A stretch of DNA of 41,920 nt from a virus. Below, piece by piece: positions 1 to 41,920 of the stretch. Under the pieces are notes generated by a model that was not told the origin of the DNA, did not search any database, and saw only the letters and a program-made list of their open reading frames with translations. The position numbers were made by a program, and so were the translations under genes. The stretch spans positions 1 to 41,920 of the IMG/VR virus record IMGVR_UViG_3300042261_000217, one strand, 5' to 3'. Within the stretch, counting starts at the first letter, position 1. Every line of letters starts with the position of its first letter.

Positions 1-107
1 CTTGGTGATGATAGTGGTTCGGCAGTGTTATGCGGTCGGGCGTTATAGGCGCGGGGCGGCGTTGTTATAACCCCCCTTATTAAAAAAAGCAAACTACCCT
101 AACCTAC

Positions 108-128
108 AGAGGTGACAAATCGACCTCT
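108..128 (+). other. Hairpin AGAGGT/ACCTCT upstream of the first gene
   Basis: AGAGGT at 108-113 pairs with ACCTCT at 123-128. Two further pairs are possible if one G is bulged, leaving a four-base CAAA loop. No T-run follows, so it is not a standard rho-independent terminator. It abuts the CTAAATA late-promoter-like element. It may end the upstream transcript or act as a processing site; this is inferred from position only. Confidence 0.35.
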
Positions 129-133
129 AAATA
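126..133 (+). promoter_or_regulatory. Candidate T4-type late promoter (TCTAAATA)
   Basis: The octamer differs from the T4 late consensus TATAAATA at one base and lies 27 bases before the ATG at 161. The same CTAAATA variant precedes the tail tube gene at 36246-36253. T4-type late promoters need only this -10 element, recognised by the phage sigma factor gp55. That an equivalent factor is used here is inferred from family. Confidence 0.4.
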
Positions 134-160
134 TCATTCATTTAAAAAATTTCCGGAAGT

Positions 161-319
161 ATGATTAGTTTGAAAACCCCCCGCAGATATTATCGGAGGT
201 CTCCCTATTGGAATTTTTGGAAGGTTGTATTAGCAGGATGGATGATTCGCTATCCCCGCCCATTTTTTGTTGCATTGGGATTTTGTTTAGTGTTGATATA
301 TAATGCGGTATCAAAATAA
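161..319 (+). CDS. Small single-pass membrane protein (52 aa), unknown function
   Basis: This short frame runs from ATG 161 to TAA 317-319. The N-terminal half is basic and aromatic (KTPRRYYRRS, then WNFWK). The C-terminal half has a hydrophobic stretch at about residues 35-50 (FFVALGFCLVLIYNAV), preceded by RYPRP, which fits one membrane helix with a positively charged inner side. A late-type CTAAATA lies upstream at 127-133 and GGAAG sits very close to the start. The next gene starts 32 bases downstream on the same strand. I do not recognise a named family. A holin-like or membrane-anchor role would be a guess. Codon use fits the neighbours, and the overlapping minus-strand frame lacks any protein-like feature, so the plus-strand reading is preferred. 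Confidence 0.6.
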   Translation: MISLKTPRRYYRRSPYWNFWKVVLAGWMIRYPRPFFVALGFCLVLIYNAVSK

Positions 320-351
320 AACTGAAAGAAAAAATTCCGGAGATATTTTTT

Positions 352-552
352 ATGTCTGCAACCGACAAAGTATATCACATCTATGCAAAAGATAAGTGTT
401 TATTTCATTCATTGAAAGAAGAAGAATTCGGAACAATTTGGAATACTTTGAAAAATCTTGTTGGAGTAATGAAGACTGATTATAGAGAAGAAGATTTATC
501 TTTTGAAGAACTGGTAGTAAACAAAGAGGTTGTTTTAAATTCCTCTCATTAA
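352..552 (+). CDS. Conserved T4-like marine phage hypothetical protein (66 aa)
   Basis: Sixty-six residues, starting MSATDKVYHIYAKDKCLF and continuing with an acidic, probably helical segment rich in Glu and Leu. GGAG at 339-342 lies nine bases before the ATG, which supports this start. From memory, proteins with this opening are common next to the baseplate genes of T4-like cyanophages, but no function is known to me. There is no signal peptide or membrane segment. It sits between the small membrane protein and the glycosyltransferase-like gene, and a sigma-70-like promoter lies just after its stop. The minus-strand frame overlapping this area looks like a shadow. Confidence 0.75.
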   Translation: MSATDKVYHIYAKDKCLFHSLKEEEFGTIWNTLKNLVGVMKTDYREEDLSFEELVVNKEVVLNSSH

Positions 553-554
553 TA

Positions 555-584
555 TTGACAGAATCATATATAGACTGATAAAAT
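555..584 (+). promoter_or_regulatory. Candidate sigma-70-type promoter with extended -10
   Basis: A perfect TTGACA (555-560) is separated by 18 bases from TAAAAT (579-584). TG at 576-577 gives a TGn extended -10. Transcription would start near 591, just before the gene at 609. This is a host-type promoter inside an otherwise late-promoter region. Confidence 0.5.
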
Positions 585-608
585 TGAAATGAAGGTTGAT
601 TAAACTCT

Positions 609-1376
609 ATGGCAAAAGGATTTACTGTTAAAGCAACTGCACCCAAACCTAAAGAAGTGGAATGGGATATTGATGCAATTAAAGAAAGAATGCGAGGAAA
701 GAGTATTGTATTCTGTCTACCTGGACGTGGATGCTCTTTTATTTTTCTGAAGAACTTTGTACAACTGTGCTTTGATATGGTACAGAATGGAATGAGTATT
801 CAGATTTCTCAAGATTATTCTTCTATGGTGAACTTTGCACGTTGCAAATGTTTAGGTGCAAATGTTCTTCGTGGACCAAAACAAATTCCTTGGGATGGAA
901 AACTACAGTATGATTATCAACTCTGGATTGATAGTGATATTGTTTTTGATTCGAACAAGTTCTGGCAACTCTGTGATCTAGCAATCTCAGAAGATGGTAC
1001 AGAGCGCGATATCACTGCTGGGTGGTATGCTACTGAAGATGGACACACAACTTCTGTCGCACACTGGTTAGAAGAGGATGATTTTCGCAAAAATGGTGGA
1101 GTGATGAATCACGAAACTGTTGAATCCATTTCGAAGCGTAGAAAGCCTTTCACAGTGGATTACACTGGTTTTGGTTGGGTATTGATTAAGAAAGGTGTCT
1201 TTGAAAATCTTGAATATCCTTGGTTTGCTCCAAAGATGCAGGTTTTTGAATCTGGCAATGTGCAGGATATGTGTGGTGAGGATGTTTCATTCTGTCTTGA
1301 TGCTAAAGAACAGGGCTTTGAGATCTGGTGCGATCCTCGAATTCGTGTTGGGCACGAAAAGACTCGTATTATCTGA
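609..1376 (+). CDS. Glycosyltransferase-like protein (255 aa)
   Basis: Residues about 30-60 hold a Rossmann-like opening (IVFCLPGRGCSFIFLKNFVQ), and residues about 108-112 read DSDIVF after a WI hydrophobic strand. This is the usual layout of the DXD-type metal and nucleotide-sugar site of GT-A fold glycosyltransferases. A later stretch (PFTVDYTGFGWVLIKKGVF, then GEDVSFCLDAKEQGF) resembles the acceptor-side ED motif of family 2-like enzymes. The protein likely transfers a sugar to a virion component, DNA or a host glycan; the substrate is unknown. It starts after a sigma-70-like promoter and its TGA overlaps the next ATG (TGATG). Homologues in this position are common in T4-like cyanophages. 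The fold class is fairly likely; activity is inferred. Confidence 0.72.
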   Translation: MAKGFTVKATAPKPKEVEWDIDAIKERMRGKSIVFCLPGRGCSFIFLKNFVQLCFDMVQNGMSIQISQDYSSMVNFARCKCLGANVLRGPKQIPWDGKLQYDYQLWIDSDIVFDSNKFWQLCDLAISEDGTERDITAGWYATEDGHTTSVAHWLEEDDFRKNGGVMNHETVESISKRRKPFTVDYTGFGWVLIKKGVFENLEYPWFAPKMQVFESGNVQDMCGEDVSFCLDAKEQGFEIWCDPRIRVGHEKTRII

Positions 1377-1522
1377 TGAATTACAACATCCTTTACAAAG
1401 GACGTAAAATTTATATGAACCTCAGTGCTGAAGAATGTACTGAGGTTCTTCAAGACCTCTCAGAATCGTTTTTCTCGGGAGAACTTATAGAACCAGAATT
1501 TATAGAATTGGAGGAAATTTAA
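1376..1522 (+). CDS. Short acidic conserved phage protein (48 aa)
   Basis: This frame runs from ATG 1376, which overlaps the TGA of the glycosyltransferase-like gene by one base, to TAA 1520-1522, which overlaps the next ATG by one base. The protein begins MNYNILYKGRKIYMNLSAEE and is then strongly acidic (EELIEPEF-type tail), probably helical. An in-frame upstream ATG exists at 1328, but it would extend the protein deep into the preceding gene, so the stop-start overlap is the better choice. No function is recognised. The tight coupling suggests co-translation with its two neighbours. Confidence 0.7.
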   Translation: MNYNILYKGRKIYMNLSAEECTEVLQDLSESFFSGELIEPEFIELEEI

Positions 1523-1665
1523 TGGCTAAAGTTGGTGGGAGTAGTAAAGTATTATTTGAAGTTGGAGCACCTAAGAAAACTCGTCAAGGGCGTTCTGCTC
1601 GTACATTACTTAGTGCAACCTCTCGTAATGGGCGTAAAAAGAAATATCGCGGACAAGGAAAATAA
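1522..1665 (+). CDS. Short highly basic conserved phage protein (47 aa)
   Basis: Forty-seven residues from ATG 1522 (overlapping the previous TAA) to TAA 1663-1665. It begins MAKVGGSSKVLFEVGAPKK and ends RNGRKKKYRGQGK. Lys and Arg make up roughly a third of the chain, and the middle has a TRQGRSARTLLSATSRNGR segment. I recall near-identical proteins in many T4-like cyanophages, so it is probably real despite its size. The charge suggests nucleic-acid binding or a packaged basic peptide, which is inference. GGAGG at 1510-1514 gives it a ribosome binding site inside the preceding gene. A terminator follows directly. Confidence 0.75.
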   Translation: MAKVGGSSKVLFEVGAPKKTRQGRSARTLLSATSRNGRKKKYRGQGK

Positions 1666-1672
1666 CATAGAT

Positions 1673-1699
1673 AAAGCAGGATTAAACTCCTGCTTTTTT
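1673..1699 (+). terminator. Rho-independent terminator
   Basis: AAAGCAGGA (1673-1681) pairs perfectly with TCCTGCTTT (1688-1696) around a six-base TTAAAC loop, and the 3' arm runs into TTTTTT (1694-1699). It sits eight bases after the stop of the 47-residue gene and eleven before the next ATG. It is the clearest intrinsic terminator in the window and closes the transcript that starts near 591. Confidence 0.88.
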
Positions 1700-1709
1700 A
1701 TTACCTTTT

Positions 1710-2405
1710 ATGGCATACCTAAATCACAATCTTCCGACCATTACTTGTTATATTCGTAATGAGTTTCTCTACAATCATAAAAAAGGACACGGAGAGGTAA
1801 CTTTATGCGACGTACACTCTGTAGCGTCCTTAGAGAAGCACGTACCCCTCTTTGAAGCGTTTTTAGAGAATGGGGTAAACTGGACTCGTAGACCTATTCA
1901 CGCATTTTGTTGGAAACCTGATGCTCCAGTTCCTGAATTGGAGGAGTGTATGTGGTGGGATTGTTTTTCTCCTTATATTGATGTTCAGGTACGTTCAAGA
2001 TTGGCTAACTTACGTGCTGAACTAATCAATTATAAAGGTAAAAAGAATGAAGGAACCTATATGTTCACTCTTGATTGGTCGTGGGAATCAAAATCAACAC
2101 TGAATACTAACTTTAGTGAAACTCCAGAGCATAAATGTGCCCATTTTTTCAAGATGGACAACGGAAACTTCTATGCTTATCCCAATAATAAGATATTATG
2201 GTATGATGATGCATGGACTCGCAACAGAATTACCAAAAATCCAGGGTATGAAATTGATTTAACCGAATATTCTGTCGAAAATCGTCGTAAAATAGAGACA
2301 TCAGACGATTTTATGTACGAAATTAAAGAAATTCGGGATAGCAACCCCGTAAAAAGTTCTGATTTAACAGATCAGGAGCTAAAAAATGACCAAACAAGTC
2401 GATAA
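1710..2405 (+). CDS. Conserved T4-like cyanophage protein of unknown function (231 aa)
   Basis: The protein opens MAYLNHNLPTITCYIRNEFL and carries clusters of Trp and Cys (HAFCWKPDAPVPELEECMWW, DWSWES). This pattern is conserved, from memory, among T4-like cyanophage proteins in the same genomic place, just upstream of gp25. There is no signal peptide or membrane segment. A conserved HKCAHFFKMDNGNFYAYPNN stretch contains His and Cys that might bind metal, but no standard motif forms. The C-terminus is polar and acidic and overlaps the next gene by 20 bases. The start lies only 11 bases after the terminator, with no clear ribosome binding site. Function is unknown. A role linked to virion assembly is suggested only by position. 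Confidence 0.8.
   Translation: MAYLNHNLPTITCYIRNEFLYNHKKGHGEVTLCDVHSVASLEKHVPLFEAFLENGVNWTRRPIHAFCWKPDAPVPELEECMWWDCFSPYIDVQVRSRLANLRAELINYKGKKNEGTYMFTLDWSWESKSTLNTNFSETPEHKCAHFFKMDNGNFYAYPNNKILWYDDAWTRNRITKNPGYEIDLTEYSVENRRKIETSDDFMYEIKEIRDSNPVKSSDLTDQELKNDQTSR
2374..2378 (+). promoter_or_regulatory. Ribosome binding site AGGAG fixing the start at 2386
   Basis: AGGAG lies seven bases before the ATG at 2386, inside the end of the preceding gene. It supports a start that overlaps the upstream gene by 20 bases. Confidence 0.65.
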
Positions 2406-2643
2406 AGACGAAAATTTTATGAAAAATGAGTGGGGAACTCAATTTTTGGCATCAGAATATGGGTGGGAATCAAAAATAGAGAAGCAAAAGATGCTTCGTG
2501 AGATTGCAAATGACGATTTAACACCAAAAAAACACGATTTTTATCATCAGAACGAAATTCACGAAAAAATTCGTAATGATGAGGACTATGATGATTGGGA
2601 ATATGGGACTGAACCTCTTTATGAATCAAAAAATCCCGAATAA
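2386..2643 (+). CDS. Small acidic/charged hypothetical protein (85 aa)
   Basis: Eighty-five residues of mostly charged sequence (MTKQVDKDENFMKNEWGTQF at the start, NDEDYDDWEYGTEPLYES near the end). It is probably helical in the middle and disordered and acidic at the C-terminus. A good AGGAG precedes the start. It overlaps the upstream gene by 20 bases in another frame and its TAA forms part of the late promoter for gp25. No family is recognised. The minus-strand frame across it looks like a shadow. It is the last accessory gene before the baseplate block. Confidence 0.65.
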   Translation: MTKQVDKDENFMKNEWGTQFLASEYGWESKIEKQKMLREIANDDLTPKKHDFYHQNEIHEKIRNDEDYDDWEYGTEPLYESKNPE

Positions 2644-2646
2644 ATA
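2639..2646 (+). promoter_or_regulatory. Late promoter of the baseplate block (AATAAATA)
   Basis: Seven of eight bases match TATAAATA. The TAA stop of the 85-residue gene (2641-2643) is contained in it. The gp25 start is 20 bases downstream. Confidence 0.6.
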
Positions 2647-2666
2647 AGACAGAATTATACTATTCA

Positions 2667-3068
2667 ATGCCTCTAGAAAGGGTAAGTCAAGGATTTAAGG
2701 ATATTAGTATGTCATTTCAGGTTAATCCCCTGAATAGTGACTTGATTGCCCTTAAAAATGAGTCCGCTATCTCTCGTTCAATTCGAAATATTGTATTTAC
2801 AGTACCTGGAGAGAAGTTTTTTAATGAAAATTTCGGATCAAACATCTCCAGGACACTTTTTGAAAATGTTGATGACATATCTGCATCAGTGATTGTTGAT
2901 GAGATTAGACAATCAATTCAAAACTATGAGCCAAGAGTTCAATTGATTGATGTTCAAGCATATCCTGACTATGATAATAACTCATTTGATGTGGTCATAG
3001 TTTATAACATTATTGGAGCAGATGTTCCTGCACAACAACTACAATTTGTATTGCAACCAACAAGGTAA
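2667..3068 (+). CDS. 25: gp25 baseplate wedge subunit
   Basis: At 133 residues this closely matches T4 gp25 (132). The chain has the gp25/lysozyme-like wedge-fold features: AISRSIRNIVFTVPGEKFF followed by NFGSNISRTLFE, matching the family's conserved N-x-I-x-T-x-PGE-R and G-x-L-x-x-x-L-F-E elements, and a C-terminal VVIVYNIIG strand. gp25 joins gp6 and gp53 in the wedge and sits near the sheath. The 2667 start gives MPLERVSQGF, which I recall in cyanophage gp25 proteins. A second in-frame ATG at 2709 has an AAGGA seven bases upstream and cannot be fully excluded. The stop directly abuts the gp6 ATG. Confidence 0.92.
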   Translation: MPLERVSQGFKDISMSFQVNPLNSDLIALKNESAISRSIRNIVFTVPGEKFFNENFGSNISRTLFENVDDISASVIVDEIRQSIQNYEPRVQLIDVQAYPDYDNNSFDVVIVYNIIGADVPAQQLQFVLQPTR

Positions 3069-4994
3069 ATGCCTCTAGTAAACTTTACAAATCTGGACTT
3101 CGACCAGATTAAAACAACGCTTCGAGATTATCTCAAAGCAAACTCAAATTTTACAGATTATGATTTTGAAGGGTCTAACCTTTCAACGATTCTTGATGTT
3201 CTGGCATACAATACCTATATTACCTCATATAATGCAAATATGGTTGCAAATGAGGTATTTCTCGATAGTGCAACATTAAGAGAGAATGTAGTTTCTCTAG
3301 CAAGAACGATTGGTTATATACCCAGATCAAAAAAAGCAGCAAAAGCAACAATAAGTTTTTTCGTAGACTGTTCTAGTATTATTCCAACTCCAGTATCTTT
3401 AACTCTTAAGAAAGGACCTGTAGCAAGCACCTCTGGAACTTTTGGTAATCAGTCATTTGTTTTTTCAATTCTGGAAGATATTACAGTTCCTGTTTTTGAT
3501 GGTGTAGCATCATTTAATGATGTTCCAATTTATGAAGGAACATTGTTAACTTCTAATTTTACATACACCTCCAGAAATCCTAATCAAAGATACATTCTAC
3601 CAAACTCGGGAATCGATACAAATTTAATATCTGTAATTGTTAAAAACAACGAACAGTCCTCAGTTTCCGTAAAATATAATCAACAAGATAGTCTTTTTGA
3701 AGTTGATAAAGAATCTGAAGTTTATTTTCTGCAAGAAATAGAAGATGAAAGATATGAATTAATATTTGGAGATAATGTATTCGGAAAGGCACTTCAAGAA
3801 GGAAATTATATAGAAGTATCTTACATCACAACAAACGGTGATTCCGCTAATGGAGTTGGTCAGTTTTCATATTCTGGTAGATTAACCTACACTAGAAATT
3901 CTACTGACTATACTGTTACCTCTGGAGTATCACTTTTAACAACTGGATTGATTGCTTCTGGTGGAGAGAATATTGAATCTGTAGAATCAATCAAAAAGTA
4001 TGCACCAAGAATATATTCCTCTCAAAATAGAGCGGTAACGGCAAATGATTATGAAACTTTAATTCCATCAAAGATTTATCCAGAAACAGAATCAATATCA
4101 GTTTTTGGTGGGGAAGAATTAATTCCACCACAATACGGAAAAGTCTTTATAAGCATAAAGCCTAGAAGTGGAGACTTCTTATCAAACTTGGTGAAAGAAA
4201 ATATCAAACTTAAACTTAAAAAATATGCGGTTGCTGGAATTGTTCCTGAAATTTTAGACCTAAAATATCTCTACATCGAAACAGATTCTAAAATATATTA
4301 CAACACAAATCTCGCCCCTAGTGCATCATATGTTTCTAGTGTTGTTCAATCGAATGCTACAAAATATTCAGAATCGACTGAACTTAATAAGTATGGTGCA
4401 AGATTTAAATACAGTAAATTTTTAAAAATTATTGATGAAAGTCACGAATCAGTGACTTCTAATATTACTAAAATCCAAATTAGAAGAGATCTCAGAGTTT
4501 CCTTAAATAGTTTTGCAGAATACTCAATAGGATTTGGTAACGAATTTCACATCAATAGTATGAGTGGATATAATATAAAGTCCACATCATTTAGAGTAAG
4601 TGGAATATCTCAAGATGTTTACTTATCAGATATTCCTGATACAAATAGAACAACTGGATCCATCTTTTTATTCAATGTTCCAAATGCATCTTCAACCTCT
4701 CCAACAATTATAAGAAGAAATGTTGGAGTCATCAATTATAAATCTGGAATTATTACCTTAAATCCGATCATAATATCATCTGCAAAACAAAAGAATGGTC
4801 AACCAATTATTGAAATATCAGCAACACCAAAATCAAATGATGTTATCGGATTACAGGATTTGTATTTGCAACTAGATATTAGTAAGAGTAATTTTGAAAT
4901 GGTCATAGATGAGATTTCATCTGGACTAGACCCTTCAGCATCAAACTACATTGTATCATCAAGTTACACTAACGGGAATTTAGTAAGATCATAA
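3069..4994 (+). CDS. 6: gp6 baseplate wedge subunit
   Basis: At 641 residues it is near the 660 of T4 gp6. The N-terminal region (residues about 1-110: FTNLDFDQIKTTLRDYLKAN, SNLSTILDVLAYNTYITSYN, then LDSATLRENVVSLARTIGYI) is the baseplate J / gp6-like signature found in contractile systems. The central part (ENIESVESIKKYAPRIYSSQ, RAVTANDYETLI) is also typical of this family. gp6 dimers link wedges into the baseplate's inner ring, together with gp7 and gp25. The gene starts the base after the gp25 stop and ends four bases before gp7, so it is part of one late operon. No irregularities were seen. Confidence 0.93.
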   Translation: MPLVNFTNLDFDQIKTTLRDYLKANSNFTDYDFEGSNLSTILDVLAYNTYITSYNANMVANEVFLDSATLRENVVSLARTIGYIPRSKKAAKATISFFVDCSSIIPTPVSLTLKKGPVASTSGTFGNQSFVFSILEDITVPVFDGVASFNDVPIYEGTLLTSNFTYTSRNPNQRYILPNSGIDTNLISVIVKNNEQSSVSVKYNQQDSLFEVDKESEVYFLQEIEDERYELIFGDNVFGKALQEGNYIEVSYITTNGDSANGVGQFSYSGRLTYTRNSTDYTVTSGVSLLTTGLIASGGENIESVESIKKYAPRIYSSQNRAVTANDYETLIPSKIYPETESISVFGGEELIPPQYGKVFISIKPRSGDFLSNLVKENIKLKLKKYAVAGIVPEILDLKYLYIETDSKIYYNTNLAPSASYVSSVVQSNATKYSESTELNKYGARFKYSKFLKIIDESHESVTSNITKIQIRRDLRVSLNSFAEYSIGFGNEFHINSMSGYNIKSTSFRVSGISQDVYLSDIPDTNRTTGSIFLFNVPNASSTSPTIIRRNVGVINYKSGIITLNPIIISSAKQKNGQPIIEISATPKSNDVIGLQDLYLQLDISKSNFEMVIDEISSGLDPSASNYIVSSSYTNGNLVRS

Positions 4995-4998
4995 TAAA

Positions 4999-7900
4999 AT
5001 GACAGAAAAAAGAGTTCAGTTTAGCAACATCGTTAAGAATCAACTTCCTGCATATGTAAGGGAAGAGTTTCCATTAATATCTGAATTTCTTTCACAATAT
5101 TACATCTCACAGGAATTTAAAGGTGCGCCTGTTGATTTAATCCAGAATATAGATCAATATGTAAAAGTAGATGAACTTACAAATAACACTGAATATTTGT
5201 ATCTCAACTCTGATATAACCGATATTGATACGACTATCAATGTTGATGTTGGTTTGAATAATCAGGGTACGTCAGATTTTCCCGATTCTTATGGCTTAAT
5301 TCAAATTGATGATGAAATTATCACATATACTTCCAAAACATCAAATTCTTTCGTTGGATGTATAAGAGGTTTTAGTGGCATATCTTCTTATACTACACAG
5401 AATATCCCAGATCAACTAACATTTAAATCTACCGAATCTTCTAGTCACGCCAAGGGAACTAAAATTATTAATTTAAGTTCTCTATTCCTTAAAGAGTTTT
5501 TATCTAAAACAAAATATCAACTATCACCTGGATTTGAAGATAGATCTCTATATTCCGATTTAAATCAATCTATCTTTTTAAAGCAAATCAAAGATTTCTA
5601 TCAGAGCAAAGGAACTGATGAGTCTTTTGAAATTCTTTTTAAAGTTTTGTATGGAAAAGATGTAAAAATTATTCGACCAAAAGAAAATCTTTTCAGACCA
5701 TCAGATGCTCATTATAGATTAACAAATGACATTGTTGTAGAAAGCATTTCTGGTGATCCATCAAATCTAACAAATCAAACTTTATACCAAAATACTTACG
5801 ATACTATTTCTTATGCTCGCAGTCCAATAACTTATGTAGAAAAAATAATTTCTGGCATTGGAAATACTTATTATAAGTTAAGTTTAGACTCTGGGTATAA
5901 TAGGGATATTATTGCTAATGGTGCTACGATTGGAAAATTCACTGTTCATCCAAGAACAAAGATAGTAGGCCCAGTTTCTGCTGGAACAACTGTTTTTGAT
6001 GTAGATTCTACTGTTGGATTTCCAGCAAATGGACAACTTCTAGTAAATTATGGTGACCAAACTACAGGAATCGTTAGTTATACTTCAAAATCTTTAACTC
6101 AATTTTTTGGATGTTCTGGAGTTTCGAAAACTATTTTAGATGCTGCATCTGTTGGAATTAATACATATGCCTATGCATATGATCCAGATGGGTCTTTAGT
6201 AAAATTAAGAGTAACTTCAATTTTAAACTCTACAGAAATTTTGGGAGATACTAGGTATCACTATAAAAACGATACTTCTGTAATTAGAACTTTGGGTGTA
6301 AACTCTAACGATGTTTATTCAAGAGATTGGTTCTTTAATATTCCAATTTCTTATAAAGTAAAATCAATTGTTTCTCGGGGAACAAATGATACATATGATA
6401 TTACGACTTCGAATCCAAATATTTTAAAAATTGGAGACAAGATTGATATAATTACAAGTTCTGGTGATAAAAAATCATCGACTGTTATTGATTTAGTTTC
6501 AAATTCGACTTGTACTGTTAAAGGACAAGGATCATTAAGTTTAACTGATAGTTATACTATCAAAAAAAGCATACTTAAAGCAAGTTCTACTTATTTTTCT
6601 GGTATTTCTGTTGTAAACTCTAATGTTCAAAATATATACAAACTTGGAGATAGAACATTAGTTTCTTCTTCATCTATACCTTCATACTATAATCAATTAT
6701 TATCAACTACGGATAGATCCGTTACATTCTCTGGAACTTTTTCGGGGACAGTTTTTACTATAACTCCAAATTCAGATCACGGTTTCTATACTGGAGATAG
6801 TGTTTATTATACTCCAGAAAAAATTACGACAACATCCATAGATTCTCAAGGTTCTACTGTCACAACAACATCAATTAATAGTTCTTTATTTGATGAAGGA
6901 ATTTATTTCGTTAAAAGAATAGACTCTAGCAGAATTAGTCTTGCAAAAAGTAGAACTAATGTCTTTAATGGTATCTTTGTATCAATATCAAGCAGTACCA
7001 CAGTAACAAACAATAAGATTGAACTTTATGAGTTCAAATCTAAAACATTAGGGACACAAAAGTTACTTAGAGAATTATCTTCTCCAGTTGATGACGGTAA
7101 TATTTACAAGACGAATCCAGGATTTACTGGAATGCTTCTTAATGGTGTAGAGATTCTAAATTATAAGGCAAAAGAATCAATATATTATGGTGAGATAAAA
7201 GAAGTTGAAGTAACTGCTCCTGGGTCAAACTATGATATTATCAATCCTCCAGTTTTAAGTATCACAGATTCTCTGGGGGTAGGTGCAACAGGATTCTGTG
7301 CAATTAGTGGATCACTTCAAGAAATTAGAATTATTGATCCTGGATTTGATTACCTAGATACACCAATTATTAAAATTACAGGTGGTAATGGTGTTGGTGC
7401 AAAAGCATTTGCAAATATGAAGTTAGTAGAGCACGAATCTACTTTCAATTCTCAAGATAATGCAGATCTAATTGGAATTGGTAGCGCATTATCAACGATT
7501 GGATTTACAACATATCACAAATTTAGGAATGGTGAGCAAGTAATCTACAAAACAGATAGTCAAAGAGGTGTTGGTGGACTATCTACAGATTCTTCTTATT
7601 TTGTTTCTGTAAAAGATAACTTTACAATCAAGTTACACAAGACCTTAGATGATGTCATTTCTGGTATTAACACCATTACATTATCATCCTATGGTATTGG
7701 TAATCATAAACTTAAATCATATAATCAAAAATCTGTAGTTGGATCCATTAATATAGAAAATTCTGGATCTGGATATGAAAATAAGAAAAGAACAACCACA
7801 CATCTAGGAATCAATACTTCACTATCTCAAATCGCAATTAATAATCACGGATACAATTCCGGAGAAAAAATTGTATATACGACTGATTTCACACCAATTA

Positions 7901-10900
7901 GTGGATTATCTACAAATACTGAATATATTGTAACTAAAGTAGATGATAACTCATTTAAACTTTCTACAGTTGGTGTTGGAAGTACTGGTATCAATTTCTA
8001 TTATGATACTAAACAGTATGTTGAGCTTAATTCTGTTGGTCTTGGTACTCACGTATTTAATTACCCAGAAATTAAAGTAGAACTTATTGGAAATGTTGGA
8101 CTATCTTCAATTGGGACAAAGACCTTTGATGCAGTTGTTCAACCCATTTTTAGGGGACAAGTTACATCTGTACATTTAACTTCTGGTGGAGTCGGATATG
8201 GTTCTTCCGAGATTATTAATTTCTATAGACAACCATCTTTCACACTAAAAACCGGAAAATCTGCACAATTAAACCCCATAGTCTCCACAGATGGAAAAAT
8301 TATTGAAGTATTAGTTGATAATACAGGATCTGAATATAATTCTCCACCAACGTTGATTGTAAATGGTACTGGAACTGGTGCTGTGGTTACTCCAGTAATT
8401 AGTAACGGTCAACTTACTTCCGTAAAAGTAATTGAAAGTGGAATTGGATATTCTCAGGGATCTACTTCAATTACAGTAATTCCTTCTGGATCTTTAGCAG
8501 AGTTCCAAGCAAAGATACAAGCGTGGACTATCAATCTATTTAAAAAGTATTATGCATCACTTACTTCTGATGATGGAATTGTATCTACTGGAATTAATGA
8601 AACATTTGGTCTTCAATACGCTCATTTATATGCTCCCAGAAAACTAAGAGAGACTGTACAACCATCAGATCAGAATGGAAATAAGGTATATGGAAAAACT
8701 GATCTATCAAAGCAAAATAATATTGAAGTAGATTCCACAAGTCATTCTCCAATCATCGGTTGGGCATATGATGGAAATCCAATTTATGGTCCATATGGAT
8801 ATGTAACAAAAACTGGAGGTATTGTTACTCAACTTAAATCTGGATATGTATCTGAAAGCAAGTTAAACAGACCCTCATTAACTTCTTTTGAACTTGGATT
8901 TTTTGTAGAAGACTTTACATATTACAAAAAAGGTGATGATACAGTTCTTGATGAAAATAATGGTAGATTCTGTGTTACCCCAGAGTTTCCAAAAGGAACT
9001 TATGCATATTTTGCTACTTTTGAGGCAACCGCAGATAGTGGTGGAAAGTTTTCAAACTACAAACAACCAAAATTCCCATATTTGGTTGGGGATTCTTTTA
9101 GATCAAAACCAATTGATTTTAACTTCCAGAGGAATTCAAATCAGGACGATCTTAATCTAAACCAAACCAAATGGTCTAGAAATACTTATTTCTATAATTT
9201 AATTAATGGTGACGCATCATATTCATATCTAACAATACCAAATAATTTAAATCAAACAGTAGATGTTAAATTTGCATCTCCTGGGGTTGTAGAATCTGTT
9301 GGAATTGTAACTGGTGGAACAAACTACAAAGTTAATGATTCTGTCGTATTCAATAATACTAACACTCAAGGCGATGGATTAAGTGCTAGAGTTTCAAGAA
9401 TTGAAGGAAAATCAGTAACTTCAGTAAGTGTTGCTACTAGTACTATATCAAGTGTAGAGATATATCCTGGCGAAAATAAGGGAGATTATCTCGTTATTGC
9501 AAATGATCCACACAATTTCAAAAATAATGACACTGTTTCAGTCTATGGACTAAGCACAACATCATCATTCATAGAAGGATTCTATAAAGTTGGTATATCT
9601 ACAAATATTTTAACAATCTCTGGAGTTGGAACAACTTCTGGAACGGTGACTACTGGTATCGGTAGTACAGGAGTAACAGGAATTGTTACTTACATTAACG
9701 TTTCTGGTATTTTAAATTATCCAAACATAAAAGAGAATGACATCCTTTCTATCGAAAATGAAAAGGTAAAGGTTCTCAATGTTGATAAAAGAAATTCAAG
9801 AATTAGAGTTATTAGAGCATATCAAGGAACCGCAGGAGTAGCTCATACTTCATCTACTCAACTCAAAGAAAATCCAAGAAAGTTACTTATCAATGCTGGA
9901 TATAGAACTTCTTATGATTATAGAGTTAACACTCAAGTTTATTTTAATCCAGTAGATTCTGTTGGTCTTGGAACTTTATCTGGTGTTGGTATTGGAACAA
10001 CAATTACTTTTAGCAACCCTGGTGCTGGAATAACACAAATCTTCATTCCAACCAAATCAATTTACATCCCAAATCACGGACTAGAGACGGGTGATCTAGT
10101 TACATATTCAAATAATGATGGATCATCTCTAGTAGTTTCTTCAACTGGCATTGGAACTACAACTCTTGCAGATCAATCAAGTGTTTATGTCGCAAAAATT
10201 TCTGATGATCTAATTGGTATTGCAACTGTCAGAGTCGGTCTTGGATCTACTGGTACTTTTGTTGGTATTGCAAGCACTGAACGATCACAATCTACTCTAT
10301 ATTTTGTAGAGAATGGATCTGGAGTCTATCATAGTTTAAAAACTAATTTTGATGTCATTACCGGAACAATTGAAAGAAACCTTGCTACTGTTTCCTGTGC
10401 TTCTACTCACGGATTAAGTAATAATGATAATGTTTACATCGAGGTAAATCCATCAATCTCAACTACATTTACTTTAAAATATGATGATTATAATAGAAAG
10501 GCTGTTGTAAATCCAAAATCTTTTGTTACTGCTGGAGTAAACACTTCCACAAATACAATTACTCTACAAAATCATCAATTGTATAATGGACAAAAAGTAA
10601 TTCACACTTCAACAGCACCTTCTGGTGGACTTCAGAATGAAAAAGAATATTATGTAATCGCTGTAGATAAAAATAATATTAAGTTATCTGAAACTTTCTA
10701 TAATGCTACTGCAGAAAAACCAGTATCTGTTGGAATTACAAGTTCTTCTTCTGGAACTATTTTACCAATCAATCCGCCATTAACACTTTATAAAGATTCT
10801 ACTGCAACTTTTGATTTATCAGATTCTTCTCTATCTTATATAAATCAGTCACAAAGATATCCAGCATTTAGTTTAGATTTTTATGAAGATAGTAATTTTA

Positions 10901-13900
10901 CACAACCCTTTGAATCAAGCAAGGAACAGAATACATTTGAAATTCAAAGATCGGGAACAGTTGGAGTTGCAACTAACGCAAAAGTAGTTTTAACTGTTAA
11001 TGATAACATTCCTGATAGATTGTATTATAAATTAACCCCAGTTTATGATAGTACAATCCCAGAAGAAAAGAAAAAAATTAATGTTGATTCTGATGTGATT
11101 TTAAATAATCAAGTTGAAATAGTATCAAGCAAGTATAACGGAAAACAAACCATAACATCTATTTCTTCAACTACATTTGCATATACATTACCACAAACAC
11201 CGGAAAATACTTCATACATTGGTTCTGCATCTAGTATTAGATACACAACCGATTCTGTAAGTGCTTTTGGTGCTATTTCTGATATTGAAGTAACAAACAA
11301 GGGCAAAAATTACTATGCGTTACCTGGAATTTCTACAATCATTAGTGACCTCGGAAGAAACGCTCTGATAGAGGCATCTAGTTCTTCAATCGGAAAAATT
11401 AAAAAGACAGTAATTAATGATGTTGGATTTGATTTTCCAAGTGACTTTACATTGAAACCAAGTGTTTCTTTAAATCAGATCATCAAAGTAGAACCACTAT
11501 CATCACTTAAATCAGTGGGTGTTTCTTCTTTTGGTAGAGGTTATAATACATCACCCAAACTTTTTGTATTTGATGGAAAGACAAATAAACTTGTTCCAGA
11601 AATTGATCTAAAATATACTTTAGGAAAAAATCAGGTAGAAATACGCAGAAATGCTTATAGTTTGAACAATGTTACTCCAACTATTTTACCAATACAAAAC
11701 TCTAATGGCGTTGGAATTGGATCTATCAGATATAATTCAACAACGAAAGAAGTAACTGTTATTTTATCTGTTGGTTTTAGCACTGCAGAATCGTTCCCAT
11801 TTGCAGTAAATGATAAAGTCCTTATTGAAAACATTAGTGTTGGTGTTGGATCAACTGGTTTAGGATATAACTCGGAAAATTACAATTACAAACTTTTTAC
11901 TCTCACATCTGTTACTGAAAATAGAGGTGGAATAGGATCAGTATCATATAGTCTTGATGGACTACTTTCTGAATCACAATTCCCAGGAAATTATGATTCT
12001 ATAAATTCTTCTGGAAGAATAATTCCTCAGAAGCATTTCCCAACATTCAGCATTGATCTCCAAAAAAATAATTATTTGGTTGGAGAAAATATAAAATCAA
12101 ACTCCACAACTGGGTATGTTGATGGTTGGAACCCAATTACAAATCAATTAAGAGCTGTATCGAAAGAAAACTTTATAGTTGGTGAAATAATTGAAGGATT
12201 AACCTCAAAATCACAAGGAATTGCAAGTATCGTGGATACTGTAGATTCTTTCTTTAATTTAGAATCATCATCTCTTGTTGATAATGGATGGCAAACAAAT
12301 GCAGGATTCCTAAATGTTAATTCAGAAAGAATTCAAGATAATGATTTTTATCAAAACTTCTCATATTCGATTAAATCAGAAATAAGTTACGATTCTTGGA
12401 AAGATGCTGTAAGCACTTTAAATCATACAACTGGATTCAAAAAGTTTGCAGAATATCAACTTGAAACAAAAAATTCCAACTCAATGTTGGTTGGGTTATC
12501 AACTGAAAAAACATATATTGATGTAGTTGTAGATATTGTTGGATCCGTAGATTTAAACTGCGTAACTGATTTTGATTTGGTAAGAGAAAATTCTTTATCT
12601 GGATCTGGAAGTATTTTTTCAAATGAAATAACTTTCGCAAATAGAGTCTTAACTGATTATTTCGAGTCAATAGGAAACAGAGTTCTGTCTGTTGATGATT
12701 TAAGTTCTCAATTTAATAGTAATCCAAGATCTACAAGATTTTCTGAAGCTCATAGATTTGCTCTGACAGATGCTAGAGCACAAAAGTATATTACTTATGT
12801 TTCTGATAGAAGATACACAGGCCAAAGACAATTGATGTTGGTATCTCTATTGCATGATGGTGGAATAGGTTATCTTAATCAATATGCAAGACTAGAATCT
12901 TCATACGACTTGGGATCATTTGATTTTATTGTTGATGGATCTGAAGGAGTCTTAACATTTAATCCAATTAACTATTCAGTTAATGATTATAATATCACTA
13001 CTTTATCATATAATCTAAAAGATTCTATGCTTGGAATAGGTACATCTCATTTTGGAGATTTAGTTACCGTAAAAACAAGTAGCGGATTTGTTTCTTCAGG
13101 ATCAACAAGTATAGTTGGTGTTGGTACAACGTATAATTCTGCTAAGGTTTTGGTTGAAATTACCGCTCCAAATGGACAATATGAATTTGATGAACTGAAT
13201 ATTGTTCACGACGGAACTAATGTCGAATTGCTTGAATATGGTCAAGTTACAGATCATTCATCAGATGCATATTCTAGTTCTGGTTTGGGAACATATTATC
13301 CTTATATCTCTGGATCTCAACTTAAGGTCGATTTTTATCCAAATGTTGGAGTTGCAGTAACTTTGAATACTTTCCAAACAATTTTGGGTGGAACGTCATC
13401 TGGTATTGGAACTTATGATATGCAACACGCTAGACTTCAAGGCATATCAACTTCAATATCATCATCAGGATCTCCAACTGCAACATCAATTATATCTTAC
13501 CCAGGAGATTATGATTGTTCATATTGTTTAGTTCAAGTTGCAGATACTACCAACAATAGATATCAACTATCCGAAATTGTTCTTTTGGATGATCAAACCG
13601 ATGAAAGTGTTGGTGAAACTTATATCGTTGAATTTGGTAATGTTGAAACTAATTCGGGACTTGGAACTTTTGGGGTAAGAAAGAATGGATCAACAACAGA
13701 ACTAACCTTTACTCCATTAGCAAGTATTGATACGAGAATTGTTGGATTCTTCAATGCACTAAGACATCAAGATGATGAAAAAGATGTTGTATCATTTAAT
13801 AACGGAAGTATTGAAACAAATTATGGAACTTACTTTGGAACAGAAAGAGACATTAAACGTGCCTTTGATTTAAAACATAAAGGATTCCAAATTTTTAGAA

Positions 13901-16900
13901 GAGATTTTGATGGAAGCAATGTTTCTATAGCAAATACCGATCTAGATACAATAACTATTCCAAATCACTTCTTTGTTACTGGAGAAAAAGTTACTTATAC
14001 AAATCCAGGTGCTGGAAGCACACAAGCAGTTGGTATTGCTTCTACAGATTTTGGTGTTGGTATAGGGACAACAGATAAACTACCATCAAGTGTTTATATT
14101 GTAAAGGTAAACGAAAACACAATCAAACTAGCAAGAAATGCAGAAGATGCATTAAGTCTAACACCAAAAGTTTTAAATATAACTTCTGTTGGAATTGGAA
14201 CGTCTCACGCATTTACTGCAATTAATCAAAATGCAAAAGTAATCGTTGCAATTGATAATCTTATTCAGTCACCTGTCGTTTCTACAGCACAAACAACAAC
14301 TTTATCAACCAACGCATTTAGTACTGATGACTTGATTTATGTAAGTGGAATAACCTCATTCTTTGGTGGTGATTTAATCAGAATTGGTAGCGAAATAATG
14401 CGAATCGATTCTGTTGGTGTTGGGAGCACAAATTCCTTCAGAGTTCGTAGACCTTGGATGGGAACATCTCTCGCAGGATATTCCACAGGAACAATTGTTA
14501 CAAAGGTAGTAGGAAATTATAACATTGTAGACAATGTATTGAATTTTGTAGAGGCTCCTTATGGAAATGTTCCGCTTTCTACATCAACAAATAGACCAGA
14601 TGAAAGAGATTGGATTGGTGTGTCCACTAGTTCCAGTTTCCAAGGGAGAACATTCTTAAGGTCAGGAACTCCTGCTAGCACCAATGAAACTTACTCTAAA
14701 AATTATGTTTTCAATGATATTTCTAACCAATTTGATGGAAAAACCAAGAACTTTAATTTAAGATCCGATGGTACTAACGTTACAGGAATTTCTACGGAAA
14801 ATGCGGTCATTTTAATTAATGATATTTTCCAAGGTCCTGGGTTATCAAATGATTATAATCTATCAGAATCTGTTGGTGTTACAACACTAACCTTTACTGG
14901 AGCTGCTACATCTATTGCATATGATGTTAATACTTCTTCTCTCCCATCAGGTGGCGTAATAGTTTCTGTTGGATCAACAGAAGGTTTTGGTTATCAACCT
15001 CTAGTATCTGCTGGAGGAACTGCAATAGTTTCAGGATTAGGAACAATTTCTTCAATCAGTATTGGTAACAGTGGTTCTGGATACAGATCTGGAGTTCAGA
15101 ATGTAAGAGTTGGAGTTGCAACATCTAGCACAGGAGTTCCATCAATTCAGTTTATTGGAACTGCAATTGTAAATAATGGACACGTTGTTAGTATTGCAAT
15201 TACCAACCCAGGAACTGGCTACACATCATCGAATCCACCTTATGTAATAATTGATGATCCCCTTTCTTATTCAAATCTACCCTTGGTTTACAGTTCTTCC
15301 TCACCAACTGGATTGGGAAGTCAAGCAACTGTTGATGTGGTAGTTGGACAAGGATCAAGCATAATTGATTTCGAAATCAAAAATCTTGGATATGGTTATG
15401 GTCAAGGAGAGATATTAACAGTTTCTATTGGAGGAACCGTCGGCATTCCCACAGATCCAACTAAGACATATAAAGAATTCCAAATTTCAATACAAAATAC
15501 AATCAGTGATAAATTTACTGGATGGTCAATTGGAGAACTGCAAGTTTTAGATAATATAGAAGATTTATTTGATGGATCCAGAGTTACTTTCCCACTAAGA
15601 GTTGCTGGATCGTTGATTTCTATAAGATCCGCAAGAGGTTCAAATATTAATATTCAAGATAACCTTCTCATATTCTTAAATGATGTACTTCAAATTCCAG
15701 GATCTGGATATCAGTTCGCGGGTGGAAGTGTAATTACGTTTACAGAGGCACCTAAAGTTGGAGATTTATGTAAGATCATTTTTTATAGGGGAAGTGGATC
15801 AATCGATGTTATCGAAAGAAATGTTTTAGAAACAGTTAAAGTTGGTGATGATTTAACCATTGGTTATGATTCATCTATAGGACAACCAGCAACCTTACAA
15901 GAAAATGAAAGAAATGTTAGTTCTATAGATTCTACTGATCTAGTTAAAACTATTCCATATTATGGTCCAGGTTTAGTTAATAATGCAACCACACTAAGAC
16001 CAGTTACTTGGTGTAGACAAACTGAGGACAGAATTATTAATGAAAAAGAAATTGGTAAAGATAGAATTCTTTACGAAGCTCTGATCTATCCATCATCATA
16101 TTTAATTCAGTCAGTAGGAATTGGATCAACTGTGGCATTTGTAGATTCTATTCGTCCATTCTTTAACCCATTAAATGAGAATGATACCACTCTTAATTTC
16201 CAAAAAGATGTCATAATACTGTCTCAAGATAGTAAAGTTTCTGCATCTGCAACAGCAATTGTTTCTACTGGTGGAACTATTTCATCAATTATAATTTCTG
16301 ATGGTGGATCTGGTTATTCCAGTGCTCCTATAGTAACAATTGAAAATAGTGTTGGATTTGGATCAACTGCCACTGCCATTTCTTCCATAACTGCAGGGAT
16401 TGTAACTTCGATTTCAATAACTGGTCCGGGAACAGGATATACTTCAACAAACGTCCCTAATGTTTTAATTGCTCCCCCATCCTTCTCCGTAGAAGAAAAT
16501 ACTGTAGTTACTTATGAAGGTGACTTTGGTATTATTACTGGCATATCAACAACAACCGTTGGTGTTGCTTCAACAGGAATTGTATTTGATTTTGTAATTC
16601 CAAAAGATTCTCCATTAAGAAATTCATCAATTACTGGATTTACTACAATTAGTGGTATTACTACTGGTTATTATTTTGTAATTCATAATTCTAACGTAGG
16701 TCAAGGAGTTACATCATTAGACTCAAATGGATCTACTGTAGGGGTTGGAAGCACATTCTTAGATAATGTTTATCAAGCAGTTGCGGTTTCTATTGCACAA
16801 ACTTCTACTCCTGGTCTTGGTGTGACATATATTGCTAAAGTTACCGCAAGTCTTACTTCTTATAATGGTCTTTCTGGTATAGGATTTAGTAATTTCTATG

Positions 16901-17049
16901 GTGAATATAGTTGGGGAAGAGTTGCTTTAGGAACTAGAGAAAAAGAAGTTTCTTATAATGCATATACTACAAATGGATATGTAGGAATAGCAACTGGCAC
17001 AATGATTAGAAGAAGTTCTTCACTCAAATACCTCAATTACATTTCATAA
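4999..17049 (+). CDS. 7: Giant gp7-like baseplate wedge protein (4,016 aa)
   Basis: It lies between gp6 and gp8, where T4 has gp7 (1,032 residues), but is about four times longer. The first ~250 residues are non-repetitive and probably the conserved part (LPAYVREEFPLISEFLSQYY; FLKQIKDFYQSKGTDESFEI). The rest is mostly short beta-type modules: HG-x-x-x-GD-x-V-x-Y units near residues 591, 836, 949, 1501, 1689, 1854 and 2986; Gly-Ser/Thr-Gly-Tyr units near 733-810, 914, 1054, 1101-1164, 2092, 3351-3460 and 3751-3825; and ExxxYTS/RGxxGT modules near 68-154, 314, 1568 and 3111. Residues about 1248-1347 form a YHYH-type domain (SHSPIIGWAYDGNPIYGPYG, then NGRFCVTPEFPKGTYAYF). No frame break interrupts the 12 kb. 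The gp7 assignment rests mainly on order; it could be annotated simply as a structural protein. Confidence 0.82.
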   Translation: MTEKRVQFSNIVKNQLPAYVREEFPLISEFLSQYYISQEFKGAPVDLIQNIDQYVKVDELTNNTEYLYLNSDITDIDTTINVDVGLNNQGTSDFPDSYGLIQIDDEIITYTSKTSNSFVGCIRGFSGISSYTTQNIPDQLTFKSTESSSHAKGTKIINLSSLFLKEFLSKTKYQLSPGFEDRSLYSDLNQSIFLKQIKDFYQSKGTDESFEILFKVLYGKDVKIIRPKENLFRPSDAHYRLTNDIVVESISGDPSNLTNQTLYQNTYDTISYARSPITYVEKIISGIGNTYYKLSLDSGYNRDIIANGATIGKFTVHPRTKIVGPVSAGTTVFDVDSTVGFPANGQLLVNYGDQTTGIVSYTSKSLTQFFGCSGVSKTILDAASVGINTYAYAYDPDGSLVKLRVTSILNSTEILGDTRYHYKNDTSVIRTLGVNSNDVYSRDWFFNIPISYKVKSIVSRGTNDTYDITTSNPNILKIGDKIDIITSSGDKKSSTVIDLVSNSTCTVKGQGSLSLTDSYTIKKSILKASSTYFSGISVVNSNVQNIYKLGDRTLVSSSSIPSYYNQLLSTTDRSVTFSGTFSGTVFTITPNSDHGFYTGDSVYYTPEKITTTSIDSQGSTVTTTSINSSLFDEGIYFVKRIDSSRISLAKSRTNVFNGIFVSISSSTTVTNNKIELYEFKSKTLGTQKLLRELSSPVDDGNIYKTNPGFTGMLLNGVEILNYKAKESIYYGEIKEVEVTAPGSNYDIINPPVLSITDSLGVGATGFCAISGSLQEIRIIDPGFDYLDTPIIKITGGNGVGAKAFANMKLVEHESTFNSQDNADLIGIGSALSTIGFTTYHKFRNGEQVIYKTDSQRGVGGLSTDSSYFVSVKDNFTIKLHKTLDDVISGINTITLSSYGIGNHKLKSYNQKSVVGSINIENSGSGYENKKRTTTHLGINTSLSQIAINNHGYNSGEKIVYTTDFTPISGLSTNTEYIVTKVDDNSFKLSTVGVGSTGINFYYDTKQYVELNSVGLGTHVFNYPEIKVELIGNVGLSSIGTKTFDAVVQPIFRGQVTSVHLTSGGVGYGSSEIINFYRQPSFTLKTGKSAQLNPIVSTDGKIIEVLVDNTGSEYNSPPTLIVNGTGTGAVVTPVISNGQLTSVKVIESGIGYSQGSTSITVIPSGSLAEFQAKIQAWTINLFKKYYASLTSDDGIVSTGINETFGLQYAHLYAPRKLRETVQPSDQNGNKVYGKTDLSKQNNIEVDSTSHSPIIGWAYDGNPIYGPYGYVTKTGGIVTQLKSGYVSESKLNRPSLTSFELGFFVEDFTYYKKGDDTVLDENNGRFCVTPEFPKGTYAYFATFEATADSGGKFSNYKQPKFPYLVGDSFRSKPIDFNFQRNSNQDDLNLNQTKWSRNTYFYNLINGDASYSYLTIPNNLNQTVDVKFASPGVVESVGIVTGGTNYKVNDSVVFNNTNTQGDGLSARVSRIEGKSVTSVSVATSTISSVEIYPGENKGDYLVIANDPHNFKNNDTVSVYGLSTTSSFIEGFYKVGISTNILTISGVGTTSGTVTTGIGSTGVTGIVTYINVSGILNYPNIKENDILSIENEKVKVLNVDKRNSRIRVIRAYQGTAGVAHTSSTQLKENPRKLLINAGYRTSYDYRVNTQVYFNPVDSVGLGTLSGVGIGTTITFSNPGAGITQIFIPTKSIYIPNHGLETGDLVTYSNNDGSSLVVSSTGIGTTTLADQSSVYVAKISDDLIGIATVRVGLGSTGTFVGIASTERSQSTLYFVENGSGVYHSLKTNFDVITGTIERNLATVSCASTHGLSNNDNVYIEVNPSISTTFTLKYDDYNRKAVVNPKSFVTAGVNTSTNTITLQNHQLYNGQKVIHTSTAPSGGLQNEKEYYVIAVDKNNIKLSETFYNATAEKPVSVGITSSSSGTILPINPPLTLYKDSTATFDLSDSSLSYINQSQRYPAFSLDFYEDSNFTQPFESSKEQNTFEIQRSGTVGVATNAKVVLTVNDNIPDRLYYKLTPVYDSTIPEEKKKINVDSDVILNNQVEIVSSKYNGKQTITSISSTTFAYTLPQTPENTSYIGSASSIRYTTDSVSAFGAISDIEVTNKGKNYYALPGISTIISDLGRNALIEASSSSIGKIKKTVINDVGFDFPSDFTLKPSVSLNQIIKVEPLSSLKSVGVSSFGRGYNTSPKLFVFDGKTNKLVPEIDLKYTLGKNQVEIRRNAYSLNNVTPTILPIQNSNGVGIGSIRYNSTTKEVTVILSVGFSTAESFPFAVNDKVLIENISVGVGSTGLGYNSENYNYKLFTLTSVTENRGGIGSVSYSLDGLLSESQFPGNYDSINSSGRIIPQKHFPTFSIDLQKNNYLVGENIKSNSTTGYVDGWNPITNQLRAVSKENFIVGEIIEGLTSKSQGIASIVDTVDSFFNLESSSLVDNGWQTNAGFLNVNSERIQDNDFYQNFSYSIKSEISYDSWKDAVSTLNHTTGFKKFAEYQLETKNSNSMLVGLSTEKTYIDVVVDIVGSVDLNCVTDFDLVRENSLSGSGSIFSNEITFANRVLTDYFESIGNRVLSVDDLSSQFNSNPRSTRFSEAHRFALTDARAQKYITYVSDRRYTGQRQLMLVSLLHDGGIGYLNQYARLESSYDLGSFDFIVDGSEGVLTFNPINYSVNDYNITTLSYNLKDSMLGIGTSHFGDLVTVKTSSGFVSSGSTSIVGVGTTYNSAKVLVEITAPNGQYEFDELNIVHDGTNVELLEYGQVTDHSSDAYSSSGLGTYYPYISGSQLKVDFYPNVGVAVTLNTFQTILGGTSSGIGTYDMQHARLQGISTSISSSGSPTATSIISYPGDYDCSYCLVQVADTTNNRYQLSEIVLLDDQTDESVGETYIVEFGNVETNSGLGTFGVRKNGSTTELTFTPLASIDTRIVGFFNALRHQDDEKDVVSFNNGSIETNYGTYFGTERDIKRAFDLKHKGFQIFRRDFDGSNVSIANTDLDTITIPNHFFVTGEKVTYTNPGAGSTQAVGIASTDFGVGIGTTDKLPSSVYIVKVNENTIKLARNAEDALSLTPKVLNITSVGIGTSHAFTAINQNAKVIVAIDNLIQSPVVSTAQTTTLSTNAFSTDDLIYVSGITSFFGGDLIRIGSEIMRIDSVGVGSTNSFRVRRPWMGTSLAGYSTGTIVTKVVGNYNIVDNVLNFVEAPYGNVPLSTSTNRPDERDWIGVSTSSSFQGRTFLRSGTPASTNETYSKNYVFNDISNQFDGKTKNFNLRSDGTNVTGISTENAVILINDIFQGPGLSNDYNLSESVGVTTLTFTGAATSIAYDVNTSSLPSGGVIVSVGSTEGFGYQPLVSAGGTAIVSGLGTISSISIGNSGSGYRSGVQNVRVGVATSSTGVPSIQFIGTAIVNNGHVVSIAITNPGTGYTSSNPPYVIIDDPLSYSNLPLVYSSSSPTGLGSQATVDVVVGQGSSIIDFEIKNLGYGYGQGEILTVSIGGTVGIPTDPTKTYKEFQISIQNTISDKFTGWSIGELQVLDNIEDLFDGSRVTFPLRVAGSLISIRSARGSNINIQDNLLIFLNDVLQIPGSGYQFAGGSVITFTEAPKVGDLCKIIFYRGSGSIDVIERNVLETVKVGDDLTIGYDSSIGQPATLQENERNVSSIDSTDLVKTIPYYGPGLVNNATTLRPVTWCRQTEDRIINEKEIGKDRILYEALIYPSSYLIQSVGIGSTVAFVDSIRPFFNPLNENDTTLNFQKDVIILSQDSKVSASATAIVSTGGTISSIIISDGGSGYSSAPIVTIENSVGFGSTATAISSITAGIVTSISITGPGTGYTSTNVPNVLIAPPSFSVEENTVVTYEGDFGIITGISTTTVGVASTGIVFDFVIPKDSPLRNSSITGFTTISGITTGYYFVIHNSNVGQGVTSLDSNGSTVGVGSTFLDNVYQAVAVSIAQTSTPGLGVTYIAKVTASLTSYNGLSGIGFSNFYGEYSWGRVALGTREKEVSYNAYTTNGYVGIATGTMIRRSSSLKYLNYIS

Positions 17050-17052
17050 ATA
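17045..17052 (+). promoter_or_regulatory. Late promoter of gp8 (CATAAATA)
   Basis: Seven of eight bases match TATAAATA. The TAA stop of the gp7-like gene (17047-17049) lies inside it. The gp8 start follows 17 bases downstream. Confidence 0.6.
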
Positions 17053-17069
17053 GATAAAAAAACCGTCAA

Positions 17070-18620
17070 ATGGCAGCAATTATAACTGATCAGATTAGAA
17101 TATTAAATGCAAAGAATTTTGTTGCTGGGGTAAGTTCTTCTGGTAATTCATATTATTCTTTTATTGGATTACCGAACCCCACAGAAATTCAATCTGATTG
17201 GGATACAAATCCCCCTTCACCAAAAGATTCTTTTGATGAAGAAAATAGTTATTGGGACACAATGGTTGCATTGAAAAAGATTAATGCGTCTGATGTAAGG
17301 CAGGTTGTTCAAAAGAGAGTTTGGTCTTCTGGAACAACATATGACATGTATCGTCACGACTATAGCAGATCAAATACTGCTAAAGTATCCGGAGCAACAA
17401 ACTTGTATGCTGCATCTTATTATGTTTTGAACAGTGATTATAGAGTTTATATTTGCTTACAAAATGGAACCACTCCAGATACTCCAAATGGTAAACCATC
17501 ACTAGATGAACCAACTTTTACTGATCTGGAACCAAGGTCTGCTGGGACAAGTGGTGATGGATATCTTTGGAAATATCTTTATACATTAAAACCATCAGAA
17601 GTTGCAAAATTTGAAACCTCTGATTTTATTCCAGTTCCTGCAAATTGGGAGTCTTCATCAGATAATTCTGCAGTAAGAGATAATGCTGTAGATGGTTCAA
17701 TTAAAATAGTAACCATTACTAACAGAGGAGTTGGACTAGGAACTGCAAACAGAACTTATACAAGAGTTCCTATTAAAGGAGATGGAACAGGAGCAGAGTG
17801 TACAATTGTAATTAACAACGACCAAAAAGTAGAATCAGTTGTTGTTTCCAGTCAAGGTTCAGGATATACTTATGGGAATGTTGATTTAGTTGCAGGCAAT
17901 GTTCCAACAGGAACAACTAGACCAATATTTGATGTTATTATTTCTCCCAAAGGGGGTCACGGTGCTGATGTTTATCGTGAACTTGGTGCATACAATGTTC
18001 TTTTATATTCTAGAATAGAAAACGATACTCAAAATCCAGATTTTATCACTGGGAATCAAATTGCAAGGGTAGGAGTAATTGAAGGTCCAAGAGTAAGCTC
18101 TGGAAGTTTATTAACTTCTGATAAAGCAAGTGCAGTTTATGCTTTAAGACTTACAGGAACTGGTTATAGTTCAGCAACTTTTACATCAGACTCTTATTTT
18201 ACTCAAACTGTAGCGACTGCAACTACTGCTGTTGGAAGAGTAATTAATTATGACCAAACCACTGGAGTTCTTAAATACTGGCAAGATCGTTCTCTTGCAG
18301 GATTTACTACAGTTGGAGTTGCAATCACAAATCCTACTTATGGATTTGATTTAACAGAATTTACAAGTTCTCCAAGCACTGGAGGAAGTTTAACCATAGT
18401 ACCATCGTCTGGTTCAAACTTATCAATAAACACATCGTTCTCTGGTATATCAACAGTAATAAATAGTAGGACATATTATCTTGGTCAGGAATTTACGAAC
18501 GGTATTGCTTCCCCTGAGGTTAAAAAATACTCTGGAAACATTATCTACGTAGATAATAGACCAGCTATTACTAGGTCATCCAATCAAAAAGAAGATATTA
18601 AAGTCATTTTGCAGTTCTAA
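17070..18620 (+). CDS. 8: gp8 baseplate wedge subunit
   Basis: The N-terminal ~200 residues resemble T4-type gp8: AAIITDQIRILNAKNFVAGV, YYSFIGLPNPTEIQSDWDTN, then a WDTMVALKKI segment and VWSSGTTYDMYRHDYS. The later GYLWKYLYTLKPSEVAKFET stretch is also characteristic. gp8 is an intermediate wedge protein that dimerises and links gp7 and gp6 to the peripheral tail structures. At 516 residues it exceeds T4 gp8 (334). Much of the excess is at residues about 209-282, which carry Gly-x-Gly-Tyr beta repeats like those in the gp7-like protein. It starts after its own late promoter and ends six bases before the next gene. Confidence 0.9.
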   Translation: MAAIITDQIRILNAKNFVAGVSSSGNSYYSFIGLPNPTEIQSDWDTNPPSPKDSFDEENSYWDTMVALKKINASDVRQVVQKRVWSSGTTYDMYRHDYSRSNTAKVSGATNLYAASYYVLNSDYRVYICLQNGTTPDTPNGKPSLDEPTFTDLEPRSAGTSGDGYLWKYLYTLKPSEVAKFETSDFIPVPANWESSSDNSAVRDNAVDGSIKIVTITNRGVGLGTANRTYTRVPIKGDGTGAECTIVINNDQKVESVVVSSQGSGYTYGNVDLVAGNVPTGTTRPIFDVIISPKGGHGADVYRELGAYNVLLYSRIENDTQNPDFITGNQIARVGVIEGPRVSSGSLLTSDKASAVYALRLTGTGYSSATFTSDSYFTQTVATATTAVGRVINYDQTTGVLKYWQDRSLAGFTTVGVAITNPTYGFDLTEFTSSPSTGGSLTIVPSSGSNLSINTSFSGISTVINSRTYYLGQEFTNGIASPEVKKYSGNIIYVDNRPAITRSSNQKEDIKVILQF

Positions 18621-18626
18621 AGAATT

Positions 18627-21600
18627 ATGTCTCAGGAAACTAACCTCAACGTAGCTCCATATTTTGATGATTTTGATACAAATAATGACTATTATAGGGT
18701 TCTTTTTAAACCAGGTTATCCTGTTCAAGCAAGAGAGTTAACTACTCTACAATCAATATTACAAAATCAAATTGAAAAGTTTGGTCAGCACTTTTTTAAA
18801 GAAGGTGCCAAAGTTATTCCAGGAAATACTGGATACAATCAACTTTATTATGCAGTAGAACTACAAAATACTTACCTTGGTGTTCCTGTATCAGCATATG
18901 CCGATCAACTAGTCGGTACAAAAATTACTGGGCAAACATCAGGCGTAACAGCAGTAGTAGATAAAATTTTACTGCCAACTGATTCTGAGAGAGGTAATTT
19001 AACGCTCTATATTAATTATCTTTCATCAAATACACAAAATAATTCAACCCAACAGTTTTCTGACGGCGAGTTGTTATCTTGTAATACACAAATAACCTCA
19101 GGTCTTCTAGGAAATTCATTAATTGCTGCAGGACAACCATTTGCATCAACGCTAGCACAAAATGCAACTTCGATCGGATCAGCATTTTCTATTACAAATG
19201 GTGTCTATTTTATTAGAGGTCAATTCGTAACCGTAAACGACGAGACCTTAATTCTCGACCAATATTCAAATACACCAAACTACAGAGTTGGATTATTTGT
19301 AAGTGAGGAAATTGTTACCTCAGAAATCGATGAGTCATTAAATGATAATTCGCAAGGATTTAATAATTATGCGGCTCCTGGAGCAGATAGATTAAAAATT
19401 ACTGCTACTTTATCAAAGAAACCAAATACAGACTTTGATGACGGTAATTTTGTAGAATTAGCAACGATAAAAGAAGGTGTTATTAGATCTCAACAGACAA
19501 CACCATACAACAGCATAACAGATGAACTTGCAAGAAGAACTTACGCAGAATCTGGAGACTATTATGTCAATGCTTTTGATGCATCTCTAAAAGAATCTTT
19601 AAACAATAATCTAGGAAATAATGGTATCTTTAATGCCGGACAATTTACATATGGTGGATCCACACCTTCAAATGATCTGGCAGTTTATCAAATTTCTCCA
19701 GGTAAAGCATTTGTTAGAGGATATGAATGCGAAACAATAAGTTCAACATTTTTAGACTGCCCCAAACCAAGAACAACTAAAACTTTAGAAAATCAATCTC
19801 TAAATTATAATACTGGACCAACTTTAAAATTAAATAGAGTTTATGGAGCTCCAAAAATAGGAGTTGGTAACACTTATGTATTAAGTTTACGTGATTCAAG
19901 AGTTGGTTCTGATCAAAAAGCATCGGCAGGAAAAGAAATTGGTGTTGCAAGAGTTTATGATTTTCGACTAGAATCAGGTGCATATGATGCATCTAATGCA
20001 AATCTTAATCAATGGAATATTTCACTGTATGATGTCCAAACAACAACAGAAATTACTGTAAACGAACCAATTACACTATCTGTTCCTACTTTTATTAAAG
20101 GTAAAAATAGTGGAGCAACAGCATTTATTAAAGACAATGTTGTAGCAGGAACTGCCGTCACTGTCTACGAAAAAACAGGTGATTTTATTTTAAACGAATC
20201 ATTTATTATTGATGGTATTGAAAATTCAAGAGTAGCAATTGCAATTACATCCTATGGAATTTCTGACGTAAAATCTGTATATGGGATTGTTGGATCAGCA
20301 TCGACTTTTTCTGCTGATGCCATCCAATCAACAGGATTTAGCGTTGGAATCGCAACCATTAGTGCATTATCGGGTGGAGTAAGCACAGTAACGAGTCCAA
20401 ATACTTTATTCCCAGGTAAAGTTGTTAGAATTGGAAATCTAGTTCAATATAGTGATCCAACCAGCAGAGATCCTATTGTTGCAAAAGTTGTAGGAGCAGG
20501 TAATACTACTATTATTGTAAGTGGTGTTACTGGAGTTAGTGGTATTGCTTCAGGACAACTCCCATCATCATCATTAAATGTAACTGATTTTAAAATCTTA
20601 ACAACAAATCTAGAAACATCAACTGATAGCACATTATACACCAGACTACCAAAAGTTAATATCTCAAATGTAGATTTAACAAATGCAGTTCTTGGTATTA
20701 GAACAGTTTTTACTGTTAATATTTCGAGTAATCAAACAACTACAGTCACTGCTGGAGCAAATGAAACTTTCTTACCTTTTGATGAAGAAAGATATGCATT
20801 GGTAACTTCTGACGGGCAAACCGAAGTTCTAACATCCGATAAAGTTCAAATTGATTCAACAGGAACTCAGTTAGCGGTATATAATTTATCTACATCTACG
20901 GATATCAATGCAACTCTAATTGCAACTACTAGAAAAATTAAACCAAAAGCAAAAATAAAGAGAAAAAATAGAGTAAATTATATTACTGTAGATAAATCAA
21001 AATACGAATATTCTGGAATTGGTACTACCACTTTAAATGATGGACTATTAGTTGGAAATTATCCATTTGGAACTAGAGTTCAAGATGATATTATTTCTCT
21101 GAACAATTCGGATATTATAGAAATTCACGGCATTTTTGAATCTGTTAATACATCTAGTGCATCTGCTCCAACAATAGATCTTTCATCTATTACTACTACA
21201 AGCGCAACCACTTCGGATTTAATTATTGGTGAAAGAGTAACAGGTCAGACTAGTGGTGCTGTTGCTATTTTTGCAGAAAAAATCAACGATACAAAAATTT
21301 CCTTTATCTATAAGAATCAAAAAACATTTAAAGAAGGTGAAACATTAAGATTTGAAGAATCACAGGCTCAAGCAATAGTTCAAACAATTAATTCACCAAG
21401 TTTTGATATTTCCTCCAATTTTACGTTCACGAACGGTCAAGAATCAACTTTCTATGACTACGGAACCATTAAGAGGAAAGCAGGAACTCAAGAACCAACT
21501 AAAAACTTAAAAATATATTTTTCTAATGGATATTATGAATCAAATGATGATGGAGATATAACAACTGTCAATTCTTATAATACTTTCGATTATGGAACAG

Positions 21601-24600
21601 AAATTCAAACTGTCAATGGTCTAAGAAACTCAGATATTATTGATATTCGTCCTAAAACATCAACATATACTGTCAGTGCAAATTCTAGATCTCCACTTGA
21701 ATTTTACGGGAGAACTTTTAATGCATCTGGAAATTCTTCTAAAAACATTTTAGCATCTGATGAGTCTATTATAACATCATTCTCATTCTACCTTGGAAGA
21801 ATTGATAGAATTTATTTAACAAAAGACGGGAAATTTCAAGTTAAATATGGAGTGCCTTCAGAGAGACCTGAAAAACCAGTTTCTGTAGATGATGCTCTAG
21901 AAATTGCTACGGCAAATCTACCGGCATACTTGTATAATACGTCTCAAGCAGTTATTCAATTCTTAGAACATAAAAGATATAGGATGGTTGATATTAAACA
22001 ACTTGAAAATAGAATTAGAAACCTTGAATATTATACTGCACTTTCTTTACTAGAAACAAACACTGCTAATCTCTTTATTCCTGATGGAGACGGTTTAAAC
22101 AGATTTAAATCTGGATTCTTTGTTGATAACTTTACATCACTCTTAGCCCAGGAAGACTCTGTTCTTTATAAGAATAGTATTGATATAGCAAATAAGCAAT
22201 TAAGACCAAGACATTATACAAACTCAGTTGATTTAATTTTTGGTCCAGTAACTGGAGTAGATCCAACAGAAGATCTTGCGTTTACTCCTATAGAAGGAGT
22301 TAATGTTAGAAAGTCTAAAGATGTTGTTACATTAGACTATGCTGAAGTTGAATGGTTAAAGCAATCATTCGCAACTAGAGCAGAAAGTGTTACTCCTTTC
22401 TTAATCAGTTTCTGGCAAGGATCATTAGAACTATCTCCAGCATCAGATACTTGGGTTGATACTGTAAGGTTGGAAGCCAAAATTATTCGAGCAGAAGGTA
22501 ATTATGCAGAAACTCTTTCAAACGCAGTAAGAACTCTAAATGTAGATCCACAGACCGGATTTGCACCTGTTGTTTGGAATGCTTGGGAAACTAATTGGAC
22601 TGGAACAGATATTATAAACACTTCTAGAATTAGAACTGCAAGTTCTTCTAGAACCATTGATTTAACTAGTTGGAGCAATGGTTGGACTGACGGAAGAATT
22701 GATGAAATTACTACCACAACAACAATCCAAGACAACCTGAGAGAAATTAGAGATACTGGAGTACAAACAAGATCTGGTTTAAGAACGATAGTAACTGAAC
22801 AATTTGATAACACATCTGTCGGAGATAGAGTTGTAAGTAGAAACCTCATTCCTTATATGCGTTCTAGAAACATTCAATTTGTTTCTAAAAAACTTAAACC
22901 ACTAACTCAAATTTATGCTTTCTTTGATGGCGTAGATGTAACTCGTTACTGTGTTCCTAAATTATTAGAAATTTCTATGATTTCTGGAACTTTTGAAGTT
23001 GGAGAAAAAATTATTGGAACAGTTCAAAATACTGGACTTAATCCAAGTCTAGGACAAGATGTTGCAAGAATTTCTTTCAGATCTGCACAGTCTAACCACA
23101 GAGAAGGTCCATATAATGCTGCAACAACCACATATCCAAACAATCCATATACAGGACAAATTTTACAATCAACTTACTCATCAACATCTAATATTCTAAA
23201 CGTCGATACCTTCTCTCTGTCAAATCAACCGCAGGGTGAATATAGTGGATGGGTAGAATCTGGTATGATTTTAGTTGGACAAACCAGTGGAGCACAAGCA
23301 TCTCTCACAAATGTAAGACTAGTATCCGATTTATCTGCAACCCTAATTGGAAGTTTCTTTGTTCCAAATCCAAATACAAACATTCATCCAAAATTTGAAA
23401 CCGGAACTAAGACGTTTACTTTAGTAAATAATAATTTAAATGATCAAAATGTAGCAACAACAATTGCTGAGGAGGGATTTATTTCAAGCGGAACATTAGA
23501 AACAGTTCAAGAAAATATTATTTCCGTGAGAAATGCCAGAATTCAAAATAAACAAGAGTTCGAAGAAAGAGCAATTTCTAGAACTACAGGAACTCAAGTT
23601 ATTTCAAGTCAAGTTCTTTCTTCCTCAACATCACAAAGAACAATTTCAACTTGGTATGATCCTCTTGCCCAATCATTCTTAGTTGAAGATGAAACTGGCG
23701 TATTCTTAACCAAATGTGAAGTATTCTTCAGATCTAAAGATGATATGGATATTCCTGTAACGTTCCAGTTAAGAACGATGCAAAATGGATTCCCAACACA
23801 AAGAATCCTTCCATTTTCTGAAATTATTTTAGATCCAGGTGATGTTCAAACTTCAGCGGACGGATCTGTAGCGACTACATTTAATTTTGATGCCCCAGTC
23901 TATCTAGAAGGTGGTAAAGAGTATTGTATATGTTTAGCATCAAACTCAACGAAATATAGTGTTTATGTTTCTAGAATTGGTGAAAATGATTTACTGACTC
24001 AAACATTTATCTCCAATCAGCCATATCTAGGATCACTCTTTAAGTCCCAGAATGCATCAACCTGGGAAGCAAGTCAATGGGAAGATCTCAAATTCACTCT
24101 TTATAGAGCAGACTTCCTAACTTCAGGTACTGTTGATTTCTACAGTCCAGAATTAACTGAAGGAAATAAGCAAATTCCAACATTAATGCCAAATTCCCTC
24201 AGTCTAATTTCTAGAAAAATTAGAGTAGGACTTGGATCAACCGTTCAAGATTCTGGATTAACTTTAGGAAACACAATTATTCAACAAGGAACTAATGCAA
24301 GTGCAAATTATGTTGGGGCAGCTGGAAGTGCATCAGGCACTCTGAATGTAATTAATTCTGGAATTGGATATACTCCATCTAGCGGTGGATTAACAATCGA
24401 TAATATTAATCTTGTAACAGTCACTGGAAGTGGAAAAAATGCTACAGCAAATGTAACGATATCTAATGGTGTGGCTGTTGCAGCAACTATCACAAGCGGT
24501 GGTGTTGGATATCAGGTTGGTGATGTTGTTGGAATTACTACATTTGGTTCTATTACGGTAGGAAGAAATGCAAGATTCTCCATTGTTTCTATTGCAAGCA

Positions 24601-26090
24601 CAAATCAGTTAATTCTTGATAATGTTCAAGGTGAGTTTGTAGTAGGATCTGCAAAAACCGTACAATATATCAACAATTCTGGAGTAACAACTTCATTAAA
24701 TGCATCAATTGGTGGAGGTGTGTTAGTTAATTCTATCGATACAATCAGTGATGGATTGCACATTAAAGTAAATCATCAAAACCACGGAATGTATTCGGAT
24801 GAAAATTATGTTACCATTTCAAATGCACAATCTGATGTAATTCCAACAAAACTTAGTGTCGCTTACAATACTAATTCTACTGGATCAATTAGTGTTGATA
24901 ATGCAACTAATTTTTCTACGTTTGAAAACGTGGGTGTTGGAACAACTAATCCAGGATATGTATTAATAGGTGATGAAGTTATTGAATACACTTCTGTTTC
25001 TGGCAATTTGATTGGAGGAAACATATCTAGAGGTTCAAATCCAAAGAATTATCCAGTTGGAACTCCTGTTTACAAATATGAATTGGGTGGAGTATCTTTA
25101 AGAAGAATTAATAAAACACATTATCTGAATAATGCAACGGTATCGGAACCAATAACATTTGATTCCTATCACGTTAAACTTGATATGAGTTTAAATGGTA
25201 TTGGTAGAACTAGTGACACTGATTATCCTAGACTTTATATTAACCAAACCAAGTCTGCAGGTGGATATAGCACTAAGGCAACTCAAAATATGCCTTACGA
25301 AATTATTACACCTATTATTCAGAATTTAACTGTAAGAGGAACATCCTTAAGTGCTTCGCTTAGAACTGTAACAGGATCAAGCATAAGTGGCAATGAAATT
25401 CCATTTATTGATAATGGATTTGAACCAATTAGCATTGGGAAACCAAACTACTTAGATAGTACAAGAATCATATGTTCTAAGGTTAATGAAAATGAAAAAC
25501 TATTGAATCTTCCTGGAAATAAATCAATGAATCTTAGAATGGAACTTGATACTGTAGATTCTAGATTAAGTCCTGTTATTGATACTCAAAGAGTCTCCGC
25601 AATATTAACTTCAAACAGAGTTAATAGTGTTATTACAAACTATGCAACTGATTCTAGAGTTAATACTATTGATCAGGATCCAACTGCATTCCAATACATC
25701 TCTAAAGAAATTAATCTAGAAAATGGAGCAAGTTCTATTAAGATCCTTCTGAACGCACACATCAATCAATACTGTGACGTAAGAGCACTTTATGCAATTA
25801 GTGATAAGTCAAACTTTAATCCAGTATTTGTTCCATTCCCAGGATATCTTAATTTAAACACTAAAAATGAAGTTATCAGTTTTGCTGATAGTGATGGAAG
25901 ATCAGACGTATTTGTAACTCCAACACAATCTTTGGGATTTGAAGCATCTGACATTGAATTTAAAGAATACGTATTTACTATCGATAAATTACCTTCTTTC
26001 AAATCATATAGAATTAAATTGGTGTTAACTTCAACAAATCAAGTTTATGTTCCAAGAATTAAGGATCTAAGAGTTATTGCTTTAGCATAA
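18627..26090 (+). CDS. Giant baseplate/tail structural protein (2,487 aa), DUF4815-like N-terminus
   Basis: The first ~400 residues (DDFDTNNDYYRVLFKPGYPV, QARELTTLQSILQNQIEKFG, GAKVIPG) match my memory of the DUF4815 phage structural family. It occupies the place of T4 gp9-gp12, none of which is otherwise visible here. Residues about 1130-1160 hold a helical segment (MVDIKQLENRIRNLEYYTAL). Residues about 1672-1831 form a jelly-roll-like region (YDPLAQSFLVEDETGVFLTK, then GGKEYCICLASNSTKYSVYV). QTSGA modules lie near residues 97, 488, 867 and 1547, a GSGY block at about 1903-1968 and an ExxEYTS/RG module at 2087-2151. The C-terminus is beta-rich with no fibre triple-helix repeats. It likely joins baseplate to fibres; equivalence to gp10 is inference. 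Confidence 0.8.
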   Translation: MSQETNLNVAPYFDDFDTNNDYYRVLFKPGYPVQARELTTLQSILQNQIEKFGQHFFKEGAKVIPGNTGYNQLYYAVELQNTYLGVPVSAYADQLVGTKITGQTSGVTAVVDKILLPTDSERGNLTLYINYLSSNTQNNSTQQFSDGELLSCNTQITSGLLGNSLIAAGQPFASTLAQNATSIGSAFSITNGVYFIRGQFVTVNDETLILDQYSNTPNYRVGLFVSEEIVTSEIDESLNDNSQGFNNYAAPGADRLKITATLSKKPNTDFDDGNFVELATIKEGVIRSQQTTPYNSITDELARRTYAESGDYYVNAFDASLKESLNNNLGNNGIFNAGQFTYGGSTPSNDLAVYQISPGKAFVRGYECETISSTFLDCPKPRTTKTLENQSLNYNTGPTLKLNRVYGAPKIGVGNTYVLSLRDSRVGSDQKASAGKEIGVARVYDFRLESGAYDASNANLNQWNISLYDVQTTTEITVNEPITLSVPTFIKGKNSGATAFIKDNVVAGTAVTVYEKTGDFILNESFIIDGIENSRVAIAITSYGISDVKSVYGIVGSASTFSADAIQSTGFSVGIATISALSGGVSTVTSPNTLFPGKVVRIGNLVQYSDPTSRDPIVAKVVGAGNTTIIVSGVTGVSGIASGQLPSSSLNVTDFKILTTNLETSTDSTLYTRLPKVNISNVDLTNAVLGIRTVFTVNISSNQTTTVTAGANETFLPFDEERYALVTSDGQTEVLTSDKVQIDSTGTQLAVYNLSTSTDINATLIATTRKIKPKAKIKRKNRVNYITVDKSKYEYSGIGTTTLNDGLLVGNYPFGTRVQDDIISLNNSDIIEIHGIFESVNTSSASAPTIDLSSITTTSATTSDLIIGERVTGQTSGAVAIFAEKINDTKISFIYKNQKTFKEGETLRFEESQAQAIVQTINSPSFDISSNFTFTNGQESTFYDYGTIKRKAGTQEPTKNLKIYFSNGYYESNDDGDITTVNSYNTFDYGTEIQTVNGLRNSDIIDIRPKTSTYTVSANSRSPLEFYGRTFNASGNSSKNILASDESIITSFSFYLGRIDRIYLTKDGKFQVKYGVPSERPEKPVSVDDALEIATANLPAYLYNTSQAVIQFLEHKRYRMVDIKQLENRIRNLEYYTALSLLETNTANLFIPDGDGLNRFKSGFFVDNFTSLLAQEDSVLYKNSIDIANKQLRPRHYTNSVDLIFGPVTGVDPTEDLAFTPIEGVNVRKSKDVVTLDYAEVEWLKQSFATRAESVTPFLISFWQGSLELSPASDTWVDTVRLEAKIIRAEGNYAETLSNAVRTLNVDPQTGFAPVVWNAWETNWTGTDIINTSRIRTASSSRTIDLTSWSNGWTDGRIDEITTTTTIQDNLREIRDTGVQTRSGLRTIVTEQFDNTSVGDRVVSRNLIPYMRSRNIQFVSKKLKPLTQIYAFFDGVDVTRYCVPKLLEISMISGTFEVGEKIIGTVQNTGLNPSLGQDVARISFRSAQSNHREGPYNAATTTYPNNPYTGQILQSTYSSTSNILNVDTFSLSNQPQGEYSGWVESGMILVGQTSGAQASLTNVRLVSDLSATLIGSFFVPNPNTNIHPKFETGTKTFTLVNNNLNDQNVATTIAEEGFISSGTLETVQENIISVRNARIQNKQEFEERAISRTTGTQVISSQVLSSSTSQRTISTWYDPLAQSFLVEDETGVFLTKCEVFFRSKDDMDIPVTFQLRTMQNGFPTQRILPFSEIILDPGDVQTSADGSVATTFNFDAPVYLEGGKEYCICLASNSTKYSVYVSRIGENDLLTQTFISNQPYLGSLFKSQNASTWEASQWEDLKFTLYRADFLTSGTVDFYSPELTEGNKQIPTLMPNSLSLISRKIRVGLGSTVQDSGLTLGNTIIQQGTNASANYVGAAGSASGTLNVINSGIGYTPSSGGLTIDNINLVTVTGSGKNATANVTISNGVAVAATITSGGVGYQVGDVVGITTFGSITVGRNARFSIVSIASTNQLILDNVQGEFVVGSAKTVQYINNSGVTTSLNASIGGGVLVNSIDTISDGLHIKVNHQNHGMYSDENYVTISNAQSDVIPTKLSVAYNTNSTGSISVDNATNFSTFENVGVGTTNPGYVLIGDEVIEYTSVSGNLIGGNISRGSNPKNYPVGTPVYKYELGGVSLRRINKTHYLNNATVSEPITFDSYHVKLDMSLNGIGRTSDTDYPRLYINQTKSAGGYSTKATQNMPYEIITPIIQNLTVRGTSLSASLRTVTGSSISGNEIPFIDNGFEPISIGKPNYLDSTRIICSKVNENEKLLNLPGNKSMNLRMELDTVDSRLSPVIDTQRVSAILTSNRVNSVITNYATDSRVNTIDQDPTAFQYISKEINLENGASSIKILLNAHINQYCDVRALYAISDKSNFNPVFVPFPGYLNLNTKNEVISFADSDGRSDVFVTPTQSLGFEASDIEFKEYVFTIDKLPSFKSYRIKLVLTSTNQVYVPRIKDLRVIALA

Positions 26091-26091
26091 G

Positions 26092-26319
26092 ATGGATTAT
26101 TTGAAAGTTGAAGGATACTCTCATTTAATGAGAGATCAAAATACAAATTCAATCATTAACACAAATATGTCAGAATACCAAGAGTATGTTTCAAGAAGAA
26201 ATGCTAAAAATGAAGAGACTCAAAAGGTACAGAATATAGAAGAAGAACTTGCTAGTATGAAAGATGATATTGATGAAATTAAAAATTTACTTAGGAGTTT
26301 AGTGAATGGATCCCGATAA
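26092..26319 (+). CDS. Short coiled-coil protein (75 aa)
   Basis: It begins MDYLKVEGYSHLMRDQNTNS. From about residue 36 there is a heptad-like charged helix (VQNIEEELASMKDDIDEIKN, LLRSLV) that would form a coiled coil. Similar small proteins lie between the large baseplate gene and gp13 in T4-like cyanophages, from memory, without a known role. The start is two bases after the previous stop. Its 3' end overlaps the next gene by 14 bases in a different frame. The position suggests a virion or assembly component. No catalytic or membrane feature is visible. Confidence 0.78.
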   Translation: MDYLKVEGYSHLMRDQNTNSIINTNMSEYQEYVSRRNAKNEETQKVQNIEEELASMKDDIDEIKNLLRSLVNGSR

Positions 26320-26479
26320 AATTGAACTTGAAGATCTTTCCAAGAGTTTTGAATATATGAAAGCCTGTATTGAAATTGATTCAATTGAAGATATTGATCA
26401 AATTAAGACTATTGCAAAAGCATATATGAAATTATATCTGAAGCAGCAGGAAGTTCTTAAAGATCTGATTAAACTATAA
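26306..26479 (+). CDS. Short helical protein (57 aa)
   Basis: This frame starts at ATG 26306 inside the end of the coiled-coil gene and ends at TAA 26477-26479. The sequence (MDPDKIELEDLSKSFEYMKA, then ...IDQIKTIAKAYMKLYLKQQE) is highly charged and almost certainly helical. GGAG at 26293-26296 lies nine bases before the ATG and serves as a ribosome binding site. The TAA is part of the late promoter for gp13. The coding quality and overlap arrangement support a real gene. Its function is unknown, perhaps acting with the preceding coiled-coil protein. Confidence 0.68.
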   Translation: MDPDKIELEDLSKSFEYMKACIEIDSIEDIDQIKTIAKAYMKLYLKQQEVLKDLIKL

Positions 26480-26482
26480 ATA
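26475..26482 (+). promoter_or_regulatory. Late promoter of the neck genes (TATAAATA)
   Basis: Perfect match to the T4 late consensus. It contains the TAA stop (26477-26479) of the 57-residue gene. gp13 starts 18 bases downstream. Confidence 0.75.
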
Positions 26483-26500
26483 TTTAAAAAGTAGAAAATA

Positions 26501-27346
26501 ATGGCGCAACCATCTACTAGGCAAGAATTAATAGACTACTGCAAAAGAAAACTGGGAGCGCCAGTTTTAGAAATTAATGTTGCAGACGAACAAATTGAAG
26601 ATTTAGTTGATGATGCAATTCAATTTTTCCAAGAAAGACATTTTGATGGAGTTTATCCAACCTTTTATAAGTATAAATTAACTCAAAATGATATTGATAG
26701 AGGAAGATCAAGAGGAAATAATGTTGCTGTAGGAATCGCAACTACCACAGCAACTGCAAACATAGTTGGAACTGCAACAACATTTACATACGAAGAAAAT
26801 AGTAATTATTTACAAGTTCCCCCCAATGTAATTGGTGTCAATAAATTATTTTTATTTGATGGTACTAATACCATCACTAACAATATGTTCAGTGTAAAAT
26901 ATCAATTATTTTTGAATGATATTTACTATTGGGGAACAACTGAACTTTTAAGTTATGCAATGGTCAAAACATATTTGGAAGATTTGGATTTTCTTCTAAA
27001 CACCCAGAAACAAATTAGATTTAATAAAAGACAGGATAGACTTTATTTGGATATTGATTGGGGGTCAGTAAGAGTAGATCAATATCTTATAATTGATTGT
27101 TATGCAACATTAGATCCGAATGATTATTCTAGAGTTTGGAATGATTCTTTTATAAAACCATACCTCACTTCACTGATTAAGCGTCAGTGGGGACAAAATA
27201 TGATGAAATTTACTGGTGTCAAACTTCCTGGTGGGATAGAACTCAATGGAAGACAAATGTATGATGATGCTCAAAGAGAAATTGATATTTTAATGGAAAA
27301 GATGTCCAATACTTATGAGCTTCCACCTCTTGATATGATAGGATGA
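26501..27346 (+). CDS. 13: gp13 neck protein
   Basis: At 281 residues it is close to T4 gp13 (309). The N-terminus (TRQELIDYCKRKLGAPVLEI, then DEQIEDLVDDAIQFFQERHF) is the well-conserved neck-protein signature. The C-terminal half (RLYLDIDWGSV, RVWNDSFIKPYLTSLIKRQW, GGIELNGRQMYDDAQREI) also matches gp13. The protein forms the head-completion ring that with gp14 closes filled heads and receives the tail. A short Gly/Ala/Thr-rich insert is seen at about residues 74-100. It follows a perfect late promoter, and gp14 starts four bases after its stop. Confidence 0.92.
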   Translation: MAQPSTRQELIDYCKRKLGAPVLEINVADEQIEDLVDDAIQFFQERHFDGVYPTFYKYKLTQNDIDRGRSRGNNVAVGIATTTATANIVGTATTFTYEENSNYLQVPPNVIGVNKLFLFDGTNTITNNMFSVKYQLFLNDIYYWGTTELLSYAMVKTYLEDLDFLLNTQKQIRFNKRQDRLYLDIDWGSVRVDQYLIIDCYATLDPNDYSRVWNDSFIKPYLTSLIKRQWGQNMMKFTGVKLPGGIELNGRQMYDDAQREIDILMEKMSNTYELPPLDMIG

Positions 27347-27350
27347 TAAG

Positions 27351-28766
27351 ATGCTTAATCCATTTTTTCTACAAGGATCTAAAGGCGAGCAGGGGTTAAT
27401 ACAAGATTTGATTAATGAACAACTCCGTATGTATGGAGTTGAGATACATTATCTTCCAAGAAAATACATAACAGAAAAAACTGTTTTAAGAGAAGTTATA
27501 GAATCTAAATTTGATGATGCATATCCATTAGAAGCTTATATTGAAAACTATGAAGGATATGGAGATAATACTACAATTCTATCTAAATTTGGAATACAGG
27601 CACTTAATGAACTTACAATAACAATTTCAAAAGAAAGATTTGAAGAATATATTGTTCCCCTTATTAAGGATAAGTCCAATATTAAACTTGGAACTAGACC
27701 TAGAGAAGGAGATTTGGTTTATTTTCCTCTTGGGGATAGGTTATTTGAAGTCAAATTTGTAGAACATGAGCAACCATTTTATCAATTACAAAAAACATAT
27801 GTTTACACATTAAAATGTGAATTGTTTAGGTATGAAGACGAAGTTATCGATACTGGTATTGATGAAATAGATGATACTAATGTTGGTGGCGGAGTTACTA
27901 CTGGCGGTATAGGCGGTGGTGTAGCGGTAACTCAAACTCTTACAATGGTTGGTGCTGGAATAACAGCAACAGCAACAACTACACTATTAAATGGTGGCAT
28001 TAGATATATCACTGTAACTAATAGGGGCGGTGGATATTCAAGTACACCAACAGTTGCAATATCTTCGGCACCATCTGGTGGAACAACTGGTGTTGCCACT
28101 GCCGTAATGATTGATGGTATTGTTGTATGTAATGATAACGTTAATCCGCAAAACAAATCTGTTCAAAGTGTTTTATTAATCAATCCTGGATTTGGATATA
28201 CTGTTACGCCAGGAGTAAGGTTTATCGGTGGAGGAGGGTCTGGTGCCGCTGCAACAGCAACTATAGGAACTGGAATTATTGGACCCATCACAGTTACTAA
28301 TGCTGGATCTGGATATACATCTGCTCCAATTATAACATTTAGTGGAATTTCTTCAGTTTCAGCGGCAGCAACAGCTGTAGTAAGCGCAGCAGGATCAATT
28401 ACAGCAATTCAAATAACAAATGCTGGTTTGGGATATACTCAAGTTCCAACAGTAACGATATCTACACCGTCCTCAGTAGGAGTTGGAACCTATCAATATA
28501 ATGAAGTGATAACAGGAAACACAAGTGGTGTAACTGCAAGGGTAAGATCTTGGAACTCTGTTACTAGCACTTTAGAAGTTTCAAATGTAACGGGAACTTT
28601 CTTAAGAGGAGAAAATATTGTTGGTTCTGCATCTTCAGCATCTTATGTCTTATCAGCAGTTAATGAAGAAGACATTAAAGATGCATATGCCGATAATTTA
28701 GATATAGAAATTGAAGCAGACAAGATTCTAGACTTTACAGAATCAAATCCATTTGGAATGCCATAA
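27351..28766 (+). CDS. 14: gp14 neck protein with GSGY-repeat extension
   Basis: Residues 1-180 carry the gp14 core (LNPFFLQGSKGEQGLIQDLI, LRMYGVEIHYLPRKYI, then GDLVYFPLGDRLFEVKFVEH and FYQLQKTYVYTLKCELFRYE). gp14 binds gp13 to form the neck. T4 gp14 has 256 residues; this protein has 471. The extra length is a Gly/Ala/Thr-rich block at about residues 180-440. It contains at least four repeats of an I-T-V-T-N-x-G-x-GY-S/T-x-x-P-x-V/I unit (residues 215-377), followed by a TSGVTARV module at about 383-440. The last ~30 residues (LDIEIEADKILDFTESNPFG) return to a gp14-like tail. The insert uses the same modules as the baseplate proteins upstream. Confidence 0.9.
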   Translation: MLNPFFLQGSKGEQGLIQDLINEQLRMYGVEIHYLPRKYITEKTVLREVIESKFDDAYPLEAYIENYEGYGDNTTILSKFGIQALNELTITISKERFEEYIVPLIKDKSNIKLGTRPREGDLVYFPLGDRLFEVKFVEHEQPFYQLQKTYVYTLKCELFRYEDEVIDTGIDEIDDTNVGGGVTTGGIGGGVAVTQTLTMVGAGITATATTTLLNGGIRYITVTNRGGGYSSTPTVAISSAPSGGTTGVATAVMIDGIVVCNDNVNPQNKSVQSVLLINPGFGYTVTPGVRFIGGGGSGAAATATIGTGIIGPITVTNAGSGYTSAPIITFSGISSVSAAATAVVSAAGSITAIQITNAGLGYTQVPTVTISTPSSVGVGTYQYNEVITGNTSGVTARVRSWNSVTSTLEVSNVTGTFLRGENIVGSASSASYVLSAVNEEDIKDAYADNLDIEIEADKILDFTESNPFGMP

Positions 28767-28769
28767 ATA
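28762..28769 (+). promoter_or_regulatory. Late promoter of gp15 (CATAAATA)
   Basis: Seven of eight bases match TATAAATA. The gp14 stop TAA (28764-28766) lies within it. gp15 begins 44 bases later, leaving room for a structured leader. Confidence 0.6.
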
Positions 28770-28774
28770 TAAGT

Positions 28775-28794
28775 TACTATTCGGTTAAATAGTA
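28775..28794 (+). other. Leader hairpin between gp14 and gp15
   Basis: TACTATT (28775-28781) pairs with AATAGTA (28788-28794) around a six-base CGGTTA loop. It lies downstream of the late promoter and upstream of the gp15 start. No T-run follows, so a terminator is unlikely. A role in RNA stability or processing is inferred. Confidence 0.45.
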
Positions 28795-28813
28795 TCATAC
28801 GGAACTACTAAAA

Positions 28814-29815
28814 ATGTTTGAATATTTTTATAACGAGATTCTAAGAAAAACAGTTATATCTTTTGGATCTCTGTTTAATAGCATATCAATTAAACACGTT
28901 GATAACTCGAATCAAGTTATTGATGTGATAAGGGTTCCATTAGCATATGGTCCAACTCAAAAATTCTTAGCAAGACTTGAACAGTCCCCAGATTTAAACA
29001 AACCTGTCCAAATTACATTACCAAGAATGTCATTTGAATTTACTGGGTTAACATATGATGCTTCAAGAAAAGTAACTACGACTCAAACTTTTACTTCAAA
29101 ATCTGCAGCAGATGGAACTGTAACAAAAAAAACGTATATGCCAGTTCCATATAATATGCAATTTGAACTTTCTATTATGGCAAAACTAAATGACGATGCC
29201 TTACAAATAGTTGAACAAATTTTACCATATTTTCAACCATCCTATAATTTATCTGTAGAACTCGTGGATGATATCAACGAAAGGAGAGATATTCCTGTAG
29301 TTCTAGAAAATGTAACATTCCAAGATGATTATGAAGGCAATTTCACATCTAGAAGAGTTTTAATTTACACATTAAGATTTACTGCGAAAACTTATCTATT
29401 TGGTCCAACACAAACTGCAACAAAAGATATCATCAAAAAGACTACTATCAGTTATATTGCCGGAGATACAACAGCAACTCCAACAAGAGAAGTTGTATAT
29501 TCTTCAGAACCAAGAGCAATCAAAAATTATACTGGAACAGTTCTCACAAATCTTGCAAAAGATATAACCGCAGAAGACATTTTAATAGAAGTTAATAATG
29601 CCTCTTCAATTTCTACCGATGTGTATCTAGATATCGAAGGCGAAGAAGTTTATGTTAGACTTAAAAATGGCAATGTTCTTACCGTTGATAGGGGCAGAGA
29701 TGGCACAACAATTACAACACATTTAGCAGGAGCTCAAATCAAATCAATAACCACTGCTGATAATGTATTGATTCAAGATGGGGATGATTTTGGATTTAGT
29801 GGAGACACTGTATGA
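28814..29815 (+). CDS. 15: gp15 tail completion / sheath stabiliser
   Basis: Residues 1-230 match gp15: FEYFYNEILRKTVISFGSLF, then VIRVPLAYGPTQKFLARLEQ, ITLPRMSFEF and the MPVPYNMQFELSIMAKLNDD segment. gp15 forms the hexameric cap on sheath and tube and joins tail to neck. T4 gp15 has 272 residues; this one has 333. The C-terminal ~90 residues hold an extra module at about 245-312 (DVYLDIEGEEVYVRL, then VDRGRDGTTITTHLAGAQI). The same module occurs in the gp7-like and 2,487-residue proteins. The gene has its own late promoter and its TGA overlaps the gp16 start by four bases (ATGA). Confidence 0.92.
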   Translation: MFEYFYNEILRKTVISFGSLFNSISIKHVDNSNQVIDVIRVPLAYGPTQKFLARLEQSPDLNKPVQITLPRMSFEFTGLTYDASRKVTTTQTFTSKSAADGTVTKKTYMPVPYNMQFELSIMAKLNDDALQIVEQILPYFQPSYNLSVELVDDINERRDIPVVLENVTFQDDYEGNFTSRRVLIYTLRFTAKTYLFGPTQTATKDIIKKTTISYIAGDTTATPTREVVYSSEPRAIKNYTGTVLTNLAKDITAEDILIEVNNASSISTDVYLDIEGEEVYVRLKNGNVLTVDRGRDGTTITTHLAGAQIKSITTADNVLIQDGDDFGFSGDTV

Positions 29816-30237
29816 AAATGACAAAGAAATTTGATGAGTTAAATAACACTTTCAATGTCTCTGGAGAAATAGTTTCAGCAGAAGCAGAGACTTCTATAGA
29901 AAAAATTGTGTCATCTGTTGACGATGTAAAAAAAGACTATGAGTATACGAGAGGTAATTTGTATTCTTTGATTGAAAAAGGTCAAGAAGCAATTAATGGA
30001 ATTTTAGAACTTGCCCAAGAAAGTGAAATGCCTAGAGCATATGAAGTCGCTGGGCAATTAATCAAAAATGTTGCTGATGCCACGGATAAATTAATGGACC
30101 TACAAAAGAAACTAAAGGATATTGAAGAGGAAAAAGTTTCTAAAGGTCCAACAACAGTCAATAATGCTCTTTTTGTTGGATCTACCGCAGAACTAGCAAA
30201 ACTATTAAAGCAACAAACGGAAAATGAAAACGTTTAA
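29812..30237 (+). CDS. 16: gp16 terminase small subunit
   Basis: At 141 residues it is near T4 gp16 (164). The central part is helical (VDDVKKDYEYTRGNLYSLIE, GQEAINGILELAQESEMPRA, AYEVAGQLIKNVADATDKLM), the typical central coiled-coil domain of T4-type small terminases. The C-terminus has VNNALFVGSTAELAKLLKQQ, a conserved tail in marine T4-like phages that may contact gp17. The protein recognises concatemeric DNA and stimulates gp17 ATPase. The 29812 start is favoured over ATG 29818 because GGAG at 29801-29804 is seven bases upstream. It overlaps gp15 by four bases and the next gene by 14. Confidence 0.9.
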   Translation: MKMTKKFDELNNTFNVSGEIVSAEAETSIEKIVSSVDDVKKDYEYTRGNLYSLIEKGQEAINGILELAQESEMPRAYEVAGQLIKNVADATDKLMDLQKKLKDIEEEKVSKGPTTVNNALFVGSTAELAKLLKQQTENENV

Positions 30238-30379
30238 ACAGTTTCAAGAAGATTGGACGAATAAATATAAAAAGAGTATTGATTGCTCAAATCCCAAAGG
30301 ATTTTCTCAACGTGCTCATTGTGCGGGAAGGAAAAAAAGAGCAAAAGGTGAAGAAACTAAATCAAACCCAGTTAAGTGA
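30224..30379 (+). CDS. Short basic protein with FSQRAHCAGR motif (51 aa)
   Basis: This frame runs from ATG 30224, inside the gp16 end, to TGA 30377-30379, which overlaps the next ATG by one base. It begins MKTFKQFQEDWTNKYKKSID and then has CSNPKGFSQRAHCAGRKKRA. I have seen the Cys-x-N-P-K-G-F-S-Q-x-A-H-C-x-G-R motif in small and multi-domain proteins of marine T4-like phages; its function is unknown to me. The spaced Cys, His and Cys with a basic tail could bind metal or nucleic acid, which is speculative. Its coupling with gp16 and the next gene suggests joint expression during packaging. Confidence 0.7.
   Translation: MKTFKQFQEDWTNKYKKSIDCSNPKGFSQRAHCAGRKKRAKGEETKSNPVK
30260..30267 (+). 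promoter_or_regulatory. Possible internal late promoter (AATAAATA)
   Basis: AATAAATA matches the late octamer at seven of eight positions but lies inside the 51-residue gene. It could drive the 564-residue gene and gp17. In AT-rich coding sequence, chance occurrence is likely, so support is weak. Confidence 0.25.
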
Positions 30380-32073
30380 TGCCCAAATTAAAGACACATA
30401 AAACAGTTGAACAAATTGCTAAAAAGCATCGTCTTGATGTGTCTTTTATTCAGAAACAACTTGATATGGGCGAACCAATTGAACACGAACACACCCAAGA
30501 TCACGATTTAGCAAAAGATATTGCTCTTCAACATCTTGATGAAATTCCAGATTACTATACTCGTTTGAAAAAAATGGAAGCAGACGCCAAAAAGCATCAT
30601 AAAAAATTTAAAGATGTTACTGAAGAAGGTCTTCGTGACTGGTTTGGCAAATCAAAATCAAAGGATGGAAAGTCTGGGTGGGTAAATGTTGTAACGGGTG
30701 GGACGTGTGCTAGTGATGAACCAGGAGAAGGTGTTCCCAAATGTGTTTCTTCAGCAAAAAGAGCAAGTATGACACCGACAGAAAGACTTTCTGCAGCAAG
30801 AAGAAAAAAACAAGCAGATCCAGGACAACAACAAAAAACTGGAGCAGCAAAACCAACATACGTTTCAACTGATAGTCCTAAAAAGAAAATGAAAAAAGAG
30901 GAAGTAGAACTACAAGAAGTTAAAGACAAACCAGGAAAAAGCAGTGGCAAAAAAGATGCTTGCTACAATAAGGTAAAGTCTCGCTACAGTGTTTGGCCAA
31001 GTGCATATGCATCTGGAGCACTTGTTAAGTGTCGCAAAGTTGGTGCTGCAAACTGGGGAACTAAGTCTGAAGAAACAATGCGAGAAGAAGAAAGATACTG
31101 TCCCCTATGTTCTAAAAGAGAAACAAGGTCCCAGTGTTCATATGGAGAAAAGGCGTGGGATAAAGTTTCCATTAAAGATCACGAATATTCTATGGCTCGC
31201 TCAGAATTAAGTACCATTTTGGATGCGGTTAAAAAATTACAATCAAAAATAGAAAATGGTGAAGGATCTTTAGAAGCCTGGGTTCAATCAAAAATTACCA
31301 AAGCGGCAGATTATATTGATACTGCAGCAGATTATGTTACAAGTGGAGAAATGGAAGAGGCGTGTTGGGTAGGATATAAGCAAGTTGGAATGAAAAAGAA
31401 AGGTAAAAAAATGGTTCCAAACTGTGTTCCTGAAGAGACAATTGAAGACTTAAATGGAAATACTTTTGCAGAAGTGATTGATCTCATTAAACCAGAACCA
31501 ATTAAAGGGTTTAAATCACAAGTAGAAGAAGCAACACGTCTTCAAGCACAGACTGGAAATATTATTGGAGTTACTCTTTCTTGGAGAGGTAAGTATTATT
31601 CTCTAAGAATGTTCTTCCCTCAAGTTAAACTTCCAACTCGTAAAGAAATTAATGATGAACTTCAAAAAGTTTATCCTGGTTCTAATGTAGTTTATCATTC
31701 AGTATCAGAACTTCAACCAGGACAACCTCTAATTCAAGCCTTTGGACCCCAAGGCGGAAGTTCAGCAAAACTAGGACCAAATAAAAATTATGTAAAACCA
31801 ATGGGTGAAGAGGCAGATATTGTAGAAGTTGCTGCGTGGCAAAGAAAAGAAGGAAAAAATAGAGAGGGTGGTTTAAATGAAAAGGGAAGAAAATCCTATG
31901 AACGCGAAAATCCAGGAAGTGATTTAAAAGCACCTTCAAAGAAGGTAGGTAATCCTCGTAGAGCATCATTCTGTGCAAGAATGAAAGGAATGAAAGCAAA
32001 ACTAACTTCAGCAAAAACTGCAAGAGATCCAGATTCAAGAATCAACAAGTCACTTAGAGCTTGGAATTGTTAA
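30379..32073 (+). CDS. Multi-module Lys-rich phage protein between terminase genes (564 aa)
   Basis: The ATG at 30379 overlaps the previous TGA (TGATG) and is preferred over a GTG one codon earlier. It is a string of short cassettes: an N-terminal helix pair (residues 1-75); WFGKSKSKDGKSGWVNVVTG with GTCASDEPG (about 87-125); a Lys/Gln-rich linker; DACYNKVKSRYSVWPSAYAS with GALVKCRKVG (about 193-225); CPLCSKRETRSQC (about 241-255); CWVGYKQVGMKKKGKKMVPN (about 329-349); a folded-looking region (about 360-450); and a basic C-terminal domain at about 487-564 (WQRKEGKNREGGLNEKGRKS ... ASFCARMKGMKAKLTSAKTA) that I recall as DUF6321-like. Such cassettes recur in other marine phage proteins. It may be a packaged or DNA-binding structural protein; the function is not established. 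Codon use matches its neighbours. Confidence 0.78.
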   Translation: MPKLKTHKTVEQIAKKHRLDVSFIQKQLDMGEPIEHEHTQDHDLAKDIALQHLDEIPDYYTRLKKMEADAKKHHKKFKDVTEEGLRDWFGKSKSKDGKSGWVNVVTGGTCASDEPGEGVPKCVSSAKRASMTPTERLSAARRKKQADPGQQQKTGAAKPTYVSTDSPKKKMKKEEVELQEVKDKPGKSSGKKDACYNKVKSRYSVWPSAYASGALVKCRKVGAANWGTKSEETMREEERYCPLCSKRETRSQCSYGEKAWDKVSIKDHEYSMARSELSTILDAVKKLQSKIENGEGSLEAWVQSKITKAADYIDTAADYVTSGEMEEACWVGYKQVGMKKKGKKMVPNCVPEETIEDLNGNTFAEVIDLIKPEPIKGFKSQVEEATRLQAQTGNIIGVTLSWRGKYYSLRMFFPQVKLPTRKEINDELQKVYPGSNVVYHSVSELQPGQPLIQAFGPQGGSSAKLGPNKNYVKPMGEEADIVEVAAWQRKEGKNREGGLNEKGRKSYERENPGSDLKAPSKKVGNPRRASFCARMKGMKAKLTSAKTARDPDSRINKSLRAWNC

Positions 32074-32092
32074 TTAATAAGTAGGTTTTATT

Positions 32093-33739
32093 ATGAGTGA
32101 TGTCTATCTTGGCAATCCATTACTAAAAAAAGCAAATACACCTATTGAATTTACTCAAGAACAAATTCTTGAATTTATGAGGTGTAAAGATGATCCTGTT
32201 TATTTTGCTAATAACTATGTAAAAATTGTTACTCTTGATCACGGTCTACAAACATTTAAACCTTATCACTTTCAAGAAAAGTTAATTAATAACTTCCATA
32301 GAAATAGATTTAATATCTGCAAGATGCCACGTCAGACTGGTAAGTCTACAACTGTGGTATCTTTTCTGCTTCATTATGCGGTATTCAATGATAACGTAAA
32401 CATTGGTATTCTTGCAAACAAAGCGGCAACTGCAAGAGAACTATTAGATAGATTACAGACTGCTTATGAAAATCTACCAAAGTGGATGCAGCAAGGTATC
32501 ATAGCATGGAATAAAGGTTCTTTAGAATTAGAAAATGGATCAAAGATTCTGGCTGCTTCTACATCTGCGAGTGCTGTCCGAGGAATGTCATTCAATATTC
32601 TTTTCTTGGATGAATTCGCTTTCGTTCCGAACCATATCGCAGATTCCTTCTTTGCATCTGTTTATCCTACCATTACTTCTGGTAAACAAACGAAAGTTAT
32701 CATAGTTTCTACTCCACACGGTATGAATCATTTCTACCGTATGTGGCATGATGCTGAAAAAGGTAAGAATGAATATGTGTTTACAGATGTTCATTGGAGT
32801 GAAGTTCCTGGTAGAGACGAGGAATGGAAAAAGCAAACTATTGCAAACACATCAGAACAACAATTCAAAGTTGAATTTGAATGTGAATTTTTAGGGTCTG
32901 TTGATACTCTTATTGCACCGTCTAAACTTCGTAACCTTGTATACGACCACCCAAAGACCCGTAGCGGCGGTTTAGACGTATATGTGGATCCAGAAGATCA
33001 GCACGATTACCTCATCACTGTGGACGTTGCTAGAGGTGTAGGAAATGACTATTCAGCGTTTACTGTTGTTGATATTACACAATTTCCTCATAGGGTCGTT
33101 GCAAAATACAGAAACAATGAAATTAAACCAATGTTGTTTCCAAGTATCATTCACGATGTAGCAAAGAGTTATAACAACTCATATATTTTATGTGAAGTTA
33201 ATGATGTTGGTGATCAAGTAGCATCTATTCTTCAATATGATCTTGAATATAATAATCTTTTAATGTGTTCTATGAGAGGTAGAGCGGGACAAATCGTTGG
33301 TCAGGGATTTTCTGGAAAGAAAACTCAACTTGGGGTTAAGATGTCTAAAACTGTTAAAAAAGTTGGATGTCTCAACCTTAAGACAATGATTGAAGAGGAT
33401 AAATTATATCTAAATGATTATGAAATCATATCCGAACTTACCACTTTTATTCAAAAACATAATTCATTTGAAGCAGAAGAAGGATGTAATGATGACCTTG
33501 CAATGTGTCTTGTTATTTACGCTTGGTTAGTTGCTCAAGATTACTTTAAAGAACTTACGGACCAAGACGTTAGGAAAAGATTATATGAAGAACAAAAGAA
33601 TCAAATAGAACAAGATATGTCTCCTTTTGGATTTATCTCAGATGGTCTCGATGATTCAAGTTTTGTAGATTCGGATGGAGATCGATGGTTTTTGGATGAA
33701 TATGGAGATCGTGCGTATATGTGGGAGTACTTATCCTGA
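32093..33739 (+). CDS. 17: gp17 terminase large subunit
   Basis: At 548 residues it is somewhat shorter than T4 gp17 (610). The ATPase domain has Walker A at about residues 79-87 (PRQTGKSTT) and Walker B at about 168-174 (ILFLDEFAF), followed by a VIIVSTPHG coupling motif. The RNase H-like nuclease domain shows its acidic residues in VDVARGVGNDYSAF (about 308), EVNDVGDQ (about 368) and CNDDLAMCLVIYAW (about 465). It is the packaging motor: it translocates DNA into the prohead through gp20 and cuts the concatemer. No intein or intron interrupts it. Its TGA overlaps the next ATG. Confidence 0.96.
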   Translation: MSDVYLGNPLLKKANTPIEFTQEQILEFMRCKDDPVYFANNYVKIVTLDHGLQTFKPYHFQEKLINNFHRNRFNICKMPRQTGKSTTVVSFLLHYAVFNDNVNIGILANKAATARELLDRLQTAYENLPKWMQQGIIAWNKGSLELENGSKILAASTSASAVRGMSFNILFLDEFAFVPNHIADSFFASVYPTITSGKQTKVIIVSTPHGMNHFYRMWHDAEKGKNEYVFTDVHWSEVPGRDEEWKKQTIANTSEQQFKVEFECEFLGSVDTLIAPSKLRNLVYDHPKTRSGGLDVYVDPEDQHDYLITVDVARGVGNDYSAFTVVDITQFPHRVVAKYRNNEIKPMLFPSIIHDVAKSYNNSYILCEVNDVGDQVASILQYDLEYNNLLMCSMRGRAGQIVGQGFSGKKTQLGVKMSKTVKKVGCLNLKTMIEEDKLYLNDYEIISELTTFIQKHNSFEAEEGCNDDLAMCLVIYAWLVAQDYFKELTDQDVRKRLYEEQKNQIEQDMSPFGFISDGLDDSSFVDSDGDRWFLDEYGDRAYMWEYLS

Positions 33740-33969
33740 TGGAATTAGACAAGCAAATAAGATTAGGGCATTTGCTTTTAGTAGATCGAAAATGTAGGGT
33801 ATGCGGAGAAATGAAAAATTTAATAGATGGATTTTATCAAACTCGTAAAGATAGGGGACCTGTATTATCTTCATATTCTTACGAATGCAAAGAATGCACT
33901 ATAAAAAGAATAGTTGTTGGTAGAACAACAACGTCAATTTTAAATAAATGGGAATATCCTGACTGGTAA
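33739..33969 (+). CDS. Small zinc-ribbon-like protein (76 aa)
   Basis: The ATG at 33739 overlaps the gp17 stop (TGATG). An in-frame GTG at 33721 exists but would overlap gp17 further. CRVCGEMK (about residues 19-26) and CKECTIKR (about 55-62) give two CxxC pairs 33 residues apart, the layout of a zinc ribbon. Between them lies FYQTRKDRGPVLSSYSYE. Comparable C-x2-C-GE-x-K small proteins occur in marine T4-like phages, sometimes near HNH-type nuclease sequences. No HNH catalytic residues are visible here, so it is called zinc-binding only. A link to packaging is inferred from tight coupling to gp17. Confidence 0.72.
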   Translation: MELDKQIRLGHLLLVDRKCRVCGEMKNLIDGFYQTRKDRGPVLSSYSYECKECTIKRIVVGRTTTSILNKWEYPDW

Positions 33970-34009
33970 TTTGTTCACGTCCCATTTCCCCCGCGAAAAG
34001 TAATTTTTT

Positions 34010-34017
34010 AATAAATA
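34010..34017 (+). promoter_or_regulatory. Late promoter of gp18 (AATAAATA)
   Basis: Seven of eight bases match the late octamer, 35 bases before the gp18 ATG. GGAG at 34042-34045 gives gp18 a ribosome binding site. The 83-base gap (33970-34052) holds nothing else recognisable. Confidence 0.6.
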
Positions 34018-34052
34018 TTTTTTAGATAAACTGAGATTTAACGGAGAAAAAC

Positions 34053-36236
34053 ATGGCGACTCCTCAATTATCTCCTGGTGTACTAGTCAGAGAGGTTGAT
34101 TTAACTGTAGGAAGAGCTGATAATGTTTTAGATAACATTGGTGCAATTGCAGGACCTTTCCCAATTGGACCAGTTGATTATCCAATTGATATCACTACAG
34201 AGCAAGATCTTATCAATGTTTTTGGTAAGCCCATCTCAACAGATGCTCAATATGAGTACTGGATGAGTGCATCATCTTACTTATCATATGGCGGTGTTCT
34301 AAAAGTTGTAAGAACGAGCGGATCAACTTTAAACAATGCCAATGCTGGTGTAGGAATCGCTTCAACTACAAGTCTAAAGATTGATAACTACGATGATTAT
34401 ACCAATAATCATTCCGAAGCAACAGACTTTACATATGCAGCAAAGAACCCTGGTAGTTGGGCAAATAGTTTAAAGGTTTGCTTTATTGATGATCTTGCAG
34501 ATCAAACTTTAGGTATTACAACTACAAGTTTAGCGGGTGTTGGTGCTACTGTTGGATATGGAGTTACTGTAGCACTTACCAGTCAGGTAATCGCTGGTTC
34601 TGGAAGCACATCAGTATTTTCTGGTTACCTAAAAGGTATTATTACTGGTGTTACAACAGATGCAACAAACAGTAATAGCACCATCGATGTAAAAATTGTT
34701 TCAAGAGTTTCTACTGCAGGAACTGAAACAAAGATTGATTATGCAGAAGGAACTACAACTGGAGCTTTTGCTGCATCTAACGCAGTTAAGTTCATTAACA
34801 GTTCTGGAACACAAACTGGATCAGCGACTGTTGCTTCAGTTTCCGACTGGTATAACAATCAGACTCTTGGATTGACAAACACAACCATTTATTGGAAATC
34901 CATCGCACCAAAACCAACTTCTAATAGATATTCTTTAGATAGAAATGGTAAGGGTGATGGTCTTCATATTGCTATTGTTGATGACCTTGGAACAATCACT
35001 GGAAACCAAGGAACCATTATTGAAAAGCACTTAGGTCTCTCAAAGGCACTTGATTCGGTTTCTGCAGTCAACTCACCACAAAAAATTTGGTACAAACAGT
35101 ATCTTGCAGATTTCTCTGGTCAGATTTATGCCGGAAACAATCCATCAAGTGCTGCAGATTCCTATTGGGGTACAACACCAAGAGCAACTGGTTTCTCTAC
35201 TGCATTTACCACATATACAACTGCACAAGGTCTATGGGGACAAAATGCTCAAGATGTAAACTTCAGTGCAATTGGAAATAAAACATACACCTTCGGCGGT
35301 GGTGTTGATTATTCTGCTGCTGGTGGAATGAAGGCAACCTTAGGAGATTTGATCACTTCATATGGTCTGTTCTCTAATAAGGATGAAGTTCAAGTCGATT
35401 ATTTGATTATGGGTCCCGGTTTAACTGCAGAATCAGATTCTCAGGCAAAAGCAAATTATCTAATTTCAGTTGCTGGAGATAGAAAAGACTGTGTTGCTGT
35501 TATCGGTCCACACAGAGCAAATCTGATTGGTCTCACAAATACAACAACTCAAACTTCAAATCTAATCAAATACTTTAGTCCACTTTCTTCTTCATCATAC
35601 GCAGTATTTGATAGTGGTTACAAGTATACCTATGATAGATTCAACAATAAATTTGTTTACATTCCTTGTAACGCTGATGTTGCTGGATTGATGACAAGAA
35701 CAAACATTGTTGCATATCCTTGGTTCTCACCTGCAGGTCAACAACGTGGAATTCTAAACAATGCTATCAAACTTGCATACAATCCAAGCAAAGCACAAAG
35801 AGATCAACTCTATCCGTTAAGAATCAACTCGATTGTTACTCAACCTGGAGTTGGAACTCTTCTGTTTGGTGATAAGACAGCACTTTCTTATGCATCAGCA
35901 TTCGACAGAATTAACGTTCGTCGCTTGTTCCTCACAATCGAGCAAGCACTTCAGAGAGCTGCCGAAGCACAACTGTTTGAACTGAATGATGAACTGACAA
36001 GAGCAAACTTTAAGAACATTGTTGAACCATACCTCCGCGATGTTCAGGCAAAGAGAGGACTCTATGGATTCCTAGTTGTTTGCGATACTTCAAATAACAC
36101 TCCTGATGTGATTGATAATAATGAATTTAGAGCTGACATTTATCTGAAGCCTACTAAGTCCATCAACTATGTAACTCTGACATTTGTTGCTACGAGAACT
36201 GGTATCTCGTTTGAAGAAGTAGCAGGTACAGTTTGA
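34053..36236 (+). CDS. 18: gp18 tail sheath protein
   Basis: At 727 residues it is longer than T4 gp18 (659). The N-terminus (QLSPGVLVREVDLTVGRADN, then GAIAGPFPIGPVDYPI and EYWMSASSYLSYGGVLKVVR) and the C-terminal third (NIVAYPWFSPAGQQRGILNN, RINVRRLFLTIEQALQRAAE, FVATRTGISFEEVAGTV) are strongly conserved sheath sequences. The C-terminal domain forms the inner, tube-facing part that keeps the helical sheath together. The middle (about residues 90-290) is a variable, Thr/Ser/Gly-rich outer domain. It includes an SSGTQTGSATV segment reminiscent of the TSGA-type modules in the baseplate proteins. Its own late promoter precedes it, as expected for a high-copy protein. Confidence 0.95.
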   Translation: MATPQLSPGVLVREVDLTVGRADNVLDNIGAIAGPFPIGPVDYPIDITTEQDLINVFGKPISTDAQYEYWMSASSYLSYGGVLKVVRTSGSTLNNANAGVGIASTTSLKIDNYDDYTNNHSEATDFTYAAKNPGSWANSLKVCFIDDLADQTLGITTTSLAGVGATVGYGVTVALTSQVIAGSGSTSVFSGYLKGIITGVTTDATNSNSTIDVKIVSRVSTAGTETKIDYAEGTTTGAFAASNAVKFINSSGTQTGSATVASVSDWYNNQTLGLTNTTIYWKSIAPKPTSNRYSLDRNGKGDGLHIAIVDDLGTITGNQGTIIEKHLGLSKALDSVSAVNSPQKIWYKQYLADFSGQIYAGNNPSSAADSYWGTTPRATGFSTAFTTYTTAQGLWGQNAQDVNFSAIGNKTYTFGGGVDYSAAGGMKATLGDLITSYGLFSNKDEVQVDYLIMGPGLTAESDSQAKANYLISVAGDRKDCVAVIGPHRANLIGLTNTTTQTSNLIKYFSPLSSSSYAVFDSGYKYTYDRFNNKFVYIPCNADVAGLMTRTNIVAYPWFSPAGQQRGILNNAIKLAYNPSKAQRDQLYPLRINSIVTQPGVGTLLFGDKTALSYASAFDRINVRRLFLTIEQALQRAAEAQLFELNDELTRANFKNIVEPYLRDVQAKRGLYGFLVVCDTSNNTPDVIDNNEFRADIYLKPTKSINYVTLTFVATRTGISFEEVAGTV

Positions 36237-36245
36237 TAATCATTA

Positions 36246-36253
36246 TCTAAATA
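36246..36253 (+). promoter_or_regulatory. Late promoter of gp19 (TCTAAATA)
   Basis: CTAAATA-type late octamer 19 bases before the tail tube start, ten bases after the gp18 stop. Confidence 0.5.
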
Positions 36254-36257
36254 CCAA

Positions 36258-36264
36258 AAGGAGG
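36258..36264 (+). promoter_or_regulatory. Strong ribosome binding site (AAGGAGG) of gp19
   Basis: AAGGAGG lies eight bases before ATG 36273. It is the strongest Shine-Dalgarno sequence noticed in the window and fits the high demand for tube protein. Confidence 0.8.
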
Positions 36265-36272
36265 ACCTAAAA

Positions 36273-36842
36273 ATGGCACATTCGATTCAAGATTTTAAAA
36301 CAGCACTCAAAGGGGGCGGTGCTCGCCCCAATCTATTTGAAGTTGTTCTAACTGATTTTCCAGGTGGAGCAGAATTTGATGCTACTGAATTTTCTGTACT
36401 ATGTAAGGCAGCAAACCTACCAGCATCAAACATTGCTTCAATTGATGTTCCTTTTAGAGGAAGAGTTTTTAAAGTAGCAGGTGATCGTACCTTTGATACT
36501 TGGTCAATCACCGTTATTAACGATGAGGACTTTAAGATCAGAACTGCAATGGAAGCTTGGATGCAGTATGTTGGACAGTATGCAGACGGAAGTGGTGCAA
36601 CTGATCCTAACGATTATATGAGAGATGTTCTCGTTAAGCAATTAAAGAGACTTCCAAGTGTAGTTGGTGGAAACAATGCAGTTGGTGCTGGACTAGAAGT
36701 TGCTAAGCAATACAAGTTCTATAGCATTTTTCCAACTAATATTTCTGCAATTGATCTTTCATATGATACTGCAGATACAATTGAAGAATTCACTGTAGAA
36801 TTCCAAGTTCAATACTGGACTCCATATACAGGCGAAAACTGA
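36273..36842 (+). CDS. 19: gp19 tail tube protein
   Basis: At 189 residues it compares with 163 in T4 gp19. The sequence shows the tube-protein pattern: RPNLFEVVLTDFPGG at the start, FSVLCKAANLPASNIASIDV, then FRGRVFKVAGDRTFDTWSIT, VINDEDFKIRTAMEAWMQYV and IEEFTVEFQVQYW at the end. Hexameric rings stack to form the inner tube through which DNA passes. It follows gp18 with a short gap holding a late promoter and a strong ribosome binding site. No insertions or breaks were seen. Confidence 0.95.
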   Translation: MAHSIQDFKTALKGGGARPNLFEVVLTDFPGGAEFDATEFSVLCKAANLPASNIASIDVPFRGRVFKVAGDRTFDTWSITVINDEDFKIRTAMEAWMQYVGQYADGSGATDPNDYMRDVLVKQLKRLPSVVGGNNAVGAGLEVAKQYKFYSIFPTNISAIDLSYDTADTIEEFTVEFQVQYWTPYTGEN

Positions 36843-36845
36843 TAT

Positions 36846-36853
36846 AATAAATA
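36846..36853 (+). promoter_or_regulatory. Late promoter of gp20 (AATAAATA)
   Basis: Seven of eight bases match the late octamer. It begins four bases after the gp19 stop and lies 29 bases before the portal start. Confidence 0.6.
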
Positions 36854-36872
36854 GTCTAAAGATCAAAGACTA
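36852..36872 (+). other. Leader hairpin between gp19 and gp20
   Basis: TAGTCT (36852-36857) pairs with AGACTA (36867-36872) around a nine-base loop. It lies at or just after the late promoter and ten bases before the portal start. It lacks a T-run. It may shape the 5' leader of gp20 mRNA or form the 3' end of processed gp19 mRNA. Confidence 0.4.
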
Positions 36873-36882
36873 AAAATAAATT

Positions 36883-38571
36883 ATGGCAAAGTTGTTTGGA
36901 TTCTCTATAGAGGATAACGAACCAGTATCTCCAGGTGTAGTATCTCCCGTCCCACAAAACAGTGAGGACGGGAGTGATTTTTATCTGTCTAGTGGTTTTT
37001 TTGGTTCTTATGTAGACATTGAAGGTGTTTATAGAACTGAATTTGATCTAATCAAAAGATATCGTGAGATGGCACTTCATCCAGAGTGCGATAGTGCTAT
37101 CGAAGATATTGTTAACGAAGCAATCGTAAGCGACACGAACGATAGTCCGGTGTCAATTGAACTATCAAATCTTAATGCAAGTGATGGTATTAAGAAAAGA
37201 ATTAGAGAAGAATTTAAACATATTTTAGAACTTTTGGATTTTGATAGAAAATCCCACGAAATTTATAGAAACTGGTACGTTGATGGTAGATTATATTACC
37301 ATAAAGTAATTGATCTAAAAAATCCTCACGAGGGTATTCAAGAACTTCGTTATATTGACGCAATGAAAATGCGTTATGTTCGTCAACAAAAACAGACAGA
37401 AAAAGATAAGAAAATTTATAGATTGGCGAATGTAAATATTGATGATCCAATGTCTTATGAATTTCCAGAAATTGAAGAGTATTATATTTACAATCCCAAA
37501 ATGACATATCCAACTACCAACCCGTCTTCTATGGGCGGTACTGGTGGGATTAAATTTTCAAAAGATTCTATCACTTATTGCACATCTGGACTCGTAGATA
37601 GGAATAAAGGTTCAACTCTTTCTTATCTACATAAAGCAATTAAGTCTCTCAATCAACTTCGTATGATTGAAGATAGTCTCGTTATCTATAGACTGTCTCG
37701 TGCCCCAGAAAGAAGAATTTTTTATATTGACGTTGGCAATCTTCCAAAAGTAAAAGCAGAGCAATATCTCCGCGATGTAATGATGCGTTATAGAAACAAA
37801 ATGGTCTATGATGCAAACACTGGAGAGATTCGTGATGATAAAAAGTTTATGGCAATGCTTGAAGACTTTTGGCTTCCAAGAAGAGAAGGTGGTAGAGGAA
37901 CTGAAATCTCGACTCTTCCTGGTGGACAAAACCTTGGAGAAATTACAGATATTGAATATTTTAAAAAGAAACTCTATCGTTCTCTAAATGTTCCTCCTTC
38001 AAGAATGGATGGAGAAGGTGGTTTCAATCTAGGACGTTCTTCAGAAATTCTTCGTGATGAAGTTAAGTTTAGCAAATTTGTTGCTCGTTTAAGAAAAAGA
38101 TTTTCTTATATGTTCAATGATATGCTTAAGACTCAACTGATTCTTAAAAATATTATCACTCCAGAAGATTGGAGTGATATGGAAGAACATATTCAATATG
38201 ACTTTTTATATGACAATCATTTTGCTGAACTTAAAGATGCAGAATTGTTAAATGAAAGATTGAATATGGTTCAAATTGCAGAACCATATGTTGGTAAGTA
38301 TTTTTCTCAAGATTATCTAAGGAGAAAAATACTTCGTCAGACTGATGAAGAAATCTTAGAACAAGATAAGATTATGAAGAAAGAAATCAAGGACGGAATT
38401 ATTCCAGATCCTAATGCACCAGTTGATCCTGCAACCGGTATGCCTTTAGGTCCAGAAACCGCAGGAATGGATTTGGGGCAACCAGTAATGGAACCAAACA
38501 TTGATGCTCAAGGTGCAGCAACAGAAGCAGATGGAAGAGCAGTAGAGATGCCCAAGGGTGGGGAAATATAA
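36883..38571 (+). CDS. 20: gp20 portal protein
   Basis: At 562 residues it is near T4 gp20 (524). Conserved portal blocks are clear: EFDLIKRYREMALHPECDSA near the start, AIEDIVNEAIV, then IRSLNQLRMIEDSLVIYRLS-type and RAPERRIFYIDVGNLPKVKA, the YLRDVMMRYRNKMVYDANTG region and LPGGQNLGEITDIEYFKKKL. The last two lie in the area used for cyanophage g20 diversity surveys. Twelve copies form the vertex channel that nucleates prohead assembly and docks gp17. The C-terminus has a Pro/Gly/Ala-rich acidic tail (about residues 505-562). Its TAA lies inside the late promoter of the next gene. Confidence 0.96.
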   Translation: MAKLFGFSIEDNEPVSPGVVSPVPQNSEDGSDFYLSSGFFGSYVDIEGVYRTEFDLIKRYREMALHPECDSAIEDIVNEAIVSDTNDSPVSIELSNLNASDGIKKRIREEFKHILELLDFDRKSHEIYRNWYVDGRLYYHKVIDLKNPHEGIQELRYIDAMKMRYVRQQKQTEKDKKIYRLANVNIDDPMSYEFPEIEEYYIYNPKMTYPTTNPSSMGGTGGIKFSKDSITYCTSGLVDRNKGSTLSYLHKAIKSLNQLRMIEDSLVIYRLSRAPERRIFYIDVGNLPKVKAEQYLRDVMMRYRNKMVYDANTGEIRDDKKFMAMLEDFWLPRREGGRGTEISTLPGGQNLGEITDIEYFKKKLYRSLNVPPSRMDGEGGFNLGRSSEILRDEVKFSKFVARLRKRFSYMFNDMLKTQLILKNIITPEDWSDMEEHIQYDFLYDNHFAELKDAELLNERLNMVQIAEPYVGKYFSQDYLRRKILRQTDEEILEQDKIMKKEIKDGIIPDPNAPVDPATGMPLGPETAGMDLGQPVMEPNIDAQGAATEADGRAVEMPKGGEI

Positions 38572-38574
38572 ATA
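38567..38574 (+). promoter_or_regulatory. Late promoter after gp20 (TATAAATA)
   Basis: Perfect late consensus containing the gp20 stop TAA (38569-38571), 27 bases before ATG 38602. Confidence 0.75.
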
Positions 38575-38601
38575 AAAACGATTAACTATTGGTATTAAAA
38601 A

Positions 38602-38769
38602 ATGGATGATCTTCTAGATATGATTGTTGCTGACGAATCACCATCATCAGTGAGCGATAAAATTAAAGAACTTTTATTTGCAAAATCTGCAGAAAAAATT
38701 GATGCGTTTCGTCCATCAGTAGCAACAACAATGTTTGATCAAGATGAAGATACTAGTGAGGATGAGTAA
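38602..38769 (+). CDS. Small acidic protein, candidate prohead core component (55 aa)
   Basis: Fifty-five residues from ATG 38602 to TAA 38767-38769. The chain has a helical segment (VSDKIKELLFAKSAEKIDAF), then RPSVATTMFDQ, and an acidic tail (DEDTSEDE). It lies between portal and prohead protease genes, where T4 has the small core proteins gp67 and gp68. The I-K-x-L-L-x-x-K-x-x-E-x-I-x-x-x-R/K-P-x-V-A-x-x-M/L-F pattern is, as I recall, shared with gp67-like core proteins of other T4-like phages. The assignment is therefore plausible but unproven. A perfect late promoter precedes it. Confidence 0.7.
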   Translation: MDDLLDMIVADESPSSVSDKIKELLFAKSAEKIDAFRPSVATTMFDQDEDTSEDE

Positions 38770-38785
38770 TACTCAAAAGAAAAGT

Positions 38786-38793
38786 AATAAATA
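38786..38793 (+). promoter_or_regulatory. Late-promoter-like octamer abutting a start codon (AATAAATA)
   Basis: The octamer ends directly before ATG 38794, so a transcript from it would start inside the gene and lack its ATG. It is either not a promoter or would serve only downstream genes. Confidence 0.2.
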
Positions 38794-39537
38794 ATGTCCG
38801 ATTTATCTGAGTTCTTTAACGCAATTGCTGAAGCAAAGAGTTTTCAAAAACAGGAGATGGATGCTCTTGTTGGAAATTCTTTTGAAGAACTTTTTGTAGA
38901 GAAACTAATACCAAAACCAAAAAAGAAAAAAGAACAAGAAATCAAAGAAGAACCAAAAGAAAAGTTTATCAACGAAGGTCTTCTAAACATTCTTCCACAA
39001 GAAAAGACACCAGACCCACTTACTCCACTCAATCAAAACTATGCAACACTTGAAGATTTACAGAATCATTATAAACTCTTCCTCAATCGTATTCAGCAGC
39101 AACTTTCCACAATAGGTGGGGGTGGTGAAACTCGTCTTGAGTTTTTAGATGATGTTGATAGAAATACTGCAAAGACCGATAATTATTTTCTCAAATATAA
39201 TGCGTCTCTGAATAAATGGGTAGGAGATCCTGCTGATGGTGTTGGTATTACAAGTATTGTATCCATCACAGGAGTTACTACATATTATCAGGCAACAGAT
39301 ACTGATGATTATATTGGAGTAAATGCAAGTGTTCCTGTAACAATAGTTCTTCCAACATCTCCAAGTATAGGCAAAAAAATCATCGTCAAAGATGAGGGAA
39401 ATAATATATCTACATATAGTATTACAGTTCAGGCAGGTATTGGTAAAAGTGTTGAAAACGATACTTCGGTGATTATGAATATCAATCACCAATCCCTAAC
39501 TTATTTTTATAACAATTCCAACTGGTTTTTAATTTAA
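38794..39537 (+). CDS. Virion structural / fibre-associated protein (247 aa)
   Basis: The N-terminal ~100 residues are helical and charged (MSDLSEFFNAIAEAKSFQKQ, a KPKKKKEQEIKEEPKEK linker, then YATLEDLQNHYKLFLNRIQQ). A Gly stretch (about residue 108-112) leads into RLEFLDDVDRN and FLKYNASLNKWVGD, a motif I recall in T4-like cyanophage fibre and structural proteins. The C-terminal ~90 residues are beta-rich (PVTIVLPTSPSIGKKIIVKD, SYSITVQAG-type, SLTYFYNNSNWFLI), like a small fibre-tip or capsid-decoration domain. It is likely a virion protein; the exact location is unknown. It ends one base before the next gene, and the three genes up to gp21 probably form a unit. Confidence 0.72.
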   Translation: MSDLSEFFNAIAEAKSFQKQEMDALVGNSFEELFVEKLIPKPKKKKEQEIKEEPKEKFINEGLLNILPQEKTPDPLTPLNQNYATLEDLQNHYKLFLNRIQQQLSTIGGGGETRLEFLDDVDRNTAKTDNYFLKYNASLNKWVGDPADGVGITSIVSITGVTTYYQATDTDDYIGVNASVPVTIVLPTSPSIGKKIIVKDEGNNISTYSITVQAGIGKSVENDTSVIMNINHQSLTYFYNNSNWFLI

Positions 39538-39538
39538 T

Positions 39539-41197
39539 ATGTCTTATAATCCTTTTCCCCAACCAGCAGATGTAGTTGTTCTTACAGGTATAGGAACTTC
39601 TGCAGTAAGTTTTTCCAATCCATTTCCAGTATCTCTTGGAAGTTCAAGTATTACTATTAATGGAGATATTACTATTCCTGGAATAGTATCTGTTACAAGT
39701 TCTCCTGATAATCCAATTCATAATCACATCGTTGAAGTTGGAACAGGTGGAACATTAACAACTCCATATCTTCCAGTTGGTATTTCTACATTATTGAATA
39801 CTGTAACGATTGGAAATACAGTATCAATCTCCAATACATCTTTTTATGTAACTGGTGTTGGTTCTACTGTTAATATTCAAGGAACAGTGGGTATTGGAAC
39901 CACTGGACAAGTATCAATCAATGTTAATAATGCACCAGTAAGTAATGCAAATCCACTTCCAGTATCTCTTGGAAGTTCTAGTATTAATGCAACTTTTAGC
40001 GGAGTATCAACAGTATCATTAGCAAATAATTTCCAATTAGATTTATTTGGTAGATTAAAAGTATCACAACCATACACAATTTTTGATAATGTAAATCGTT
40101 ACGAACTTGATGGACAATTTAGTGATGTCATTCTCGGTGCAGGTTCTTCCGTAGGAATCATAACCGCACAAAGCACTTCAACACTGGGAATCGGAACAAC
40201 TGCAGGATGCTCTGTGATTCGTGAAACAAAAAAAGTATTTTCATATCAACCAGGAAAAGCATTACAAGTTCTTCAGACATTTGTTTTTAGTCCCGCAAAA
40301 GCAAATCTGGTTCAAAGAGCAGGATATGCATCATCCGAAAATGGTGTGATGATTGAACTCAATGGGTCTCAAATTAATATTATCAAAAGAACTGCAATTT
40401 CTGGAGTAGGAACAACTGTTACGGTTCCTCAATCACAATGGAATGTGGATAAACTAGATGGAACTGGTGTAAGTGGTGTTAATTTGGATTTATCAAAAGC
40501 ACAAATTCTTTTCACTGAGTATGAGTGGTTGGGTGTTGGTGCGGTAAGAGTTGGATTTATTAATGCAAACGGAAACGCACAAATTGCACACATCTTCAAT
40601 CACGCAAACACTCTTGATAGTGTTTATATGACGACTGCAACACTTCCTTGTCGTTATGAGATTCTAAACACTGGAATCACAACATCTGCATCAACGATGA
40701 AACAGATTTGTATATCAGTTCAATCCAATGGTGGTTATGAAAAGAAAGTTGCAGAAAGTGTTGCAAGAATGACTACAACGACTAATGTAGCAACATCATT
40801 TGAACCATTAGTCAGCATTCGTCTTGCACCAGGAAGAGAAGATGCAGTTGTTCTTCTTAAACAATATGCGGTTCTTCCAACATCTGCGGATAGTTTTGAA
40901 ATTGCGGTTATTAAAAACGCAACTTTGACTGATGCGTCTTGGACTGCAACAAGTTCTTCAAATGTTCAACAAGACACGAGTGCTACATCACTAACTGGTG
41001 GAACTATTATGATGCAGGATTATACAGTTGCAACAAATCAATCAAGTATTCGCACGATGCAAGACATTGAATACAACTGGGATTTGCAACTTGGAAGAAC
41101 GCAAGCAAAGGTGAGTGATACTTATACTCTTGCAGCAAGAGTGTTGAGTGGAACGGGAGATATTATCGGTGCTTTGAGTTTCTTTGATCTAACTTAA
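39539..41197 (+). CDS. Virion structural protein (552 aa) with repeated N-terminus
   Basis: The first ~165 residues are Gly/Thr/Ser/Val-rich and repetitive. PFPVSLGSSSI (about residues 29-39) returns as PLPVSLGSSSI (about residues 140-150), between GVGSTVNIQGTVGIGTTGQV-type segments that could form a beta-helical shaft. From about residue 166 (LDLFGRLKVSQPYTIFDNVN) a long globular domain follows (FSYQPGKALQVLQTFVFSPA, EWLGVGAVRVGFINANG, LAPGREDAVVLLKQYAVLPT, ending SFFDLT). I recall similar domains in marine phage structural proteins. The layout suggests a fibre or decoration protein with a slender base and a large head. No enzyme motif was seen. Confidence 0.72.
   Translation: MSYNPFPQPADVVVLTGIGTSAVSFSNPFPVSLGSSSITINGDITIPGIVSVTSSPDNPIHNHIVEVGTGGTLTTPYLPVGISTLLNTVTIGNTVSISNTSFYVTGVGSTVNIQGTVGIGTTGQVSINVNNAPVSNANPLPVSLGSSSINATFSGVSTVSLANNFQLDLFGRLKVSQPYTIFDNVNRYELDGQFSDVILGAGSSVGIITAQSTSTLGIGTTAGCSVIRETKKVFSYQPGKALQVLQTFVFSPAKANLVQRAGYASSENGVMIELNGSQINIIKRTAISGVGTTVTVPQSQWNVDKLDGTGVSGVNLDLSKAQILFTEYEWLGVGAVRVGFINANGNAQIAHIFNHANTLDSVYMTTATLPCRYEILNTGITTSASTMKQICISVQSNGGYEKKVAESVARMTTTTNVATSFEPLVSIRLAPGREDAVVLLKQYAVLPTSADSFEIAVIKNATLTDASWTATSSSNVQQDTSATSLTGGTIMMQDYTVATNQSSIRTMQDIEYNWDLQLGRTQAKVSDTYTLAARVLSGTGDIIGALSFFDLT
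39617..39653 (+). repeat. Direct repeat copy 1 (37 bp) in structural gene
   Basis: Copy 1 encodes NPFPVSLGSSSI. It matches 39950-39986 at 35 of 37 bases by hand alignment, 333 bases apart, so in the same frame. Confidence 0.8.
39950..39986 (+). repeat. Direct repeat copy 2 (37 bp) in structural gene
   Basis: Copy 2 encodes NPLPVSLGSSSI. The two differences from copy 1 change Phe to Leu or are silent. The near-identity at DNA level suggests recent duplication or recombination within the gene. Confidence 0.8.
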
Positions 41198-41203
41198 TTA
41201 AAT

Positions 41204-41211
41204 AATAAATA
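41204..41211 (+). promoter_or_regulatory. Late promoter before the 185-aa gene (AATAAATA)
   Basis: Seven of eight bases match the late octamer, seven bases after the upstream stop and 23 before ATG 41235. Confidence 0.5.
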
Positions 41212-41234
41212 ACTAAAAGTGTATTATTAAAATA

Positions 41235-41792
41235 ATGGCTCATAGACCGGTTGGGGCAGGATCCTCATTTACATTTACTGCTGGAGCTGCATCGACATCT
41301 TCAGCATTTTCAGTTAGATCAAGTGTTTTGAGAATTGTTTCTGTAGGAGGCGCTTCTCACGTTGCAATTGGAACAAATCCAGCAGCAACGACAACAGATT
41401 ATTATATTCCTTCTGGAGGAACTGCAACCCTTGGACTGACTAAAGCATCAAATAGAGTTGTTGGTATAACAACGGGAACTACTACTGTTGTTACAGTTCC
41501 AGAAGGAACACAAGTTCCATTTAGTGCCGGCGATTATGTTTCTTTATCAGTAACTGGTCAATCGTATTATGACTTTACTCATCAGGAAGTATTATCCGTA
41601 AATACTACTGCAGACTATGATGGATATTTTTCAACAAAAATGACTGTTAATTACAATTCAAGTGGAATTGTAACAGCATTCTCTGCGGCAGATGCAACTA
41701 TAATTAATTCTCATAAAATTTCTGCAATTGGTGCAGCTGGTGGGGCTGGGGTCATTCATTTCCAACAAGTTCAAATCTCAGGAGACGCTTAA
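41235..41792 (+). CDS. Small beta-rich virion protein (185 aa)
   Basis: The protein is Ala/Ser/Thr/Gly-rich (MAHRPVGAGSSFTFTAGAAS; SVLRIVSVGGASHVAIGTNP; PSGGTATLGL) and probably all-beta. The first ~75 residues look like a compact jelly-roll or decoration domain (SVGGASHVAIGTNPAATTTD, then YYIPSGGTATL), of a kind I recall in small marine-phage structural proteins. The rest (VPFSAGDYVSLSVTGQSYYD, GIVTAFSAADATIINSHKIS) includes a GD-x-V-S element like the baseplate repeats. It has a late promoter and ends one base before the gp21 start. It may be a head decoration or a fibre-tip protein; the sequence does not decide this. Confidence 0.68.
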   Translation: MAHRPVGAGSSFTFTAGAASTSSAFSVRSSVLRIVSVGGASHVAIGTNPAATTTDYYIPSGGTATLGLTKASNRVVGITTGTTTVVTVPEGTQVPFSAGDYVSLSVTGQSYYDFTHQEVLSVNTTADYDGYFSTKMTVNYNSSGIVTAFSAADATIINSHKISAIGAAGGAGVIHFQQVQISGDA

Positions 41793-41793
41793 G

Positions 41794-41920
41794 ATGAAAC
41801 TGATTACTGAAGAAATTGAATCAGTAGAAGTTATTACCGAAAATGTAAACGGTAAAAAAACTCTTTATATTCAAGGTCCTTTCCTACAGACTGAAGTTGT
41901 AAACAGAAACGGTAGAATGT
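41794..41920 (+). CDS. 21: gp21 prohead core protease (5' part)
   Basis: Only 42 codons are present; the gene runs off the right edge. The N-terminus (MKLITEEIESVEVITENVNG, then KTLYIQGPFLQTEVVNRNGR) is the highly conserved opening of T4-type prohead protease. The NRNGR segment is typical of the family's first beta strands. gp21 is a serine protease that cleaves the scaffold and capsid proteins after prohead assembly; its catalytic residues lie beyond the window. AGGAG at 41780-41784 lies nine bases upstream of the ATG. It starts one base after the stop of the 185-residue gene. Confidence 0.93.
   Translation, partial: MKLITEEIESVEVITENVNGKKTLYIQGPFLQTEVVNRNGRM

Follow-up and report, generated by a model that had tools for sequence, protein, structure and literature searches.

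The window analysed here, the whole 41,920-nt stretch taken from IMG/VR virus record IMGVR_UViG_3300042261_000217, contains the genes for the small (gp16) and large (gp17) terminase subunits, the identities of which were confirmed by both Pfam and PHROGs. The two genes are separated by ORF51, predicted to encode a two-cysteine microprotein, and by an ORF encoding a modular protein of 564 residues (Table 1). The re-derived coordinates agree with a preliminary description of this DNA, as do the elements it had named, CSNPKGFSQRAHCAGR in ORF51 and KSRYSVWPSAYASGALVKC, CPLC...C, and CWVGYKQVGMKKKGKKMVPN in the 564-residue ORF, the basic C-terminus of the latter (net +14 across the last 81 residues), and the start of gp17, 19 bases past the stop of the 564-residue ORF. 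Of the two stop-start overlaps that had been described, the one between ORF51 and the 564-residue ORF is present (TGATG, 30377-30381), whereas gp16 and ORF51 share a 14-base overlap (30224-30237). The 564-residue ORF likely starts at ATG 30379 (564 aa, MPKLK...) and not at GTG 30376, in agreement with its relatives. The window record ends short of gp21-gp23 and the phage's own protease gene lies outside of it.

Table 1 Features between and around the terminase genes, with positions in the window; a slash marks a predicted cut and P3 the first residue of the motif
Feature	Positions	Strand	Evidence or remarks
gp16, terminase small subunit (flank)	29812..30237	+	PF11053 E 6e-9, phrog_445 E 5e-56
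ORF51, separate cassette A (two Cys), CTS-like N-terminus	30224..30379	+	MKTFKQFQED...
CTS-like decapeptide of ORF51	30224..30253	+	compared with T4 ipII, ipIII, ipI; F4, F7, Q8, D10
564-residue modular protein	30379..32073	+	T4-GC119 family; phrog_727, phrog_3477
Cassette B, DUF5661, helical, no Cys	30409..30579	+	PF18905 E 1e-13; pLDDT mostly 62-88 per block
Predicted prohead-protease site VTE/EGLRDWF	30622..30624	+	junction motif, model
Cassette C (GLRDWF...C...C), two Cys	30628..30873	+	own HMM; 139/139 distinct copies with two Cys
Predicted site LQE/VKDKPG (P3 = L, strict)	30916..30918	+	junction motif, model
Cassette D (ACYNKVKSRYSVWPSAYASGALVKC), two Cys	30934..31068	+	100/100 distinct copies with two Cys
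Predicted site MRE/EERYC	31084..31086	+	junction motif, model
Cassette E (RYCPLC...C), three Cys	31093..31170	+	76/78 distinct copies with three Cys
Cassette F, two long helices, no Cys	31177..31341	+	HMM; predicted helices 272-293, 301-322
Predicted site MEE/ACWVGY	31357..31359	+	junction motif, model
Cassette G (CWVGYKQVGMKKKGKKMVPNC), two Cys	31363..31431	+	46/46 distinct copies with two Cys; predicted strands 334-342, 345-352
Predicted site VPE/ETIED	31432..31434	+	junction motif, model
Cassette H (TIEDLNGNTFAEVIDLIKPEP), acidic	31438..31509	+	HMM; mean net charge -3.2
Predicted site VEE/ATRLQ	31528..31530	+	junction motif, model
Cassette I, strand-strand-helix-strand domain	31531..31740	+	hhalign 95.7%, E 1e-8 vs 104-aa family
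Predicted site MGE/EADIV	31807..31809	+	junction motif, model
Predicted site IVE/VAAWQRK (P3 = I, strict)	31825..31827	+	junction motif, model
Cassette J, DUF6321, strongly basic, two Cys	31831..32070	+	PF19846 E 4e-22; mean net charge +15.8
gp17, terminase large subunit (flank)	32093..33739	+	PF03237 E 1e-25

Family membership and genomic context

Based on homology, the 564-residue protein is a member of the cyanophage cluster T4-GC119 (DUF6321, DUF5661; PF19846 E 4e-22, PHROG 727 E 9e-126, PHROG 3477 E 3e-107), with which it shares sequence family, placement between gp16 and gp17, and relatives labelled as structural or virion proteins. The presence of modular ORFs between gp16 and gp17 is far beyond chance, as homologues occur in 534 of 50,697 phage records and the number of Cys is fixed for each cassette. 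Among the homologues with both flanks readable, 81 of 83 are placed between gp16 and gp17 (the other 101 of the 184 homologues, in which one flank or both could not be recognised, were left out); the T4-GC119 gene of S-SM2 is also found there, and the homologue in S-SSM7 is located away from the terminase genes. The gp16-gp17 interval is a published insertion hot spot, hypervariable and with homing-type endonucleases close by, which in other phages houses plastocyanin, PTOX, gnd, zwf, and tail-fibre genes.

The gene had been put forward as undescribed, which does not apply to the gene itself, known as T4-GC119, and is a fair description of its function. Neither the gene nor the site is new, while the way of working proposed below appears to be; the cassette code, the protease-site pattern, and the link to genes with a capsid-targeting sequence (CTS) are contributed by the present analysis. 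In the open PMC text searched, no mechanism is attached to the family, no description of CTS or gp21 sites in cyanophage T4-GC119 or NMNAT was found (supplementary tables aside), and DUF5872 alone is named, with no mention of DUF6321 or DUF5661; the available part of the P-SCSP1u cryo-EM paper has nothing on the DUF6321 gene. A PDB sequence search returned no match at E 10, none of 289 PDB fold matches had an E of 0.001 or less, and the top BFVD fold matches were mostly the family's own proteins.

DUF6321 was also detected at 23 loci in cellular genomes, mostly on MAG contigs; six of the 23 loci also carry gp16 or gp17 and so have the appearance of phage contigs. Cassette J occurs as a separate gene in the cyanopodovirus P-SCSP1a, immediately following the major capsid gene, and in the pelagiphage HTVC027P, ~3 kb before the major capsid gene, though the two DUF6321 proteins examined lack [ILVM]xE sites.

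Cassette architecture

Across 184 homologues, the window's own protein included, about 16 cassettes are arranged in 110 orders. Each viral scan contributed its top 80 loci at most, such that close relatives are over-represented, and the cassette set (16 HMMs drawn up by eye) is incomplete, with G and G2 being variants of one cassette and D and Q related. Cassette I occurs elsewhere as a separate CTS-tagged gene of ~104 aa, and the C/H-rich cassette O is present in relatives and absent from the window. Cassettes A, C, D, G, and J have two Cys and cassette E has three, and a comparison of 43 homologues revealed near-invariant cysteines and many invariant residues. Zinc binding, for which four conserved Cys/His ligands in a single unit would be expected, was set aside as a general rule because most Cys-bearing cassettes of the window have exactly two Cys, a count that suits a disulfide no less than it suits a metal site.

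Prohead-protease motifs at cassette junctions

The T4 gp21-type motif [ILVM]xE is present in 595 of the 784 distinct junction segments, compared to 273 (sd 13) expected after shuffling, and stands before ten or more unrelated cassettes; it does not show up at the junctions before cassettes H and Q and is weak before E and F. The counts for [ILVM]E (255 observed, 292 expected) and [ILVM]xxE (384 observed, 254 expected) indicate that the residue offset matters. For [LI], the xE spacing alone is in excess (271 observed, 127 expected), with gaps of 0, 2, 3, and 4 at or under expectation, and the offset signal is less clean with V and M at P3. Further, [ILVM]xE[AGS] occurs 251 times (52 expected), and a preference for A/G/S at P1' is present at junctions and absent at Glu inside cassettes. 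Junction segments share descent and the counts are not independent; when one random junction was sampled per cassette pair, the motif was found in 64.4 of 87 (28.4 expected). Within the window, 8 of the 12 [ILVM]xE motifs are at junctions, all in or beside segments with pLDDT under 50, with I or L at P3 in two and V or M in the other six. A check for gp21 cleavage sites had been advised in the preliminary description, and the motif places predicted sites at the junctions.

A first pass over every Glu, with cassettes and linkers pooled, returned a mild preference (hydrophobic at -2 for 26% vs 18% overall). In S-SCSM1, whole-protein motif counts place gp22 first of 189 and leave the T4-GC119 homologue unremarkable (z 1.6 and 1.2), and the signal is therefore positional. 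T4 gp23 is cut after E65 (LTE/A; 521 vs 456 residues), and at the aligned place cyanophage gp23 has LTE, LME, LSE, or LNE, with A, Q, S, or T as the next residue (55 of 80 loci readable with the anchor used). In agreement with this gp23 maturation site, the junction motif is the clade's own predicted gp21 site.

Capsid-targeting sequences and virion evidence

The N-terminus of ORF51 (MKTFKQFQED) is like those of the T4 internal proteins and, among 206 starts in the window, is the sole fit to M..[FY]..F..[ED]. The aromatics at positions 4 and 7 are present and a gp21 site ([IL]xE followed by A/S/G) after the CTS is absent. From the roles reported for CTS residues 4, 7, 8, and 10 (PMC9026906), a decapeptide with Q8 and D10 is predicted to target the protein but to be cleaved inefficiently. 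When the same cassettes occur as separate small genes, 93 of 114 have a CTS-like start, compared to 82 of 9,773 other small ORFs, and all 28 standalone relatives of cassette A have a CTS-like N-terminus. A CTS plus a gp21 site was identified in 76 of 78 of the 104-aa relatives of cassette I (78 of 80 loci read) and in 40 of 46 NMNAT relatives (those with a readable start among 49 loci). In the S-SCSM1 genome, ^MK[TSN][FY]..F[ILVM].E matches 2 of 1,987 ATG starts (0.0015 expected), belonging to the gene immediately following the T4-GC119 gene and to NMNAT. No CTS is present at the N-terminus of the 564-residue protein, and just 8 of the 184 homologues have one.

The presence of relatives in virions is taken from annotation, with SSCSM1_29 annotated as 'virion protein' and the S-B43 relative as 'structural protein ... 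GC0119'; the CTS gene SSCSM1_30 is without the virion label, which is attached to 48 CDS of S-SCSM1 vs 45 proteins in the text of the paper. As the label is likewise attached to S-SCSM1 gp22 and gp21, it is no proof of a cargo role. NMNAT has been reported in S-SCSM1 virions, with the authors leaving it open whether it is carried by the virion or a contaminant. The earlier suggestion of a packaged protein gains support from these labels together with the gp21-like junctions and the CTS on separate-gene cassettes.

A predicted internal head cargo and its alternatives

ORF51 and the 564-residue ORF probably encode internal head proteins of an aquatic, T4-like cyanophage, the latter a polyprotein cut by gp21 with modules that travel with the DNA. 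Because its N-terminus resembles the T4 capsid-targeting sequence, ORF51 would enter the core of the prohead. There, cuts by the maturation protease gp21, C-terminal to Glu at [ILVM]xE between cassettes, would divide the polyprotein of nine cassettes into modules of 25-98 residues and one six-residue piece; the modules would be mostly basic, and several basic ones would carry a cysteine pair. The pieces would stay with the packaged DNA and exit with it at infection, like T4 IPI-III and Alt, and each cassette may have its own purpose there. The T4 IPI, IPII, IPIII, and Alt are likewise small basic proteins with an [IL]xE protease site and a gene content that varies between phages, and the CTS of the T4 IPs is paralleled on ORF51 and the separate cassettes (a comparison of the N-terminal decapeptide alone). 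They differ in that here many modules are fused in one polyprotein and that most versions of the large protein are without a CTS at the N-terminus, and the window proteins had no Pfam or PHROG match to an IP family. The ejection proteins of the giant phages phiKZ and SPN3US are head proteins that a prohead protease cleaves on the C-terminal side of Glu and that accompany the DNA, although, in the portions of those reports consulted, long N-terminal propeptides are removed (PMC5694885, PMC10052503), whereas the cuts predicted here separate many modules.

More tentatively, ocean cyanophages may possess an interchangeable cargo system in which small, shuffled cysteine-paired modules are loaded into the head singly, by a T4-type CTS, or in bulk as a gp21-cut polyprotein, and injected with enzymes such as NMNAT to work on the cyanobacterial host or its defences. 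T4-like cyanophages are abundant ocean viruses and the contents of their heads besides DNA are largely unassigned. With a readable tag and a readable cut site, injected proteins would become predictable for hundreds of genomes together, the CTS on NMNAT offers a reason for its occurrence in cyanophage virions, and 'hypothetical' T4-GC119 proteins become testable multi-cargo precursors.

It is unlikely that the 564-residue protein is instead a component of the prohead core or scaffold, digested by gp21 with most fragments exiting the head before DNA enters, despite a resemblance to T4 gp22, gp67, and gp68 in having many gp21-type sites and no CTS, a predicted beads-on-a-string structure, and the virion label shared with gp22 and gp21 of S-SCSM1. 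The cassettes show strong conservation, are folded or cysteine-paired, and also exist as separate CTS-tagged genes, like the T4 IPs, whereas the T4 core proteins form one helical scaffold. To our knowledge, T4 scaffold pieces have no such cysteine-bearing modules.

An uncut virion protein, bound to the capsid or associated with the neck and with Glu-rich linkers as flexible spacers, is rather improbable. The virion labels on relatives, linkers rich in Glu and Lys, and an unexceptional number of motifs over the full length of the S-SCSM1 homologue fit this reading, but not the offset specificity of [LI]xE or the A/G/S preference at P1', confined to junctions.

A terminase helper, i.e., an accessory packaging or DNA-binding protein, could account for the prevailing gp16-gp17 placement, the gp16 overlap, and the basic cassettes, and in this sense a candidate packaging-associated protein had been proposed. 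The idea was dropped as highly improbable, given that the site is an insertion hot spot that also takes in metabolic and tail-fibre genes and that S-SSM7 is an exception; nor was homology to packaging proteins found in Pfam, PHROGs, or the PDB (at E 10). Lastly, the hypervariable site and neighbouring endonucleases might imply that the gene is passively left over from a mobile cassette region and not under selection for any role. This is scarcely credible for a gene present in hundreds of phages, the near-invariant cysteines and invariant residues of which suggest purifying selection on the cassettes.

Gene layout and family

The 41,920-base virus record carries a cluster of T4-like tail, neck and packaging genes in which, as the preliminary description had observed and the ORFs, coordinates and flanks bear out, two genes lie between gp16 and gp17, a 51-residue gene (ORF51) and a 564-residue ORF. 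The gp16/ORF51 overlap is 14 bases and ORF51 overlaps the larger ORF as TGATG; because gp16 (96194-96688) and gp17 (96672 onward) overlap in T4, both ORFs are insertions relative to T4.

Genes of the packaging region and two further genes in the window
Feature	Positions	Placement
gp16	29812-30237	5' flank of ORF51
ORF51	30224-30379	between gp16 and gp17
564-residue ORF	30379 (ATG) to 32073 (end of stop)	between ORF51 and gp17
gp17	32093-33739	3' flank of the 564-residue ORF
Endonuclease VII-like gene, 82 aa (phrog_4723)	33721-33969	overlaps gp17 3' end
Tail-fibre-like gene (phrog_30742)	38794-39537	flanked by gp20 and a virion structural gene (phrog_1645)

As a gene the larger ORF is not new, contrary to the proposal that it was undescribed. 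It matches phrog_727 (E 9e-126), phrog_3477, PF18905 and PF19846, with homologues in 534 of 50,697 phage records, chiefly Synechococcus and Prochlorococcus phages, and the S-SM2 homologue, between gp16 and gp17, is T4-GC119, named as hypothetical where gp16-gp17 was described as a hot spot (Sullivan et al. 2010, PMC3037559). Among 184 distinct homologous ORFs (the window protein included) from the best 80 or fewer loci of each viral scan, both flanks were recognisable in 83, with 81 at gp16-gp17 and two at gp14-gp17; the other 101, with one readable flank or none, fall outside this count. S-SSM7 is an exception, with its homologue placed elsewhere. In syn9 the gp16-gp17 site holds, among other genes, plastocyanin, PTOX, gnd and zwf, and in S-SM2 it has a tail-fibre-like gene, so position says little about function. 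Cyanophage endonucleases are known at the spot by gp17 occupied by the endonuclease VII-like gene (PMC3037559), and T4 order would put gp67/gp68/gp21 where the tail-fibre-like gene sits.

Cassette architecture and junction motif

The homologues, described with 16 cassette HMMs, show 110 distinct cassette orders. Two cysteines per cassette occur in C (139/139), D (100/100), G (46/46), A (30/31) and J (DUF6321, 140/155), three in E (76/78) and none in B (DUF5661, 62/62); cysteine content is 2.9% in cassettes and 0.4% in the remainder. The 564-residue protein is predicted to be short folded pieces along a disordered string (AlphaFold model from 43 homologues; mean pLDDT 55.9, pTM 0.23), and no match in a PDB fold search reached E 0.001. 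Some homologues have glycine-zipper-like, possibly membrane-active stretches between cassettes (S-SSM7 gp114, L237:3298-4779; L102:2-2731; L080:5668-7650).

By sequence, the cassette junctions look like prohead-protease sites. Of the 784 distinct junction segments, 595 contain the motif [ILVM]xE where shuffling gives 273 (sd 13), and the neighbouring spacings are lower ([ILVM]E, 255 against 292 shuffled; [ILVM]xxE, 384 against 254). Leucine and isoleucine alone are raised only at the xE spacing (271 versus 127 expected), remaining gaps being at or below expectation; valine and methionine are raised there and likewise at the next gaps. [ILVM]xE[AGS] stands at 251 for junctions versus 52 in shuffles. 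Around the last junction Glu (698 windows), 54% have I/L/V/M at P3 and 42% have A/G/S at P1', compared with 11% and 18% for Glu within cassettes (1,422 windows). With one random junction per cassette pair, the motif persists in 64.4 of 87, versus 28.4. It precedes at least ten unrelated cassettes, is weak before E and F and absent before H and Q. In the window, eight of the 12 motifs are at junctions, each within or next to a segment with pLDDT <50.

T4 gp21, the prohead protease, and the related enzymes of giant phages cleave on the C-terminal side of Glu (PMC5694885). T4 gp23 has a 521-residue precursor and a 456-residue mature form and is thus cut after LTE-65; cyanophage gp23 aligned at this cut (slash) reads IAE/Q in S-SM2 and LAE/A in S-SCSM1, and metagenomic gp23, readable in 55 of 80 loci, mostly has LxE then A, Q, S or T among the sequences listed. 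The putative junction sites match this pattern. When the 189 ORFs of S-SCSM1 are ranked by excess [ILV]xE[AGS], the scaffold gp22 comes first; the T4-GC119 homologue is unexceptional by this whole-protein count (z 1.6), which makes its signal a positional one. SSCSM1_89 (L242:36357-37328), virion-labelled and of unknown function, ranks third and may be another gp21 substrate.

Predicted capsid-targeting sequences on separate cassette genes

T4 internal proteins begin MKTYQEFIAE/A (ipII, ipIII) or MKTFKEF (ipI). In IPIII the first ten residues direct prohead targeting, with residues 4 and 7 acting in targeting and 8 and 10 in processing; Asp at position 10 of this capsid-targeting sequence (CTS) blocks processing and keeps targeting (PMC9026906). 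ORF51 begins MKTFKQFQED, the sole fit to the CTS core pattern among 206 window starts; its targeting residues, combined with Q8 and D10, predict by analogy a protein that is packed but poorly cut.

Across all 1,987 starts of the S-SCSM1 genome the strict pattern has two matches (0.0015 expected), SSCSM1_30, directly after the T4-GC119 homologue, and SSCSM1_91, an NMNAT; in S-SM2 it matches one of 1,939 (0.001 expected), the NMNAT-like T4-GC190. The SSCSM1_30 family carries a CTS in 76 of 78 members, and hhalign links its body to cassette I (95.7%, E 1e-8). Small closed ORFs have CTS-like starts in 93 of 114 cassette matches versus 82 of 9,773 others (A 28/28, B 1/1, C 3/4, E 0/3, I 52/56, J 7/20, L 1/1, M 1/1); 27 of the 30 strict matches listed among non-cassette small ORFs look like further SSCSM1_30 family members. 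ORF51 and most separate cassettes have CTS-like N-termini resembling those of T4 internal proteins; the 564-residue protein has no N-terminal CTS, and eight of 184 homologues have one. Internal CTS-like stretches occur in 20 of 184 (loose pattern). An FSNWREEL-type stretch recurring in homologue linkers (35/184, loose pattern; e.g., L054:5836-7443, L034:5866-7467, L003:5899-7725) resembles an internal targeting sequence.

Virion evidence

NMNAT was detected in S-SCSM1 virions by a study that did not decide whether they carry it (PMC9602691). The enzymes of S-SCSM1 (L242:38819-40048) and S-SM2 (T4-GC190, L458:30761-31987) combine a strict T4-type CTS with LxE/A, as do 40 of 46 NMNAT relatives with readable N-termini. 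For T4-GC119 relatives, virion evidence is second hand, from annotation. The S-SCSM1 homologue (SSCSM1_29) is labelled a virion protein; 48 CDS bear this label and 45 proteins were found by mass spectrometry (PMC9602691), so the label tracks the reported list closely, not exactly. The S-B43 homologue is annotated as a T4-like structural protein, cyanophage only, GC0119. In the S-SM2 record, T4-GC119 bears the note 'similar to Synechococcus phage S-SM1 protein'. The other entries with this note are mainly known virion proteins, gp16 and gp17 not being among them, and we infer that it marks the S-SM1 virion proteome.

Proposed role and related small proteins

The simplest reading is that the 564-residue protein is a cargo precursor. 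The polyprotein would enter the prohead core, gp21 would part the cassettes during head maturation, and the pieces, several basic and cysteine-paired, would stay with the DNA. T4 IPI inhibits a restriction enzyme and Alt modifies RNA polymerase (PMC9958956, PMC9026906), so by analogy an anti-defence or takeover role for the modules is a fair guess. As far as the literature found in open PMC text shows, this functional reading of T4-GC119 is new.

Two small proteins, SSM2_108 and L111:1112-1543, join a CTS to a copy of the mature gp23 N-terminal arm (PTNSVGNGGYTSAGGQTVAG), possibly as capsid-protein mimics. SSM2_108, encoded before T4-GC119 in S-SM2 (L002:5276-5704), begins MKTLKQFLKE, followed by the gp23-arm-like stretch and lastly cassette A. 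In the cyanopodovirus P-SCSP1a, DUF6321 is a separate gene, lying with a 58-aa gene containing GLYANIHAK directly 3' of the major capsid gene (L235:5959-6213, 6201-6377); GLYANIHAK also follows the CTS-like N-termini of some polyprotein homologues.
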